DNA of 45,094 bases, from positions 1 through 45,094 of the forward strand of contig JAMOMJ010000158.1 of assembly GCA_027067135.1 (NCBI GenBank), read 5' to 3'. The first letter of the stretch is position 1. Each line of letters opens with the position of its first letter. Positions 1 through 45,094 of the stretch are shown piece after piece. Origin of the DNA: Cyclobacteriaceae bacterium (GTDB lineage Bacteria; Bacteroidota; Bacteroidia; Cytophagales; Cyclobacteriaceae). The notes beneath the pieces were generated by a model. That model was given only the letters and a program-made list of their open reading frames with translations. It did no database searches and had not been told where the DNA came from. The position numbers and the translations under genes were made by a program.

Positions 1-704
1 CAAGAATTCCTTCAGTTTTAACTTAAAATTATCAATAATACCAAAATAGCAACCAGCAGTAACGAAAACTATTCAAGGCTGAAATGTGAGTTGAAAAATA
101 AACCCCGACTTTATAGACAGACTCTAAATAGAGTAAATTTTATAATATGATATTAAACTTTTAGGGATATTTGTATTTTATTCTTTTTTGTATTTTGACA
201 ATATTGATGGGATATATTTCAGAGTCTTATTTGTTAAATGACGAGTTATATTATTCTTTACTTAACTTCGCCACATGTGCCTATATTGGCTGATTTGTGC
301 GTTTTGTAGTTGCCATATTCAAAAAAATAGTAAAAGCTAATGTAAATCTAAAGGTGGTAGGCAAGCTTCGGGCGAAGCCAGATTCTTCGGGCAAAGCCCT
401 CAGAATGACGTAAAGTAAGAACGTCACTCTGAGCATTCCATGCGAAGAGACTCACTTTATGCATAACCCTAACCTAGTTTTTATAAGGATGTGAAAACCT
501 TTACTCATTGTATGAAATATATACTTTAGCAACTATTTTAGCAAAATGGTGAAGTTGAGCTAACTTGCAAAATAACTGGGATAATCACAAACAAATTGAG
601 AAAAATGACTTTGGCTAAATCCATCATAAATTCTATTGAAAAAGAAGGCGTTTATCTTTATCGGTGTTTTGTGCAGCCATAAACCAATGAGCTAAAAACA
701 TTTA
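1..704. other. Gene-poor left flank
   Basis: No convincing gene is seen here. Besides the repeat element at 260-453, the stretch is AT-rich. A short open frame from 542 to 682 (ATG at 605) would give about 25 residues from the ATG and resembles nothing I recognise. The first 50 bases could be the tail of a gene starting outside the window, but the frames are too short to decide. Confidence 0.5.
260..453. repeat. Dispersed palindromic repeat element, left copy
   Basis: From about 260 to 398 the sequence matches 44941-45094 at the right end of the window with only a handful of substitutions, in the same orientation. The shared part begins CTTAACTTCGCCACATGTGC and runs into GC-richer modules of the type GATTCTTCGGGCAAAGCC. 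In this copy the tail forms a long imperfect palindrome: 381-411 pairs with 421-453, including CTCAGAATGACGT (399-411) against ACGTCACTCTGAG (421-433) with one mismatch, and TCTTCG against CGAAGA further out. A small hairpin GCTTC-GGGC-GAAGC lies just upstream. It carries no ORF. It looks like a non-coding interspersed repeat (MITE- or REP-like); mobility is inference. Confidence 0.8.
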
Positions 705-1913
705 TCACCTTACTAAAAAATCATAAGCAGGTATTACTTGGGCAACCATACCATTTTGCTCAAAACTATCTGTTTGATTTAAGGTAATTATAGTGCCAGT
801 TTTTAGTTTAAAATAGGCAAGTGCTTCAAATATGCCATTTAGTTCACGTTTCATATTATCTTGATTTAACGTATAGCAAACTTGAATGATTTTATGGATT
901 TTTTTATTTTCAAATACAATAAAATCACATTCACCTTTTTCTAAAAAATAGTATATTTCCTTATATGTTCTTCTTAAATGTAAATAAATAAGGTTTTCAA
1001 ACTTTCGTCCACTGTCTTCAGTAAAAGAGGCAGAATTTATATGAACTAACCCCGTATCTATCGCATAAACTTTTCTGGGGTTTACTAATTGTTTCTTTAG
1101 GGAGTAGCTAAATTTTGGCACATAAAAAAACAAGTACGAATACTCTAAATGAGAAAGGTATTCCATAACAGTGCTAGTGGCACCTACCTCAAAAATGGAT
1201 TTTAATTTATTGCCAGTAATTAACTTAGCGGTATTTGTTAAGAGGTATAGTGCCAGGCGTTGCAGCGTTTTAACATCACGCACGCCATACCTTATAGCTA
1301 TGTCTCTTATAATGATGTCGTCTAGCAGGTTGATTAAAATATCCTCTTCATTAGTTTTGATATACGCAGGAAATCCCCCTTCATTTAAATAGCGAGATAA
1401 GGATTTTTCTGAAAGCGTTAATTTTTTATAAGAGCAAAATTCTTGGTAAGAGAAGGGGAATAATTCTTTAGTAATATGCCTACCAGTAAGCTTTGTTCCT
1501 AATTCTTTACTTAGCAATGATGCATTTGAGCCAGTTACTACAACACGGAAACCCTCATCCAGTTTTTGACGAATATACCTTTCCCAACCCTCAATTATTT
1601 GTATTTCATCAAAAAACAACACCTTGGTTTTATCATCAGAAATAATTGAATCTAACCTTGTAAAATCAGCCACCTCAAATTCATATAAACGAGTATCTTC
1701 AAAATTTAGGTAGAGAGCGAATTTATATTTAGCATATAATAATTGAAAAAGCAATGTGCTTTTGCCACATCTTCTAACCCCAGATAGTATAAGTGCATGC
1801 GAGGCTAAAGTTGGAATAACTTTTAAAAGATCTCTTTTTAAACCAGTATCTTTTTGGTCTAAGTTAGCTTTTTGCAGAGCTATTACCTGTTTAAGGCTTG
1901 ATTTTAGTATCAT
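705..1913 (-). CDS. AAA-family ATPase with C-terminal DUF4143 domain
   Basis: The 402-residue protein has an N-terminal AAA_14-type ATPase: Walker A GVRRCGKST at about 45-53, Walker B VLFFDEIQ at about 98-105 and a sensor-like VVVTGSN near 130. A winged-helix-like middle follows, then a C-terminal DUF4143 region with the family pattern GRKFEN, then ECDFIVFE and IQVCY, resembling the core of a PD-(D/E)xK nuclease fold. Cellular function is unsettled for this family; many Bacteroidota and archaea carry several copies. I chose the ATG at 1913 because an upstream TTG start (1940) would lie inside the promoter. It is a single-gene unit beside repeat-rich DNA, which fits an accessory gene. The ATPase assignment is firm, the biological role unknown. 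Confidence 0.85.
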   Translation of the reverse strand: MILKSSLKQVIALQKANLDQKDTGLKRDLLKVIPTLASHALILSGVRRCGKSTLLFQLLYAKYKFALYLNFEDTRLYEFEVADFTRLDSIISDDKTKVLFFDEIQIIEGWERYIRQKLDEGFRVVVTGSNASLLSKELGTKLTGRHITKELFPFSYQEFCSYKKLTLSEKSLSRYLNEGGFPAYIKTNEEDILINLLDDIIIRDIAIRYGVRDVKTLQRLALYLLTNTAKLITGNKLKSIFEVGATSTVMEYLSHLEYSYLFFYVPKFSYSLKKQLVNPRKVYAIDTGLVHINSASFTEDSGRKFENLIYLHLRRTYKEIYYFLEKGECDFIVFENKKIHKIIQVCYTLNQDNMKRELNGIFEALAYFKLKTGTIITLNQTDSFEQNGMVAQVIPAYDFLVR

Positions 1914-1961
1914 ACAAAAGTGTTTGATGCAAAAATACAAAAGTGTTTGATGTAATCAAAC
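1914..1961. repeat. Direct and inverted repeats overlapping the ATPase promoter
   Basis: ACAAAAGTGTTTGATG occurs at 1914-1929 and again from 1938 to 1952 (first base offset by the junction), a 24-base period that brackets the -7 box. GTTTGAT (1945-1951) is also inverted as ATCAAAC (1955-1961) around a 3-base loop, covering the -33 TTG. The motif GTTTGAT therefore occurs three times within 41 bases. This is the geometry of an operator, possibly for autoregulation; the binding protein is unknown. Confidence 0.6.
1930..1959 (-). promoter_or_regulatory. Bacteroidota-type promoter of the AAA ATPase gene
   Basis: Reading the minus strand, TTG (1959-1957) is followed after 19 bases by TATTTTTG (1937-1930), an exact match to the TTG-N19-TAnnTTTG pattern of Bacteroidota housekeeping promoters. 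Transcription would start near 1923, about 10 bases before the ATG at 1913, giving a very short leader. The -7 box sits between two copies of a 15-16-base direct repeat. Confidence 0.7.
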
Positions 1962-2058
1962 AAAAAAGTAATTTGGGTTATAGGGCATCTCTACTAATTT
2001 GCAATGTTTTGAACATAAATTTTGATTTAATAAATCTTTATTGCTCCTTTGAAGCTCG

Positions 2059-2133
2059 ATGATGAAAACGACTACATATTTTAACTATTTCTTTTTTTAC
2101 TTCAGGAGCAAAGCACCGGGGTTAGAGAAATAG
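2059..2133 (+). CDS. Phe/Tyr-rich leader peptide of the aromatic operon
   Basis: A 24-codon ORF begins with two ATG codons (2059, 2062) and ends at TAG 2131-2133. After Met-Met-Lys-Thr-Thr-Thr its next nine residues are YFNYFFFYF: five Phe and three Tyr in nine codons. It precedes pheA, whose operon makes Phe and Tyr, and is followed by an intrinsic terminator. This is the classical composition of an attenuation leader peptide, where ribosome stalling on charged-tRNA shortage decides whether the terminator forms. The peptide itself probably has no function after synthesis. The coding claim rests on composition and context; there is no visible ribosome binding site, as is usual in this phylum. 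Confidence 0.85.
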   Translation: MMKTTTYFNYFFFYFRSKAPGLEK

Positions 2134-2160
2134 TATATGTAAAAAACTATATAAATCTAA

Positions 2161-2189
2161 AAGCCCCGATGTATATCGGGGCTTTTTTT
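2161..2189 (+). terminator. Intrinsic terminator inside the pheA leader
   Basis: AAGCCCCGAT (2161-2170), a GTAT loop and ATCGGGGCTT (2175-2184) form a perfect 10-base-pair stem followed by a run of seven T (2183-2189). It ends only 10 bases before the pheA ATG, so it is placed to regulate pheA rather than to end an upstream gene, since the gene upstream is on the other strand. Confidence 0.9.
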
Positions 2190-2199
2190 ATGCGTAAAA

Positions 2200-3045
2200 A
2201 TGAACGAAAATAAATTAAAAATAGGAATACAAGGTATAAAAGCAGCATTTCATGATGTGGCAGCACGCCAGTATTTCGGTAATGATAAAATTGAACTAGC
2301 TGAATTTAGAGATTTTAGGAGCATGTCTCAGGCAGTGGAAGCAGGCAAAGTGGATTTTGCTATGATGGCCATTGAAAACACGTTGGCTGGTAGCCTATTG
2401 CCAAATTATGGCTTGCTAGAACAATATGGACTAAATATTATTGGAGAAGAATATTTGCGAATTCAAATGCAATTAATGGTATTACCCGGAGAAACCTTAA
2501 ATACTGTAGAGCAAGTAATATCTCACCCCATAGCATTAAGTCAGTGTGGCCAATTTTTGGATGGATACCCGGATTGGAAAATAACGGAAGCAGATGATAC
2601 AGCAAGTAGTGCTCGGCTTATCTCCAAGAAAAAACTAAAAGGTATTGCGGCTATTGCGAGTAGTTTGGCAGCTAAAACCTATGGGTTAAAGGTTATTGCT
2701 CCATCTATCGAAACGAATAAGAAAAACTATACACGTTTTTTAGCTATTTCTAAGCAATCAAACAGTTCGTATAACATAAATAAGGCTTCTCTACGATTAA
2801 TATTAAGCCATAAACCTGCGGCATTAGCTAAAGCACTGGAAGTAATTGGGAACAAAGGGCTCAATTTATCAAAGATTCAATCGGTGCCAATTATAGGTCA
2901 GCCCTACGAGTATGCCATACATTTAGATTTACTTTTTGATGAATTTGAAAACTTCGCTCTTGCAATGAAAAAGTTAAAACCATTGACTTTGAGTTTAAAA
3001 ATATTAGGCACTTACCTTCAAGGTAACAAACCCATTTTAAGATGA
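2200..3045 (+). CDS. pheA: Prephenate dehydratase
   Basis: PheA converts prephenate to phenylpyruvate, the committed step to phenylalanine, in the cytosol. The 281-residue protein is a monofunctional dehydratase: the catalytic domain occupies about 5-185 with the TRF motif at 178-180, followed by a C-terminal ACT domain (about 195-275) for feedback by Phe. The usual ESRP signature of the ACT domain reads QSVP here (about 227-230), so feedback sensitivity may differ from the enterobacterial enzyme. It has no chorismate mutase domain; that activity is supplied by the fusion protein at the end of the operon. It is the first structural gene after the Phe/Tyr attenuator and overlaps the next gene by 4 bases (ATGA). 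Confidence 0.95.
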   Translation: MNENKLKIGIQGIKAAFHDVAARQYFGNDKIELAEFRDFRSMSQAVEAGKVDFAMMAIENTLAGSLLPNYGLLEQYGLNIIGEEYLRIQMQLMVLPGETLNTVEQVISHPIALSQCGQFLDGYPDWKITEADDTASSARLISKKKLKGIAAIASSLAAKTYGLKVIAPSIETNKKNYTRFLAISKQSNSSYNINKASLRLILSHKPAALAKALEVIGNKGLNLSKIQSVPIIGQPYEYAIHLDLLFDEFENFALAMKKLKPLTLSLKILGTYLQGNKPILR

Positions 3046-4223
3046 TAGCCATAGCAGATAGATTTAAATCGGTGAAGGAGTATTACTTCTCAGTTAAACT
3101 GCAAGAGATTGCAAACATGAGATCAGAGGGAAAAAATGTACTTAATTTAGGAATAGGTTCTCCTGATTTACCACCTGATAGAGCAACTATAGATGCCTTA
3201 ATAAACTCAGCTAATGAATCTGGTAATCATGCGTATCAGCCATACCGGTCGAGCATTGATTTAAGAGAAGCCATGAGTGAGTTTTACAAAAACACCTATA
3301 ACGTTGAGCTTAATTCTGAATCTGAAGTGTTGCCATTACTGGGCTCTAAAGAAGGTATTATGTACATTTCATTGGCATTTCTAAACCCTGGAGATGAGGT
3401 GTTGATTCCGAACCCTGGCTACCCTGCGTATGGTGCCATAACGAACTTAGTGGGAGCAACAGCTCATACTTTTGATCTAATAGAAGCCGATAATTGGAGT
3501 CCTGATTTTGATTCTCTTGAACAAAAAGATTTGAGTAAGGTGAAAATTATGTGGGTGAATTACCCTAATATGCCCACAGGCGCAAATTCAACCAAGAAGC
3601 TTTTTAGAAAACTAATCGAGTTCGGTAAAAAGCATAATATTTTAATTATAAATGACAACCCCTATAGCTTGGTGCTAAATGATTCTCCACAATCAATTTT
3701 AGAAGATGACAAGGAAAAAGAGCATGTATTGGAGCTTAACTCGTTGAGCAAAAGTTTTAATATGGCAGGATGGAGAGTAGGGATGGTTGCTGGCCATGAG
3801 CAATATATTAATGCCATCGTTCAGGCAAAAAGCAATGTAGATTCAGGCATGTTTTTACCTGTACAAAAAGCTGCTGCCAAAGCATTATCTCTGCCTCAAG
3901 AATGGCATAATGAACGAAATGAGGTGTATGCAAATAGAAGAACTATCGCATTAGAATTATTGACACACCTAAACTGTGAAGTAAAACCAAACCAGGTTGG
4001 CATGTTTTTATGGGCAAAATTGCCAACTCATGTTGAATCTGTGCGTGATTTTATAGATGATATATTACATAATACCCACGTGTTTTTAACACCTGGCGAA
4101 ATATTTGGAACAAATGGAAATCGATTCATTCGTTTATCACTATGCTCCACCGAGCAAGATTTTGAAATAGCTATACAAAGAATTCTAACATGGAAAACAA
4201 AGGAGTTGTCGTTGGTATCATAG
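3042..4223 (+). CDS. Class I/II PLP-dependent aminotransferase
   Basis: This 393-residue fold-type I aminotransferase has the PLP-binding lysine K237 in LNSLSKSFNMAGWR, the substrate-binding NPGYPAYG segment near 124-131 and a C-terminal arginine-containing RFIRLS region. Placed between pheA and tyrA, it most likely transaminates phenylpyruvate and 4-hydroxyphenylpyruvate (or prephenate) with glutamate or aspartate as donor. The same position is occupied by an aminotransferase in other Bacteroidota aromatic operons. Sequence alone does not separate it from LL-diaminopimelate or aspartate aminotransferases, so substrate is inferred from context. Its start overlaps the pheA stop (ATGA), suggesting translational coupling. 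Confidence 0.88.
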   Translation: MIAIADRFKSVKEYYFSVKLQEIANMRSEGKNVLNLGIGSPDLPPDRATIDALINSANESGNHAYQPYRSSIDLREAMSEFYKNTYNVELNSESEVLPLLGSKEGIMYISLAFLNPGDEVLIPNPGYPAYGAITNLVGATAHTFDLIEADNWSPDFDSLEQKDLSKVKIMWVNYPNMPTGANSTKKLFRKLIEFGKKHNILIINDNPYSLVLNDSPQSILEDDKEKEHVLELNSLSKSFNMAGWRVGMVAGHEQYINAIVQAKSNVDSGMFLPVQKAAAKALSLPQEWHNERNEVYANRRTIALELLTHLNCEVKPNQVGMFLWAKLPTHVESVRDFIDDILHNTHVFLTPGEIFGTNGNRFIRLSLCSTEQDFEIAIQRILTWKTKELSLVS

Positions 4224-5062
4224 GCTTAGGCCTCATCGGAGGTTCAACTGCTTTACGATTACGAAAAGTTGGCTTTGCAAATAGAATTGTGGGGGCAGAC
4301 CATTCGAATAAAAACATAGCAAAATCAATTGAGCTTAATATAGTTGATGAAGGGCTGGAGTTAAATGAGCTAGCTCACCAAGCTGATGTAATTATTGTTG
4401 CTATTCCAGTAGATGCTTCTAAAAAACTTATTATTGAACTGCTAAATACAGCTCGTAAAAATCAAATAATTATTGATTTTGGTTCCACCAAATCGAGTAT
4501 TGCACAAGCAGTTAGAAACCATAAAAACAGAAGTAATTATGTGGCTTGCCACCCTATAGCAGGAACAGAAAATAGTGGGCCAACCGCTGCTTTTGATTCT
4601 TTATTTAATGAGAAAGTAAATATTATTTGTGATAAAGAATTGTCTTCTAATAACGCTTTAGATACGGTTTTAGAGATAACATCTCAACTAGGTATGCGCC
4701 CTAAGTTTATGAATAGCAAAGAGCACGACCGGCATATTGCTTATGTGTCGCACCTATCTCATATTAGCTCGTTTACCTTAGGCCAAACCGTGTTAGAGGT
4801 GGAACCTAACGAAGAAAATATTTTTGATATGGCAGGGAGTGGATTTGAAAGTACCGTGCGTTTAGCAAAAAGCTCTCCATCTATGTGGGCACCTATTTTT
4901 ACAGAAAATTCGGAGAATATCATCGAAGTTTTATCAGCCTATATTGCCAATCTTGAAAAATATAAATTAATGATAGCCCAAGGAAATGAAGAAGCTTTGA
5001 GAAAAGCAATGAAACAAACAAATAGAATTAGAACGGTTCTTGAAAAAGAACCATTATCATAA
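4190..5062 (+). CDS. tyrA: Prephenate dehydrogenase
   Basis: TyrA oxidatively decarboxylates prephenate to 4-hydroxyphenylpyruvate for tyrosine synthesis, using NAD(P). The 290-residue protein opens with a Rossmann nucleotide-binding loop, GIIGLGLIGGS (9-19), followed by the characteristic HPIAGTENSGP segment and the all-helical dimerisation domain (HLSHISSF onward). It has no fused chorismate mutase or ACT domain. The ATG at 4190 lies 34 bases inside the aminotransferase gene; a later start would remove the dinucleotide-binding loop, so this overlap is probably real. The next gene follows after a 34-base gap. Confidence 0.94.
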   Translation: MENKGVVVGIIGLGLIGGSTALRLRKVGFANRIVGADHSNKNIAKSIELNIVDEGLELNELAHQADVIIVAIPVDASKKLIIELLNTARKNQIIIDFGSTKSSIAQAVRNHKNRSNYVACHPIAGTENSGPTAAFDSLFNEKVNIICDKELSSNNALDTVLEITSQLGMRPKFMNSKEHDRHIAYVSHLSHISSFTLGQTVLEVEPNEENIFDMAGSGFESTVRLAKSSPSMWAPIFTENSENIIEVLSAYIANLEKYKLMIAQGNEEALRKAMKQTNRIRTVLEKEPLS

Positions 5063-5096
5063 ATAATCTTTTTAATTACGAAATAATTTTTAAACA

Positions 5097-6188
5097 ATGA
5101 ATATAGAATTGAACATTGAACCAATGGAGCAATGGTTTCCGAAAACCAAAGACCTTCCATTATTGATTGCTGGCCCTTGTAGTGCAGAATCAGAAGAACA
5201 GGTGCTGGAAACAGCTAAGTTAATTGAGAAAGACCACCGAGCAATGGTATATCGAGCTGGGCTTTGGAAACCCAGAACAAGGCCAGGAACCTTTGAAGGC
5301 GTAGGAGCTAAAGGTTTGCCTTGGTTAAAAAAGGTAAAAGAACAAACTCGTTTGCTAGTAGCTACTGAAGTGGCAAAAGCAGAGCATGTGCAGCAAGCGA
5401 TTGATGCAGGAGTTGATATTTTATGGATAGGTGCCCGAACTACTGTAAACCCATTCTCAGTACAAGAATTAGCCGATGCCTTAAAAGGTCATGATATTCC
5501 AGTGCTAGTTAAAAACCCTATCAACCCAGATTTACAATTATGGATTGGTGCGCTGGAGCGTATTAATCAAGCTGGTATTACCAAGCTTGGAGCCATTCAT
5601 CGAGGGTTTTCACCCAATAGTGAATCTAAATACCGCAACGACCCAAAATGGAAATTGGCGATTGAGCTGAAGAGAATTTTGCCAGATATGCCCATTGTGT
5701 GCGACCCCAGTCATATTGGTGGCTCACGAGAGCTTATTGAACCAGTTGCGCAAAAGGCTTTTGATTTGCAAATGGAAGGCTTAATGATTGAAACTCATAT
5801 TAATCCTGAGGTGGCTTTAAGCGATGCGAAGCAGCAAGTAACACCTGCTAGATTAAAGACCATTTTGGATGCTATTATTCTTCGTAGAGCCGATTCTGCC
5901 AATAATGAATTTGTTGAATCACTTAAAGAGCTTAGAGGAAAAATTGACAATGTAGATGATGAGTTAATTACCCTTTTAGGAAAACGTATGGCTTTGGTAG
6001 ATCAAATTGGTGAATCTAAAAAAGAGAATAACGTTACAATTCTTCAAGTAGGCAGGTACGAAAATATTCTTAATGACAGGGTTGCAAAAGGTGAAGACGA
6101 AAACCTTAGTGCTGATTTTGTAAAAGATATTTTTGAGTTTATCCACCAAAACTCGATTAAGCGTCAGGAAAAAATAATGAATGACTAG
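5097..6188 (+). CDS. Bifunctional DAHP synthase / chorismate mutase
   Basis: The 363-residue fusion catalyses the first step of the shikimate pathway (PEP plus erythrose 4-phosphate to DAHP) and the chorismate-to-prephenate step. The N-terminal domain (about 20-265) is a type I-beta DAHP synthase with IAGPCSAES (24-32), RAGLWKPRT (53-61), GAIHRGF and VCDPSHIGG. The C-terminal domain (about 270-360) is an AroQ-type chorismate mutase (LRGKIDNVDDELI, then LLGKRMALVDQIGESK). This order, mutase at the C-terminus, is the Bacteroidota arrangement known from Prevotella and Porphyromonas, where prephenate allosterically inhibits the synthase. With pheA and tyrA it lets one operon take chorismate to both aromatic amino acids. 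Confidence 0.95.
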   Translation: MNIELNIEPMEQWFPKTKDLPLLIAGPCSAESEEQVLETAKLIEKDHRAMVYRAGLWKPRTRPGTFEGVGAKGLPWLKKVKEQTRLLVATEVAKAEHVQQAIDAGVDILWIGARTTVNPFSVQELADALKGHDIPVLVKNPINPDLQLWIGALERINQAGITKLGAIHRGFSPNSESKYRNDPKWKLAIELKRILPDMPIVCDPSHIGGSRELIEPVAQKAFDLQMEGLMIETHINPEVALSDAKQQVTPARLKTILDAIILRRADSANNEFVESLKELRGKIDNVDDELITLLGKRMALVDQIGESKKENNVTILQVGRYENILNDRVAKGEDENLSADFVKDIFEFIHQNSIKRQEKIMND

Positions 6189-6200
6189 AGCGATTGATCT

Positions 6201-6256
6201 ACCGCAAAGACGCTAAGGCACTAAGAAATTCCTTGTGTCTTTATGTCTTTGCGGTT
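6201..6256. terminator. Palindrome between convergent aroF-type and galE genes
   Basis: ACCGCAAAGACGCTAAGGCA (6201-6220) pairs imperfectly with the complement of TTGTGTCTTTATGTCTTTGCGGT (ending at 6255). The outer AACCGCAAAGAC arms are nearly perfect. It lies 12 bases after the DAHP synthase stop and contains the galE stop codon, so it probably acts on both converging transcripts. There is no clean T-run, and the wording of the arms resembles dispersed 'accgcaaagacgc' repeats seen in this phylum, so it may be a repeat recruited as a terminator. Confidence 0.6.
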
Positions 6257-7261
6257 AAGATTTAATTGCCAGTTCCAAGCATCTCTCAGTGCACCTTCAA
6301 CCGTAAGTTCTGTTTGCCAGTTTAACACCTTTTTCAATTTATCAACCGAAGCATAAATTTGCTCCACATCTCCAGGTCTGCGAGTACCTATTGTGTAATT
6401 AAGTTTTTGATTGCTAACTTTTTCAAAAGTATTTACAATTTCCAGCACAGAAGTGCCTTTGCCTGTGCCTACATTAATAAAATCATAGAAATTAGATTTT
6501 CCAGTTAGGTAATCCAATGTTTTTACGTGCGCTTTAGCTAAGTCAATTACGTGGATATAATCCCTTATATTAGTGCCATCAGGAGTATTATAATCATTTC
6601 CGAAAATAGTAAGTTCATTTCTTAAACCAGCGGCAGTCTGGGTTACAAAAGGTACTAAATTGCTAGGTATATCAAGTGGCAGTTCTCCAATTAATCCTGT
6701 GGAGTGTGCTCCAATAGGGTTAAAATATCGGAGAGCAACGGCACTTAAGCCTGAATTAGCTGCTACTTGGTCTTTAATAATATCTTCCGCAATCTGTTTG
6801 GTGTTGCCATACGGAGAGATGGCCTTTTGAGTTGGAGACTGTTCTGTAACTGGTAATTTTTGGGGTGTACCATACACAGTGCAAGAAGAAGAAAAGACCA
6901 ACTGTTTGCAGTTTTGTTCTTGCATTACTTCCAGTAGTACAAGAAGCGAAACTACATTATTATGATAATAGGCAAGCGGTTTCTCCACCGATTCTCCTAC
7001 AGCTTTATAGGCTGCAAAATGAATAACGCCAATAGGGTTTGTTTCTGAAAAAACTTGGCTCATAAAGGCCTTGTCTGTGCAATCACCTTCAAAAAGGGTT
7101 ACTTGTTTGCCAGTAATTTCTTCCAACCCATCCATTACAGACTTTTCTGAATTGCAGAAGTTATCAACAATAATAGGATTATAGCCTTGAGCCAATAGTT
7201 CAACTACCGTATGCGACCCTATATAGCCTGCACCACCTGTTACAATAATATTCTTACTCAT
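6221..7261 (-). CDS. galE: UDP-glucose 4-epimerase
   Basis: GalE interconverts UDP-glucose and UDP-galactose, supplying galactosyl donors for surface polysaccharide. It is a short-chain dehydrogenase-type enzyme of 346 residues: NAD-binding GGAGYIGSH at 9-17, catalytic serine in SSSCTVYG (around 125), and the YxxxK pair Y151/K155 in SPYGNTK. The C-terminal [12 protein letters not shown] and [11 protein letters not shown] motifs are typical of GalE rather than of other sugar epimerases. It is the last gene of a three-gene UDP-sugar operon and starts inside the stop of the preceding gene (4-base overlap). The stop codon lies within an imperfect palindrome. Confidence 0.95.
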
Positions 7262-8250
7262 TTTTTTATATACCCTTCAAAGGTATTATGCTCCTTTTTG
7301 TACAAATCTTCTTCAGAAAGAGATTTGAAATATTCATAAGTGATTTCTAATCCTTCTTCTCTGTTTACTTTTGGCTCCCAATCTAGTATTTCTTTGGCAC
7401 GGTCGATTTTAGGTTGCCGTTGCAAGGGGTCATCTTTTGGTAAAGGTTTATAAATAACCTTTTGATCTGTACCCGTAAGTTTAATTATCTCTTCGGCAAA
7501 TTCAGCAATAGTAATTTCGTGTGGGTTGCCAATGTTTACGGGGTGCACATAATCACTTAAAAGTAATCGGTAAATTCCTTCAATTAAATCATCTACATAA
7601 CAGAAAGAACGGGTTTGAGAGCCATCACCAAAAACAGTAAGGTCTTCGCCTCTTAAGGCTTGTCCAATAAACGCAGGTAATACACGACCGTCATTTAATC
7701 TCATTCGCGGCCCGTATGTATTAAATATTCGAACAATGCGAGTTTCTAGTCCATGGTAGGTGTGGTAGGCCATGGTAATGGCTTCTTGAAAACGCTTGGC
7801 TTCATCATAAACACCTCTTGGTCCAACCGGGTTTACATTACCGTAATATTCTTCTGGTTGAGGATGCACATTTGGGTCGCCATACACCTCTGAGGTAGAA
7901 GCAATGAGCAGCCGTGCTTTTTTATCTTTAGCTAAACCAAGCAAGTTGTGAGTGCCCAAAGAGCCTACTTTTAAGGTTTGAATAGGTATTTTAAGGTAAT
8001 CAATGGGGCTGGCAGGCGATGCAAAATGAAGGATGTAATCAAGTGCTCCTTCAAAGTCAATATACTCAGAAATATCATGATTAATGAATTCAAAGTCAGG
8101 ATTGTTCTGTAGATGTTCAATGTTGCGAAGGTCGCCTGTAATAAGATTATCCATCGCAATTACATTATACCCTTCTTTAATAAAGCGATCGCATAAATGC
8201 GAGCCCAAAAAACCTGCAGCTCCTGTTATTAAAACTTTTTTCTTAGCCAT
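7258..8250 (-). CDS. UDP-glucuronate decarboxylase (UDP-xylose synthase)
   Basis: The enzyme decarboxylates UDP-glucuronate to UDP-xylose with a tightly bound NAD. The 330-residue extended SDR protein carries [14 protein letters not shown] (10-23), the SEVYGDP segment at about 120-126, catalytic Y148/K152 in GVYDEAKRF, and the [11 protein letters not shown]-like run ([17 protein letters not shown]) that marks the UXS family. Its substrate is made by the preceding gene, ugd, with which it overlaps by 8 bases; galE follows with a 4-base overlap. Together they convert UDP-glucose into UDP-GlcA, UDP-Xyl and UDP-Gal for exopolysaccharide or glycan synthesis. Confidence 0.93.
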
Positions 8251-9556
8251 TTATTTCTTCTCTTCCTATGCTATGGTATTCAAATCCATTTTTCTTCATA
8301 TCAGAAGGCTTGTATAAATTCCTTCCATCAAAAATAACATTATTTGTTAAGAGCGATTTTACTTTATCAAAATCAGGCGATCTAAATACAGGCCATTCGG
8401 TTACAATAAGTAAGGCATCGGCTCCTTCTAGTGCTTCATATTGATTTTTAGCATAGCTTATTTTTCCTCCAATCGCACCTTTTACATTATCCATTGCTTC
8501 CGGGTCAAATGCCTGCACTTTGGCTCCTGCTTTTACCAGCGCATCAATATTTACTAAGGCTGGAGCTTCTCTAATATCATCGGTGTTTGGTTTAAATGCT
8601 AAACCCCACATCGCAATGGTTTTTCCTTTTAAGCCCCCACCAAAATATGCCTTGATTTTAGGAATTAATTTTGTTTTTTGAGATTGATTGATATTCATCA
8701 CGGCATTTAAAATACCAAAATCGTAATCAGCATCTTTAGCCGATTTGGCCAAAGCTTGTACATCCTTAGGGAAACAACTGCCTCCATACCCAATACCAGA
8801 GAATAGGAATCGTTTACCAATACGTGAGTCTGTTCCAATTCCTTTTCGTACCATATCCACATCGGCTCCTAATAGCTCACATAAGTTGGCAATCTCGTTC
8901 ATAAATGTAATTTTAGTAGCAAGGAAAGAATTTGCAGCGTATTTTGTAAGCTCCGCAGATTTCTCATCCATAAAAATAATGGGGTTTCCTTGTCGGACTA
9001 AGGGCTCGTAAAGCTGTTCCATTATTTCTATAGCTTTTTCTGATTGAGTACCAATTACTACTCGGTCGGGCTTCATAAAATCGTCCACAGCTACACCTTC
9101 TCGCAAAAACTCTGGGTTTGAAACCACATCAAACTCAACAGTTGCATTTTTAGCAATCGCAGTTGTAACCTTTTCGGCTGTACCCACTGGTACGGTGCTC
9201 TTATCTACTATTACTGCATAGGTTTTTAAAATGGCACCTAAATCATCGGCTACTTTTAATATATATTTTAGGTCAGCAGATCCATCTTCTCCTGGAGGGG
9301 TAGGTAAAGCCAGAAATATAACTTGTGCCCCTTCTATACCTTCTTTAAGGTTTGTTGTAAAATTTAATCTTCCCTGTTTTGTATTCCTATCAAAAAGCAA
9401 ATCAAGGCCAGGTTCAAAAATGGGAATTTTTCCACTTTTTAGCATCTCAATTTTCTTAGGGTCAATATCTATGCAAGTAACCTCATTGCCTGTTTCGGCA
9501 AAACATGTGCCGGTAACAAGCCCAACATATCCGCTTCCAACTACTGCTATTTTCAT
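8243..9556 (-). CDS. ugd: UDP-glucose 6-dehydrogenase
   Basis: Ugd oxidises UDP-glucose to UDP-glucuronate with two NAD molecules. The 437-residue protein has the N-terminal NAD loop [13 protein letters not shown] (4-16), the SNPEFLREG motif near 146-154, K214-region [10 protein letters not shown], and the catalytic cysteine C261 in [12 protein letters not shown]. The C-terminal domain [16 protein letters not shown] is complete. I place the start at 9556 because MKIAVVGSG is the normal family N-terminus; a longer frame from 9625 would start upstream of a -7 box at 9576-9583 and add residues unrelated to the family. It leads the UDP-sugar operon. Confidence 0.95.
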
Positions 9557-9575
9557 ATTTATGTAAAATTTGTCC

Positions 9576-9583
9576 CAAAAATA
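9576..9583 (-). promoter_or_regulatory. Probable -7 box of the ugd operon
   Basis: The minus strand reads TATTTTTG, an exact TAnnTTTG match, about 20 bases before the ugd ATG at 9556. No TTG is found at the expected -33 distance, so this is a partial promoter match. Its position supports the shorter ugd start. Confidence 0.5.
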
Positions 9584-9628
9584 AGGTGATTTTTTTTCAG
9601 AATTGATGAACTGATTTTTTTTCATTCG

Positions 9629-9680
9629 TTACTTATCAAGTAAATAGATTATTTTAGCGAACGAGCAAATAAATTATTTG
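9629..9680. repeat. Two short palindromes upstream of the acyl-CoA dehydrogenase
   Basis: TTACTT-ATC-AAGTAA (9629-9643) and CAAATAA-A-TTATTTG (9666-9680) are perfect inverted repeats in the divergent intergenic region. Between them lies TATTTTAG, one base off a -7 box. They are candidate operators for a regulator of the dehydrogenase gene. In AT-rich DNA such palindromes also arise by chance. Confidence 0.35.
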
Positions 9681-9710
9681 TTAAATAAAAGAAAATCAAG
9701 TAGATATAAA

Positions 9711-10847
9711 ATGAGCAATAGCGAAAATATTAAAATGATAAAGTCTTCTGTTAAAGATTTCGGCAAAAAATTTATTGAATCTGAAAGAAGAGGTTGGGAT
9801 AACGAACAAATCTTTCCTAGAGAAATTTTTACTAAACTCGGAGAGCTAGGATTAATGGGAATTTTGGTGCCTGAAGAGTTTGGTGGAGCAGGCTTAGGAT
9901 ACCATGAATATGTAGCTACTATTGAGGAAATTACAATTTGGGATCCATCAATCGGTTTGTCATTAGCTGCTCATAACTCACTTTGTGTAAACCATATTTT
10001 ATCGTTTGGAAGTGCAGAGCAAAAAAAGAAGTGGCTCCCAAAATTAGCTTCAGGCGAATGGATCGGAGCTTGGGGATTAACAGAACCTAATACAGGTAGT
10101 GATGCAGGAAATATGATGACAACCGCAATAAAAGAAGGTAACAATTGGGTGCTCAATGGGTCTAAAAATTTTATTACTCATGGGAACTCAGGAGACATTG
10201 TTGTTGTAATGGCTCGTACAGGTGCTATTGGAGATAAAAAGGCAATGACGGCTTTTGTGGTTGAAAGAAGTAATCCTGGATTGAAGGCTGGTAGAAAAGA
10301 AGACAAGCTAGGGATGAGAGCTTCAGAAACAACTGAAGTAATATTGGATAACTGTATTGTTTCATCTGATGCTATTTTGGGAGAAATAGGTGATGGTTTT
10401 GTACAGGCATTAAAAATTTTAGATGGAGGAAGAATATCTATAGCTGCTCTAGGATTAGGAATAGCAGAAGGGGCATTGAAAGAATCTATTAAATACTCAA
10501 AAGAAAGGCATCAGTTTGGTAAAGCTATTGCTAGTTTTCAGGGTATTTCATTTAAACTAGCCGAAATGGCTACTAAAGTAGAAGCAGCCCGACAGCTTAT
10601 AAAAAATGCAGCGGAATTAAAGAACAACCATCTTCCTATGACCAAAGAGTCGGCTATGGCTAAATTTTATGCTTCTGAAATTGCTGTAGAAGTAGCCACC
10701 GATGCAGTGCAAATTTTTGGAGGATATGGTTACACCAAAGACTATCCTGTAGAAAAGTATTTCAGAGATTCTAAGCTGTGTACGATTGGAGAGGGAACTA
10801 CTGAAATTCAAAAATTAGTAATTTCTAAGCTTTTGTTAGAAGAATGA
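9711..10847 (+). CDS. Acyl-CoA dehydrogenase
   Basis: This FAD flavoenzyme introduces a trans-2 double bond into acyl-CoA, passing electrons to ETF. At 378 residues it has the full family layout: helical N-domain, the beta-domain with WGLTEPNTGSDAGN near 118-131, and the C-terminal helices with the FAD-binding QIFGGYGYTKDYPVEKYFRD and the catalytic-glutamate segment IGEGTTEIQ. The AMTAFVVERSNPG stretch is typical of short- and medium-chain members; the actual chain-length preference cannot be read. The ATG at 9711 is chosen over an upstream TTG (9678). It stands alone, without other beta-oxidation genes, and has two small palindromes in its upstream region. Confidence 0.92.
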   Translation: MSNSENIKMIKSSVKDFGKKFIESERRGWDNEQIFPREIFTKLGELGLMGILVPEEFGGAGLGYHEYVATIEEITIWDPSIGLSLAAHNSLCVNHILSFGSAEQKKKWLPKLASGEWIGAWGLTEPNTGSDAGNMMTTAIKEGNNWVLNGSKNFITHGNSGDIVVVMARTGAIGDKKAMTAFVVERSNPGLKAGRKEDKLGMRASETTEVILDNCIVSSDAILGEIGDGFVQALKILDGGRISIAALGLGIAEGALKESIKYSKERHQFGKAIASFQGISFKLAEMATKVEAARQLIKNAAELKNNHLPMTKESAMAKFYASEIAVEVATDAVQIFGGYGYTKDYPVEKYFRDSKLCTIGEGTTEIQKLVISKLLLEE

Positions 10848-10849
10848 TT

Positions 10850-10879
10850 TTGAATTAGATTTTTAGCTTCCTATATTTG
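10850..10879 (+). promoter_or_regulatory. Bacteroidota-type promoter of rpsU
   Basis: TTG (10850-10852), a 19-base spacer and TATATTTG (10872-10879) match the TTG-N19-TAnnTTTG consensus exactly. Transcription would begin near 10886, about 29 bases before the rpsU start at 10915. It begins immediately after the acyl-CoA dehydrogenase stop codon. Confidence 0.8.
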
Positions 10880-10914
10880 CGCTCCAATTTGGAAATAAAC
10901 GTATAGTTATTGCT

Positions 10915-11109
10915 ATGATTATTATAAATGTAAAAGAAAACGAGTCAATTGACAGAGCTTTAAAAAGATTCAAGAAAAAGTTTGAAAAAACTGGTGTACT
11001 TCGTGAATTAAGATCGAGAACTGCTTTTGAAAAACCATCTATTACAAATAGAACCATGAAACTTAAGGCTGCTTACAAACAAAAAATGTTTGCAAAAGAT
11101 AATTACTAA
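10915..11109 (+). CDS. rpsU: 30S ribosomal protein S21
   Basis: S21 is a small basic protein of the 30S subunit involved in initiation. The 64-residue product has the family signature ENESIDRALKRFKKKFEKTG followed by LRELRSRTAFEKPS, ending in a Lys-rich tail. In Bacteroidota, S21 has been linked to the sequestered anti-Shine-Dalgarno of 16S rRNA, consistent with the lack of SD sites in this window. It is preceded by a strong consensus promoter and followed by a tyrosine recombinase and hpf, a conserved order in this phylum. Confidence 0.97.
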   Translation: MIIINVKENESIDRALKRFKKKFEKTGVLRELRSRTAFEKPSITNRTMKLKAAYKQKMFAKDNY

Positions 11110-11179
11110 TCTTTTCCTTAAAGTCATCTTTAATTATTAAGTTAGTAGTGCGAGTCGTTTGAACCGTGTTACTGACTTA

Positions 11180-12061
11180 ATGATAAATACCTTCCTGAAA
11201 TATATTGAATTTGAGAAACGTTACAGTGTTCATACTGTGGTTTCTTATAAGAACGATTTAGATCAATTTAATATATTTTTATCATCTCTCGATTCTCATT
11301 TAAAGCTGGAGTCGGTCACCTATCAACATATTCGGTCTTGGATAATTAGTTTAGTCGAAGATAAAATTGCTCCTTCCTCTGTTAATAGAAAGATGGCTTC
11401 CATACGTAGCTATTATAAGTTTTTGTTGCGGTCTGGACTTATAACAAAAGATCCATCACTCCAATTAAAAGCACTGCGTACTCCCAAAAGACTACCTCAA
11501 TTTGCCCAAGAGCATGAGATGCAAAATTTATTTGAATTGGTTGAGTTTGGGGACGATTTTAAGGGTGTCCGCGATAGATTAATGTTAGAATTGCTGTATG
11601 CCACAGGTGTGAGAAGAGCTGAACTCATAGGTTTAAAAACAACTTCGATAAATGTTGAAAAAAGACAAATAAAGGTACTAGGAAAACGCAACAAGGAAAG
11701 AGTAATTCCGTTAACAATAGAAGTAGCAAACCTGGTTCAAAAGTATTTGCAACTAAGAGAAGTTGAGTATATGAGTGAAGCAAATGATTTTTTACTTTTG
11801 ACGAATAAAGGGCAACCTTTATATGAAGTTTTTGTGTATCGAAAAGTAAAAAAATATCTGGGAGCTACTACTTCATTAGAGAAAAATAGCCCTCATATTT
11901 TGCGGCATAGTTTTGCTACGCACTTATTAAATAATGGAGCAGATTTGAATGCGGTGAAAGAGTTACTAGGGCATTCAAGTTTGGCTGCAACTCAGGTATA
12001 TACGCATAACTCCTTAGATAAATTGAAAAAAGTGTTTGAGAAAGCACACCCTAAAGCATAG
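11180..12061 (+). CDS. Tyrosine recombinase, XerC/XerD type
   Basis: A site-specific recombinase of the kind that resolves chromosome dimers at dif. The protein is 293 residues from the ATG at 11180 (an in-frame TTG lies seven codons upstream). It has an N-terminal SAM-like DNA-binding core (INTFLKYIEFEKRYSVHTV...) and all catalytic residues: R145 (TGVRRAEL), K169 (GKRNKER), H239 and R242 (HILRH), H265 (LLGHSS) and the nucleophile Y274 (QVYTH). Its fixed place between rpsU and hpf in Bacteroidota, with no phage or integron genes nearby, argues for a housekeeping Xer protein rather than an integrase. Whether it is XerC or XerD cannot be told here. Confidence 0.92.
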   Translation: MINTFLKYIEFEKRYSVHTVVSYKNDLDQFNIFLSSLDSHLKLESVTYQHIRSWIISLVEDKIAPSSVNRKMASIRSYYKFLLRSGLITKDPSLQLKALRTPKRLPQFAQEHEMQNLFELVEFGDDFKGVRDRLMLELLYATGVRRAELIGLKTTSINVEKRQIKVLGKRNKERVIPLTIEVANLVQKYLQLREVEYMSEANDFLLLTNKGQPLYEVFVYRKVKKYLGATTSLEKNSPHILRHSFATHLLNNGADLNAVKELLGHSSLAATQVYTHNSLDKLKKVFEKAHPKA

Positions 12062-12093
12062 AAATTAATATTACAAATTAAATATATAACGCT

Positions 12094-12390
12094 ATGAATG
12101 TAAAAATGCACTCAATTAAGTTTGATGCCGATAGCAAATTGCTTGACGTAGTTCAGAAGAAAATGAATAAGTTGGAAAGATTTTTCGATCGAATAGTTGA
12201 TGGAGAAGTATTTATGCGACTGAACAACGAAGGTATAAAAAACAAAACAGTAGAAATAAAACTAAATATTCCTGGGGAGCAGCTTTTTGCTGCTTCAAAT
12301 GCTGCTTCATTTGAAGCAGCCAGTGACGAAGCTACTCAAGCATTAACAAAACAACTAAAGAGATTTAAAGAAAAAGCAATGAGTCATTGA
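12094..12390 (+). CDS. hpf: Ribosome hibernation-promoting factor, short form
   Basis: The 98-residue protein is a short HPF/RaiA (YfiA family) factor that binds the 30S decoding centre and inactivates ribosomes in stationary phase. Visible features are the beta-alpha-beta start (VKMHSIKFDADSKLLDVVQKKMNKLERFF), an acidic EVFMRL strand and a basic C-terminus (KQLKRFKEKA). It lacks the long-form dimerisation tail. It ends the rpsU-xer-hpf unit and is followed by a bidirectional terminator. Confidence 0.94.
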   Translation: MNVKMHSIKFDADSKLLDVVQKKMNKLERFFDRIVDGEVFMRLNNEGIKNKTVEIKLNIPGEQLFAASNAASFEAASDEATQALTKQLKRFKEKAMSH

Positions 12391-12413
12391 CAAATGGCGA
12401 CTCAATTAGACAT

Positions 12414-12440
12414 AAAAAAGGCCCGTTTAGGGCCTTTTTT
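12414..12440. terminator. Bidirectional terminator between hpf and metK
   Basis: AAAAAAGGCCC (12414-12424), a GTTTA loop and GGGCCTTTTTT (12430-12440) form a GC stem flanked by A and T runs, so it works in both directions. It lies 23 bases after the hpf stop, and the metK stop codon sits in its right-hand T-run. Confidence 0.92.
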
Positions 12441-13728
12441 ATAAGTTAAATGCTTCTTTTATTTTATCAACATAATCAAGTTTTTCCCAAGTGAATAATT
12501 CTACTTCTAACTCGATTTTTTGCCCGGCATTCTTAAAAGTTTTTGTTACTACTTTAGGCTCCCTTCCCATATGTCCATACGCTGCAGTTTCTGAGTAAAT
12601 AGGGTTTCTTAATTTGAGTCTCTGCTCAATGGCATACGGTCTCATATCAAAAATAGATTCTAATTTTCTAGCTATTTCACCATCAGAAAGTTTGTTGCCA
12701 TTTTCATCTTTTACATTGGCCGTTCCATAAGTTTCAACAAATAGCCCGCAAGGTTTAGCTACACCAATAGCATAGGATATTTGCACCAAAGCTTCATCAC
12801 AAACCCCTGCAGCCACTAGATTTTTAGCTATATGCCTTGTAGCATAAGCAGCACTTCTATCAACCTTACTTGGGTCTTTGCCACTAAAAGCACCGCCACC
12901 ATGGCCACCTTTTCCTCCATACGTATCCACAATGATTTTTCGACCTGTTAGTCCTGTGTCTCCGTGAGGTCCACCAATAACAAATTTGCCGGTAGGGTTA
13001 ATATGGTATAAAATTTTATCATCAAATAAAGCTTGTATTTCTGGACTCAGTTGCGCTTTTACTTTAGGAATTACATATTCAATAATGTCACTCTTAATGG
13101 TAGCTAACATTTCTTCGTCTGGAGCAAAATCATCGTGCTGTGTAGAAACTACAATGGTATCTATTCTAACAGGCTTATTATCATCGGTATATTCAATGGT
13201 AACCTGCGATTTTGCATCAGGCCGGAGGTAATTTATTTTATCTCCTGCTCTTCTTACCTTAGCCAATTCTTGAAGAATTTTATGAGAAAGGTCTAATGCC
13301 AAAGGCATATAATTTTTTGTTTCTTTAGTGGCATAACCAAACATCATTCCTTGATCACCTGCTCCTTGTGCATTTGCTTTAGATTCAAAATCTCCACTTG
13401 TTTTACGATCAACTCCTTGATTAATTTCTGAAGATTGTTCGTGAATAGCAGATAAAATACCACAAGAATGTGCTTCGAACATATATTCGCTTTTAGTGTA
13501 TCCAATTCTTGCAATTACTTCACGTGCAATGGTCTGCACATCTAAATAAGTACTTGTATTAACCTCCCCTGCCAATACTACTTGGCCAGTAGTTACTAAT
13601 GTTTCACAAGCCACCTTCGATTGAGGGTCGAATGCAAGGAAGTAATCGATTAATGCATCAGAAATTTGATCGGCAACTTTATCAGGATGCCCTTCAGAAA
13701 CAGACTCAGATGTAAATAAGTATGACAT
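12439..13728 (-). CDS. metK: S-adenosylmethionine synthase
   Basis: MetK makes SAM from methionine and ATP. The 429-residue protein carries the N-terminal [20 protein letters not shown], the [12 protein letters not shown] hexapeptide region, the [21 protein letters not shown] segment and the P-loop-like [19 protein letters not shown]. It is longer than the about 384-residue enterobacterial enzyme, as is usual in Bacteroidota. It is transcribed alone from a short leader; the leader of about 20 bases leaves no room for a SAM riboswitch. Confidence 0.97.
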
Positions 13729-13754
13729 TAATTATTAAGATTAATTTGAATCGA

Positions 13755-13762
13755 CAAATGTA
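13755..13762 (-). promoter_or_regulatory. Probable -7 box of metK
   Basis: The minus strand reads TACATTTG, an exact TAnnTTTG match, 27 bases upstream of the metK ATG at 13728. The -33 position has no TTG. The start would lie near 13748. Confidence 0.5.
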
Positions 13763-13777
13763 GTTAATTGAAAATAT

Positions 13778-14488
13778 TTAAGGAGCTAAAAATAGAAAAA
13801 CAGTTGGCTCTTTTCCAATGATTATTTTATGGCTTTTCCATTGGTTTACAGGTTGTGTTTTGATGTATTCTTTAGTGCCAGTAATATCCTTGGCCAAACA
13901 TAATAGGCTATTGGGGTTTAGGCTTTTTATAAGTATCTCCAATGTTCGATCAGAACGGTAGGGAGTTTCAATAAAAAGCTGTGTTTGGTTTTGACTTCGA
14001 GAAGTTTTCTCGAACTGTTTAATTTTTTGAGCTGCTTCTTTAGTATCAATTGGTAGGTATCCATTAAATGCAAAAGACTGGCCATTCATTCCTGAGGCCA
14101 TTAAGGCCAAGAGCAATGAGGAAGGGCCCACTAAAGGGGTAACCTGCAAACCTAATTTATGTGCTATGCGAACAACTTGGGCTCCGGGGTCTGCCACACC
14201 TGGGCAACCTGCATCAGAAAGCACCCCTATATTTTTGCCTTTTAGTGCTGGTGCTAAATACTTTTCTGTTTCTATATCCGCAGTATCCTTATCAACCTTT
14301 TCGAATTGCAGAGAAGAAATATCAATACCTAGTTTGAGGCTACTGATAAACCTCCTTGACTCTCTAATGGTTTCGGTTAAAAATACAGTCGTTTTTTTTA
14401 CTACATCAACCACTTGAGGAGATAGTACTTGGTTGGCAGTATCCGGAGAAATAACAGAGGGGATTAGATAGATTGTTCCTTTTTTCAT
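13778..14488 (-). CDS. RsmI-related SAM-dependent methyltransferase
   Basis: This 236-residue protein belongs to the tetrapyrrole-methylase fold family that includes RsmI, the 16S rRNA C1402 2'-O-methyltransferase. Supporting motifs are the N-terminal GTIYLIPSVIS strand, TETIRESRRF, the SAM-loop segment SDAGCPGVADPGAQVV (about 93-108), the VGPSSLLLALMASG stretch and LFIETPYRSDRT. It is shorter than typical RsmI (about 280 residues) and lacks its C-terminal extension, matching a distinct Bacteroidota subgroup. rRNA modification is the likely job but the exact site is not certain. It overlaps the upstream hydrolase stop by 1 base (TAATG). Confidence 0.85.
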   Translation of the reverse strand: MKKGTIYLIPSVISPDTANQVLSPQVVDVVKKTTVFLTETIRESRRFISSLKLGIDISSLQFEKVDKDTADIETEKYLAPALKGKNIGVLSDAGCPGVADPGAQVVRIAHKLGLQVTPLVGPSSLLLALMASGMNGQSFAFNGYLPIDTKEAAQKIKQFEKTSRSQNQTQLFIETPYRSDRTLEILIKSLNPNSLLCLAKDITGTKEYIKTQPVNQWKSHKIIIGKEPTVFLFLAP

Positions 14489-15246
14489 TATGTAAAAAAT
14501 CTGTTCACTTCTTCTAAAAGCTCTTGAGGCTTTTCAGCGTGTACCCAATGACTTGCTCCTTTTATTGTTACTAATTGAGAGGCTGGAAAATGAGCTTGAA
14601 TTAATTCCATATCATCTTCTAAAATATAATTCGACATGCCGCCTCTAATAAACAAAGTCGGATTATCAAAAACAGCATTTTCTAGCAATGGTTTGCCAAC
14701 TTCAGCAATGTCCTTTTCAATAATGTCTAAATTTATTTTCCACCCAAAACCTTCAGGTGTTCGTTTTAAGTTCTTTAATAAAAACTGTCTTATACCAATT
14801 AAGGGTACAAATTTGGCTAAAGCTTTGTCTGCATCCGCTCTCGATTTTAATAAACTTAAATTAATTGATTTTAAGCCTTGAATAATAGTATCGTGGTGTA
14901 CAGGGTATTGCTTAGGAGCAATGTCAACTACAATTAATTTATCCACTAATTCAGGGTGTTGTGTTGCAAACAACATCGCTGTTTTTCCTCCTAAAGAATG
15001 GCCTATTAAATCAAATTTTTCTATGGAATGGTCAATAACAAATTCTTTCAAATCTGCAGCCATTGCTTCATAGGTAAACACATTACTATGAGGAGAATCG
15101 CCATGATTGCGTTGGTCAACTAAAAATACTTGTCGAGTTTCTGCCAAACTTCGCCCAATACTTATCCAATTATCAGAGGAGCCGAACAAACCGTGCAATA
15201 CTATCAAAGGCTTGCCTTCTCCTATTTCTTTATAATTAAGTTTCAT
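14488..15246 (-). CDS. Alpha/beta-fold hydrolase (YbfF-like esterase)
   Basis: The 252-residue protein is a complete alpha/beta hydrolase: oxyanion region LHGLFGSSDNW (18-28), nucleophile elbow GHSLGG with S84, and the general base H233 in GASHWVHAEKP. DQRNHGDSPHS and the overall length match YbfF-type esterases, which cleave short acyl esters and acyl-CoA in vitro. The physiological substrate is unknown. It sits between pdxJ (stop directly abutting its ATG, TAAATG) and the methyltransferase, so the three are probably co-transcribed. Confidence 0.85.
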   Translation of the reverse strand: MKLNYKEIGEGKPLIVLHGLFGSSDNWISIGRSLAETRQVFLVDQRNHGDSPHSNVFTYEAMAADLKEFVIDHSIEKFDLIGHSLGGKTAMLFATQHPELVDKLIVVDIAPKQYPVHHDTIIQGLKSINLSLLKSRADADKALAKFVPLIGIRQFLLKNLKRTPEGFGWKINLDIIEKDIAEVGKPLLENAVFDNPTLFIRGGMSNYILEDDMELIQAHFPASQLVTIKGASHWVHAEKPQELLEEVNRFFT

Positions 15247-15966
15247 TTAAACGTCTAATTGTTGCAAGTACATTTGAACCGTATTTTCTAACCCATAATA
15301 TAAGGCATCGCTAATAAGTGCATGGCCAATGGAAACCTCCTCTAAAAATGGAATAGACTTAGCAAAATAGTTTAGGTTTTCTAAATCTAAATCGTGTCCG
15401 GCATTTATTTTGAGCCCTAACGCCTTTGCTTTTTCAGCAGCTACTACAAATGGCTTTATTGCTAACTCTTTGTTATGAATAAAGCCACTTGCATAAGGCT
15501 CTGTATAAAGCTCAATTCTATCAGATTCAACATTTGCAGCACCTTCTATGTTTTGCAAACCAGTATCAACAAAAATGGAAGTCCTCATACCATTTGCTTT
15601 CAGCTCCTGAATAATATCTGTTAAGAAATCTTTATGTTTTAAGGTGTCCCAACCTGCATTTGAGGTGAGAACTCTCGGAGGGTCAGGTACTAAAGTGGCT
15701 TGCGTAGGTTTTACTTTCAATACCAAATCCATAAATCGCTGATCGGGGTATCCCTCAATATTATATTCGGTAGTAACAATACCCGACAAATCCAGCACAT
15801 CTTGATAGGTGATATGGCGTTCATCAGGTCTTGGGTGCACGGTAATTCCTTGAGCACCAAACTTTTCAAGGTCTTTTGAAACCTGAACTACATTAGGATT
15901 ATTGCCACCTCTTGCATTGCGCAGTGTAGCTATTTTGTTTACATTAACACTTAAACGGGTTGCCAT
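15247..15966 (-). CDS. pdxJ: Pyridoxine 5'-phosphate synthase
   Basis: PdxJ condenses 1-deoxyxylulose 5-phosphate with 3-amino-1-hydroxyacetone 1-phosphate to pyridoxine 5'-phosphate, the last ring-forming step of the DXP-dependent vitamin B6 route. At 239 residues it is full length, a TIM barrel with the N-terminal [16 protein letters not shown], the HPRPDERHI active-site loop (44-52), [10 protein letters not shown] and the [12 protein letters not shown] motif. It leads the pdxJ-hydrolase-methyltransferase run, which abuts without gaps. Its start codon overlaps the -33 region of a promoter reading the other way. Confidence 0.96.
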
Positions 15967-15988
15967 ATCAATAGAATTCCTATTTTTG
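15960..15988 (+). promoter_or_regulatory. Promoter reading toward yqeY, with long leader
   Basis: TTG (15960-15962), an 18-base spacer and TATTTTTG (15981-15988) fit the Bacteroidota promoter pattern. The predicted start near 15995 lies about 155 bases before yqeY, leaving an unusually long untranslated leader or room for a small RNA. The TTG overlaps the beginning of pdxJ on the opposite strand. Confidence 0.5.
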
Positions 15989-16149
15989 CTGCAAGTTATT
16001 GTTTTACGTTTAAAATTTAGAATTTATTTGGCTCCAATATCAATAGCCGAAACAATTTTAACAGAAATATATTAGAGATGAGTAAACCGTAATTCTAACA
16101 TCGTAAACAATAAATTGTATAGACAATTTAAGGTACTAAATTTATAAAT

Positions 16150-16602
16150 ATGAGTCTCAAGGAAACAATAAACGAAGATATAAAGCAAGCCATGCTTGCT
16201 AAGCGTAAAGAAGAGCTAACTGCTCTTAGAAGCATTAAATCAGCGATTCTATTAGCCGAAACAGAAAAGGGTGCACAAGAAGAAATTTCGGAAGATACCG
16301 AAATGAAGCTTTTGATGAAAGCAGCTAAACAACGAAAAGAAAGTGGTGAACTTTTTAAAAAAGAAGGCCGAGATGATTTAGCTGAAAAAGAATTTTTTGA
16401 GTACGAAGTGATTTCAAAATATCTTCCAAAACAGATGGAAGAGTCGGAAGTAAGAGAAGCACTTGTATCAATTATTGCCAAAGTAGGTGCAGCAAGCCCT
16501 GCCGATATGGGCAAAGTAATGGGAACTGCAACTAAAGAGCTGGCAGGAAAGGCTGAAGGAAGAATGATTTCTACACTTGTAAAAGAGTTATTGGCTCAAT
16601 AA
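16150..16602 (+). CDS. yqeY: GatB/YqeY domain protein
   Basis: The 150-residue all-helical protein consists of a single YqeY domain, related to the C-terminal tRNA-binding part of the GatB amidotransferase subunit. Typical features are LKETINEDIKQAMLAKRKEELTALR at the start, the KQRKESGELFKKEGRDDLAEKE helix and the AxPADMGKVMG repeat near the end. The function of free-standing YqeY proteins is not established; a role with tRNA or charged-tRNA has been suggested from the GatB relationship. Its stop overlaps the start of the cvpA-like gene by 1 base. Confidence 0.92.
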   Translation: MSLKETINEDIKQAMLAKRKEELTALRSIKSAILLAETEKGAQEEISEDTEMKLLMKAAKQRKESGELFKKEGRDDLAEKEFFEYEVISKYLPKQMEESEVREALVSIIAKVGAASPADMGKVMGTATKELAGKAEGRMISTLVKELLAQ

Positions 16603-17135
16603 TGAACACACTTGATTTGATACTGGCAGTTCCTATATTAATAGGAGCTTATAGCGGTTTTAAAAAAGGCTTTATTGTAGGGGCAATATCATTGCTGGCA
16701 TTAATTCTTGGTGTTTTTGGCGGATTTTACTTCTTAAACTGGGGAGTTTCCATCTTGATTAATGAGTTTGGGTTAACAGGTAAATTAATTCCGATTTTGG
16801 CTTTTATTGTCATCTTTATTGGTATTATCATTATTGTTAACTTTATTGGCAAATTGCTTAAAAAGTTTGTTCAAATGATATTACTAGGAGGCATTGATAA
16901 ACTGGCAGGAGCACTTATGGGAGCTTTAATGTGGACTTTCTTAATATCATCCTTAATTTGGGTAGCAAGTATTTTTAAAATCAGCTTTCCTAATGATTGG
17001 GAACAGGGTTCTTTGCTTTTAAGTTGTGTAAAGCCTGTGGCTCCAGCGTTGGCTTCAATGCTCGATGGAGTAATTCCTGCAGTTTCGGATTTATTTGAAG
17101 GCCTTGGCGAATTAATTGATTCTGCAACCGAATAA
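16602..17135 (+). CDS. CvpA family inner-membrane protein
   Basis: A 177-residue membrane protein with four hydrophobic segments at about 4-20, 24-47, 62-86 and 98-125 and the family opening LDLILAVPILIGAYSGFKKGFI. CvpA proteins are known from colicin V production in E. coli, but they are widespread and their role in the envelope is not clear. In Bacteroidota it regularly sits between yqeY and an alpha/beta hydrolase in the cluster leading to nadK and bamA. It overlaps yqeY by 1 base. Confidence 0.88.
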   Translation: MNTLDLILAVPILIGAYSGFKKGFIVGAISLLALILGVFGGFYFLNWGVSILINEFGLTGKLIPILAFIVIFIGIIIIVNFIGKLLKKFVQMILLGGIDKLAGALMGALMWTFLISSLIWVASIFKISFPNDWEQGSLLLSCVKPVAPALASMLDGVIPAVSDLFEGLGELIDSATE

Positions 17136-17164
17136 TTTAGAAAAGTTTAATAAGATGTATTAAT

Positions 17165-17180
17165 TTGGTGCTGATACCAA
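17165..17180. repeat. Inverted repeat before the second hydrolase
   Basis: TTGGT-GCTGAT-ACCAA (17165-17180) is a perfect 5-base inverted repeat that ends 7 bases before the ATG at 17187, flanked by A- and T-rich arms. It could be an operator or a hairpin affecting start access. The evidence is the symmetry alone. Confidence 0.3.
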
Positions 17181-17186
17181 TTTTAT

Positions 17187-17951
17187 ATGGAGTTAAAAGA
17201 AAAAAACGGATACAGTTATATAGATGAAGGTGAAGGGCAAACCTTTTTGCTTCTTCACGGGCTATTTGGTGCGTTAAGTAACTGGGAGAAAGTAGTTAGC
17301 AAGTTCTCTAAGCACTATCGGGTAATTATTCCTATGTTGCCTATTTACACACTCCCCTTAAAAAAATCAGGGGTAGAGGGCATTGCCAAATTTGTTACAG
17401 AGTTTGTGGAGATATTCAATCTCAATAATATGATTGTTATGGGTAACTCATTAGGAGGCCATGTGGGTTTGGCATATATAATTCAGCACCCCGAAAAGGT
17501 AGAAAAGCTAATATTAACAGGTAGTTCAGGGTTATTTGAAAATTCAATGGGAGGCTCTTTTCCAAGAATTCAAAGCTATGATTATGTAAAAGAAAAAGTG
17601 GGCTATACTTTTTACAATCCCGATACGGTATCGGAAGAATATGTGCAAGAAGTATATCAAACATTTAAGAGCCCTCAGAAAACATTAAGGCTAATTGCTA
17701 TAGCAAGGTCTGCACAGCGTAATAATATGGCAGATCAATTGCCAGATATAAAAGCACCAGTGTTACTCATTTGGGGGTTAAATGATACCATAACTCCACC
17801 ATCTGTTGCACATGAGTTTAATAAATTGATACCAAACTCAACTCTTGAATTTATAGACTACTGTTGCCATGCGCCCATGATGGAGCAGCCAGATATATTT
17901 AATGAAATTTTAGAAAAATACTTGTTAGAAGAAGAAAATGTTAGCGTCTGA
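17187..17951 (+). CDS. Alpha/beta-fold hydrolase
   Basis: The 254-residue hydrolase shows a full catalytic triad: S88 in MGNSLGGHVG, D200 in IWGLNDTITP and H228 in CCHAPMMEQPD, with the oxyanion-hole LLLHGLFGALSNW near 21-33. Resemblance to C-C bond hydrolases and to lipases is general, and no substrate can be named. It is conserved in this position in related genomes, between cvpA and a CBS-domain gene, suggesting an envelope or lipid role. Its end overlaps the next gene by 14 bases. Confidence 0.85.
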   Translation: MELKEKNGYSYIDEGEGQTFLLLHGLFGALSNWEKVVSKFSKHYRVIIPMLPIYTLPLKKSGVEGIAKFVTEFVEIFNLNNMIVMGNSLGGHVGLAYIIQHPEKVEKLILTGSSGLFENSMGGSFPRIQSYDYVKEKVGYTFYNPDTVSEEYVQEVYQTFKSPQKTLRLIAIARSAQRNNMADQLPDIKAPVLLIWGLNDTITPPSVAHEFNKLIPNSTLEFIDYCCHAPMMEQPDIFNEILEKYLLEEENVSV

Positions 17952-18603
17952 GCTCATAAATGATATGATTCCGCCATTAAAATTGTCGGATACTACAACC
18001 CTGGCGCTGGCTTGGATGGATGAATTTAGATGCAACCAATTAGCTGTTGTTAGCAAAGGGAAGTTTTTAGGGCTTGTTTCGGAAGAATTAATATTAGATC
18101 AAGAATCGGAATCTACATTAATTGGAGACTTGGAACTTGAGTGTAATCATTGTAAACTTAACCAGTCGGCACATTTTTTCGAAATCATAAAACTAGCTTC
18201 AAGTAATACGATAGAGTTGGTGGGTGTTGTTGACGAACAAGATGATTATTTGGGCGTTATTACAATAAAGGATACAATTTTTGCGCTTTCTCAAACATTG
18301 GCTGTGCAATCAGTTGGAGCTATTGTTGTATTATCTCTTAAATCCATTGATTATTCACTTTCCGAAATAAGCAGGTTGGTAGAGTCGGAAGGATATAGAA
18401 TTTTAAGTAGTTCTATTAAGCTTGATGAATCAGATTCTGAATTGCTAAAACTAACGTTAAAAGTTAATAGTGAAGATGTACAAAGACTTGTGGCTACGTT
18501 AGAGCGGTTTGATTATAAAGTAATCGCTCAATTACAGACTAAGCCCAACCCGGATTCTGACCAAGAAAGACTAAACGTATTGTTTAAATACTTAGATTTA
18601 TAA
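17938..18603 (+). CDS. CBS-domain protein with ACT-like C-terminus
   Basis: The 221-residue cytosolic protein begins with a CBS pair (about 1-115; LKLSDTTTLALAWMDEF, NQLAVVSKGKFLGLVSEE and LVGVVDEQDDYLGVITIKD are the two repeats). The rest (about 120-215) has the alternating strand/helix pattern of an ACT-like regulatory domain (VQSVGAIVVLSLKSIDYSLSEISRLVESEGYRI). CBS pairs bind adenine nucleotides, and ACT domains small ligands, so this is probably a sensor. It lies 2 bases before nadK and overlaps the hydrolase by 14 bases, so regulation of NAD phosphorylation is an attractive inference without direct support. Confidence 0.82.
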   Translation: MLASELINDMIPPLKLSDTTTLALAWMDEFRCNQLAVVSKGKFLGLVSEELILDQESESTLIGDLELECNHCKLNQSAHFFEIIKLASSNTIELVGVVDEQDDYLGVITIKDTIFALSQTLAVQSVGAIVVLSLKSIDYSLSEISRLVESEGYRILSSSIKLDESDSELLKLTLKVNSEDVQRLVATLERFDYKVIAQLQTKPNPDSDQERLNVLFKYLDL

Positions 18604-18605
18604 AA

Positions 18606-19493
18606 ATGGAGATGCACGTAGCAATTCATGGGAAGCCTTTTAGTCTGGATGATAAACCCAGACTTGAATATTTTTTTGAGAAGCTAAAGTCCTGCGGTTT
18701 TTTACCATACTTATCTGAAGAATTTTATGGTATTTGTGTTTATGAGAACCTCAAGGGTATTGATAGTGTAGCAGTCTATCAGTCTAAAGAGGAACTTAAA
18801 AGTGTAAAGTATGCTTTTTCTTTTGGAGGAGATGGCACACTGCTTGATTTATTGACTCATGTTGCTGAATTAGAAATACCTATTGTAGGAATTAACATGG
18901 GTAGGTTGGGGTTTCTTGCCACCACTTCTTTAGCAAAAATTGCAGAAGCTGTGGATTCACTTTGTAGAAAAGAGTATGAAATAGATAACCGTATATTACT
19001 TCAACTAGAATCGGATCAAAATATTTTTAATGGAGAAAATTTTGCGCTAAACGATTTTGCAATTTTAAAAAGAGATACCTCTTCAATGATAAATGTAAAA
19101 GTAATAATAGACGGAGTTTATTTAAACACGTATTGGGCCGATGGGATAATTATATCAACTCCTACAGGATCAACAGGTTACTCTTTAAGTTGTGGTGGCC
19201 CGTTGGTGCTTCCTCAGTCTAATAATTTCGTAATAACTCCAGTAAGTCCTCATAACTTAAATGCTCGACCTTTAATTGTTTCGGATCATAGTGAGATATC
19301 TTTTGAAATTGAAGCAAGGAGTGATAACGTTTTAGTTTCACTGGATTCTCGTTCAATGGTGGTTCCAACAAACGTTCATATTAAAGTTAAAAAGTTTAAA
19401 AAATCAGGTAAACTTGTTAAGTTTAAGGACTATAATCAATTTGAAACAATGCGAAACAAGTTAAATTGGGGGATTGACTATAGAAATTGGTAA
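18606..19493 (+). CDS. nadK: NAD kinase
   Basis: NadK phosphorylates NAD to NADP. The 295-residue enzyme carries the diagnostic GGDGT motif at 74-78, NDFAILKRDTSSMI, and DGIIISTPTGSTGYSLSCGGP, the second conserved block that binds NAD. The N-terminal MEMHVAIHGKPF strand is normal for Bacteroidota enzymes. It follows the CBS-domain gene with a 2-base gap. Two ATG codons (18606, 18612) could serve as start. Confidence 0.96.
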   Translation: MEMHVAIHGKPFSLDDKPRLEYFFEKLKSCGFLPYLSEEFYGICVYENLKGIDSVAVYQSKEELKSVKYAFSFGGDGTLLDLLTHVAELEIPIVGINMGRLGFLATTSLAKIAEAVDSLCRKEYEIDNRILLQLESDQNIFNGENFALNDFAILKRDTSSMINVKVIIDGVYLNTYWADGIIISTPTGSTGYSLSCGGPLVLPQSNNFVITPVSPHNLNARPLIVSDHSEISFEIEARSDNVLVSLDSRSMVVPTNVHIKVKKFKKSGKLVKFKDYNQFETMRNKLNWGIDYRNW

Positions 19494-19520
19494 GAATTTT
19501 TTAATTCGTAATGGATTAAA

Positions 19521-19528
19521 TACCTTTG
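19521..19528 (+). promoter_or_regulatory. Possible -7 box before the DUF6089 pair
   Basis: TACCTTTG matches TAnnTTTG exactly, 38 bases before the ATG at 19567 and within the only sizeable gap after nadK. No TTG is present at the usual -33 spacing. It would start a transcript for the outer-membrane part of the cluster. Confidence 0.4.
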
Positions 19529-19566
19529 TCAATACTGCAATGCCATACTTTAAAGGTAAAAACTAG

Positions 19567-20661
19567 ATGACTAAACTTATTAAATTAATTTTCACCCTAA
19601 CGTTTGTGTTCACTATTTCTGTTGGGTTTGCTCAAATAAATAGGAAACAAATTAAAAGGAAGAATAAAGCCATGGCCAATTATAAAGGGCAGAATAATGG
19701 CTTTACAAAGCAGAAAAAGTATTTTTATGTTGGAGTTGGGGTAAATTCAATGAACTATTTTGGAGATATTGCTCCGAAATCGGGAATATTTAGCACAAAA
19801 ATTTCTTCAACCCGTCCAGGGTTTGTTCTTTCCGGAGGATATAGATTTGGCCCTCGTTATACCCTACAAGCTTCATTGTCGTATGGTACCTTATTTAGTG
19901 ATGATAATAAAGCTGCTGACCCCACTGGAGAAAATTCGAACTATAGATATAAACGGAACTTACATTTTAAAAACAATATTACAGAACTAGCTGTTGTTGG
20001 AATTTTTGATTTATTTCAAAACCAGGGCTCTTATTTAAGTAGAGTGCAAATTACGCCTTATGCTTTAATTGGTCTTGCTGGTTTTCATCATAACCCTAAA
20101 GCAATAGCACCTGAGGCTAGTGGGTCAACAGGCGTAGCACTTCCTGAAGCCGGGCAGTGGGTAAGCCTTAGGCCACTGGGCACAGAAGGGCAGTATGCTA
20201 ACTTAGAACCGACCGATGCTAATTTTGGGATTAAACCTTACAGTTTATGGCAAGTGTCTATACCATTTGGTTTAGGGGTTCGTTATAAGCTGGGTGAGGC
20301 CTTGGATATTTCGTTTGATATTACCTTTAGGTATTTGTTTTTTGATTACATAGATGATATTAGTCGCAATTATGTAGATTTAGATGTATTAGATGGTGAT
20401 TTAGCAAAAGCAATGTCTGATAGGTCTATGGAACCTACGGGTGCTAAGTCTGGAAATGACAGATCGCAATATATTTCAGGATGGGATACAGACCCCTATA
20501 CTGGAAGAAATGAAGGCATTTACAACACAGTTAATGGGTTTGGACAAGAAGGTTTTTCTAATAATAGAGGCGGAGCAAGCGATAATGACATTTATTACGT
20601 TACAAGTATTAAAGTAAGCTATATTCTAGGTTCTTCTTTTAGAAGAGCTAAGTTTAGATAA
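19567..20661 (+). CDS. DUF6089 family outer-membrane beta-barrel protein
   Basis: The 364-residue protein has a cleavable signal peptide (TLTFVFTISVGFAQ, cleavage near 23) and then alternating amphipathic strands ending in the aromatic-rich YYVTSIKVSYILGSSF, typical of a beta-barrel. Blocks such as YFYVGVGVNSMNYFGDIAPK and YTLQASLSYGTLFSDD match the DUF6089 family found between nadK and uppS in Bacteroidota. The function is unknown; constant linkage to bamA and skp-like genes suggests a part in outer-membrane assembly. It has a smaller paralogue immediately downstream. Confidence 0.85.
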   Translation: MTKLIKLIFTLTFVFTISVGFAQINRKQIKRKNKAMANYKGQNNGFTKQKKYFYVGVGVNSMNYFGDIAPKSGIFSTKISSTRPGFVLSGGYRFGPRYTLQASLSYGTLFSDDNKAADPTGENSNYRYKRNLHFKNNITELAVVGIFDLFQNQGSYLSRVQITPYALIGLAGFHHNPKAIAPEASGSTGVALPEAGQWVSLRPLGTEGQYANLEPTDANFGIKPYSLWQVSIPFGLGVRYKLGEALDISFDITFRYLFFDYIDDISRNYVDLDVLDGDLAKAMSDRSMEPTGAKSGNDRSQYISGWDTDPYTGRNEGIYNTVNGFGQEGFSNNRGGASDNDIYYVTSIKVSYILGSSFRRAKFR

Positions 20662-20668
20662 TTTAAAT

Positions 20669-21397
20669 ATGATTAAAAATATCGAAATGGGAATTCAGCT
20701 AAAGTATTGGATTCCCATTTTTATTTTACTATTTCTATCGACCACCATAAGTTTTAGTCAAAAAAGAGAAATTGGGGGTGGTATTGGAATGCTTTCCTAC
20801 ACGGGAGATCTTTCTAGAAATGCACTAACAAACCCAATTAAGCCTGCGGCTACTGTATTCTATCGATTTAATATGAGAGACCATATCAGTATCAGGGTTT
20901 CCTTTGTTGGTGGAGGGCTGGCTGGTACAGATACAAAGCCTATTGATGCTTTCTCAGTTGCCAGAGCAAGCTCGTTTAACATTTTTTTATATGAATTTGC
21001 TACTGGATTAGAATACTATTTTTTGGATTTTAGGAGTAAAAATGCTCCTCAGAATTGGTCACCTTATTTTTATGGAGGACTTGGGCTATTTGGTATGCTA
21101 GGCCATGAAGCTAGTGCTTTTACATATAGCCCAATTCAAATAGCCATACCATTGGCATTTGGATTTAGATATCGGGCTACTCCTAAATGGTCTTTTTCTT
21201 TAGAGGCAGGTATAAGAGCAACCTTTTTTGATTATGTTGATAATTATTCAGAAGGAGATTTGTTTGTCAAAAATTACCAATATGGGAATCCTGAAGATAA
21301 TGATAAGTACTATTTTGCAGGAGTTAGCCTTAGTTATACTTTTTACAGTGTCATTTGCCCAACATTGCCCATTAAGCAAGGATATAGAAGACGTTAA
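20669..21397 (+). CDS. DUF6089 family outer-membrane protein, second copy
   Basis: A 242-residue paralogue of the preceding gene, 7 bases downstream. A hydrophobic segment (WIPIFILLFLSTTISFSQ) forms a signal peptide, followed by KREIGGGIGMLSYTGDLSR, a version of the same opening strands, and SPYFYGGLGLFGM and KWSFSLEAGIRATFFDYVDNY, which parallel SFDITFRYLFFDYIDDI in the larger copy. It ends with an Arg-rich tail after SLSYTFYSVICP. The tandem pair points to duplication and specialisation. Function unknown. Confidence 0.82.
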   Translation: MIKNIEMGIQLKYWIPIFILLFLSTTISFSQKREIGGGIGMLSYTGDLSRNALTNPIKPAATVFYRFNMRDHISIRVSFVGGGLAGTDTKPIDAFSVARASSFNIFLYEFATGLEYYFLDFRSKNAPQNWSPYFYGGLGLFGMLGHEASAFTYSPIQIAIPLAFGFRYRATPKWSFSLEAGIRATFFDYVDNYSEGDLFVKNYQYGNPEDNDKYYFAGVSLSYTFYSVICPTLPIKQGYRRR

Positions 21398-21434
21398 ACT
21401 GATTTCTAAAGCACGTATTCTCAATTATTTAAGA

Positions 21435-21442
21435 TATTTTTG
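21435..21442 (+). promoter_or_regulatory. Possible -7 box before uppS
   Basis: TATTTTTG is an exact -7 match in the 77-base gap ahead of uppS; transcription would start near 21449, about 26 bases before the GTG. The -33 TTG is missing. It may give uppS-bamA-ompH a promoter of their own inside the cluster. Confidence 0.4.
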
Positions 21443-21474
21443 CAACCAAAAATTAGAATTGTAGCATTTAGTTG

Positions 21475-22200
21475 GTGACAAAGTTTAATAACATACCTGA
21501 GCATATTGCCGTTATTATGGATGGAAATGGCCGTTGGGCCAAGAAAAAAGGGGCTGCAAGAATTTTTGGTCATAGAAATGCCATAAAAGCAGTTCGCGAT
21601 ACGGTTGAAAGTTGTGCTGAACTTGGGGTGAAGTTTTTGACTTTATATGCATTTTCAACTGAAAATTGGGGAAGACCCAAAGAAGAGGTGGATGCTCTTA
21701 TGGAGCTCCTTATCGATTCGTTAAGAAAAGAGTTGAGTACACTAATGAAAAATAATATTCGTTTAGAGACTATTGGGGATATTAGTGGATTGCCTAATAG
21801 GTGTGTTCAAGCACTTGATGGAGATGTTAAGGCTTCAGAAAGCAATTCAGGATTAACCCTTATCTTAGCGTTAAATTATAGTGGCAGAAATGAACTGACA
21901 AAAGCAGTAAAAGACCTTGCCTTAAAAGTTAAAATTGGGGAGATTAGAGTTGGTGATATCAATGAGCAAATGATTGGGAATCAATTGTCAACGGGCAGTT
22001 ACCCAGATCCTGAATTGTTGATTCGCACAAGTGGTGAGTTAAGGCTGAGTAATTTTTTGCTTTGGCAAATAGCCTATACAGAACTCTATTTTACAGAGGT
22101 GCTGTGGCCTGATTTTAGAAAAGAACACCTGTTTGAGGCGTTAGAAGATTTTAATAAACGAGAGAGACGCTTTGGTAAAACAAGCGAGCAGATAAAGTAG
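21475..22200 (+). CDS. uppS: Isoprenyl transferase (undecaprenyl diphosphate synthase)
   Basis: UppS extends farnesyl diphosphate with cis-isoprene units to undecaprenyl diphosphate, the carrier for peptidoglycan and polysaccharide. The protein is 241 residues with the catalytic aspartate in MDGNGRWAK (D16), ALNYSGRNEL, and the C-terminal RTSGELRLSNFLLWQ-AYTELYF block. There is no ATG before the active site: the start must be GTG 21475 or the adjacent TTG 21472, and I list GTG. It sits between the DUF6089 pair and bamA, so lipid carrier and outer-membrane assembly are expressed together. Confidence 0.95.
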   Translation: MTKFNNIPEHIAVIMDGNGRWAKKKGAARIFGHRNAIKAVRDTVESCAELGVKFLTLYAFSTENWGRPKEEVDALMELLIDSLRKELSTLMKNNIRLETIGDISGLPNRCVQALDGDVKASESNSGLTLILALNYSGRNELTKAVKDLALKVKIGEIRVGDINEQMIGNQLSTGSYPDPELLIRTSGELRLSNFLLWQIAYTELYFTEVLWPDFRKEHLFEALEDFNKRERRFGKTSEQIK

Positions 22201-22205
22201 TTAGA

Positions 22206-24875
22206 ATGAAGAAAGGAATTCTTAGTTTAATAATACTGGTACTTTTTATATCTTCTGCCATAGGCCAGATAAGGAGAAGTCGTAACCAAACCGTTGAGCC
22301 TAAAACACCATCAGGGCTTGATTATAGCAGGCCTCAAGAATATGAAATAGCAAATATTAAGGTTATAGGAACAAATTACTTAGATGGGAACACCTTAGTT
22401 TCTCTTACAAGTTTAAAAGTTGGAGATAGAATAAAAATTCCTGGTGATGATATTAGCAATGCTATTAAAAAACTGTGGAAACATGGACTAGTTGGAGATG
22501 TAAAAATTTTGATAGAGAAAATTGAAACAGGAAAGGTTTATTTAATAGTTGAATTAACGGAACGACCTAGACTATCAAAATTTGCATTTGAAGGGGTGTC
22601 TAAATCGCAAAAGACTGATTTAAAGGAATTAGTTGCTCCTTATCGTGGTAAAGTTTTAACTGATGCTATGGTGAATATCACAAAGAATAATGTTAAAAAA
22701 CACTATATAGATAAAGGGTTTTTAAATTGTGAAGTTGATATTATAAAGGAAAAGGATACGTTGCTGTCAAATCATGTGCGGTTAAAGATTAAAGTTCAAA
22801 AAAACCCTAAAGTTAAGGTCGATAGAATTTACATTGATGGAGCAGAAGAAGTTAGCCTTGGTAAGATTAAAGGGAAAATGAAAAACACAAAGGAGCGTGT
22901 GAGACTTTCCTTATTTAAAGATATCGCCTACCGAGTTACTCATCTTAACATGAAATCTTTCATCTTGGATAGCAAAGAAATGGATCCTAAGACTACTTCG
23001 GATTATCTTTCTAGACATGTGAATCTTAATATTTTCAAATCTTCAAAATACATTAAGTCAGATTTTGAGGAAGATAAAAAGAGTATTGTAGCCTACCTCA
23101 ACTCAAAGGGTTTTCGAGATGCTGTAATAACTAAAGATTCTATTTTTAAAACAGATACTAGCTCAATTGCCATCTACTTAAAAGTAGAAGAAGGCGATAG
23201 ATACTACTATAGAAATATTACTTGGTCTGGCAATTATGTGTATGATGACGCTAGGCTTCAGAGGGTTTTGGGAATCAAATCTGGTGATGTTTATAATAAA
23301 GAAGAAATGGATAAGCGTTTGCAAATGAACCCTCAAGGGATTGATATTTCAGGCCTTTATATGGACAATGGATACTTATTTTTTAATATCAGGCCAGTAG
23401 AAGTTGCAGTAATTGGAGATTCCATCGATATTGAAATGAGAATTTATGAAGGTGCTCAGGCAACTATTAGCAAAGTAATTATTACCGGGAATGATAGAAC
23501 AAATGACCATGTAATTAGAAGAGAACTAAGAACAATGCCTGGCGACTTGTTTAGTAGAACTAATATTATTAGAGACCAGCAACAATTGGGTACTTTGGGT
23601 TATTTCGACCCTGAGCAGATTCAAATTAATCCGATTCCGAACCCTGTTGATAACACAGTAGATATTGAGTACAAATTAGTAGAGCGACCCAATGATCAGA
23701 TAGAACTTTCTGGTGGCTGGGGTGGAATGTTTGGATTTGTTGGTACACTTGGGCTTACTTTTAATAATTTTTCCTTAAGAAATGTGCCTCATTTCGAAAA
23801 ATGGCATCCACTGCCTGTTGGTGATGGTCAAAAACTTTCTATTCGTGCCCAGGCTAATGGGCGACAGTTTCAAAGCTACACAGCCTCATTTACCGAGCCT
23901 TGGTTAGGAGGGAAAAAACCCACCTCACTAACAGTTAGCTTTAATACGTCTATTCAAAATACAGATCCAAGGTTTAGCCCTTTTGGTGCCGGTTCGTTTA
24001 GAGTAAATTCTGTAACCGTTGGCTTAGGTAAAAGACTTACCTGGCCAGATAATTATTTTACACTTAGTACGGCACTTTCTTATAAGGTATATAAACTTGA
24101 TAATTATTACCAACAGGTTGGTGCCTTACCTTTTAATACAGGGATTTCCAATACATTTTTATTAACCAGTACGCTGGCAAGGAGTAGCATTGACAACCCT
24201 ATGTATCCAAAATCAGGCTCTACAGTATCTTTATCTGGCAGTTTTACCCCTCCTTTTTCTAAATTAAATAATTTAGACTATAGTACTGCAAGCCCAGAAG
24301 AAGTTAACAAATGGGTAGAGTATATGAAGTTTATGTTTGATGCAAAATATTACTTAAACTTAGTAGGAAAATTAGTGCTTGAGTCTAGAGTTCACTTTGG
24401 GTTTATGAATACCTATTCTCCTGGAACTGTACCTGTAGGGCCTTTTGAACGATTTAGAGTAGGAGGTGATGGGTTGGCAGGACAAAATTTTATTTTAGGT
24501 ACCGACATTATCGGGCTTAGGGGTTATGAAAACCTCTCTATTAAACCCATAGATCAATATGATGCAACTTATACCGGAACCTCTGGTGGTACTATTTATG
24601 CTAAATATGCAATGGAGCTAAGATACCCCATTACTACAGGGGCAGCAGCAACAATATACGTTTTGGTATTTGGAGAAGCGGGAAATGCATGGGATAATTA
24701 TGAGACTTTTAGCCCTTTTGATACCTACAAGGCTGCAGGTTTTGGTGCTCGTTTATTTATGCCAGCTTTTGGGCTTATTGGACTAAATTGGGGGTATGGT
24801 TTTGATACACTTCCTGGAAGTACTGAGCCAAGTGGTATGCAGTTTCAATTTACAATTGGGCAGCAATTACGCTAA
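22206..24875 (+). CDS. bamA: Outer-membrane protein assembly factor BamA
   Basis: BamA is the core of the machinery that folds beta-barrel proteins into the outer membrane. The 889-residue precursor has a signal peptide (about 1-20, ending SSAIGQ), a run of POTRA domains over roughly 45-480 (for example IANIKVIGTNYLD and TISKVIITGNDRTNDHVIRREL) and a C-terminal 16-strand barrel from about 500. The barrel contains the lid-loop motif LRGYE, equivalent to the conserved VRGF/Y. The region around 230-300 is longer than in E. coli BamA, as is usual in Bacteroidota. It starts 5 bases after uppS and is followed 9 bases later by two Skp-like chaperone genes. Confidence 0.96.
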   Translation: MKKGILSLIILVLFISSAIGQIRRSRNQTVEPKTPSGLDYSRPQEYEIANIKVIGTNYLDGNTLVSLTSLKVGDRIKIPGDDISNAIKKLWKHGLVGDVKILIEKIETGKVYLIVELTERPRLSKFAFEGVSKSQKTDLKELVAPYRGKVLTDAMVNITKNNVKKHYIDKGFLNCEVDIIKEKDTLLSNHVRLKIKVQKNPKVKVDRIYIDGAEEVSLGKIKGKMKNTKERVRLSLFKDIAYRVTHLNMKSFILDSKEMDPKTTSDYLSRHVNLNIFKSSKYIKSDFEEDKKSIVAYLNSKGFRDAVITKDSIFKTDTSSIAIYLKVEEGDRYYYRNITWSGNYVYDDARLQRVLGIKSGDVYNKEEMDKRLQMNPQGIDISGLYMDNGYLFFNIRPVEVAVIGDSIDIEMRIYEGAQATISKVIITGNDRTNDHVIRRELRTMPGDLFSRTNIIRDQQQLGTLGYFDPEQIQINPIPNPVDNTVDIEYKLVERPNDQIELSGGWGGMFGFVGTLGLTFNNFSLRNVPHFEKWHPLPVGDGQKLSIRAQANGRQFQSYTASFTEPWLGGKKPTSLTVSFNTSIQNTDPRFSPFGAGSFRVNSVTVGLGKRLTWPDNYFTLSTALSYKVYKLDNYYQQVGALPFNTGISNTFLLTSTLARSSIDNPMYPKSGSTVSLSGSFTPPFSKLNNLDYSTASPEEVNKWVEYMKFMFDAKYYLNLVGKLVLESRVHFGFMNTYSPGTVPVGPFERFRVGGDGLAGQNFILGTDIIGLRGYENLSIKPIDQYDATYTGTSGGTIYAKYAMELRYPITTGAAATIYVLVFGEAGNAWDNYETFSPFDTYKAAGFGARLFMPAFGLIGLNWGYGFDTLPGSTEPSGMQFQFTIGQQLR

Positions 24876-24884
24876 TTTATTATC

Positions 24885-25433
24885 ATGTATAATTCCCTAT
24901 CTAAACTTGTTTTCATAATTTTGGCAACGTATTTGTTACCTACACAATCAGTAGCGCAAAAATTCGGATATGTAAACACAAATTTTATACTCAGTAAGAT
25001 GCCAGAGTATAACGAGGCAAAAGCTGAAATAGATAAACTGGCAGTTGAATGGCAAAAGGAAATTCAAGATATGCAAATTGAAATAGACAATATGCACAGT
25101 GATCTCAAAGCTGAAGAAGTTCTTTTAACTGTTGAAATGAAAGAGGATAGGCTGAAAGCTATAACTGAACATGAAATTGAATTGAAAGAATATCAAAAGA
25201 AAGTGTTTGGGTTTGAAGGATTGTTTTTTTTAAAGAAAAAAGAGTTGATAAAGCCTGTACAAGATTTAGTTTTTGAGGCCGTTGAAAAAATGGCTCATGA
25301 ACATAGGTTGCAAATAGTGTTTGACAAATCGGGTGAGTTGGTAATGATTTATACAGATCCGGTTCATGATTACACAGACTTTGTGCTTGAAGAATTGGGA
25401 CTTGGAGACCCCAATGATGTATTAGATAATTAG
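24885..25433 (+). CDS. OmpH/Skp family periplasmic chaperone, first copy
   Basis: Skp-type chaperones hold unfolded outer-membrane proteins in the periplasm and deliver them to BamA. This 182-residue protein has a signal peptide ending VAQ (about 25), the family opening KFGYVNTNFILSKMPEY, a long charged coiled-coil (about 45-120, the tentacle helices) and a C-terminal strand region (LQIVFDKSGELVMIYTDP). It is directly downstream of bamA and upstream of a paralogue. An acidic tail follows the core. Confidence 0.9.
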   Translation: MYNSLSKLVFIILATYLLPTQSVAQKFGYVNTNFILSKMPEYNEAKAEIDKLAVEWQKEIQDMQIEIDNMHSDLKAEEVLLTVEMKEDRLKAITEHEIELKEYQKKVFGFEGLFFLKKKELIKPVQDLVFEAVEKMAHEHRLQIVFDKSGELVMIYTDPVHDYTDFVLEELGLGDPNDVLDN

Positions 25434-25468
25434 TTTAAAATAAGATTATAAACCATAATAATAAACAG

Positions 25469-26005
25469 ATGAATAAGTTGAAGTATTTTGTATTGTTAAC
25501 TGCCATTTTAGGCAGTACAGCAGTAATGGCACAAACACAAAAAATTGGACATATGGATATGCAATATGTGTTAAGTGCAATGCCAGAAATGAAACAAGTG
25601 CAATCGCAATTACAAACATTGCAAGGTCAATTAGAAAAACAGGCTGCTGCTAAGCAAAAAGATTTTGAAGAAAAATATAACCGCTATGTGAGCGAAGGAA
25701 ATACAATGGCGGAGGCCATTCGTTTGGATTTGGAAAAAGAGCTTTCCACTATGCAACAAAGTGCTCAAGAATTTGCAACAAATGCCCAGCAAACGCTTCA
25801 ACAAAAGGAGCAACAACTAATGCAACCGATTTACGATAAAATTGGAACCGCTATAAACGATGTAGCCAAAGAAGGTGGATATGCTTACATTATCAATGCA
25901 GGAGTACCTGGTTTAGACGTACTATATTTTGCTGACCCTGCAAATGATGCGTCTAATGCTGTTTTGAAAAAAATGGGAATTACACCTCCTGCAGCATCTA
26001 ACTAA
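25469..26005 (+). CDS. OmpH/Skp family periplasmic chaperone, second copy
   Basis: A 178-residue paralogue of the preceding gene. It has a signal peptide ending VMAQ (about 22), KIGHMDMQYVLSAMPEM as the first strand and helix, a Gln/Lys-rich coiled-coil (about 45-125) and the closing YAYIINAGVPGLDVLYFADP strands. In Bacteroidota two skp-like genes in tandem after bamA are the rule. Transcription probably ends at the hairpin at 26027-26056. Confidence 0.92.
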   Translation: MNKLKYFVLLTAILGSTAVMAQTQKIGHMDMQYVLSAMPEMKQVQSQLQTLQGQLEKQAAAKQKDFEEKYNRYVSEGNTMAEAIRLDLEKELSTMQQSAQEFATNAQQTLQQKEQQLMQPIYDKIGTAINDVAKEGGYAYIINAGVPGLDVLYFADPANDASNAVLKKMGITPPAASN

Positions 26006-26026
26006 ACGATAAACATTTCTAACATT

Positions 26027-26056
26027 AAACCTCTTTGATCTCCAAAGGGGTTTTTT
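26027..26056 (+). terminator. Terminator after the skp-like pair
   Basis: AAACCTCTTT (26027-26036) pairs with AAAGGGGTTT (26044-26053), with one G-T pair in the stem, around a GATCTCC loop and runs into six T (26051-26056). It closes the envelope cluster 22 bases after the second chaperone. Confidence 0.85.
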
Positions 26057-26083
26057 ATTGTCATTTGCTTTTTATCTTTAGGT

Positions 26084-26989
26084 ATGATTATTCCCCCACT
26101 CTTAAAACAACAGGATAAAGTTCGAATTATTGCACCATCTGGTATCGTGCCAGATAATGGATTGGTTCCAGCCATAAAAATGTTAGAGTTATGGGGGTTA
26201 GAAGTTGAACTTGGGAGTTATGTATATTCTAAAAGTAGTGTATTTGCAGGTACAGATAAACAGAGGCTACAAAACTTTCAGGAAGCTATCAATGATGAGA
26301 GTGTAAGTATAGTTTTATGCGCTCGAGGAGGCTATGGTCTTACCAGATATATTGATCACCTTGATTTTACCACACTTATTGATAGCCCCAAATGGATTAT
26401 TGGCTTTAGTGATATTACCGCATTTCATTTGAGTGCTTTAAAGAAGAATATATTGTCTATCCATGGGCCAATGGGTACATCGTTTGCTCGAGAAGGTGCG
26501 GAGGGCTCTATTGGTCAGCTACACAATTTGTTATTTAACGGAACTTCTGAAATTGAGATGGGTCAACTTCAAATTAAACTTGGAGAAGCACAGGGGACAC
26601 TTGTAGGAGGAAATTTGGCTTTACTTTGTGATAGCATTGGAACTGCGAATGAAATAGAAACCGATAATGCTATATTGGTTTTAGAGGATGTGGGAGAACA
26701 ATATTATAGAATTGATCGAATGCTAAATCAAATGGCTCGGGCAGGAAAATTTGATAAATTGAAAGGATTAGTAATAGGAGGGTTTAGTGATTTATCTCAA
26801 GGTATAGTAGTTTTCTCCGAATCTGTTATAGATATCATTAGTCGCCTAACAACTGATAAAATTTATCCAATTGCTATATCTATGCCTATTGGACATGAAC
26901 CAGCCAATTACCCATTTGTGCATGGGGCAGAATATAAATTATTGGTGGAAAGAGAATATGCTCGTTTAGAGTTACTAACTACATTATAA
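26084..26989 (+). CDS. LD-carboxypeptidase (peptidase family S66)
   Basis: S66 enzymes cleave the bond between L- and D-amino acids in murein tetrapeptides in the cytosol, a recycling step; relatives (MccF) destroy microcin C-type conjugates. The 301-residue protein has the catalytic serine S109 in IIGFSDITAF, E201 in LEDVGEQYYRIDRM and H271 in PIGHEPANYP, plus the N-terminal KVRIIAPSG. It has no signal peptide, consistent with LdcA-type recycling. It occupies the spot where a murI gene often follows in this phylum, and its last 11 bases overlap the convergent transporter gene. Confidence 0.93.
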   Translation: MIIPPLLKQQDKVRIIAPSGIVPDNGLVPAIKMLELWGLEVELGSYVYSKSSVFAGTDKQRLQNFQEAINDESVSIVLCARGGYGLTRYIDHLDFTTLIDSPKWIIGFSDITAFHLSALKKNILSIHGPMGTSFAREGAEGSIGQLHNLLFNGTSEIEMGQLQIKLGEAQGTLVGGNLALLCDSIGTANEIETDNAILVLEDVGEQYYRIDRMLNQMARAGKFDKLKGLVIGGFSDLSQGIVVFSESVIDIISRLTTDKIYPIAISMPIGHEPANYPFVHGAEYKLLVEREYARLELLTTL

Positions 26990-28160
26990 TCCCAAGTAGG
27001 ATACCTGCTATAATGAGAAAAGGTGCTTTTATTTTGGTGAATTGTAGCAAGCCAAAAGTAGAAATTATCAACATGGAGTTTAAGATATTATGCTCCATCG
27101 GAAGGTAAAGGATTATAGCTGCTGCTATAACCATTCCTGAGCTTGCGGCAGTAATTCCTTCCAACGAAGCTCTTACAATTCGATACCTTTTTAAATTATC
27201 CCAAAATCTGATTACGAAAAATATTAAAAAGGTGCCAGGTAAAAATATGCCTGCGGCTGACATTAACCCACCAGTAATCATCCCTGTAATCCCCATCTCG
27301 CGAGAGGATAGAGCCCCAATGTAAGCACTAAATGAGAAAACTGGCCCGGGTACTGCTTGAGCTAGTCCATACCCAGATAGGAATTCTGGTGAAGTAAGGT
27401 AACTTTTTAAGGTAACAAACTCTGTATATAAAAGTGGAATAAGAACTTGTCCTCCTCCAAAAATCAACGAGCCGTTCCGATAGAAATTTTCAAATAACTT
27501 TACAGGCATCCAGGTAGTAAAGGTGGCTAGAGCTCCACCAGTAACTAAAATTGATAACCACAATAGAAAATTTGACCATTTAATTTTGAGAGGCTCATTT
27601 TTTTCTATTTTAGGTTGCCTCTTATATTTTATAGCTGTTACAAGTCCTCCAACTAGAATAAGAGCTGGGAACAGAAATGGTGAGCTTGCTTTTAGAGAAA
27701 GTAAAGTGGAAAGAATTAATACTAGAATCCCCGATTTTGATTCAATAACCTTAGAGGTGATTTTAAAGGCGGCAAAGGTAATAAAACCAACAGCCATAGG
27801 TTGAATGAACCGGATAGTGTGTAAAATAGCTTCTTTGTGCTGAAAAGTAGAAATAGCTATAGCTACAAATATTAGGATGGCTACTGCTGGTAAAACCCAA
27901 AATAATAAAGTTAAATAGGCAAGGTTTGGCCCCCCAATTCTAAAGCCAATGGCGGTAATGGTTTGTGTTGAAGTTGGCCCAGGAAGTATCTGACAAAGGG
28001 CATTTAGTTCTAATAACTCCTTTTCGGTTAAATAACCCCTTTTATCAACAAACCGATCTAAGAAATAGGCAATATGTACTTGTGGGCCGCCAAAAGCAGT
28101 TAAAGACATAAGAATTACGTCCTTTAGAAAAATATAATATCGAACTCTCTTTACAGTCAA
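26979..28160 (-). CDS. chrA: Chromate efflux transporter, two-domain CHR family
   Basis: The 393-residue membrane protein has two homologous CHR halves: the first with LTAFGGPQVHIAYF and LPGPTSTQ, the second with FGGGQVLIPLLYTEFV and AVPGPVFSFSAYIG, each with about six hydrophobic helices. Two-domain CHR proteins export chromate by proton antiport, and some homologues may move other anions, so the natural substrate is uncertain. The start appears to be TTG 28160, because the first in-frame ATG (28109) would remove the conserved RYYIFLKDV helix. It is a single gene, convergent with and overlapping the LD-carboxypeptidase gene by 11 bases. Confidence 0.88.
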   Translation of the reverse strand: MTVKRVRYYIFLKDVILMSLTAFGGPQVHIAYFLDRFVDKRGYLTEKELLELNALCQILPGPTSTQTITAIGFRIGGPNLAYLTLLFWVLPAVAILIFVAIAISTFQHKEAILHTIRFIQPMAVGFITFAAFKITSKVIESKSGILVLILSTLLSLKASSPFLFPALILVGGLVTAIKYKRQPKIEKNEPLKIKWSNFLLWLSILVTGGALATFTTWMPVKLFENFYRNGSLIFGGGQVLIPLLYTEFVTLKSYLTSPEFLSGYGLAQAVPGPVFSFSAYIGALSSREMGITGMITGGLMSAAGIFLPGTFLIFFVIRFWDNLKRYRIVRASLEGITAASSGMVIAAAIILYLPMEHNILNSMLIISTFGLLQFTKIKAPFLIIAGILLGIIM

Positions 28161-28271
28161 AACCTGACTTTCTAAGGCTGTTTAAAATTTATAGCTTACA
28201 AGCATTATGGCTAAAGCGAAAGCAAGCATCTAAAATAATAAATTTGTTGAAATTACTCAGCAATAGAGACC

Positions 28272-28955
28272 CTAATTATGAAGAAGTTCATGTAACACTT
28301 CGATAGAATTAATTTTTCCTAAGTCGATATGAGCCTGATAATATTCTAGAAGATCAGCTAAAATAGTGTTTCTAAGCGAACTAGTTAATCCAAGTTTGGT
28401 TTCGTAATTGGCATTTAGAATGCCATTCAAAACTTGTTTATTATTGTTTTCGGAATAATAAGAATCATTGGAAATTTGCTGAATGAAATCACTAGTTGAG
28501 TTTGGTTTGAACCCTAAAAACAGAGAGAGCTTGATTAAAAAAATAAGGTGAAAATTCTGAGTTTCAACATTCTGCTCGTTTAAGTGAATAATCGAGTTTT
28601 GAATAAAATTATAAAATGGAGGATTGGATTCTTCTTCCTTTAAGCATTTGTTAAGCATTTCATTAATAAATATGCTAATACAGGCTTTAACTGGATCTTG
28701 CCTTAAGTCGTGTAATGGGCGATAGCTGTTAATCTCGGAAATGCGGCTAATATTTTTACTGATATTATAGTAAACAATGAGTTCAACCAAGGATAAGGGT
28801 TGAAAAAGTGCAATTTTACCTTTCGAATTTTTACTTCTCACGCTATTTGCAATTACGCTGATAATGCCTTTTTCAAGCGTATAAATTGTTGCGATTACAG
28901 AAGATTCTTTATACTTTACAAACCGTAGAACAATGCCTTTTGTTTTTACCAGCAT
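28272..28955 (-). CDS. recO: DNA repair protein RecO
   Basis: RecO helps load RecA on SSB-coated single strands with RecR in the RecF pathway. The 227-residue protein has the N-terminal OB fold (TKGIVLRFVKYKESSVIATIYTLEKGIISVIA) and a helical C-terminal domain. The zinc-binding cysteines found in many RecO proteins are missing, as seen in some Bacteroidota members. I start at ATG 28955, two codons after an in-frame TTG. It lies 10 bases downstream of porZ, a recurring pairing in the phylum. Confidence 0.9.
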   Translation of the reverse strand: MLVKTKGIVLRFVKYKESSVIATIYTLEKGIISVIANSVRSKNSKGKIALFQPLSLVELIVYYNISKNISRISEINSYRPLHDLRQDPVKACISIFINEMLNKCLKEEESNPPFYNFIQNSIIHLNEQNVETQNFHLIFLIKLSLFLGFKPNSTSDFIQQISNDSYYSENNNKQVLNGILNANYETKLGLTSSLRNTILADLLEYYQAHIDLGKINSIEVLHELLHN

Positions 28956-28965
28956 AGACAAAAAG

Positions 28966-31239
28966 TTACCTTATAATAGCAATTTTGCCAAACTGTGTAG
29001 ATGAGCCATCTTCATTTGTTATAAAAACAAAATAGATACCAGTGCCAATTTCGTTGGAATACACATTACTCATGTCCCAAATAGCAGTATTCCCATTAGC
29101 TTCAATGAAGATAACTAATCTGCCAGATGAGTCAGTGATTTTTATTTCACTATTGGCAGGCACCCCTTCTATCGTAATTACACCTGTAAAGCCTGGGGTA
29201 ACTGGGTTTGGGAATATTTTAGGTGTTTTATACGTGCCAGTAACTGTTCCAGATCCTCGGTACGAAATGAGACCGCTTGCGGTGTTAAAAAAAACTTCTC
29301 CAGATAGGTTGTCTATGGCAATATTGGTTACCACATCTGATAACAGGGGGCTATTCACAGTCGTAAAATGCTCTATTAATACAGATCCGTCTTTATCAAA
29401 TAGCCAAGCTCCTTTATTAGTTCCCATCCAAATTCGGTTACCTCCATCAACAGCTAAGCAATTAACATTCTCGTTATTAAATAGCAATTGCGAATTTATT
29501 ATTGGAACAATTGCTTCTTGACTAGGATCATCAATGATGGAATAAGGGAATAGATAATATACCACTCCGTTTGCAGAGGCTATCCAAATTTTATCTTCCT
29601 TATCTAACAGAATTTGATTGATGTTATTACTCGGAATTGTTCCTATACCATTCGCCTTTAACCTTACTTCATTTTTGGATATCCCGTGAACTATAATTCC
29701 ACCACCCGATACTGCATTAATTGCTATCCATTGATCTTCCCAAGGTGTGCTAATAATTTCTTTTGCTCCAGCAACGTTGCCAGAGGGCGTAAAAGTTGTC
29801 CAATTATCATTCTTATCTAAACTTTGTAATGCACTTGTCGTATTATTATTAAGCACCCAGATGCTGCCATTATAAGCGTCTATATCCGCAATTAGCACAT
29901 TTTTATTAGGAGGAAATGAATTTACAAGCGGACTGTTTGATTCGTCAATTATCTCAAATTGTTCATCACTCCATTTAAGTAAACCATACCCAAAGGAGCT
30001 AAAGAAAATCTCACCACTGTTTTGTAGGCTTACACCACTGATATCTAAAAATTCTGGCAATAGATTGGTTTGAGGGTATCCGGTAGAATTGTAATTTGAC
30101 CATAGGCCATTTTCAAATACCGAAAAACCAGCATTATTCCTAAGAGGTAACCCGTTGAGTGATTTGAAATTAGGAATGGCAAAAATTTTATTATGAACGG
30201 ACGTTAGCTTAATAATTTCATTAAAAAAAGGTCCATTAGGGTAAATGCTTTCACTCTGGTTGTTGTTAACCAGAACCAGTCCATTTCGGCCATCAGCTAC
30301 CCACGTTTTATTATTGTTTGCAATAGCCTCATGGGCATTTATTATGTATTCAGACTGTATTTGAGTGAGGGTATTATTAGAATAATTAAACACCTTTCCA
30401 GAAGCGGTTATTATTGTTTCTTTATTAGTTTTAATACTTGTAATATCGTCTCCAATCAACTCTCCTTTTGCACTCCAATTTCCATTCTCATATACAAGCA
30501 GCCCTTGTGATGTATTTCCTGAAATTGGTTTGTTGTTGTAAATTGAAAGCACAGTAGTTTTTTCTTGATTTGCCCCTTGGGGTTTTTCGAAATGTTTCCA
30601 TTTCGAAAAATCTTTAAGGTTTTCGTCTAAACTTCCTGCCATTAAACCTGTTTCTGTTGCCAAAAAGAGAGAGTCGTTATAAATAGTACTTGCATAAATT
30701 TTCAAATTATCGCCTGTGCTACTTAAATTTAAATACGATTCCTGAATAGATTCACTTTCTGTGTCAATTTTGAGTACCCCAAAATCAGTGCTTAAATAGG
30801 AATAAGCCCCAAATTCGTTAAAATGGTTAGTTACTTTAGAGTTTAATATATCGGAAAGTTTAATGTCTGGAATAGATGTTATTTTATTATTCTTGAGCAG
30901 GTCAAGTTGTCCGTTTTCATAAGCAATTATTAGCGTATTGCTTGTGTTATTATAACCAATAACCGTTATGCCTACTTCTGATAACCCATTTAGTTTGGTG
31001 ATACTTTTTATACTGTTATCAGTTTTATCTACAATGTAAAGGCCAGTTTTAGAAGCTGCAAACACTTCTTGGGTGCTTTGTGTTACCGATATGGTTGTAT
31101 TAAACGAGTAATGAGTTCTCCACGACCCTGTTGGGATATTGTTTTGACCAAAACCCAATATGGGAGCCAATAAAAAAACAAATAGAACTATAGTTCTCAA
31201 TCTTGGTTGGATTGGCCTTCTAAAAAACATTTTCTGCAT
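28966..31239 (-). CDS. porZ: PorZ, type IX secretion system surface protein
   Basis: PorZ is a surface component of the T9SS attachment complex; in Porphyromonas gingivalis it takes part in delivering A-LPS to secreted cargo. The 757-residue precursor has a signal peptide ([19 protein letters not shown]), a long repeat region of two-component-regulator-type propeller blades (for example [25 protein letters not shown] and [14 protein letters not shown]), and a C-terminal type A sorting domain of about 88 residues beginning at [11 protein letters not shown] and ending FGKIAIIR. Its first 43 bases overlap the end of tdk; a second Met lies three codons in. Linkage to recO supports the call. Confidence 0.92.
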
Positions 31240-31787
31240 CTGGCTTCATAAGTACTTTGCTCACCTAACATTACTTTTTGTTTGTTATTGTTTAAACGAA
31301 AAGAATAGGAAGCTAGTGCCCCACAGTTCATACAAATGGCATGTACTTTTGTAACATACTCAGCTTGAGCTAACAAATTGGGAATTGGGCCAAATGGGTT
31401 TCCTTCAAAATCCATATCAAGTCCAGCAATAATTACTCTTTTACCAGTAGCTGCCAGTTGGTTGCAAACTTCCACTAAAGATTCATCAAAAAATTGAGCT
31501 TCATCTATACCAACAACATCGCTATTACCAGAAAGCAGTACGATGTCGTTTGCAAATTGTACGGGAGTAGATCGAATGGTACTTTCGTTATGCGATACTA
31601 CATCAGTATCATGGTAGCGAGTATCTATGGCAGGTTTAAATATTTCGACAGTTTGTTTGGCAATAAGTGCTCTGTTTAGTCTTCTAATTAGCTCTTCAGT
31701 TTTACCCGAAAACATAGATCCGCAGATTACTTCTACCCATCCTGCTCCTTCTTTTTCACCCTTTGGGATTGGTTGCTCTACAAACAT
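31197..31787 (-). CDS. tdk: Thymidine kinase
   Basis: Tdk phosphorylates thymidine for salvage. The 196-residue enzyme is a type II thymidine kinase with P-loop GSMFSGKT (23-30), the Walker B-like [10 protein letters not shown], and a zinc ribbon formed by CMNCG and CRKC. The N-terminal [17 protein letters not shown] is the Bacteroidota form. Its ATG overlaps the ferredoxin stop by 1 base and its end overlaps porZ, so the four genes ferredoxin, tdk, porZ and recO probably form one transcript. Confidence 0.95.
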
Positions 31788-32119
31788 TAATTACTGTAGT
31801 TTACTTCAGAAAGCTTGTTTTTCTCTGGAATACTTACCAGTACATTACCAGAAGGCATTGTCTGGCAAGTTAATCTTTGGGTTTCTAAAAGCCGACCTAC
31901 TTCTAAATAGTTACTTTCTACTTCTGTTCTTGTAGCGAGGTTCTCTTCACCCTCCATTACATCGCACCGACACGAAGTGCATTTGCCTTTTCCTCCGCAA
32001 GCGTGCATCCAATCAATATTATTTTCTTGCAAAATAGCAAGAATAGACATAGGTGCTTCGTTGTTTAATTTATATTCAACAACTTTCTGACCTTGGTTAA
32101 AAATAGTAATTTTAGGCAT
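31787..32119 (-). CDS. [2Fe-2S] ferredoxin, plant type
   Basis: A 110-residue electron carrier with the plant-type cluster motif C-x5-C-x2-C (C41, C47, C50) and the distal C85 in RLTCQ. An extra cysteine, C52, follows the motif. The beta-grasp opening PKITIFNQG and the [19 protein letters not shown] segment are typical. Redox partner unknown. It is the first gene of the run to recO and diverges from the conserved gene at 32159 over 39 bases. Upstream the minus strand has TTG-N20-TTCCTTTG, one base off a -7 box. Confidence 0.9.
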
Positions 32120-32158
32120 ATTTTTACATCAATATTTACAAAGGAACGAAATCTTGGT

Positions 32159-33166
32159 ATGGAGAACAAACTGAATCAAATTGCTTTAGAACAATATGCT
32201 GAAAAGTATTCGAATTTATTAGTTAAACAATTGTTTTCTAATAAACAATTTATTTCTGGACAGGAAATAGTAAATGAAGTGCCTGTAAAGCAAGTGGTTT
32301 TTTTTGTGTTGTTTAATCTATTTAAGTTATGGAAGTTGGAGATGAACCAACTTAAAAGCCCTTATTTTAATTTTGAAAATGAAGAGGTAAAAACGAAGCT
32401 CGAAGAGCTTATGAATGTGTTATCCAAGCATATTAGTGTAGGTGAAAAAGATTTTGCCCCCTTATTACTAAAAGCTGTTCAAGATTCATTATTACTCATC
32501 ATTTCTCCACTCAAATTTTACGAAGACCTCGTGCTTTCATTTAATGGGGATGCACCTAATATGGAAGAAGTTAAGGATTTACAGAGGTTTATTAAAATTA
32601 ACACGCATATGCGCGATGCCTTATTAACTGCTTGGGCTGCTAACTTTTCAACAGAAGAACTCTTTGATAAGGCTTTTGAAGGACTAACTGAACCTCCGCA
32701 GGAAGTTAAGCCTCTAATTGAGCCGTTTAATGCTCTTTTGCCTCTGGAATTGAATAGTTTTTTAATCGAAGATGAATCTGAAAAAGAGGATGATGTTGTT
32801 GAAAATACAAATGAGTCTGATTTAGTAGATGATATTATAGAGGAAGATGAAGTACCTGAGTTTGAAACAATCCACACTCAATTTTCAGAAGAAAAGACTA
32901 ATATTTTGGCAGATTCATTGGGTTTTGAAGCAACACAATCCTTGAAGTCAATGTTAACCATCAATCAGAAGTTTATGTTTGTAAACGATTTGTTTGATGG
33001 TAATAATGAAGACTTTAATAAGGTAGTTGACTTTTTAGATAGTTGCGAAACCAAAGATGTAGTACTAAAATTTATCAATAGTAATTATATACAGCGAGGA
33101 AATTGGAAAGAGGAGGCACCTCAGGTTAAAGAGTTTTTAGAGTTGATTGATAAAAAATTTGCATAG
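32159..33166 (+). CDS. Conserved Bacteroidota protein of unknown function
   Basis: A 335-residue cytosolic protein without signal peptide or membrane helices, starting at ATG 32159 (an earlier frame start at 32093 would run into the ferredoxin gene). It has three visible parts: a helical N-terminal half (1-200); a strongly acidic linker around 203-236 (repeated Glu/Asp, including DDIIEEDE); and a short C-terminal motif with INQKFMFVNDLFDGNNEDFNK then FLDSCETKDVVLKFINSNY. That C-terminal signature recurs in Bacteroidota hypothetical proteins I recognise by pattern, but none has a known role to my knowledge. It diverges from the ferredoxin operon. Confidence 0.75.
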   Translation: MENKLNQIALEQYAEKYSNLLVKQLFSNKQFISGQEIVNEVPVKQVVFFVLFNLFKLWKLEMNQLKSPYFNFENEEVKTKLEELMNVLSKHISVGEKDFAPLLLKAVQDSLLLIISPLKFYEDLVLSFNGDAPNMEEVKDLQRFIKINTHMRDALLTAWAANFSTEELFDKAFEGLTEPPQEVKPLIEPFNALLPLELNSFLIEDESEKEDDVVENTNESDLVDDIIEEDEVPEFETIHTQFSEEKTNILADSLGFEATQSLKSMLTINQKFMFVNDLFDGNNEDFNKVVDFLDSCETKDVVLKFINSNYIQRGNWKEEAPQVKEFLELIDKKFA

Positions 33167-33192
33167 TCCCTTGCGGATTTAAGGTAGTGCAA

Positions 33193-34464
33193 TTAGTGAG
33201 CTAGCCTTTGCATTCGGTTGGCATCCAATGCTAAAAGTATAAATACCAATATGGTAAACGAAATTAGAGAGGATCCTCCGTAACTAAAAAAGGGGAGAGG
33301 GATTCCTATAACTGGAAAAAGTCCGATGGTCATACCAATATTTACCGTAAAGTGGAAGAACAGAATTGTGGCAACCGAGTACCCATACACTCTTGCAAAT
33401 CGCCATTTTTGCCGTTCGGCAATTTGAGTAATTCGAAGCAATAATGCTGTAAATAAAATTATTACAATCATCGATCCAAGCCATCCTTGTTCTTCACCAA
33501 TGGTACAAAAAATAAAATCGGTGCTTTGTTCGGGCACAAAATCAAATTTTGTTTGGGTTCCCTTTAAATAACCTTTGCCGCTTAAACCGCCAGAACCAAT
33601 GGCAATTTTAGATTGGGTTACATTCCACCCTGCTCCAAGCGGGTCGGCATTTGGATTGAGTAATACTAAAATTCTATTTTGTTGATGTGGTTTAAGTAAA
33701 CTTTCAAATGCATACCCTACAGAATGATACATGCCAATAACAGCAAACCCTATTGCGGTAATTAGTATTATTCGTTTAATATTTTTTCGATTAAAATAAA
33801 TTCCTAACCCAACAATAACTGCGACTGGACTCCAAAAATACAAATCATTTTCAACTAGTAAAGCCAAAAGAAAAATGATGGCCGATACTACTCCAAGTAC
33901 CAATGGGATTGGACTCATACCTTCTCTAAAAAGAACAAGTACAAACATAGAAAATACAAGTGCTGTACCAGCATCACCTTGGGCAATAATAAGAATGGCA
34001 GGAGTGCCTATAATTAAGGCGAGATAGAACATGTCTTTTAGTCGGCCAATCTTAAAGTTTGGTTTACTTACATATTTTGCCAACGCTAAAGCAGTTGCGA
34101 ACTTTGTAAACTCAGAAGGTTGGAATCTGAATGAACCTATTTCTAACCAAGATTTTGCTCCGTTTACTTCTCTAGCAAAGATCATTACAACTACTAATAG
34201 AATTATAAAAACTAACCAAATGGGGTAGGCGAGCGTATCGAATATTTTATAATCTAAAGATAAAATTACGATGGCTACGATAATGGCAATTCCAATAAAG
34301 AGCATTTGTTTACCTGCGTTATGGCTAAGGCTAAAGAAGGAGCTTGTGCTATCAACATCAAAAACGGCAGCATAAATATTTATTACTCCAAATATTACCA
34401 ACAGTCCATAGAGGATGATGGTCATCCAATCTAATTGATTTATTAAACCATCTGATCTTCTCAT
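33193..34464 (-). CDS. rodA: Rod-shape determining protein RodA
   Basis: RodA is the SEDS-family glycosyltransferase that polymerises lipid II during cell elongation, working with PBP2. The 423-residue membrane protein has about ten hydrophobic helices and the family blocks EVNGAKSWLEIGSFRFQPSEFTK, AIGSGGLSGKGYLKGTQTKFDFVPEQSTDFIF and the C-terminal PVIGIPLPFFSYGGSS. It ends the mreB-mreC-mreD-mrdA-rodA run and starts inside the stop of mrdA (ATGA overlap). Confidence 0.95.
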   Translation of the reverse strand: MRRSDGLINQLDWMTIILYGLLVIFGVINIYAAVFDVDSTSSFFSLSHNAGKQMLFIGIAIIVAIVILSLDYKIFDTLAYPIWLVFIILLVVVMIFAREVNGAKSWLEIGSFRFQPSEFTKFATALALAKYVSKPNFKIGRLKDMFYLALIIGTPAILIIAQGDAGTALVFSMFVLVLFREGMSPIPLVLGVVSAIIFLLALLVENDLYFWSPVAVIVGLGIYFNRKNIKRIILITAIGFAVIGMYHSVGYAFESLLKPHQQNRILVLLNPNADPLGAGWNVTQSKIAIGSGGLSGKGYLKGTQTKFDFVPEQSTDFIFCTIGEEQGWLGSMIVIILFTALLLRITQIAERQKWRFARVYGYSVATILFFHFTVNIGMTIGLFPVIGIPLPFFSYGGSSLISFTILVFILLALDANRMQRLAH

Positions 34465-36278
34465 TCGAAATCTCCTTTTAGTACATAAGGTTCAAAATAT
34501 AAAGTAGCGCTATCTTTTTTGAGATATTTCTCAATCAGTAATCCAGAAATAGCTGCAGCTGCCCTAGCTCCTTGTCCTGCATTTTCTACATACACAGAAA
34601 TTGCAATTTTAGGGTTATCTCTGGGTGCAAAGGCAATAAAAACGGAATGGTCTGGGTTGGGGTCATTTTGCACGGTACCTGTTTTACCACATACTTCAAT
34701 ATCCTTTAACTTAGCCCTCCATTGTCCTGTACCACTTTTAATTACTTCAGCCATTGCTTCTACGGCCACTTCGAAATAAGCTGAATCAACACCTGTATAA
34801 TTTTTTTTAGTATAGATAGGCAGGGGGTTGCCAGTATTGCTAATGGCTTTTACCAAATGTGGTTTATAATAATAGCCTCTATTAGCTACTGTGGCTGTAA
34901 AATTGGCCATTTGAATAGGCACTACAAGGTTTTCACCTTCGCCAATAGCAATGGAGTAAATATTTGAGAATTTCCATTCTCTACCGCCATAGGCTCTATC
35001 GTAATATTTTGAATCAGGAATCAGCCCTCCTTTTTCACCGGGTAAGTCAATACCTAAAGGAGCCCCGAAACCAAAATTTCTAACATAACCATTCCACTTA
35101 TCAAGCCCAATCTTAGCATCCTTGTATGCGCTTTCTTCTACGTGCTGAACCACCATTTTACGCATAACCTGATAAAAAAAAGGATTGCAAGAATTTTTAA
35201 TAGCACCCACCAATTTTTCTGAAGTACCGAACGGGTGACTGGCTCCGTTATGGCATCCTATTAAGTTGGTGTTGCATTTGAACCTGGTGTAAGGCGTAAT
35301 TACCCCTTCTTGCATAGCAACTAATGCTTGCACAATTTTAAAAATACTACCCGGCCGGTAAGCGGCCATTAACGGTCGGTTAAAAAGAGGCTTTAATGTA
35401 TCTTGCTTAATAGTATTGAAATTTTTGCTAAAGTCTTTTCCTGAAAGAAGTCCGGGTTCATAAGAAGGTGCCGAAACAATGCTTAATATTTCGCCCGTTG
35501 AAGGCTCAATGGCAACAATACTTCCAGATTTGCCTTTCATTAATTTTTCAGCATATTCTTGAAGGGTTCTGTCAATGGTACTGGTAATAGAAAATCCAGG
35601 CACTGCCAATGTATCGAATTTCCCATCTTTGAACTTTCCTTTTTCAACACCTCGAACATTCCTAATTTTAAATTGCTTACCTCTGAGTCCACGCAAATAA
35701 GTTTCGTAATTAGATTCTAGGCCACTTTTACCAATATAATCTCCACTGTGGTAATAGTTTACCGTGTCCCTATCGAGTTCATATTGACTTATTTCACTTA
35801 TATAACCCAACGCATTGGCTAAAATTGGGTAGGTATAGGATCGTGTTGTTCTCGGTTGAAGGACAAACCCAGGAAATTCATCTAAATGGTCTTCAAATTT
35901 TGAAAACTCTTCTAACGAAATTTGCTTAAGGAAGAGAGAGGTTTTTACATAAGAGTATGCCTTTGCTTTTTTTACCTTTGTTTCAAATTCTTCAACAGAA
36001 ATTCCTACTAAGTTGCAAAAGCGCAAGGTATCAATGTTTTTTATTTGCGTAGGTATTACCAGCAAATCAAAAATTGCTTTATTCGCAACAAGAATTTCTC
36101 CGTTTCTATCGTAAATGAGCCCCCTGAACGGATATTCAATTTCTGCTTGAATAATATTATTATCAGCAGCTGTTTTATAACTATCGTCTAACACTTGAAG
36201 AGAAAATAATCGAATCGAGAACAAGATGGCTACCACCACAAATATTCCTTGTATAATATATCCTCTCGATTTGTTCAT
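34461..36278 (-). CDS. mrdA: Penicillin-binding protein 2
   Basis: PBP2 is the elongation-specific DD-transpeptidase. The 605-residue protein has one N-terminal membrane anchor (about 8-28), a dimerisation/pedestal domain with RGLIYDRNGEILVAN (52-66), and the transpeptidase domain with SIFK (S311, K314), SCN (363-365) and KTGT (532-535). All three penicillin-binding motifs are intact. It overlaps mreD and rodA by 4 bases each, so the elongasome genes are translationally coupled. Confidence 0.96.
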   Translation of the reverse strand: MNKSRGYIIQGIFVVVAILFSIRLFSLQVLDDSYKTAADNNIIQAEIEYPFRGLIYDRNGEILVANKAIFDLLVIPTQIKNIDTLRFCNLVGISVEEFETKVKKAKAYSYVKTSLFLKQISLEEFSKFEDHLDEFPGFVLQPRTTRSYTYPILANALGYISEISQYELDRDTVNYYHSGDYIGKSGLESNYETYLRGLRGKQFKIRNVRGVEKGKFKDGKFDTLAVPGFSITSTIDRTLQEYAEKLMKGKSGSIVAIEPSTGEILSIVSAPSYEPGLLSGKDFSKNFNTIKQDTLKPLFNRPLMAAYRPGSIFKIVQALVAMQEGVITPYTRFKCNTNLIGCHNGASHPFGTSEKLVGAIKNSCNPFFYQVMRKMVVQHVEESAYKDAKIGLDKWNGYVRNFGFGAPLGIDLPGEKGGLIPDSKYYDRAYGGREWKFSNIYSIAIGEGENLVVPIQMANFTATVANRGYYYKPHLVKAISNTGNPLPIYTKKNYTGVDSAYFEVAVEAMAEVIKSGTGQWRAKLKDIEVCGKTGTVQNDPNPDHSVFIAFAPRDNPKIAISVYVENAGQGARAAAAISGLLIEKYLKKDSATLYFEPYVLKGDFE

Positions 36279-36793
36279 CGCGAACCTGCTTTTTTAGAGA
36301 ATAAATATTGGATAATAATAATGGTACTGAACGTAAAAAAGGTTGAGAGTATTATTTTTTGAATTGTAAAGAGAAATAAATGAAAGCCACCTGCCTCCAC
36401 AATAAAAAGCCAGAAATGATGCAGAAAAATAAGAATTAAAGAATAGGTTGAAAACCAGCTAAAACCCATTACAGTTGGTGTGGGTTTGGCACCAGCCGGG
36501 TAGCCTCCATGTGGTGTAAACATTTTGAACAAGATTGGGCGTAAGTACATAAGTAAGACCGAAGCTGATGCGTGAACGCCTAATGTGTTCGAAAATATAT
36601 CCACCGAAATTCCTGTGGCAAAACCAATAAGCATAGCGGCTATTATGCCCAGTTCAAATTGAAACGTTAGTAAAAACCCAACATAAATAAATGCAAACCC
36701 TTTTCCTAAAAGCACCATTTTATTAAACAACAGTACTTGAAAAAGTAGGTATCCAAAGAAAGTGATTAGTTTAAGTGCACTATCCTTATTCAT
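36275..36793 (-). CDS. mreD: Rod-shape determining protein MreD
   Basis: A 172-residue integral membrane protein with about five hydrophobic segments, placed between mreC and mrdA with 4-base overlaps on both sides. Sequence conservation in MreD is low, so position matters: FAFIYVGFLLTFQFELGIIAAMLIGFATGISVDIF is typical (FxxG-SxDI pattern). It links MreC to the cytoplasmic-membrane part of the elongasome. Confidence 0.88.
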   Translation of the reverse strand: MNKDSALKLITFFGYLLFQVLLFNKMVLLGKGFAFIYVGFLLTFQFELGIIAAMLIGFATGISVDIFSNTLGVHASASVLLMYLRPILFKMFTPHGGYPAGAKPTPTVMGFSWFSTYSLILIFLHHFWLFIVEAGGFHLFLFTIQKIILSTFFTFSTIIIIQYLFSKKAGSR

Positions 36794-37605
36794 TCTTGAA
36801 CTGTTTGGGTTAATGAATCAATTTGTGGTAAGTCTTTATTTAACACTACTTCTACCAAAGATAAACTGGTAAAATCATTAATAAGCTTAATTTGAATATC
36901 GAAAAAAGAGGCATCTTCAGGCAGTGTTAGCTTGCTAATTATTCCAATCGGAATTCCGATTGGGTAAATGGCATTAAACCCACTCGTTACCACCGTATCG
37001 CCAACGGCTAAATTATAATGGCGAGGCACATAAAGCACTTTTGCATATTCTGGAGATTTGCCATCCCATTGAACTGTACAAAGGTTTATCTTATTTTTAA
37101 TTTCAGCAGAAATTTTTACATCTACATCTAACACAGAAACAACGGTGGAATAGTTTGTACCAACCCTCTTTACTTTTCCTACAATACCATTATTTCCAAT
37201 AACACCCATCCCAGGCTTTAGTCCTTGATTACTTCCAGAATTAATGGTAAGTGTGTTATTGAGTAAAAAAACGTTGTTATTAACAATTTTAGAATTGATG
37301 AATGCAAAATTGCTTATAGTGTCAACTTTATCATTCTCCTCTAATTTAGCTAAGAGTGCCAGGTACTTAGCCCTTAACCTTGCATTTTCATTGCTTAATT
37401 GTTGATTAGTTCTTGTTAAACTAAAGTAATTCTCGATGTTGCTAGAAGTTTCCAATAAAGAGCCCACAACATAGTTTGTGGAATTAAAAAAGGTAGCTCT
37501 ATTATAATTAGAATTTTGAACAACAAGAAAAAAGGCAGCAGTCTCAAGTAATATAAATACTAAAAAGGCTCTGTACTTGTGTAAAAACAGTAAAAAACTG
37601 CGCAT
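36790..37605 (-). CDS. mreC: Rod-shape determining protein MreC
   Basis: MreC is a periplasmic scaffold that activates PBP2. The 271-residue protein has one membrane span (about 12-32), a coiled-coil (about 60-95, LSNENARLRAKYLALLAKLEEN) and the two small beta-barrel domains (GLKPGMGVIGNNGIVGKVKRVG and LAVGDTVVTSGFNAIYPIGIPIG). It follows mreB after 9 bases and overlaps mreD by 4. Confidence 0.94.
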   Translation of the reverse strand: MRSFLLFLHKYRAFLVFILLETAAFFLVVQNSNYNRATFFNSTNYVVGSLLETSSNIENYFSLTRTNQQLSNENARLRAKYLALLAKLEENDKVDTISNFAFINSKIVNNNVFLLNNTLTINSGSNQGLKPGMGVIGNNGIVGKVKRVGTNYSTVVSVLDVDVKISAEIKNKINLCTVQWDGKSPEYAKVLYVPRHYNLAVGDTVVTSGFNAIYPIGIPIGIISKLTLPEDASFFDIQIKLINDFTSLSLVEVVLNKDLPQIDSLTQTVQE

Positions 37606-37614
37606 GTGATTATG

Positions 37615-38643
37615 TTAGGTCATTAGCACAGGCTTGTACTGGTTAAGGTTTTTCATGGCAATGCCTGTTCCTCTAACCACAGCTTTTAACGGGTCTTCAA
37701 CTACGTGTATGGGTAGCTTAGTTTTAAGAGCCAATCGCTTGCTTAATCCTCTTAACGAAGCTCCACCACCCGTAAGGTGGATTCCTCTATCATAAATATC
37801 TGCTGATAATTCTGGTGGAGAAATTTCCAACGCTTTTAACACAGCTTCTTCTACTTTAGAAACTGATTTATCTAAAGCAAAGGCAATTTCTGAATAAGAA
37901 GCTTTTATAACTTTAGGAATTCCCGTCATTAAATCTCTACCTCTGATTTCATAGTCTTCTGGGCCATCGTCTAGCTCAGTTAATGCGGAACCGACCTCAA
38001 TTTTTACACGTTCAGCCGAGCGTTCTCCAATTAATAAATTGTGTTGCCTACGCATATAATCCAGGATATCTTTATTAAAAGTATCACCTGCAATACGAAT
38101 AGATTGATTACTTACAATACCAGATAATGCAATAACTGCAATTTCGGTAGTACCACCACCTATGTCAACAATCATAGAACCCATCGGCTCTTCAATGTCA
38201 ATACCTGTGCCTATGGCTGCCGCAATAGGCTCATATATCATATATACTTCTTTGGCACCAGCGTGTTCAGCGGAATCTCGAACTGCTCGTTTTTCAACTT
38301 CGGTAATACCAGAAGGAATACAAATTACCATTCGATGACTTTTGGGAAAAATGCTTCGACTTCCTTCATCTATCATTTTAATCATTCCCCTAATCATATG
38401 CTCTGCCGCATGAAAATCAGCAATAACACCGTCTTTTAGTGGTCGAATGGTTCTAATATTATCGTGTGTTTTTTCGTGCATTTGCATGGCCTGTCGGCCA
38501 ATGGCAAGTACCTTATTGGTGCTTCGATCAATGGCAATGATCGAAGGTTCATCCACAACGATCTTGTCATCTTTAATGATTAACGTATTTGCAGTTCCTA
38601 AATCAATGGCCAAGTCACTAGAGAAAAAATCGAAAAAACCCAT
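37615..38643 (-). CDS. mreB: Rod-shape determining protein MreB
   Basis: MreB is the actin-like filament that guides elongasome movement. The 342-residue protein has the actin-fold nucleotide blocks: phosphate 1 DLGTANTLI (14-22), phosphate 2 VDIGGGTTEIAVI (about 164-176) and the adenosine-binding LTGGGASLRGL. MreB length (about 340) is normal. It starts the elongasome gene run; purH lies 107 bases upstream on the same strand. I see no exact -7 box in that gap. Confidence 0.97.
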   Translation of the reverse strand: MGFFDFFSSDLAIDLGTANTLIIKDDKIVVDEPSIIAIDRSTNKVLAIGRQAMQMHEKTHDNIRTIRPLKDGVIADFHAAEHMIRGMIKMIDEGSRSIFPKSHRMVICIPSGITEVEKRAVRDSAEHAGAKEVYMIYEPIAAAIGTGIDIEEPMGSMIVDIGGGTTEIAVIALSGIVSNQSIRIAGDTFNKDILDYMRRQHNLLIGERSAERVKIEVGSALTELDDGPEDYEIRGRDLMTGIPKVIKASYSEIAFALDKSVSKVEEAVLKALEISPPELSADIYDRGIHLTGGGASLRGLSKRLALKTKLPIHVVEDPLKAVVRGTGIAMKNLNQYKPVLMT

Positions 38644-38750
38644 GCTAGTTGTTAAATATTAGTAGTAAAATAAAATTTTGAAGTTGCACTATTTACCAAG
38701 CTGACTAAAATACAAATTTGTTTTAATTTATGGATTAAAACTAGCTCATT

Positions 38751-40274
38751 TTAATGTTTAAAATGCCTAGTTCCTGTAAAAACCATTGAGATGTTATGAT
38801 TATTGCAATAATCTATAGAATCTTGATCTTTTTTAGACCCACCTGGTTGAATAATGGCAGTAATGCCAGCGTTGTTTGCAACTTCCACACTATCTGCAAA
38901 TGGGAAAAAAGCATCCGAAGCTAAGGCTGCACCTTCTAATGCAAAACCAAATGTAGCTGCCTTCTTAATTGCCTGCTGAAGTGCATCTACCCGAGAAGTT
39001 TGCCCAACACCACTTGCTAGCATTTGCCCATCTTTAACTAATACAATGGCATTCGATTTTGTGTGCTTACAAATCTTAGATGCAAAAAGTAAATCTTCCA
39101 CTTCTTGAGAGGTAGGCTCTTTTTCGGTGGCAGTTGATAAACCTGCTTTATTGTCGGTTGTGTTATTTACAGATTGTTGAATTACACCTCCCAACAAAGA
39201 TTTAAAAACAACTTTATCATTAGGGTAGTTCGTTAATTGCAGTAGCACTCTGTTTTTCTTCGATTTCAAGGTAGTTAGTGCTTCTTCGCTAAAAGAAGGA
39301 GCAATAAGTACTTCCATGAAAAGCTTATCAATTTCTACTGCTGTTTCTTCGTCAATTTCAGCGTTGGAAATAAGCACACCTCCAAAGGCCGAAAGTGTAT
39401 CAGCTTCAAATGCTTTTAAGTAGGCTTCTTTGGTTCTGCTTGCCACTGCCACTCCACAAGCATTGGTATGTTTAAGAATGGCAAAAGCCGTTTCGCCTTC
39501 AAACTCTTTAATGAGACTAATGGCTGCCTCAATATCAACTAAATTATTGTATGAAATCTCTTTGCCATGAAGCTGGGTAAATACTTTTTCTAAATCACCG
39601 AAAAACATTCCTTGTTGATGAGGGTTTTCACCATATCGTAAGGTTCTCTTTTGGGTTATGCTATTTTTAAAAGCAGGGATATTTTCATCTTCATTAAAAT
39701 AATTAAAAATAGCTGTGTCGTAATGTGAGCTCACATTAAACGCATAGGCGGCAAACCTTTTTCTTTCTTCCAAAGAGGTAGAACCATTTCCAGTTTCAAG
39801 GATGCTCAAAAGCTCAGTGTATTGATCTCTAGAGCTTACGATAAGTGCATCTTTATGATTTTTGGCTGCGGCTCGTATTAATGAAATTCCACCAATGTCA
39901 ATTTTTTCAATTATATCTTCATTGGATGCTCCACTACTAACCGTATCCTCAAAAGGATAAAGATCAACGATGGTCAAATCTATGGGTGGAATATTATGTT
40001 CACCAGCTTGTGCAACATCTTCCTTATTATCTCTTCGGTATAAAATGCCACCGAATACCACAGGGTGCAATGTTTTAACCCTGCCACCAAATATAGAAGG
40101 GTAGCCCGTTAAATCTTCAACGGCTGTGGCTTCAATGCCAAGCTTGTTTATAAAGGCTAAAGTGCCACCGGTTGAGTATAATTTAACACCCAAATCATTC
40201 AGTTTTTTTATGATGGGTTCTAGGTTGTCTTTATGAAAGACAGAAATTAATGCGGAAGAGATTTGCTTTTGCAT
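38751..40274 (-). CDS. purH: Bifunctional AICAR transformylase / IMP cyclohydrolase
   Basis: PurH carries out the last two steps to IMP. The 507-residue protein has the N-terminal IMP cyclohydrolase domain (MGS-like; KLYSTGGTLAFINKLG, about 1-195) and the C-terminal AICAR formyltransferase domain with the catalytic lysine and histidine in ILKHTNACGVA (about 267). It ends with GSKKDQDSIDYCN and FTGTRHFKH. It lies downstream of purN, which makes an upstream intermediate, and upstream of mreB, a gene order common in Bacteroidota. Confidence 0.97.
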   Translation of the reverse strand: MQKQISSALISVFHKDNLEPIIKKLNDLGVKLYSTGGTLAFINKLGIEATAVEDLTGYPSIFGGRVKTLHPVVFGGILYRRDNKEDVAQAGEHNIPPIDLTIVDLYPFEDTVSSGASNEDIIEKIDIGGISLIRAAAKNHKDALIVSSRDQYTELLSILETGNGSTSLEERKRFAAYAFNVSSHYDTAIFNYFNEDENIPAFKNSITQKRTLRYGENPHQQGMFFGDLEKVFTQLHGKEISYNNLVDIEAAISLIKEFEGETAFAILKHTNACGVAVASRTKEAYLKAFEADTLSAFGGVLISNAEIDEETAVEIDKLFMEVLIAPSFSEEALTTLKSKKNRVLLQLTNYPNDKVVFKSLLGGVIQQSVNNTTDNKAGLSTATEKEPTSQEVEDLLFASKICKHTKSNAIVLVKDGQMLASGVGQTSRVDALQQAIKKAATFGFALEGAALASDAFFPFADSVEVANNAGITAIIQPGGSKKDQDSIDYCNNHNISMVFTGTRHFKH

Positions 40275-40277
40275 GTC

Positions 40278-40302
40278 TGCGATTTATTAAGTCGCAAAAC
40301 TA
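40278..40302 (-). promoter_or_regulatory. Possible purH promoter with inverted repeat
   Basis: The minus strand contains TAGTTTTG (40302-40295), an exact -7 match, in the 41-base purN-purH gap. Just downstream, TGCGACTTAATAAATCGCA (40296-40278) is an imperfect inverted repeat that ends 3 bases before the purH ATG. No TTG is found at -33. The repeat could be an operator or a leader hairpin. Confidence 0.35.
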
Positions 40303-40315
40303 CCTTATTTGCATG

Positions 40316-40909
40316 TTAGTTCTCTGTTTCAGAAAGCAATTTTTCAACCACTTTTAAAATCGTAATTGGGTAGTACTGATGCTCAAGTTTATGGATTTTA
40401 GCAGCTAACTCTTCGGCTGTATCAGAAGGAGATACATTGCAACTCGCTTGAAAAATAATATCCCCTTTGTCGTACTCGTTATTTACATAATGAATGGTAA
40501 TTCCAGACTTTTTTTCTTTGTTTTTAATTACAGCTTCGTGCACAAAATGGCCATACATTCCTTTGCCTCCATACTTGGGCAATAGAGCTGGATGAATATT
40601 TAATAGGGTGAAATTACTTACCAGTTTACTTGGCACAAACCACATAAAACCAGCCAAAACAATCAAGTCAATTTCATTATCTTGTAGATGGGTTAGAACT
40701 TTGTCGCTTTTATAAAATTCTTCATTTGTAAAAGACTTTGTAGCTACATTAAAATTTTGAGCTCTTTGTAGCACATACGCATCCGAATTATTAGAATAAA
40801 TACATTTGATTTCTACAGAGCTATTATCTTTAAAATACTCCAAAATAGTCTGAGCATTGGTTCCGCTTCCCGAAGCAAAAATGGCAATGTTTATCTTCTT
40901 GTCTTTCAT
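40316..40909 (-). CDS. purN: Phosphoribosylglycinamide formyltransferase
   Basis: PurN formylates GAR using 10-formyl-THF in purine synthesis. The 197-residue enzyme has ASGSGTNAQTILEYF at the start, the folate-site LAGFMWFVPSKLV, and the catalytic NIHPALLPKYGGKGMYG (Asn and His) followed by the GITIHYVNNEYDKGDII loop with its aspartate. Its ATG overlaps the stop of the prenyltransferase gene by 1 base. purH follows after 41 bases. Confidence 0.95.
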   Translation of the reverse strand: MKDKKINIAIFASGSGTNAQTILEYFKDNSSVEIKCIYSNNSDAYVLQRAQNFNVATKSFTNEEFYKSDKVLTHLQDNEIDLIVLAGFMWFVPSKLVSNFTLLNIHPALLPKYGGKGMYGHFVHEAVIKNKEKKSGITIHYVNNEYDKGDIIFQASCNVSPSDTAEELAAKIHKLEHQYYPITILKVVEKLLSETEN

Positions 40910-41748
40910 TAAATGATTATCATACTAGCAATACCAATTATCATAATTAGCTTGGCTATTCCACTAAGCTGGTTAAAGTGTTGCTTTGTATCTGCATAGA
41001 ATAGTTTAATGCAAAGAAAACCTAGAATTACCACCAAACTGGTGAAGAATGGCAAAAAAATCTGCCACTCTTTAGTTACATAAAACACAACAGCAATAAA
41101 TAAAATATTGATGCCATAAATTACTTTTTTAGTTGCTACAGTACCTATTGAAATGGGGAGCGTTTTGCAGCCAAACTTTTCGTCTCCTTCCATATCCTCT
41201 AAATCTTTAATTATTTCTCGAATCAGCGAAATAAAAAATGCAAAACTCGCATACATTAATATAGGTTCTAGGTTTGAATAGTAATGTAAATAGACCACAA
41301 ACACAGATAGCCCAGTTAAAACACTTACCGTTAGGTTGCCCCATAATGGCAGTCGTTTTAATTGGTTGGAGTATAGCCAAAGTAAAAAAGCGGCTAGTAC
41401 ATTTACTCCTAACACCCACCAAGAAACAAAAGCTCCAAGAGCAATTCCAACAAAGTTGAAGATTGAATGAATTATTAAAACTTGCCTTCTTTTGATATGT
41501 TTTCCAATTACCACCCGTTCAGGCTTATTTACATAATCAATTTTTATGTCGTAATAGTCATTAATAATATAGCCCGCAGAAGCGATAAACAGGGTAGAAG
41601 CAATTAATACAAATAGTGAATAGTCTTCAACAAAATTTGAAGTGTTGGTGCTGTCAATTAAGAAGAAAGCCACCATTAATTGTGTAATTGCAATTATGGC
41701 AAGGTTTGGGAATCGAATAAGCTTTAATAATTGAAATAGACTATTCAT
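40909..41748 (-). CDS. UbiA-family prenyltransferase
   Basis: A 279-residue integral membrane protein with about eight or nine hydrophobic helices and both aspartate-rich motifs of the family: INDYYDIKID (about 63-72) and DLEDMEGDEKFG (about 187-198). UbiA enzymes transfer a prenyl chain to an aromatic or polar acceptor. The DMEGD second motif and length resemble Bacteroidota proteins labelled as geranylgeranylglycerol-phosphate geranylgeranyltransferase-like, but the acceptor cannot be inferred from sequence. It overlaps both neighbours (8 bases with the DUF2520 gene, 1 with purN). Confidence 0.82.
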   Translation of the reverse strand: MNSLFQLLKLIRFPNLAIIAITQLMVAFFLIDSTNTSNFVEDYSLFVLIASTLFIASAGYIINDYYDIKIDYVNKPERVVIGKHIKRRQVLIIHSIFNFVGIALGAFVSWWVLGVNVLAAFLLWLYSNQLKRLPLWGNLTVSVLTGLSVFVVYLHYYSNLEPILMYASFAFFISLIREIIKDLEDMEGDEKFGCKTLPISIGTVATKKVIYGINILFIAVVFYVTKEWQIFLPFFTSLVVILGFLCIKLFYADTKQHFNQLSGIAKLIMIIGIASMIII

Positions 41749-42541
41749 CCCTTTGGGCTTGGTAAAAGTCTAATATTTGCTGAGATATTAATTTATACAC
41801 CTCTTGTTTTTCAGGTTGATTTGCTAAGAGTTCCAGTTGTGTGTCAAGTACTTCAAAATCGCCTCGTTTGGCAGGCCCCGTTTGGGCATTTTTTGACCCT
41901 AATTGTATAGCTTTTGAAATAGATTGCTCCAATAGCGGCTTCATAATCGATAAATCGAGGTTGGCAGTTTGCAATATTTCTTCGGATTGGGTAAGCATCC
42001 AATTAGTAAAGTTATTGGAAAAAACAGCCGCTAAATGCAATTGTTGTCGTTGCGATGAGGAAATAACAGATACGTTTCCTGTTAGTGTTTTTGCCAGTTC
42101 GCTGAGTCTGTTCGTAGTTTGTTTATTATCTCCCTCAATTAATACAGGGATATCTTCAAAATTGACTTGTTGGTTTTTAGTAAAGGTTTGTAGAGGATAA
42201 AAAACACCAACATTGGGTGTTGCTAAGTAGCCAAGTGTGCTCAGCGCAATCGAGCCAGACGTATGAGCAATAATAATATCATCCGACAAAATAATTTCTT
42301 TGGCTACATCTTCTATGGCATCATCGGCAATAGCAATTAGAATTATGTCTGTATTAGTTTCAGAGAAATCAAGATCAAGCTTTACCTGGCCTTCGTATAA
42401 TTTATTGGCAAGTTTTTTAGCATTATCGGGGTTTCTGCTGTAAATGTTTCTAACAGAAGCACCTGCATTTTCTAGCGCAGGAGCAAGATTCCAGGCTAAA
42501 TTGCCAGCTCCAATAAAATCAATTCTCAATGCCCTACTCAT
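41741..42541 (-). CDS. Rossmann-fold DUF2520 protein
   Basis: The 266-residue protein begins with a dinucleotide-binding fold (RIDFIGAGNLAWNLAPALENAG, loop GAGNLA) and continues with ILIAIADDAIEDVAK and the HTSGSIALSTL block, followed by a helical C-terminal DUF2520 domain (LHLAAVFSNNFTNWMLT). It resembles pyrroline-5-carboxylate reductase and 6-phosphogluconate dehydrogenase-type enzymes in fold, but its reaction is unknown. It heads the nine-gene minus-strand run and diverges from the dipeptidase gene. Confidence 0.85.
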   Translation of the reverse strand: MSRALRIDFIGAGNLAWNLAPALENAGASVRNIYSRNPDNAKKLANKLYEGQVKLDLDFSETNTDIILIAIADDAIEDVAKEIILSDDIIIAHTSGSIALSTLGYLATPNVGVFYPLQTFTKNQQVNFEDIPVLIEGDNKQTTNRLSELAKTLTGNVSVISSSQRQQLHLAAVFSNNFTNWMLTQSEEILQTANLDLSIMKPLLEQSISKAIQLGSKNAQTGPAKRGDFEVLDTQLELLANQPEKQEVYKLISQQILDFYQAQRDE

Positions 42542-42619
42542 ATTTTTAACAGTCTAACGAATCAATTGCATTTTTTTATCTAAAACCAAATCACTAATCT
42601 TGATGTAAATATCATACAA

Positions 42620-43747
42620 ATGCGACATCTATTCTACATTTTAGCTATTTCAATAATCGGAACTTTTTCGTGTCAGCAAAAAGCTGCTGAAGAAGATAAA
42701 GAACTCACAGATGCAGAGTTACACCAATTGGCTGATTCCCTGGCTCATAAATTTATTATTGTAGATGGGCATGTAGATATTCCTTACAGGTTGTGGCATC
42801 ACCCTGAAGATATTTCTGTAAGAACAGAGAATGGTCATTTCGATTATGTACGTGCCAAAGAAGGAGGGCTTGATGCTCCCATTATGTCCATCTATATACC
42901 ACCAGGTAGAGAAGGTAATGGAGCCAAGATGCTAGCCGATAGTTTGATAGATTTGGTAGAAAATCTAGCGAAAGAACACCCCGATAAATTTGCGATTGCT
43001 ACTAATCCTGCTCAAATTAAGGCTCAATTTGCTAAAGGGCTTATTTCATTGCCCATGGGAATGGAAAACGGGGCTCCTATTGAACATAAGCTAGAGAATA
43101 TCAAGTATTTCTACGATCGTGGTATTCGGTACATTACCTTAACACACGCCAAGGCTAATCATATTTCTGATTCTTCTTATGATAGCATAAGGCTGTGGAA
43201 TGGGCTAAGCCCTTTTGGCGAAGAGGTGGTGGCTGAAATGAATCGTGTAGGCATTATGGTAGATGTTTCGCATGTAAGCGATAGTGCTTTTTATGATGTT
43301 TTGGCTATTACCAAGGTGTCGGTTATTGCTTCTCATTCAAGTTGCAGGCATTTTACGCCAGGTATGGAGCGAAATATGTCGGACGATATGATTAAGGCTT
43401 TGGCAAAAAATGGTGGCGTTATCCATATTAACTTTGGGTCGTTCTTTTTAGACCCTGCTTTTGCTAAAGAAGAAAGAGACACTACTTATTTTGCCAAGGC
43501 ATCTCAAATTGCTGATAATATTGATCGAGTGGTGGAGTTAGCAGGAATAGATTATGTTGCCTTTGGTTCTGATTTTGATGGTGTAGGCGACTTGCCAGAA
43601 GATGTGAAAGATGCATCTCAATTACCAAATGTGATATACGAGCTTTTAAAAAGAGGTTACTCTGCTGAAGATATTGAGAAAATTTGTAATAAAAATACCT
43701 TTAGGGTTTGGCAGCAGGTGGAAGATTATGCGGCTGCTCAACAATAA
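42620..43747 (+). CDS. Membrane dipeptidase, family M19, lipoprotein
   Basis: M19 (renal-type) dipeptidases hydrolyse dipeptides, often with a D-residue at the C-terminus, using two zinc ions. The 375-residue precursor has a lipoprotein signal (LAISIIGTFSC, lipidated C18). Metal ligands appear in order: H51 and D53 (DGHVD), E149 (MGMEN), H218 (VSHVSD), H239 (ASHSSCRHF) and D318 (GSDFDGVG). All are intact. It sits upstream of a b5-like miniprotein and a GlcNAc-kinase-like gene, suggesting cell-wall fragment use in the periplasm. Confidence 0.92.
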   Translation: MRHLFYILAISIIGTFSCQQKAAEEDKELTDAELHQLADSLAHKFIIVDGHVDIPYRLWHHPEDISVRTENGHFDYVRAKEGGLDAPIMSIYIPPGREGNGAKMLADSLIDLVENLAKEHPDKFAIATNPAQIKAQFAKGLISLPMGMENGAPIEHKLENIKYFYDRGIRYITLTHAKANHISDSSYDSIRLWNGLSPFGEEVVAEMNRVGIMVDVSHVSDSAFYDVLAITKVSVIASHSSCRHFTPGMERNMSDDMIKALAKNGGVIHINFGSFFLDPAFAKEERDTTYFAKASQIADNIDRVVELAGIDYVAFGSDFDGVGDLPEDVKDASQLPNVIYELLKRGYSAEDIEKICNKNTFRVWQQVEDYAAAQQ

Positions 43748-43750
43748 TTG

Positions 43751-43993
43751 ATGTTGCCAACAAACAATTTGTTTACCAAAGCACAGCTTGCTTTACGAAA
43801 CGGAAACGACAGAGAAGAAATTTGGATTGCTTATAAGGGCGTAATTTACGATGTTGGTAATTCTAAATTATGGCGAAACGGGACACATTACGAGCATTGG
43901 GCCGGACAAGATTTAACAGATGAGTTAACAGATGCTCCTCATACCAATAAGGTATTTGCAAAATTTAATATTATAGGAAAACTAATAAACTAA
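43751..43993 (+). CDS. Cytochrome b5-like heme/steroid-binding protein
   Basis: An 80-residue single-domain protein starting at ATG 43751 (TTG 43748 is an alternative). It has the b5-like core FTKAQLALRNG, IWIAYKGVIYDVGNSKLWRNGTHYEHWAGQDLTDEL, and DAPHTNKVF. H46 or H49 and H64 are the possible heme ligands. The arrangement is that of the shorter bacterial b5-like group rather than the HPGG microsomal type, so heme binding is likely but not certain. The stop overlaps the next gene's ATG by 1 base. No signal peptide is visible, so it is cytosolic. Confidence 0.85.
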   Translation: MLPTNNLFTKAQLALRNGNDREEIWIAYKGVIYDVGNSKLWRNGTHYEHWAGQDLTDELTDAPHTNKVFAKFNIIGKLIN

Positions 43994-44826
43994 TGTGGCT
44001 AGTAGCAGATAGTGGATCTACCAAAACAGAATGGATTTTGTTTGATGAAGGCGGCATAAAAAAGCAGGTTTATTCTGACGGGTTAAATCCATTATTTCTA
44101 TCTAAAGAAGATTTTATTACTAAAATTATTGAAAGAATTCCACCCGATTGGAAAACAGGAGTAACAAAGCTTTGGTTTTATGGTGCCGGTTGTGGCACTA
44201 AACTTATGCAAACACAAACTCACTCGTGGTTAGCCGGTTTTTTCACCCAAGCCATAATAGCCGTATATTCTGATTTGCTTGCAGCCGCCAGAGCCACTTG
44301 CGGAACAAGCCAGGGACTGGTTGCTATTTTAGGAACGGGCTCTAATAGTTGCTTTTTTGATGGGAATACTATTACAGAACAAATTAAGCCACTTGGTTTT
44401 ATTTTAGGCGATGAAGGAAGTGGTGCAGCTTTGGGTAAAGCACTCTTAAAAAAGCTATTAAGAAACCAGTTTACTTTTAAATTAACGGATTCTGTCTATC
44501 AGGAAATTGGTTTGAATTATGATGAAATTATCAATAAAGTATATTATTCGCAATGGCCTAATCGGTTTTTAGCTTCTTGTGCCAAAGTTTTGTACAACCA
44601 TAAATCAGAACAGGAAATTTTAGCAATTATCACTACTGAATTTGATAGCTTTTCTGATGTACTTAAAAGGTATGAGATAAAACTACCGGTACATATCATA
44701 GGTTCAGTAGGCTACTACTTTGAAAAAGAAATTGGGATATCGTTACAGAAACAAGAATTAGAACCTGGTGTAATTATTAAATCACCGGCAAAAGCATTGG
44801 TAAGTTACCACCTCGAAAATGATTAA
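43993..44826 (+). CDS. BadF/BadG-type ATPase, N-acetylglucosamine-kinase-like
   Basis: This 277-residue ASKHA-fold kinase has the phosphate-1 loop ADSGSTKTEWILFD (5-18), GAGCGT, the phosphate-2 ILGTGSNSCFFDG (112-124) and GDEGSGAALGK (139-149). These match the BadF/BadG family members that phosphorylate N-acetylglucosamine or N-acetylmuramic acid (MurK/NagK-like). Amino-sugar kinase activity with a role in recycling fits the neighbouring dipeptidase, but the sugar is inferred. The gene ends 115 bases before the right-hand repeat element. Confidence 0.88.
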   Translation: MWLVADSGSTKTEWILFDEGGIKKQVYSDGLNPLFLSKEDFITKIIERIPPDWKTGVTKLWFYGAGCGTKLMQTQTHSWLAGFFTQAIIAVYSDLLAAARATCGTSQGLVAILGTGSNSCFFDGNTITEQIKPLGFILGDEGSGAALGKALLKKLLRNQFTFKLTDSVYQEIGLNYDEIINKVYYSQWPNRFLASCAKVLYNHKSEQEILAIITTEFDSFSDVLKRYEIKLPVHIIGSVGYYFEKEIGISLQKQELEPGVIIKSPAKALVSYHLEND

Positions 44827-44856
44827 TCGCTAGTGTGACGATTCCTAAAAAAGCCG

Positions 44857-44900
44857 ACTAATTTTCCATGTATTTCCCTTTATACTGCGTTAAAATTAGT
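44857..44900. repeat. Inverted repeat after the GlcNAc-kinase-like gene
   Basis: ACTAATTTT (44857-44865) and AAAATTAGT (44892-44900) are perfect 9-base arms around a 26-base loop. There is no T-run, so it is not a standard terminator. It may be a weak terminator or a mark of the adjoining repeat element. Confidence 0.4.
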
Positions 44901-44940
44901 AACCATAACAGAACTATGCTTGCAAATTTTGCCTTGTCTA

Positions 44941-45094
44941 ACTTAACTTCGCCACATGTGCCTATATTGGCTGGTTTGTACGTTTTGAAGCTGCCATATT
45001 AAAAAAATAAATAAAAGCTAATGTAAATCTAAAGGTGGTAGGCAGGCTTCGGGCAAAGCCACAGATTCTTCGGGCAAAGCCAGATTCTTCGGGC
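44941..45094. repeat. Dispersed repeat element, right copy (cut by the window end)
   Basis: The same element as at 260-398, in the same orientation: about 115 bases align with under ten substitutions and a 1-base gap near 44999. The GC-rich tail differs in copy number: here GATTCTTCGGGCAAAGCCA-type units of 19 bases follow one another (45063 onward) and continue past the window end, whereas the left copy has one such unit before its palindromic tail. The element is therefore modular. No ORF is present. Confidence 0.85.

Follow-up and report, generated by a model that had tools for sequence, protein, structure and literature searches.

The locus raises the question of how an aromatic amino-acid operon beginning with pheA is controlled, and whether a short ORF and a hairpin just upstream of it work together as a transcription attenuator. 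The window, that is the whole stretch of 45 094 nucleotides that was analysed, is contig G000:C158 of a fragmented source genome (3.47 Mb in 472 contigs), the closest named relatives of which are Cyclobacteriaceae MAGs (PheA identity 83% for L002 and 76% for L003). An initial annotation had read the region as a Phe/Tyr leader-peptide attenuator, and this proved by far the best reading, supported by conservation and folding. On the basis of its parts, their conservation and the computed energetics, the region is very probably a trp/phe-type attenuator that is mediated by the ribosome and senses both Phe-tRNA and Tyr-tRNA. The order on the + strand is leader ORF, terminator, pheA, aminotransferase, tyrA and DAHP synthase/chorismate mutase, with the following genes.

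2200–3045, + strand: pheA, prephenate dehydratase, 281 aa (PF00800, E 2.3e-53)
3042–4223, + strand: class I/II aminotransferase (PF00155)
4190–5062, + strand: tyrA, prephenate dehydrogenase (PF02153, PF20463; NF006307 above cut-off)
5097–6188, + strand: DAHP synthase fused to chorismate mutase (PF00793 and PF01817)

An AAA_14/DUF4143 ATPase gene (705–1940, minus strand) lies directly upstream of the operon and is divergent from it. The leader region contains the following features.

2059–2133, + strand: leader peptide ORF of 24 codons plus stop, MMKTTTYFNYFFFYFRSKAPGLEK (sequence; close counterparts in L002, L003, L004 and L005)
2077–2103, + strand: regulatory codons YFNYFFFYF, five Phe and three Tyr in nine codons (sequence)
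2159–2189, + strand: intrinsic terminator with stem 2159–2170/2175–2186, a loop of 4 and T run 2183–2189 (sequence, own scan, conservation)

The ORF starts with ATG at 2059, contains a second in-frame ATG at 2062 and ends with TAG at 2131–2133; the initial annotation had already given its extent, length and YFNYFFFYF run correctly. A short ORF rich in codons for the operon products thus precedes the first gene, pheA, as expected of an attenuator. The second expected part, a putative intrinsic terminator between the leader ORF and pheA, was identified from sequence and conservation. A terminator with a T run had been proposed at 2161–2184, and the hairpin is indeed present, with 12 pairs and seven T on the + strand. 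It was listed on the minus strand only by the standard terminator scan, because the A–U end pairs use part of the T run, and was detected on the + strand by our own scan. As the gene at 705–1940 points away from it, the terminator belongs to no known upstream gene. Region 2030–2199 folds better than all of 200 dinucleotide shuffles (z = −3.67), and over six aligned sequences 98.6% of the terminator cells are paired, and in two of the pairs both partners have changed.

Leaders in related genomes

Leaders were defined as ORFs of 8–60 codons upstream of a dehydratase match, with at least six Phe/Tyr codons in some ten and an end lying −15 to 110 nt before an intrinsic terminator. Among the 246 loci for which 150 nt or more of upstream sequence was available, 86 had such a leader within 400 nt, and 87 did if at least five aromatic codons were required. 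Using the full available upstream sequence, a leader was found at 86 of 249 loci, compared with 1 of 249 reverse complements and 0 of 169 downstream stretches. Counted by sample at loci with at least 200 nt upstream, leaders preceded 49 of the 78 named loci nearest the query (a biased sample, for which 80 of 142 relatives were used), 19 of 90 family loci and 20 of 39 class loci; these counts are not independent because the samples overlap, L002/L217, L004/L189 and L047/L177 carrying the same leader. A leader was found at none of the 41 phylum-sample loci examined (30 best-scoring and 11 hand-chosen, from 340 genomes with a match), of which 40 come from other classes and one (L248, G308) from the same class. 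Later statistics were calculated for 92 distinct leaders from 82 loci.

The upstream sequences of 14 loci were inspected among the 71 leaderless family loci (of 90 usable). At 25 of 74 leaderless loci pheA was taken not to be the first gene because another open frame ends within 90 nt. The detector misses some leaders; L022 has a clear Phe/Tyr leader by eye and was scored via another ORF. At L142, L152 and L155, where the Phe/Tyr leader is missing, pheA looks by eye to be fused to an N-terminal chorismate mutase. Tandem Phe/Tyr leaders, each with a terminator, were observed before pheA at ten loci (L013, L015, L020, L021, L027, L048, L063, L073, L137 and L224), and from their sequences these pairs would be tandem attenuators in series. 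The distant member of an eleventh tandem match, L049, looks spurious.

In an AT-rich genome an ordinary terminator might stand next to a T-rich stretch that reads as Phe/Tyr codons by chance. TTT is the commonest core codon, the arrangement is absent from the phylum-sample loci described above and the standard scan gave no surplus of terminator-like sites in the region (two, against a shuffle mean of 3.7), all of which would suit such an origin. However, the 92 cores use TTC (105) and TAC (123) alongside TTT (291) and TAT (182), the upstream gene is divergent, and the ORF, its spacing and the pairing are preserved in relatives; moreover, five aromatic codons of ten together with a terminator were produced by none of 1230 dinucleotide shuffles (five per locus). 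A chance arrangement was therefore judged to be extremely improbable.

The cores of the 92 leaders contain 396 Phe and 305 Tyr codons, and both amino acids are encoded in 91 of the 92, so that the combination is a property of the leader set and not of the window alone. These codons argue that Phe and Tyr are probably both sensed, as the initial annotation had claimed, and would explain repression of the operon only when both amino acids are plentiful.

A wider specificity, with the leader sensing aromatic amino acids generally and Trp among them, is unlikely. It would agree with the presence in the operon of DAHP synthase, which opens the common pathway, and with a Trp codon inside or beside the core in 32 of the 92 leaders, FW or YW ending the core in L003, L004 and L005. 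The number of Trp-codon events is nevertheless smaller than the count, because a single related group (Parapedobacter, Olivibacter and Albibacterium) contributes about nine of the leaders with Trp (AYW). The window leader contains no Trp codon, and trpE has Trp-rich leaders of its own.

The latter were found in a survey of other operons that covered the 30 best-scoring family loci per gene, two his and two trp loci being dropped as too short. An ORF with at least two Trp codons in ten and a terminator preceded trpE at 27 of 28 usable family loci (shuffles 0/280), an ORF with at least three His codons and a terminator preceded hisG at 10 of 28 loci (shuffles 2/280), and one with at least six Ile/Leu/Val codons and a terminator preceded ilvD at 15 of 30 (shuffles 2/300). 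In the his matches L304, L310 and L314 the hairpin overlaps the ORF end; these may be false positives or differently built. The source genome itself carries a His leader, MQLNKRLLYFAFIMNNTKSIQLHHHHHTWPQANR, ending in MNNTKSIQLHHHHHTWPQANR (HHHHH), with a terminator before hisG (L390; G000:C39:3975-5775), a Trp leader, MNMTINTNWWWLSITQSE (NWWW), with a terminator before trpE (L391; G000:C277:1-1098) and, 1.1–1.3 kb upstream of ilvD, a tandem pair of Ile/Val-rich leaders that each have a terminator (L394; G000:C195:3196-5100). A sister genome has a similar HHHHH leader (L392), a trp leader with the run NWRW (L393) and likewise two leaders upstream of ilvD (L389).

Promoter and transcription start

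The predicted promoter of the window leader consists of the following elements.

2020–2025, + strand: predicted −33 element, TTTTGA, with TTTG at 2021–2024 (also upstream in L002, L003, L004, L005 and L008)
2044–2051, + strand: predicted −7 element, CTCCTTTG, a weak TAnnTTTG with 4/6 fixed letters
2056, + strand: predicted transcription start, placed from the position of the −7 box

A −33 TTTG element has been described (PMC7366714), and its spacing to the TTTG of the −7 box was counted by eye as 27 nt in both the window and L008. In the window the −7 box matches poorly (4/6) and the promoter scan itself reported another box there; TTTGAA at 2048–2053 is invariant in all six aligned sequences. 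An alternative promoter, AATCTTTA at 2033–2040 with TTTTG at 2007–2011, was rejected: its −33 part was not seen at that spacing in the relatives, and the 2021/2048 placing was therefore preferred (by eye, six sequences). As the −7 box is described as lying at −12 to −5 (PMC9723704), the start is predicted at about 2056, which would give a 5′ UTR of 3 nt to the ATG at 2059 or 6 nt to that at 2062.

For the promoter scan of the other leaders the start codon was assumed to be the last ATG before the core. An exact TAnnTTTG was present within 80 nt upstream of this ATG in 39 of 90 pheA leaders (43%; shuffles 4.9%), 17 of 27 trp leaders (shuffles 4.8%) and four of nine his leaders (shuffles 6.1%). 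The box with at most one mismatch was accompanied by a −33 element in 56/90 pheA, 19/27 trp and 5/9 his leaders, the corresponding values for shuffles being 10.6, 13.5 and 14.4%. The distance from box to ATG was 17–18 nt in 23 of the 56 pheA leaders, at least 19 nt in another 23 and 4–14 nt in 15 of the 19 trp leaders; with the box at −12 to −5, distances of 17–18 nt correspond to a 5′ UTR of 13–14 nt and those of 4–14 nt to 0–10 nt. The trp mRNA of the source genome may be leaderless, because in L391 the end of a TACATTTG box lies 4 nt upstream of the first ATG. Altogether, the ORF starts within about 14 nt of the predicted 5′ end in 53 of 80 leaders with a promoter-like pair. Published shares are about 3.7% for 5′ UTRs shorter than 10 nt in B. 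thetaiotaomicron (PMC7366714) and 5.5% for leaderless mRNAs in F. psychrophilum (PMC9723704).

Alternative pairings and folding with a ribosome

The predicted switch is built from the following segments.

2073–2094, + strand: strand 1, protector arm, with pairs 2073–2079/2135–2141 and 2084–2094/2124–2134 (minimum-free-energy fold; conservation)
2113–2141, + strand: strand 2, the ORF end with the stop codon and beyond, partner of either strand 1 or strand 3 (predicted folds, duplex energies)
2130–2150, + strand: small hairpin within the antiterminator, 2130–2134/2146–2150 (predicted fold with a stalled ribosome; 80% of cells paired, six sequences)
2156–2172, + strand: strand 3, antiterminator 3′ arm, overlapping the terminator 5′ arm (predicted fold; six-sequence comparison)

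Two competing pairings had been proposed in the initial annotation. That of 2117–2125 with 2157–2168 was reproduced closely by the predicted fold, in which about 2117–2126 pairs with 2156–2168. The other, 2041–2048 with 2104–2111, is complementary in the window as claimed but is not kept in relatives (62.5% of cells paired over six relatives, a value equalled or bettered by 129 of 500 shuffles), and its first arm is probably not transcribed because it overlaps the predicted promoter. This pairing was rejected as a part of the switch, and the folds point instead to 2073–2094/2124–2141 as the protector hairpin, in place of the 2041–2048 arm.

Over six sequences the two protector helices are 85.4 and 95.5% paired, with one pair changed on both sides. 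When the terminator and protector structure was compared with 500 column shuffles, its percentage of paired cells was reached by nine, its covariation score by 22 and its number of doubly changed pairs by 67. For the antiterminator, pairing in the six nearest sequences reaches 83.1% and no pair has changed on both sides, and 157 of 500 column shuffles were as good. With a result no better than shuffles, the close relatives alone would not prove the antiterminator, which is supported by the wider set.

In the 92 leaders the duplex of strand 2 with strand 3 has a mean energy of −17.8 kcal/mol, compared with −12.4 kcal/mol for swapped partners and −9.8 kcal/mol for shuffled tails. It is better than all 15 of its own shuffles in 68 leaders and than all 15 swaps in 37 (5.75 expected in each case), and the mean length of the longest perfect complement is 6.4 nt, compared with 4.9 nt for one random swapped partner. 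These complements are mostly G+C-rich, consisting of A+T alone in a few leaders, and the pairing core of strand 2 varies with the terminator (CGGGG, GGGAC, GAGGC, GGTGAGG, GTGAGACTC and GGGAGGCC among others), which as read from the sequences would be compensating change between loci, not tree-counted. Strand 1 and the sequence that follows the stop codon likewise show more pairing than expected, to a less striking degree, 32 of the 92 beating all own shuffles and 24 all swaps. The alignment of relatives' leaders that had been suggested as a check of the attenuator thus revealed conservation of both the Phe/Tyr codons and the antiterminator/terminator pairing.

The effect of a ribosome was computed by folding the RNA from the assumed start at 2056 to 2172, before the terminator 3′ arm, with a footprint of 30 nt made unpairable. 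For the window this gives an antiterminator probability of 0.03 in the absence of a ribosome; with the A site at 2059 it is 0.17, rising to 0.52–0.72 at 2062–2074 and 0.72–0.73 at 2077–2098, and it then falls from 0.63 at 2101 and 0.42 at 2104 to 0.00 from 2107 through the stop codon at 2131. The switch that the initial annotation had expected between ribosomes at 2098 and 2131 was obtained in this model. Antiterminator and terminator would accordingly be mutually exclusive in the computed folds, the former freed by a stall and blocked by a ribosome at the stop codon. The stall window ends with the aromatic codons and opens earlier than these, as stalls at 2062–2074 also free the antiterminator. 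In each of the five full-length states that were computed the complete terminator prevails (P 0.90–0.95), and the choice must therefore be kinetic.

Averaged over the 92 leaders, a ribosome at aromatic codons gives the antiterminator a probability of 0.70, and one at the stop codon a probability of 0.13. Switching (best value above 0.5, value at the stop below 0.2) was found in 69 of 92 leaders, compared with 64 of 276 with shuffled tails, a control in which every second aromatic codon was sampled. Without a ribosome the mean is 0.52, so that many leaders would read through if untranslated, and the window, at 0.03, differs from these; the value is below 0.3 in 25 of 92, and a protector arm is therefore not general.

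We infer that transcription starts at the predicted site, that it is actually terminated at the hairpin, that the operon responds to Phe and Tyr and that ribosome and polymerase are closely coupled. RNA polymerase would start at about 2056, and a ribosome would load immediately on the ATG at 2059 or 2062 without a Shine–Dalgarno sequence. If charged Phe- or Tyr-tRNA were scarce, the ribosome would stall in YFNYFFFYF and cover strand 1, strand 2 (2113–2126) would pair with strand 3 (2156–2172) before the terminator 3′ arm was made, and with the antiterminator formed transcription would continue through pheA–aminotransferase–tyrA–aroF. If both tRNAs were plentiful, the ribosome would reach the stop codon at 2131 and cover strand 2, and the terminator would form; it would form as well if no ribosome had loaded, strand 1 then holding strand 2. 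Since such a switch requires a ribosome close behind the polymerase, its conservation is indirect evidence of transcription–translation coupling in this phylum.

Comparison with known systems

At gathering score no Rfam model matched anywhere in the window, RF01692 (Bacteroid-trp) included. The best match of the region at a permissive threshold was to Phe_leader (RF01859; 38.1 bits against a cut-off of 55, E 4.2e-5), and Trp_leader (RF00513) scored 18.1 bits against a cut-off of 41. The Phe_leader score is not specific because 140 of 149 class genomes contain sub-threshold matches (E ≤ 1), none of them over the cut-off, with 21 candidates per genome scored; kinship with RF01859 was dropped for this reason. 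The Phe_leader matches listed for the source genome include C367 and C169 and not the window leader. In several cases such matches fall on both strands of one hairpin, and in the class genomes the model seems to score terminator-like hairpins.

Weak matches to MicC (33.9 bits against 90) and BTnc231 (24.7 against 80.4), together with the resemblance that a short terminated transcript can bear to a small RNA, would suit a small RNA gene or a protein- or metabolite-binding leader in which the ORF is incidental. These scores are, however, far under the curators' cut-offs, BTnc231 is at its cut-off in only one of 149 class genomes, with no match in the source genome at E ≤ 0.1, and what the 92 leaders conserve is the aromatic frame and the complementarity of strands 2 and 3, not one sequence. 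A role of this kind is very improbable. The idea that BTnc231 might be a misnamed pheA leader was rejected on the same count of class genomes.

For Flavobacterium psychrophilum, leader-peptide attenuation at amino-acid operons and a conserved 5′ element of pheA, without an Rfam hit, were reported in 2021 (PMC9723704). The phylum, the target gene, the proposed mechanism and the lack of an Rfam hit are shared with the window; that account, as far as its accessible part goes, differs in giving no pheA peptide, codon specificity or pairings, and it concerns another family, the Flavobacteriaceae. The remark in the initial annotation that few such attenuators have been described in Bacteroidota was thus fair, with the F. 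psychrophilum report to be set against it. The older Bacteroid-trp motif (RF01692) is likewise a cis-regulatory RNA of Bacteroidetes, tied by its name to the trp operon (PMC2864571); it was matched in none of 96 family genomes at E ≤ 0.001, in contrast to the control Bacteroides ihuae. A five-genome study (PMC6429828) mentions upstream ORFs of shikimate genes in which Phe and Tyr codons stand out; these resemble the present leader as Phe/Tyr ORFs at an aromatic pathway gene, and they may or may not be related. In the open-access literature no paper was found that sets out the pairings of such a Bacteroidota leader and its specificity for Phe and Tyr. The mechanism is a classic one of known kind; no description was found in that literature of the double specificity across the class or of the near-leaderless start.

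A broader reading can be offered tentatively, with somewhat less than even confidence: that in Bacteroidia leader-peptide attenuation is one of the main controls of amino-acid operons (Phe/Tyr, Trp, His and branched-chain), and that most leader ORFs lie within about 14 nt of the 5′ end, without a Shine–Dalgarno sequence, the first ribosome loading as the RNA emerges. If so, ribosome and polymerase would be closely coupled in the phylum, at least at leader sites, near-leaderless initiation would be a design of the sensor, and the tandem double Phe/Tyr attenuators (10 loci) would form a further layer.

Attenuators were reportedly predicted also in Bacteroidetes/Chlorobi by Vitreschak and others in a FEMS paper of 2004. 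Sensing of several amino acids of an operon by one leader is familiar from E. coli thrL (Thr/Ile) and ilvL (Ile/Val/Leu), which the window resembles in this respect while differing in the amino acids and the phylum. The Proteobacterial attenuators of pheA and trp comprise a leader ORF with product codons, the hairpins 1:2, 2:3 and 3:4, and a terminator before the first gene. Like these Phe and Trp leaders, the window has an ORF rich in product codons, alternative hairpins and an intrinsic terminator before pheA; it differs from them in having Phe and Tyr codons together, a Bacteroidota-type promoter and a predicted 5′ UTR of 3 nt, and it presents a well-defined predicted attenuator from a phylum whose primary sigma factor is unusual, which has no Shine–Dalgarno sequence and in which the control of amino-acid synthesis has been little studied.
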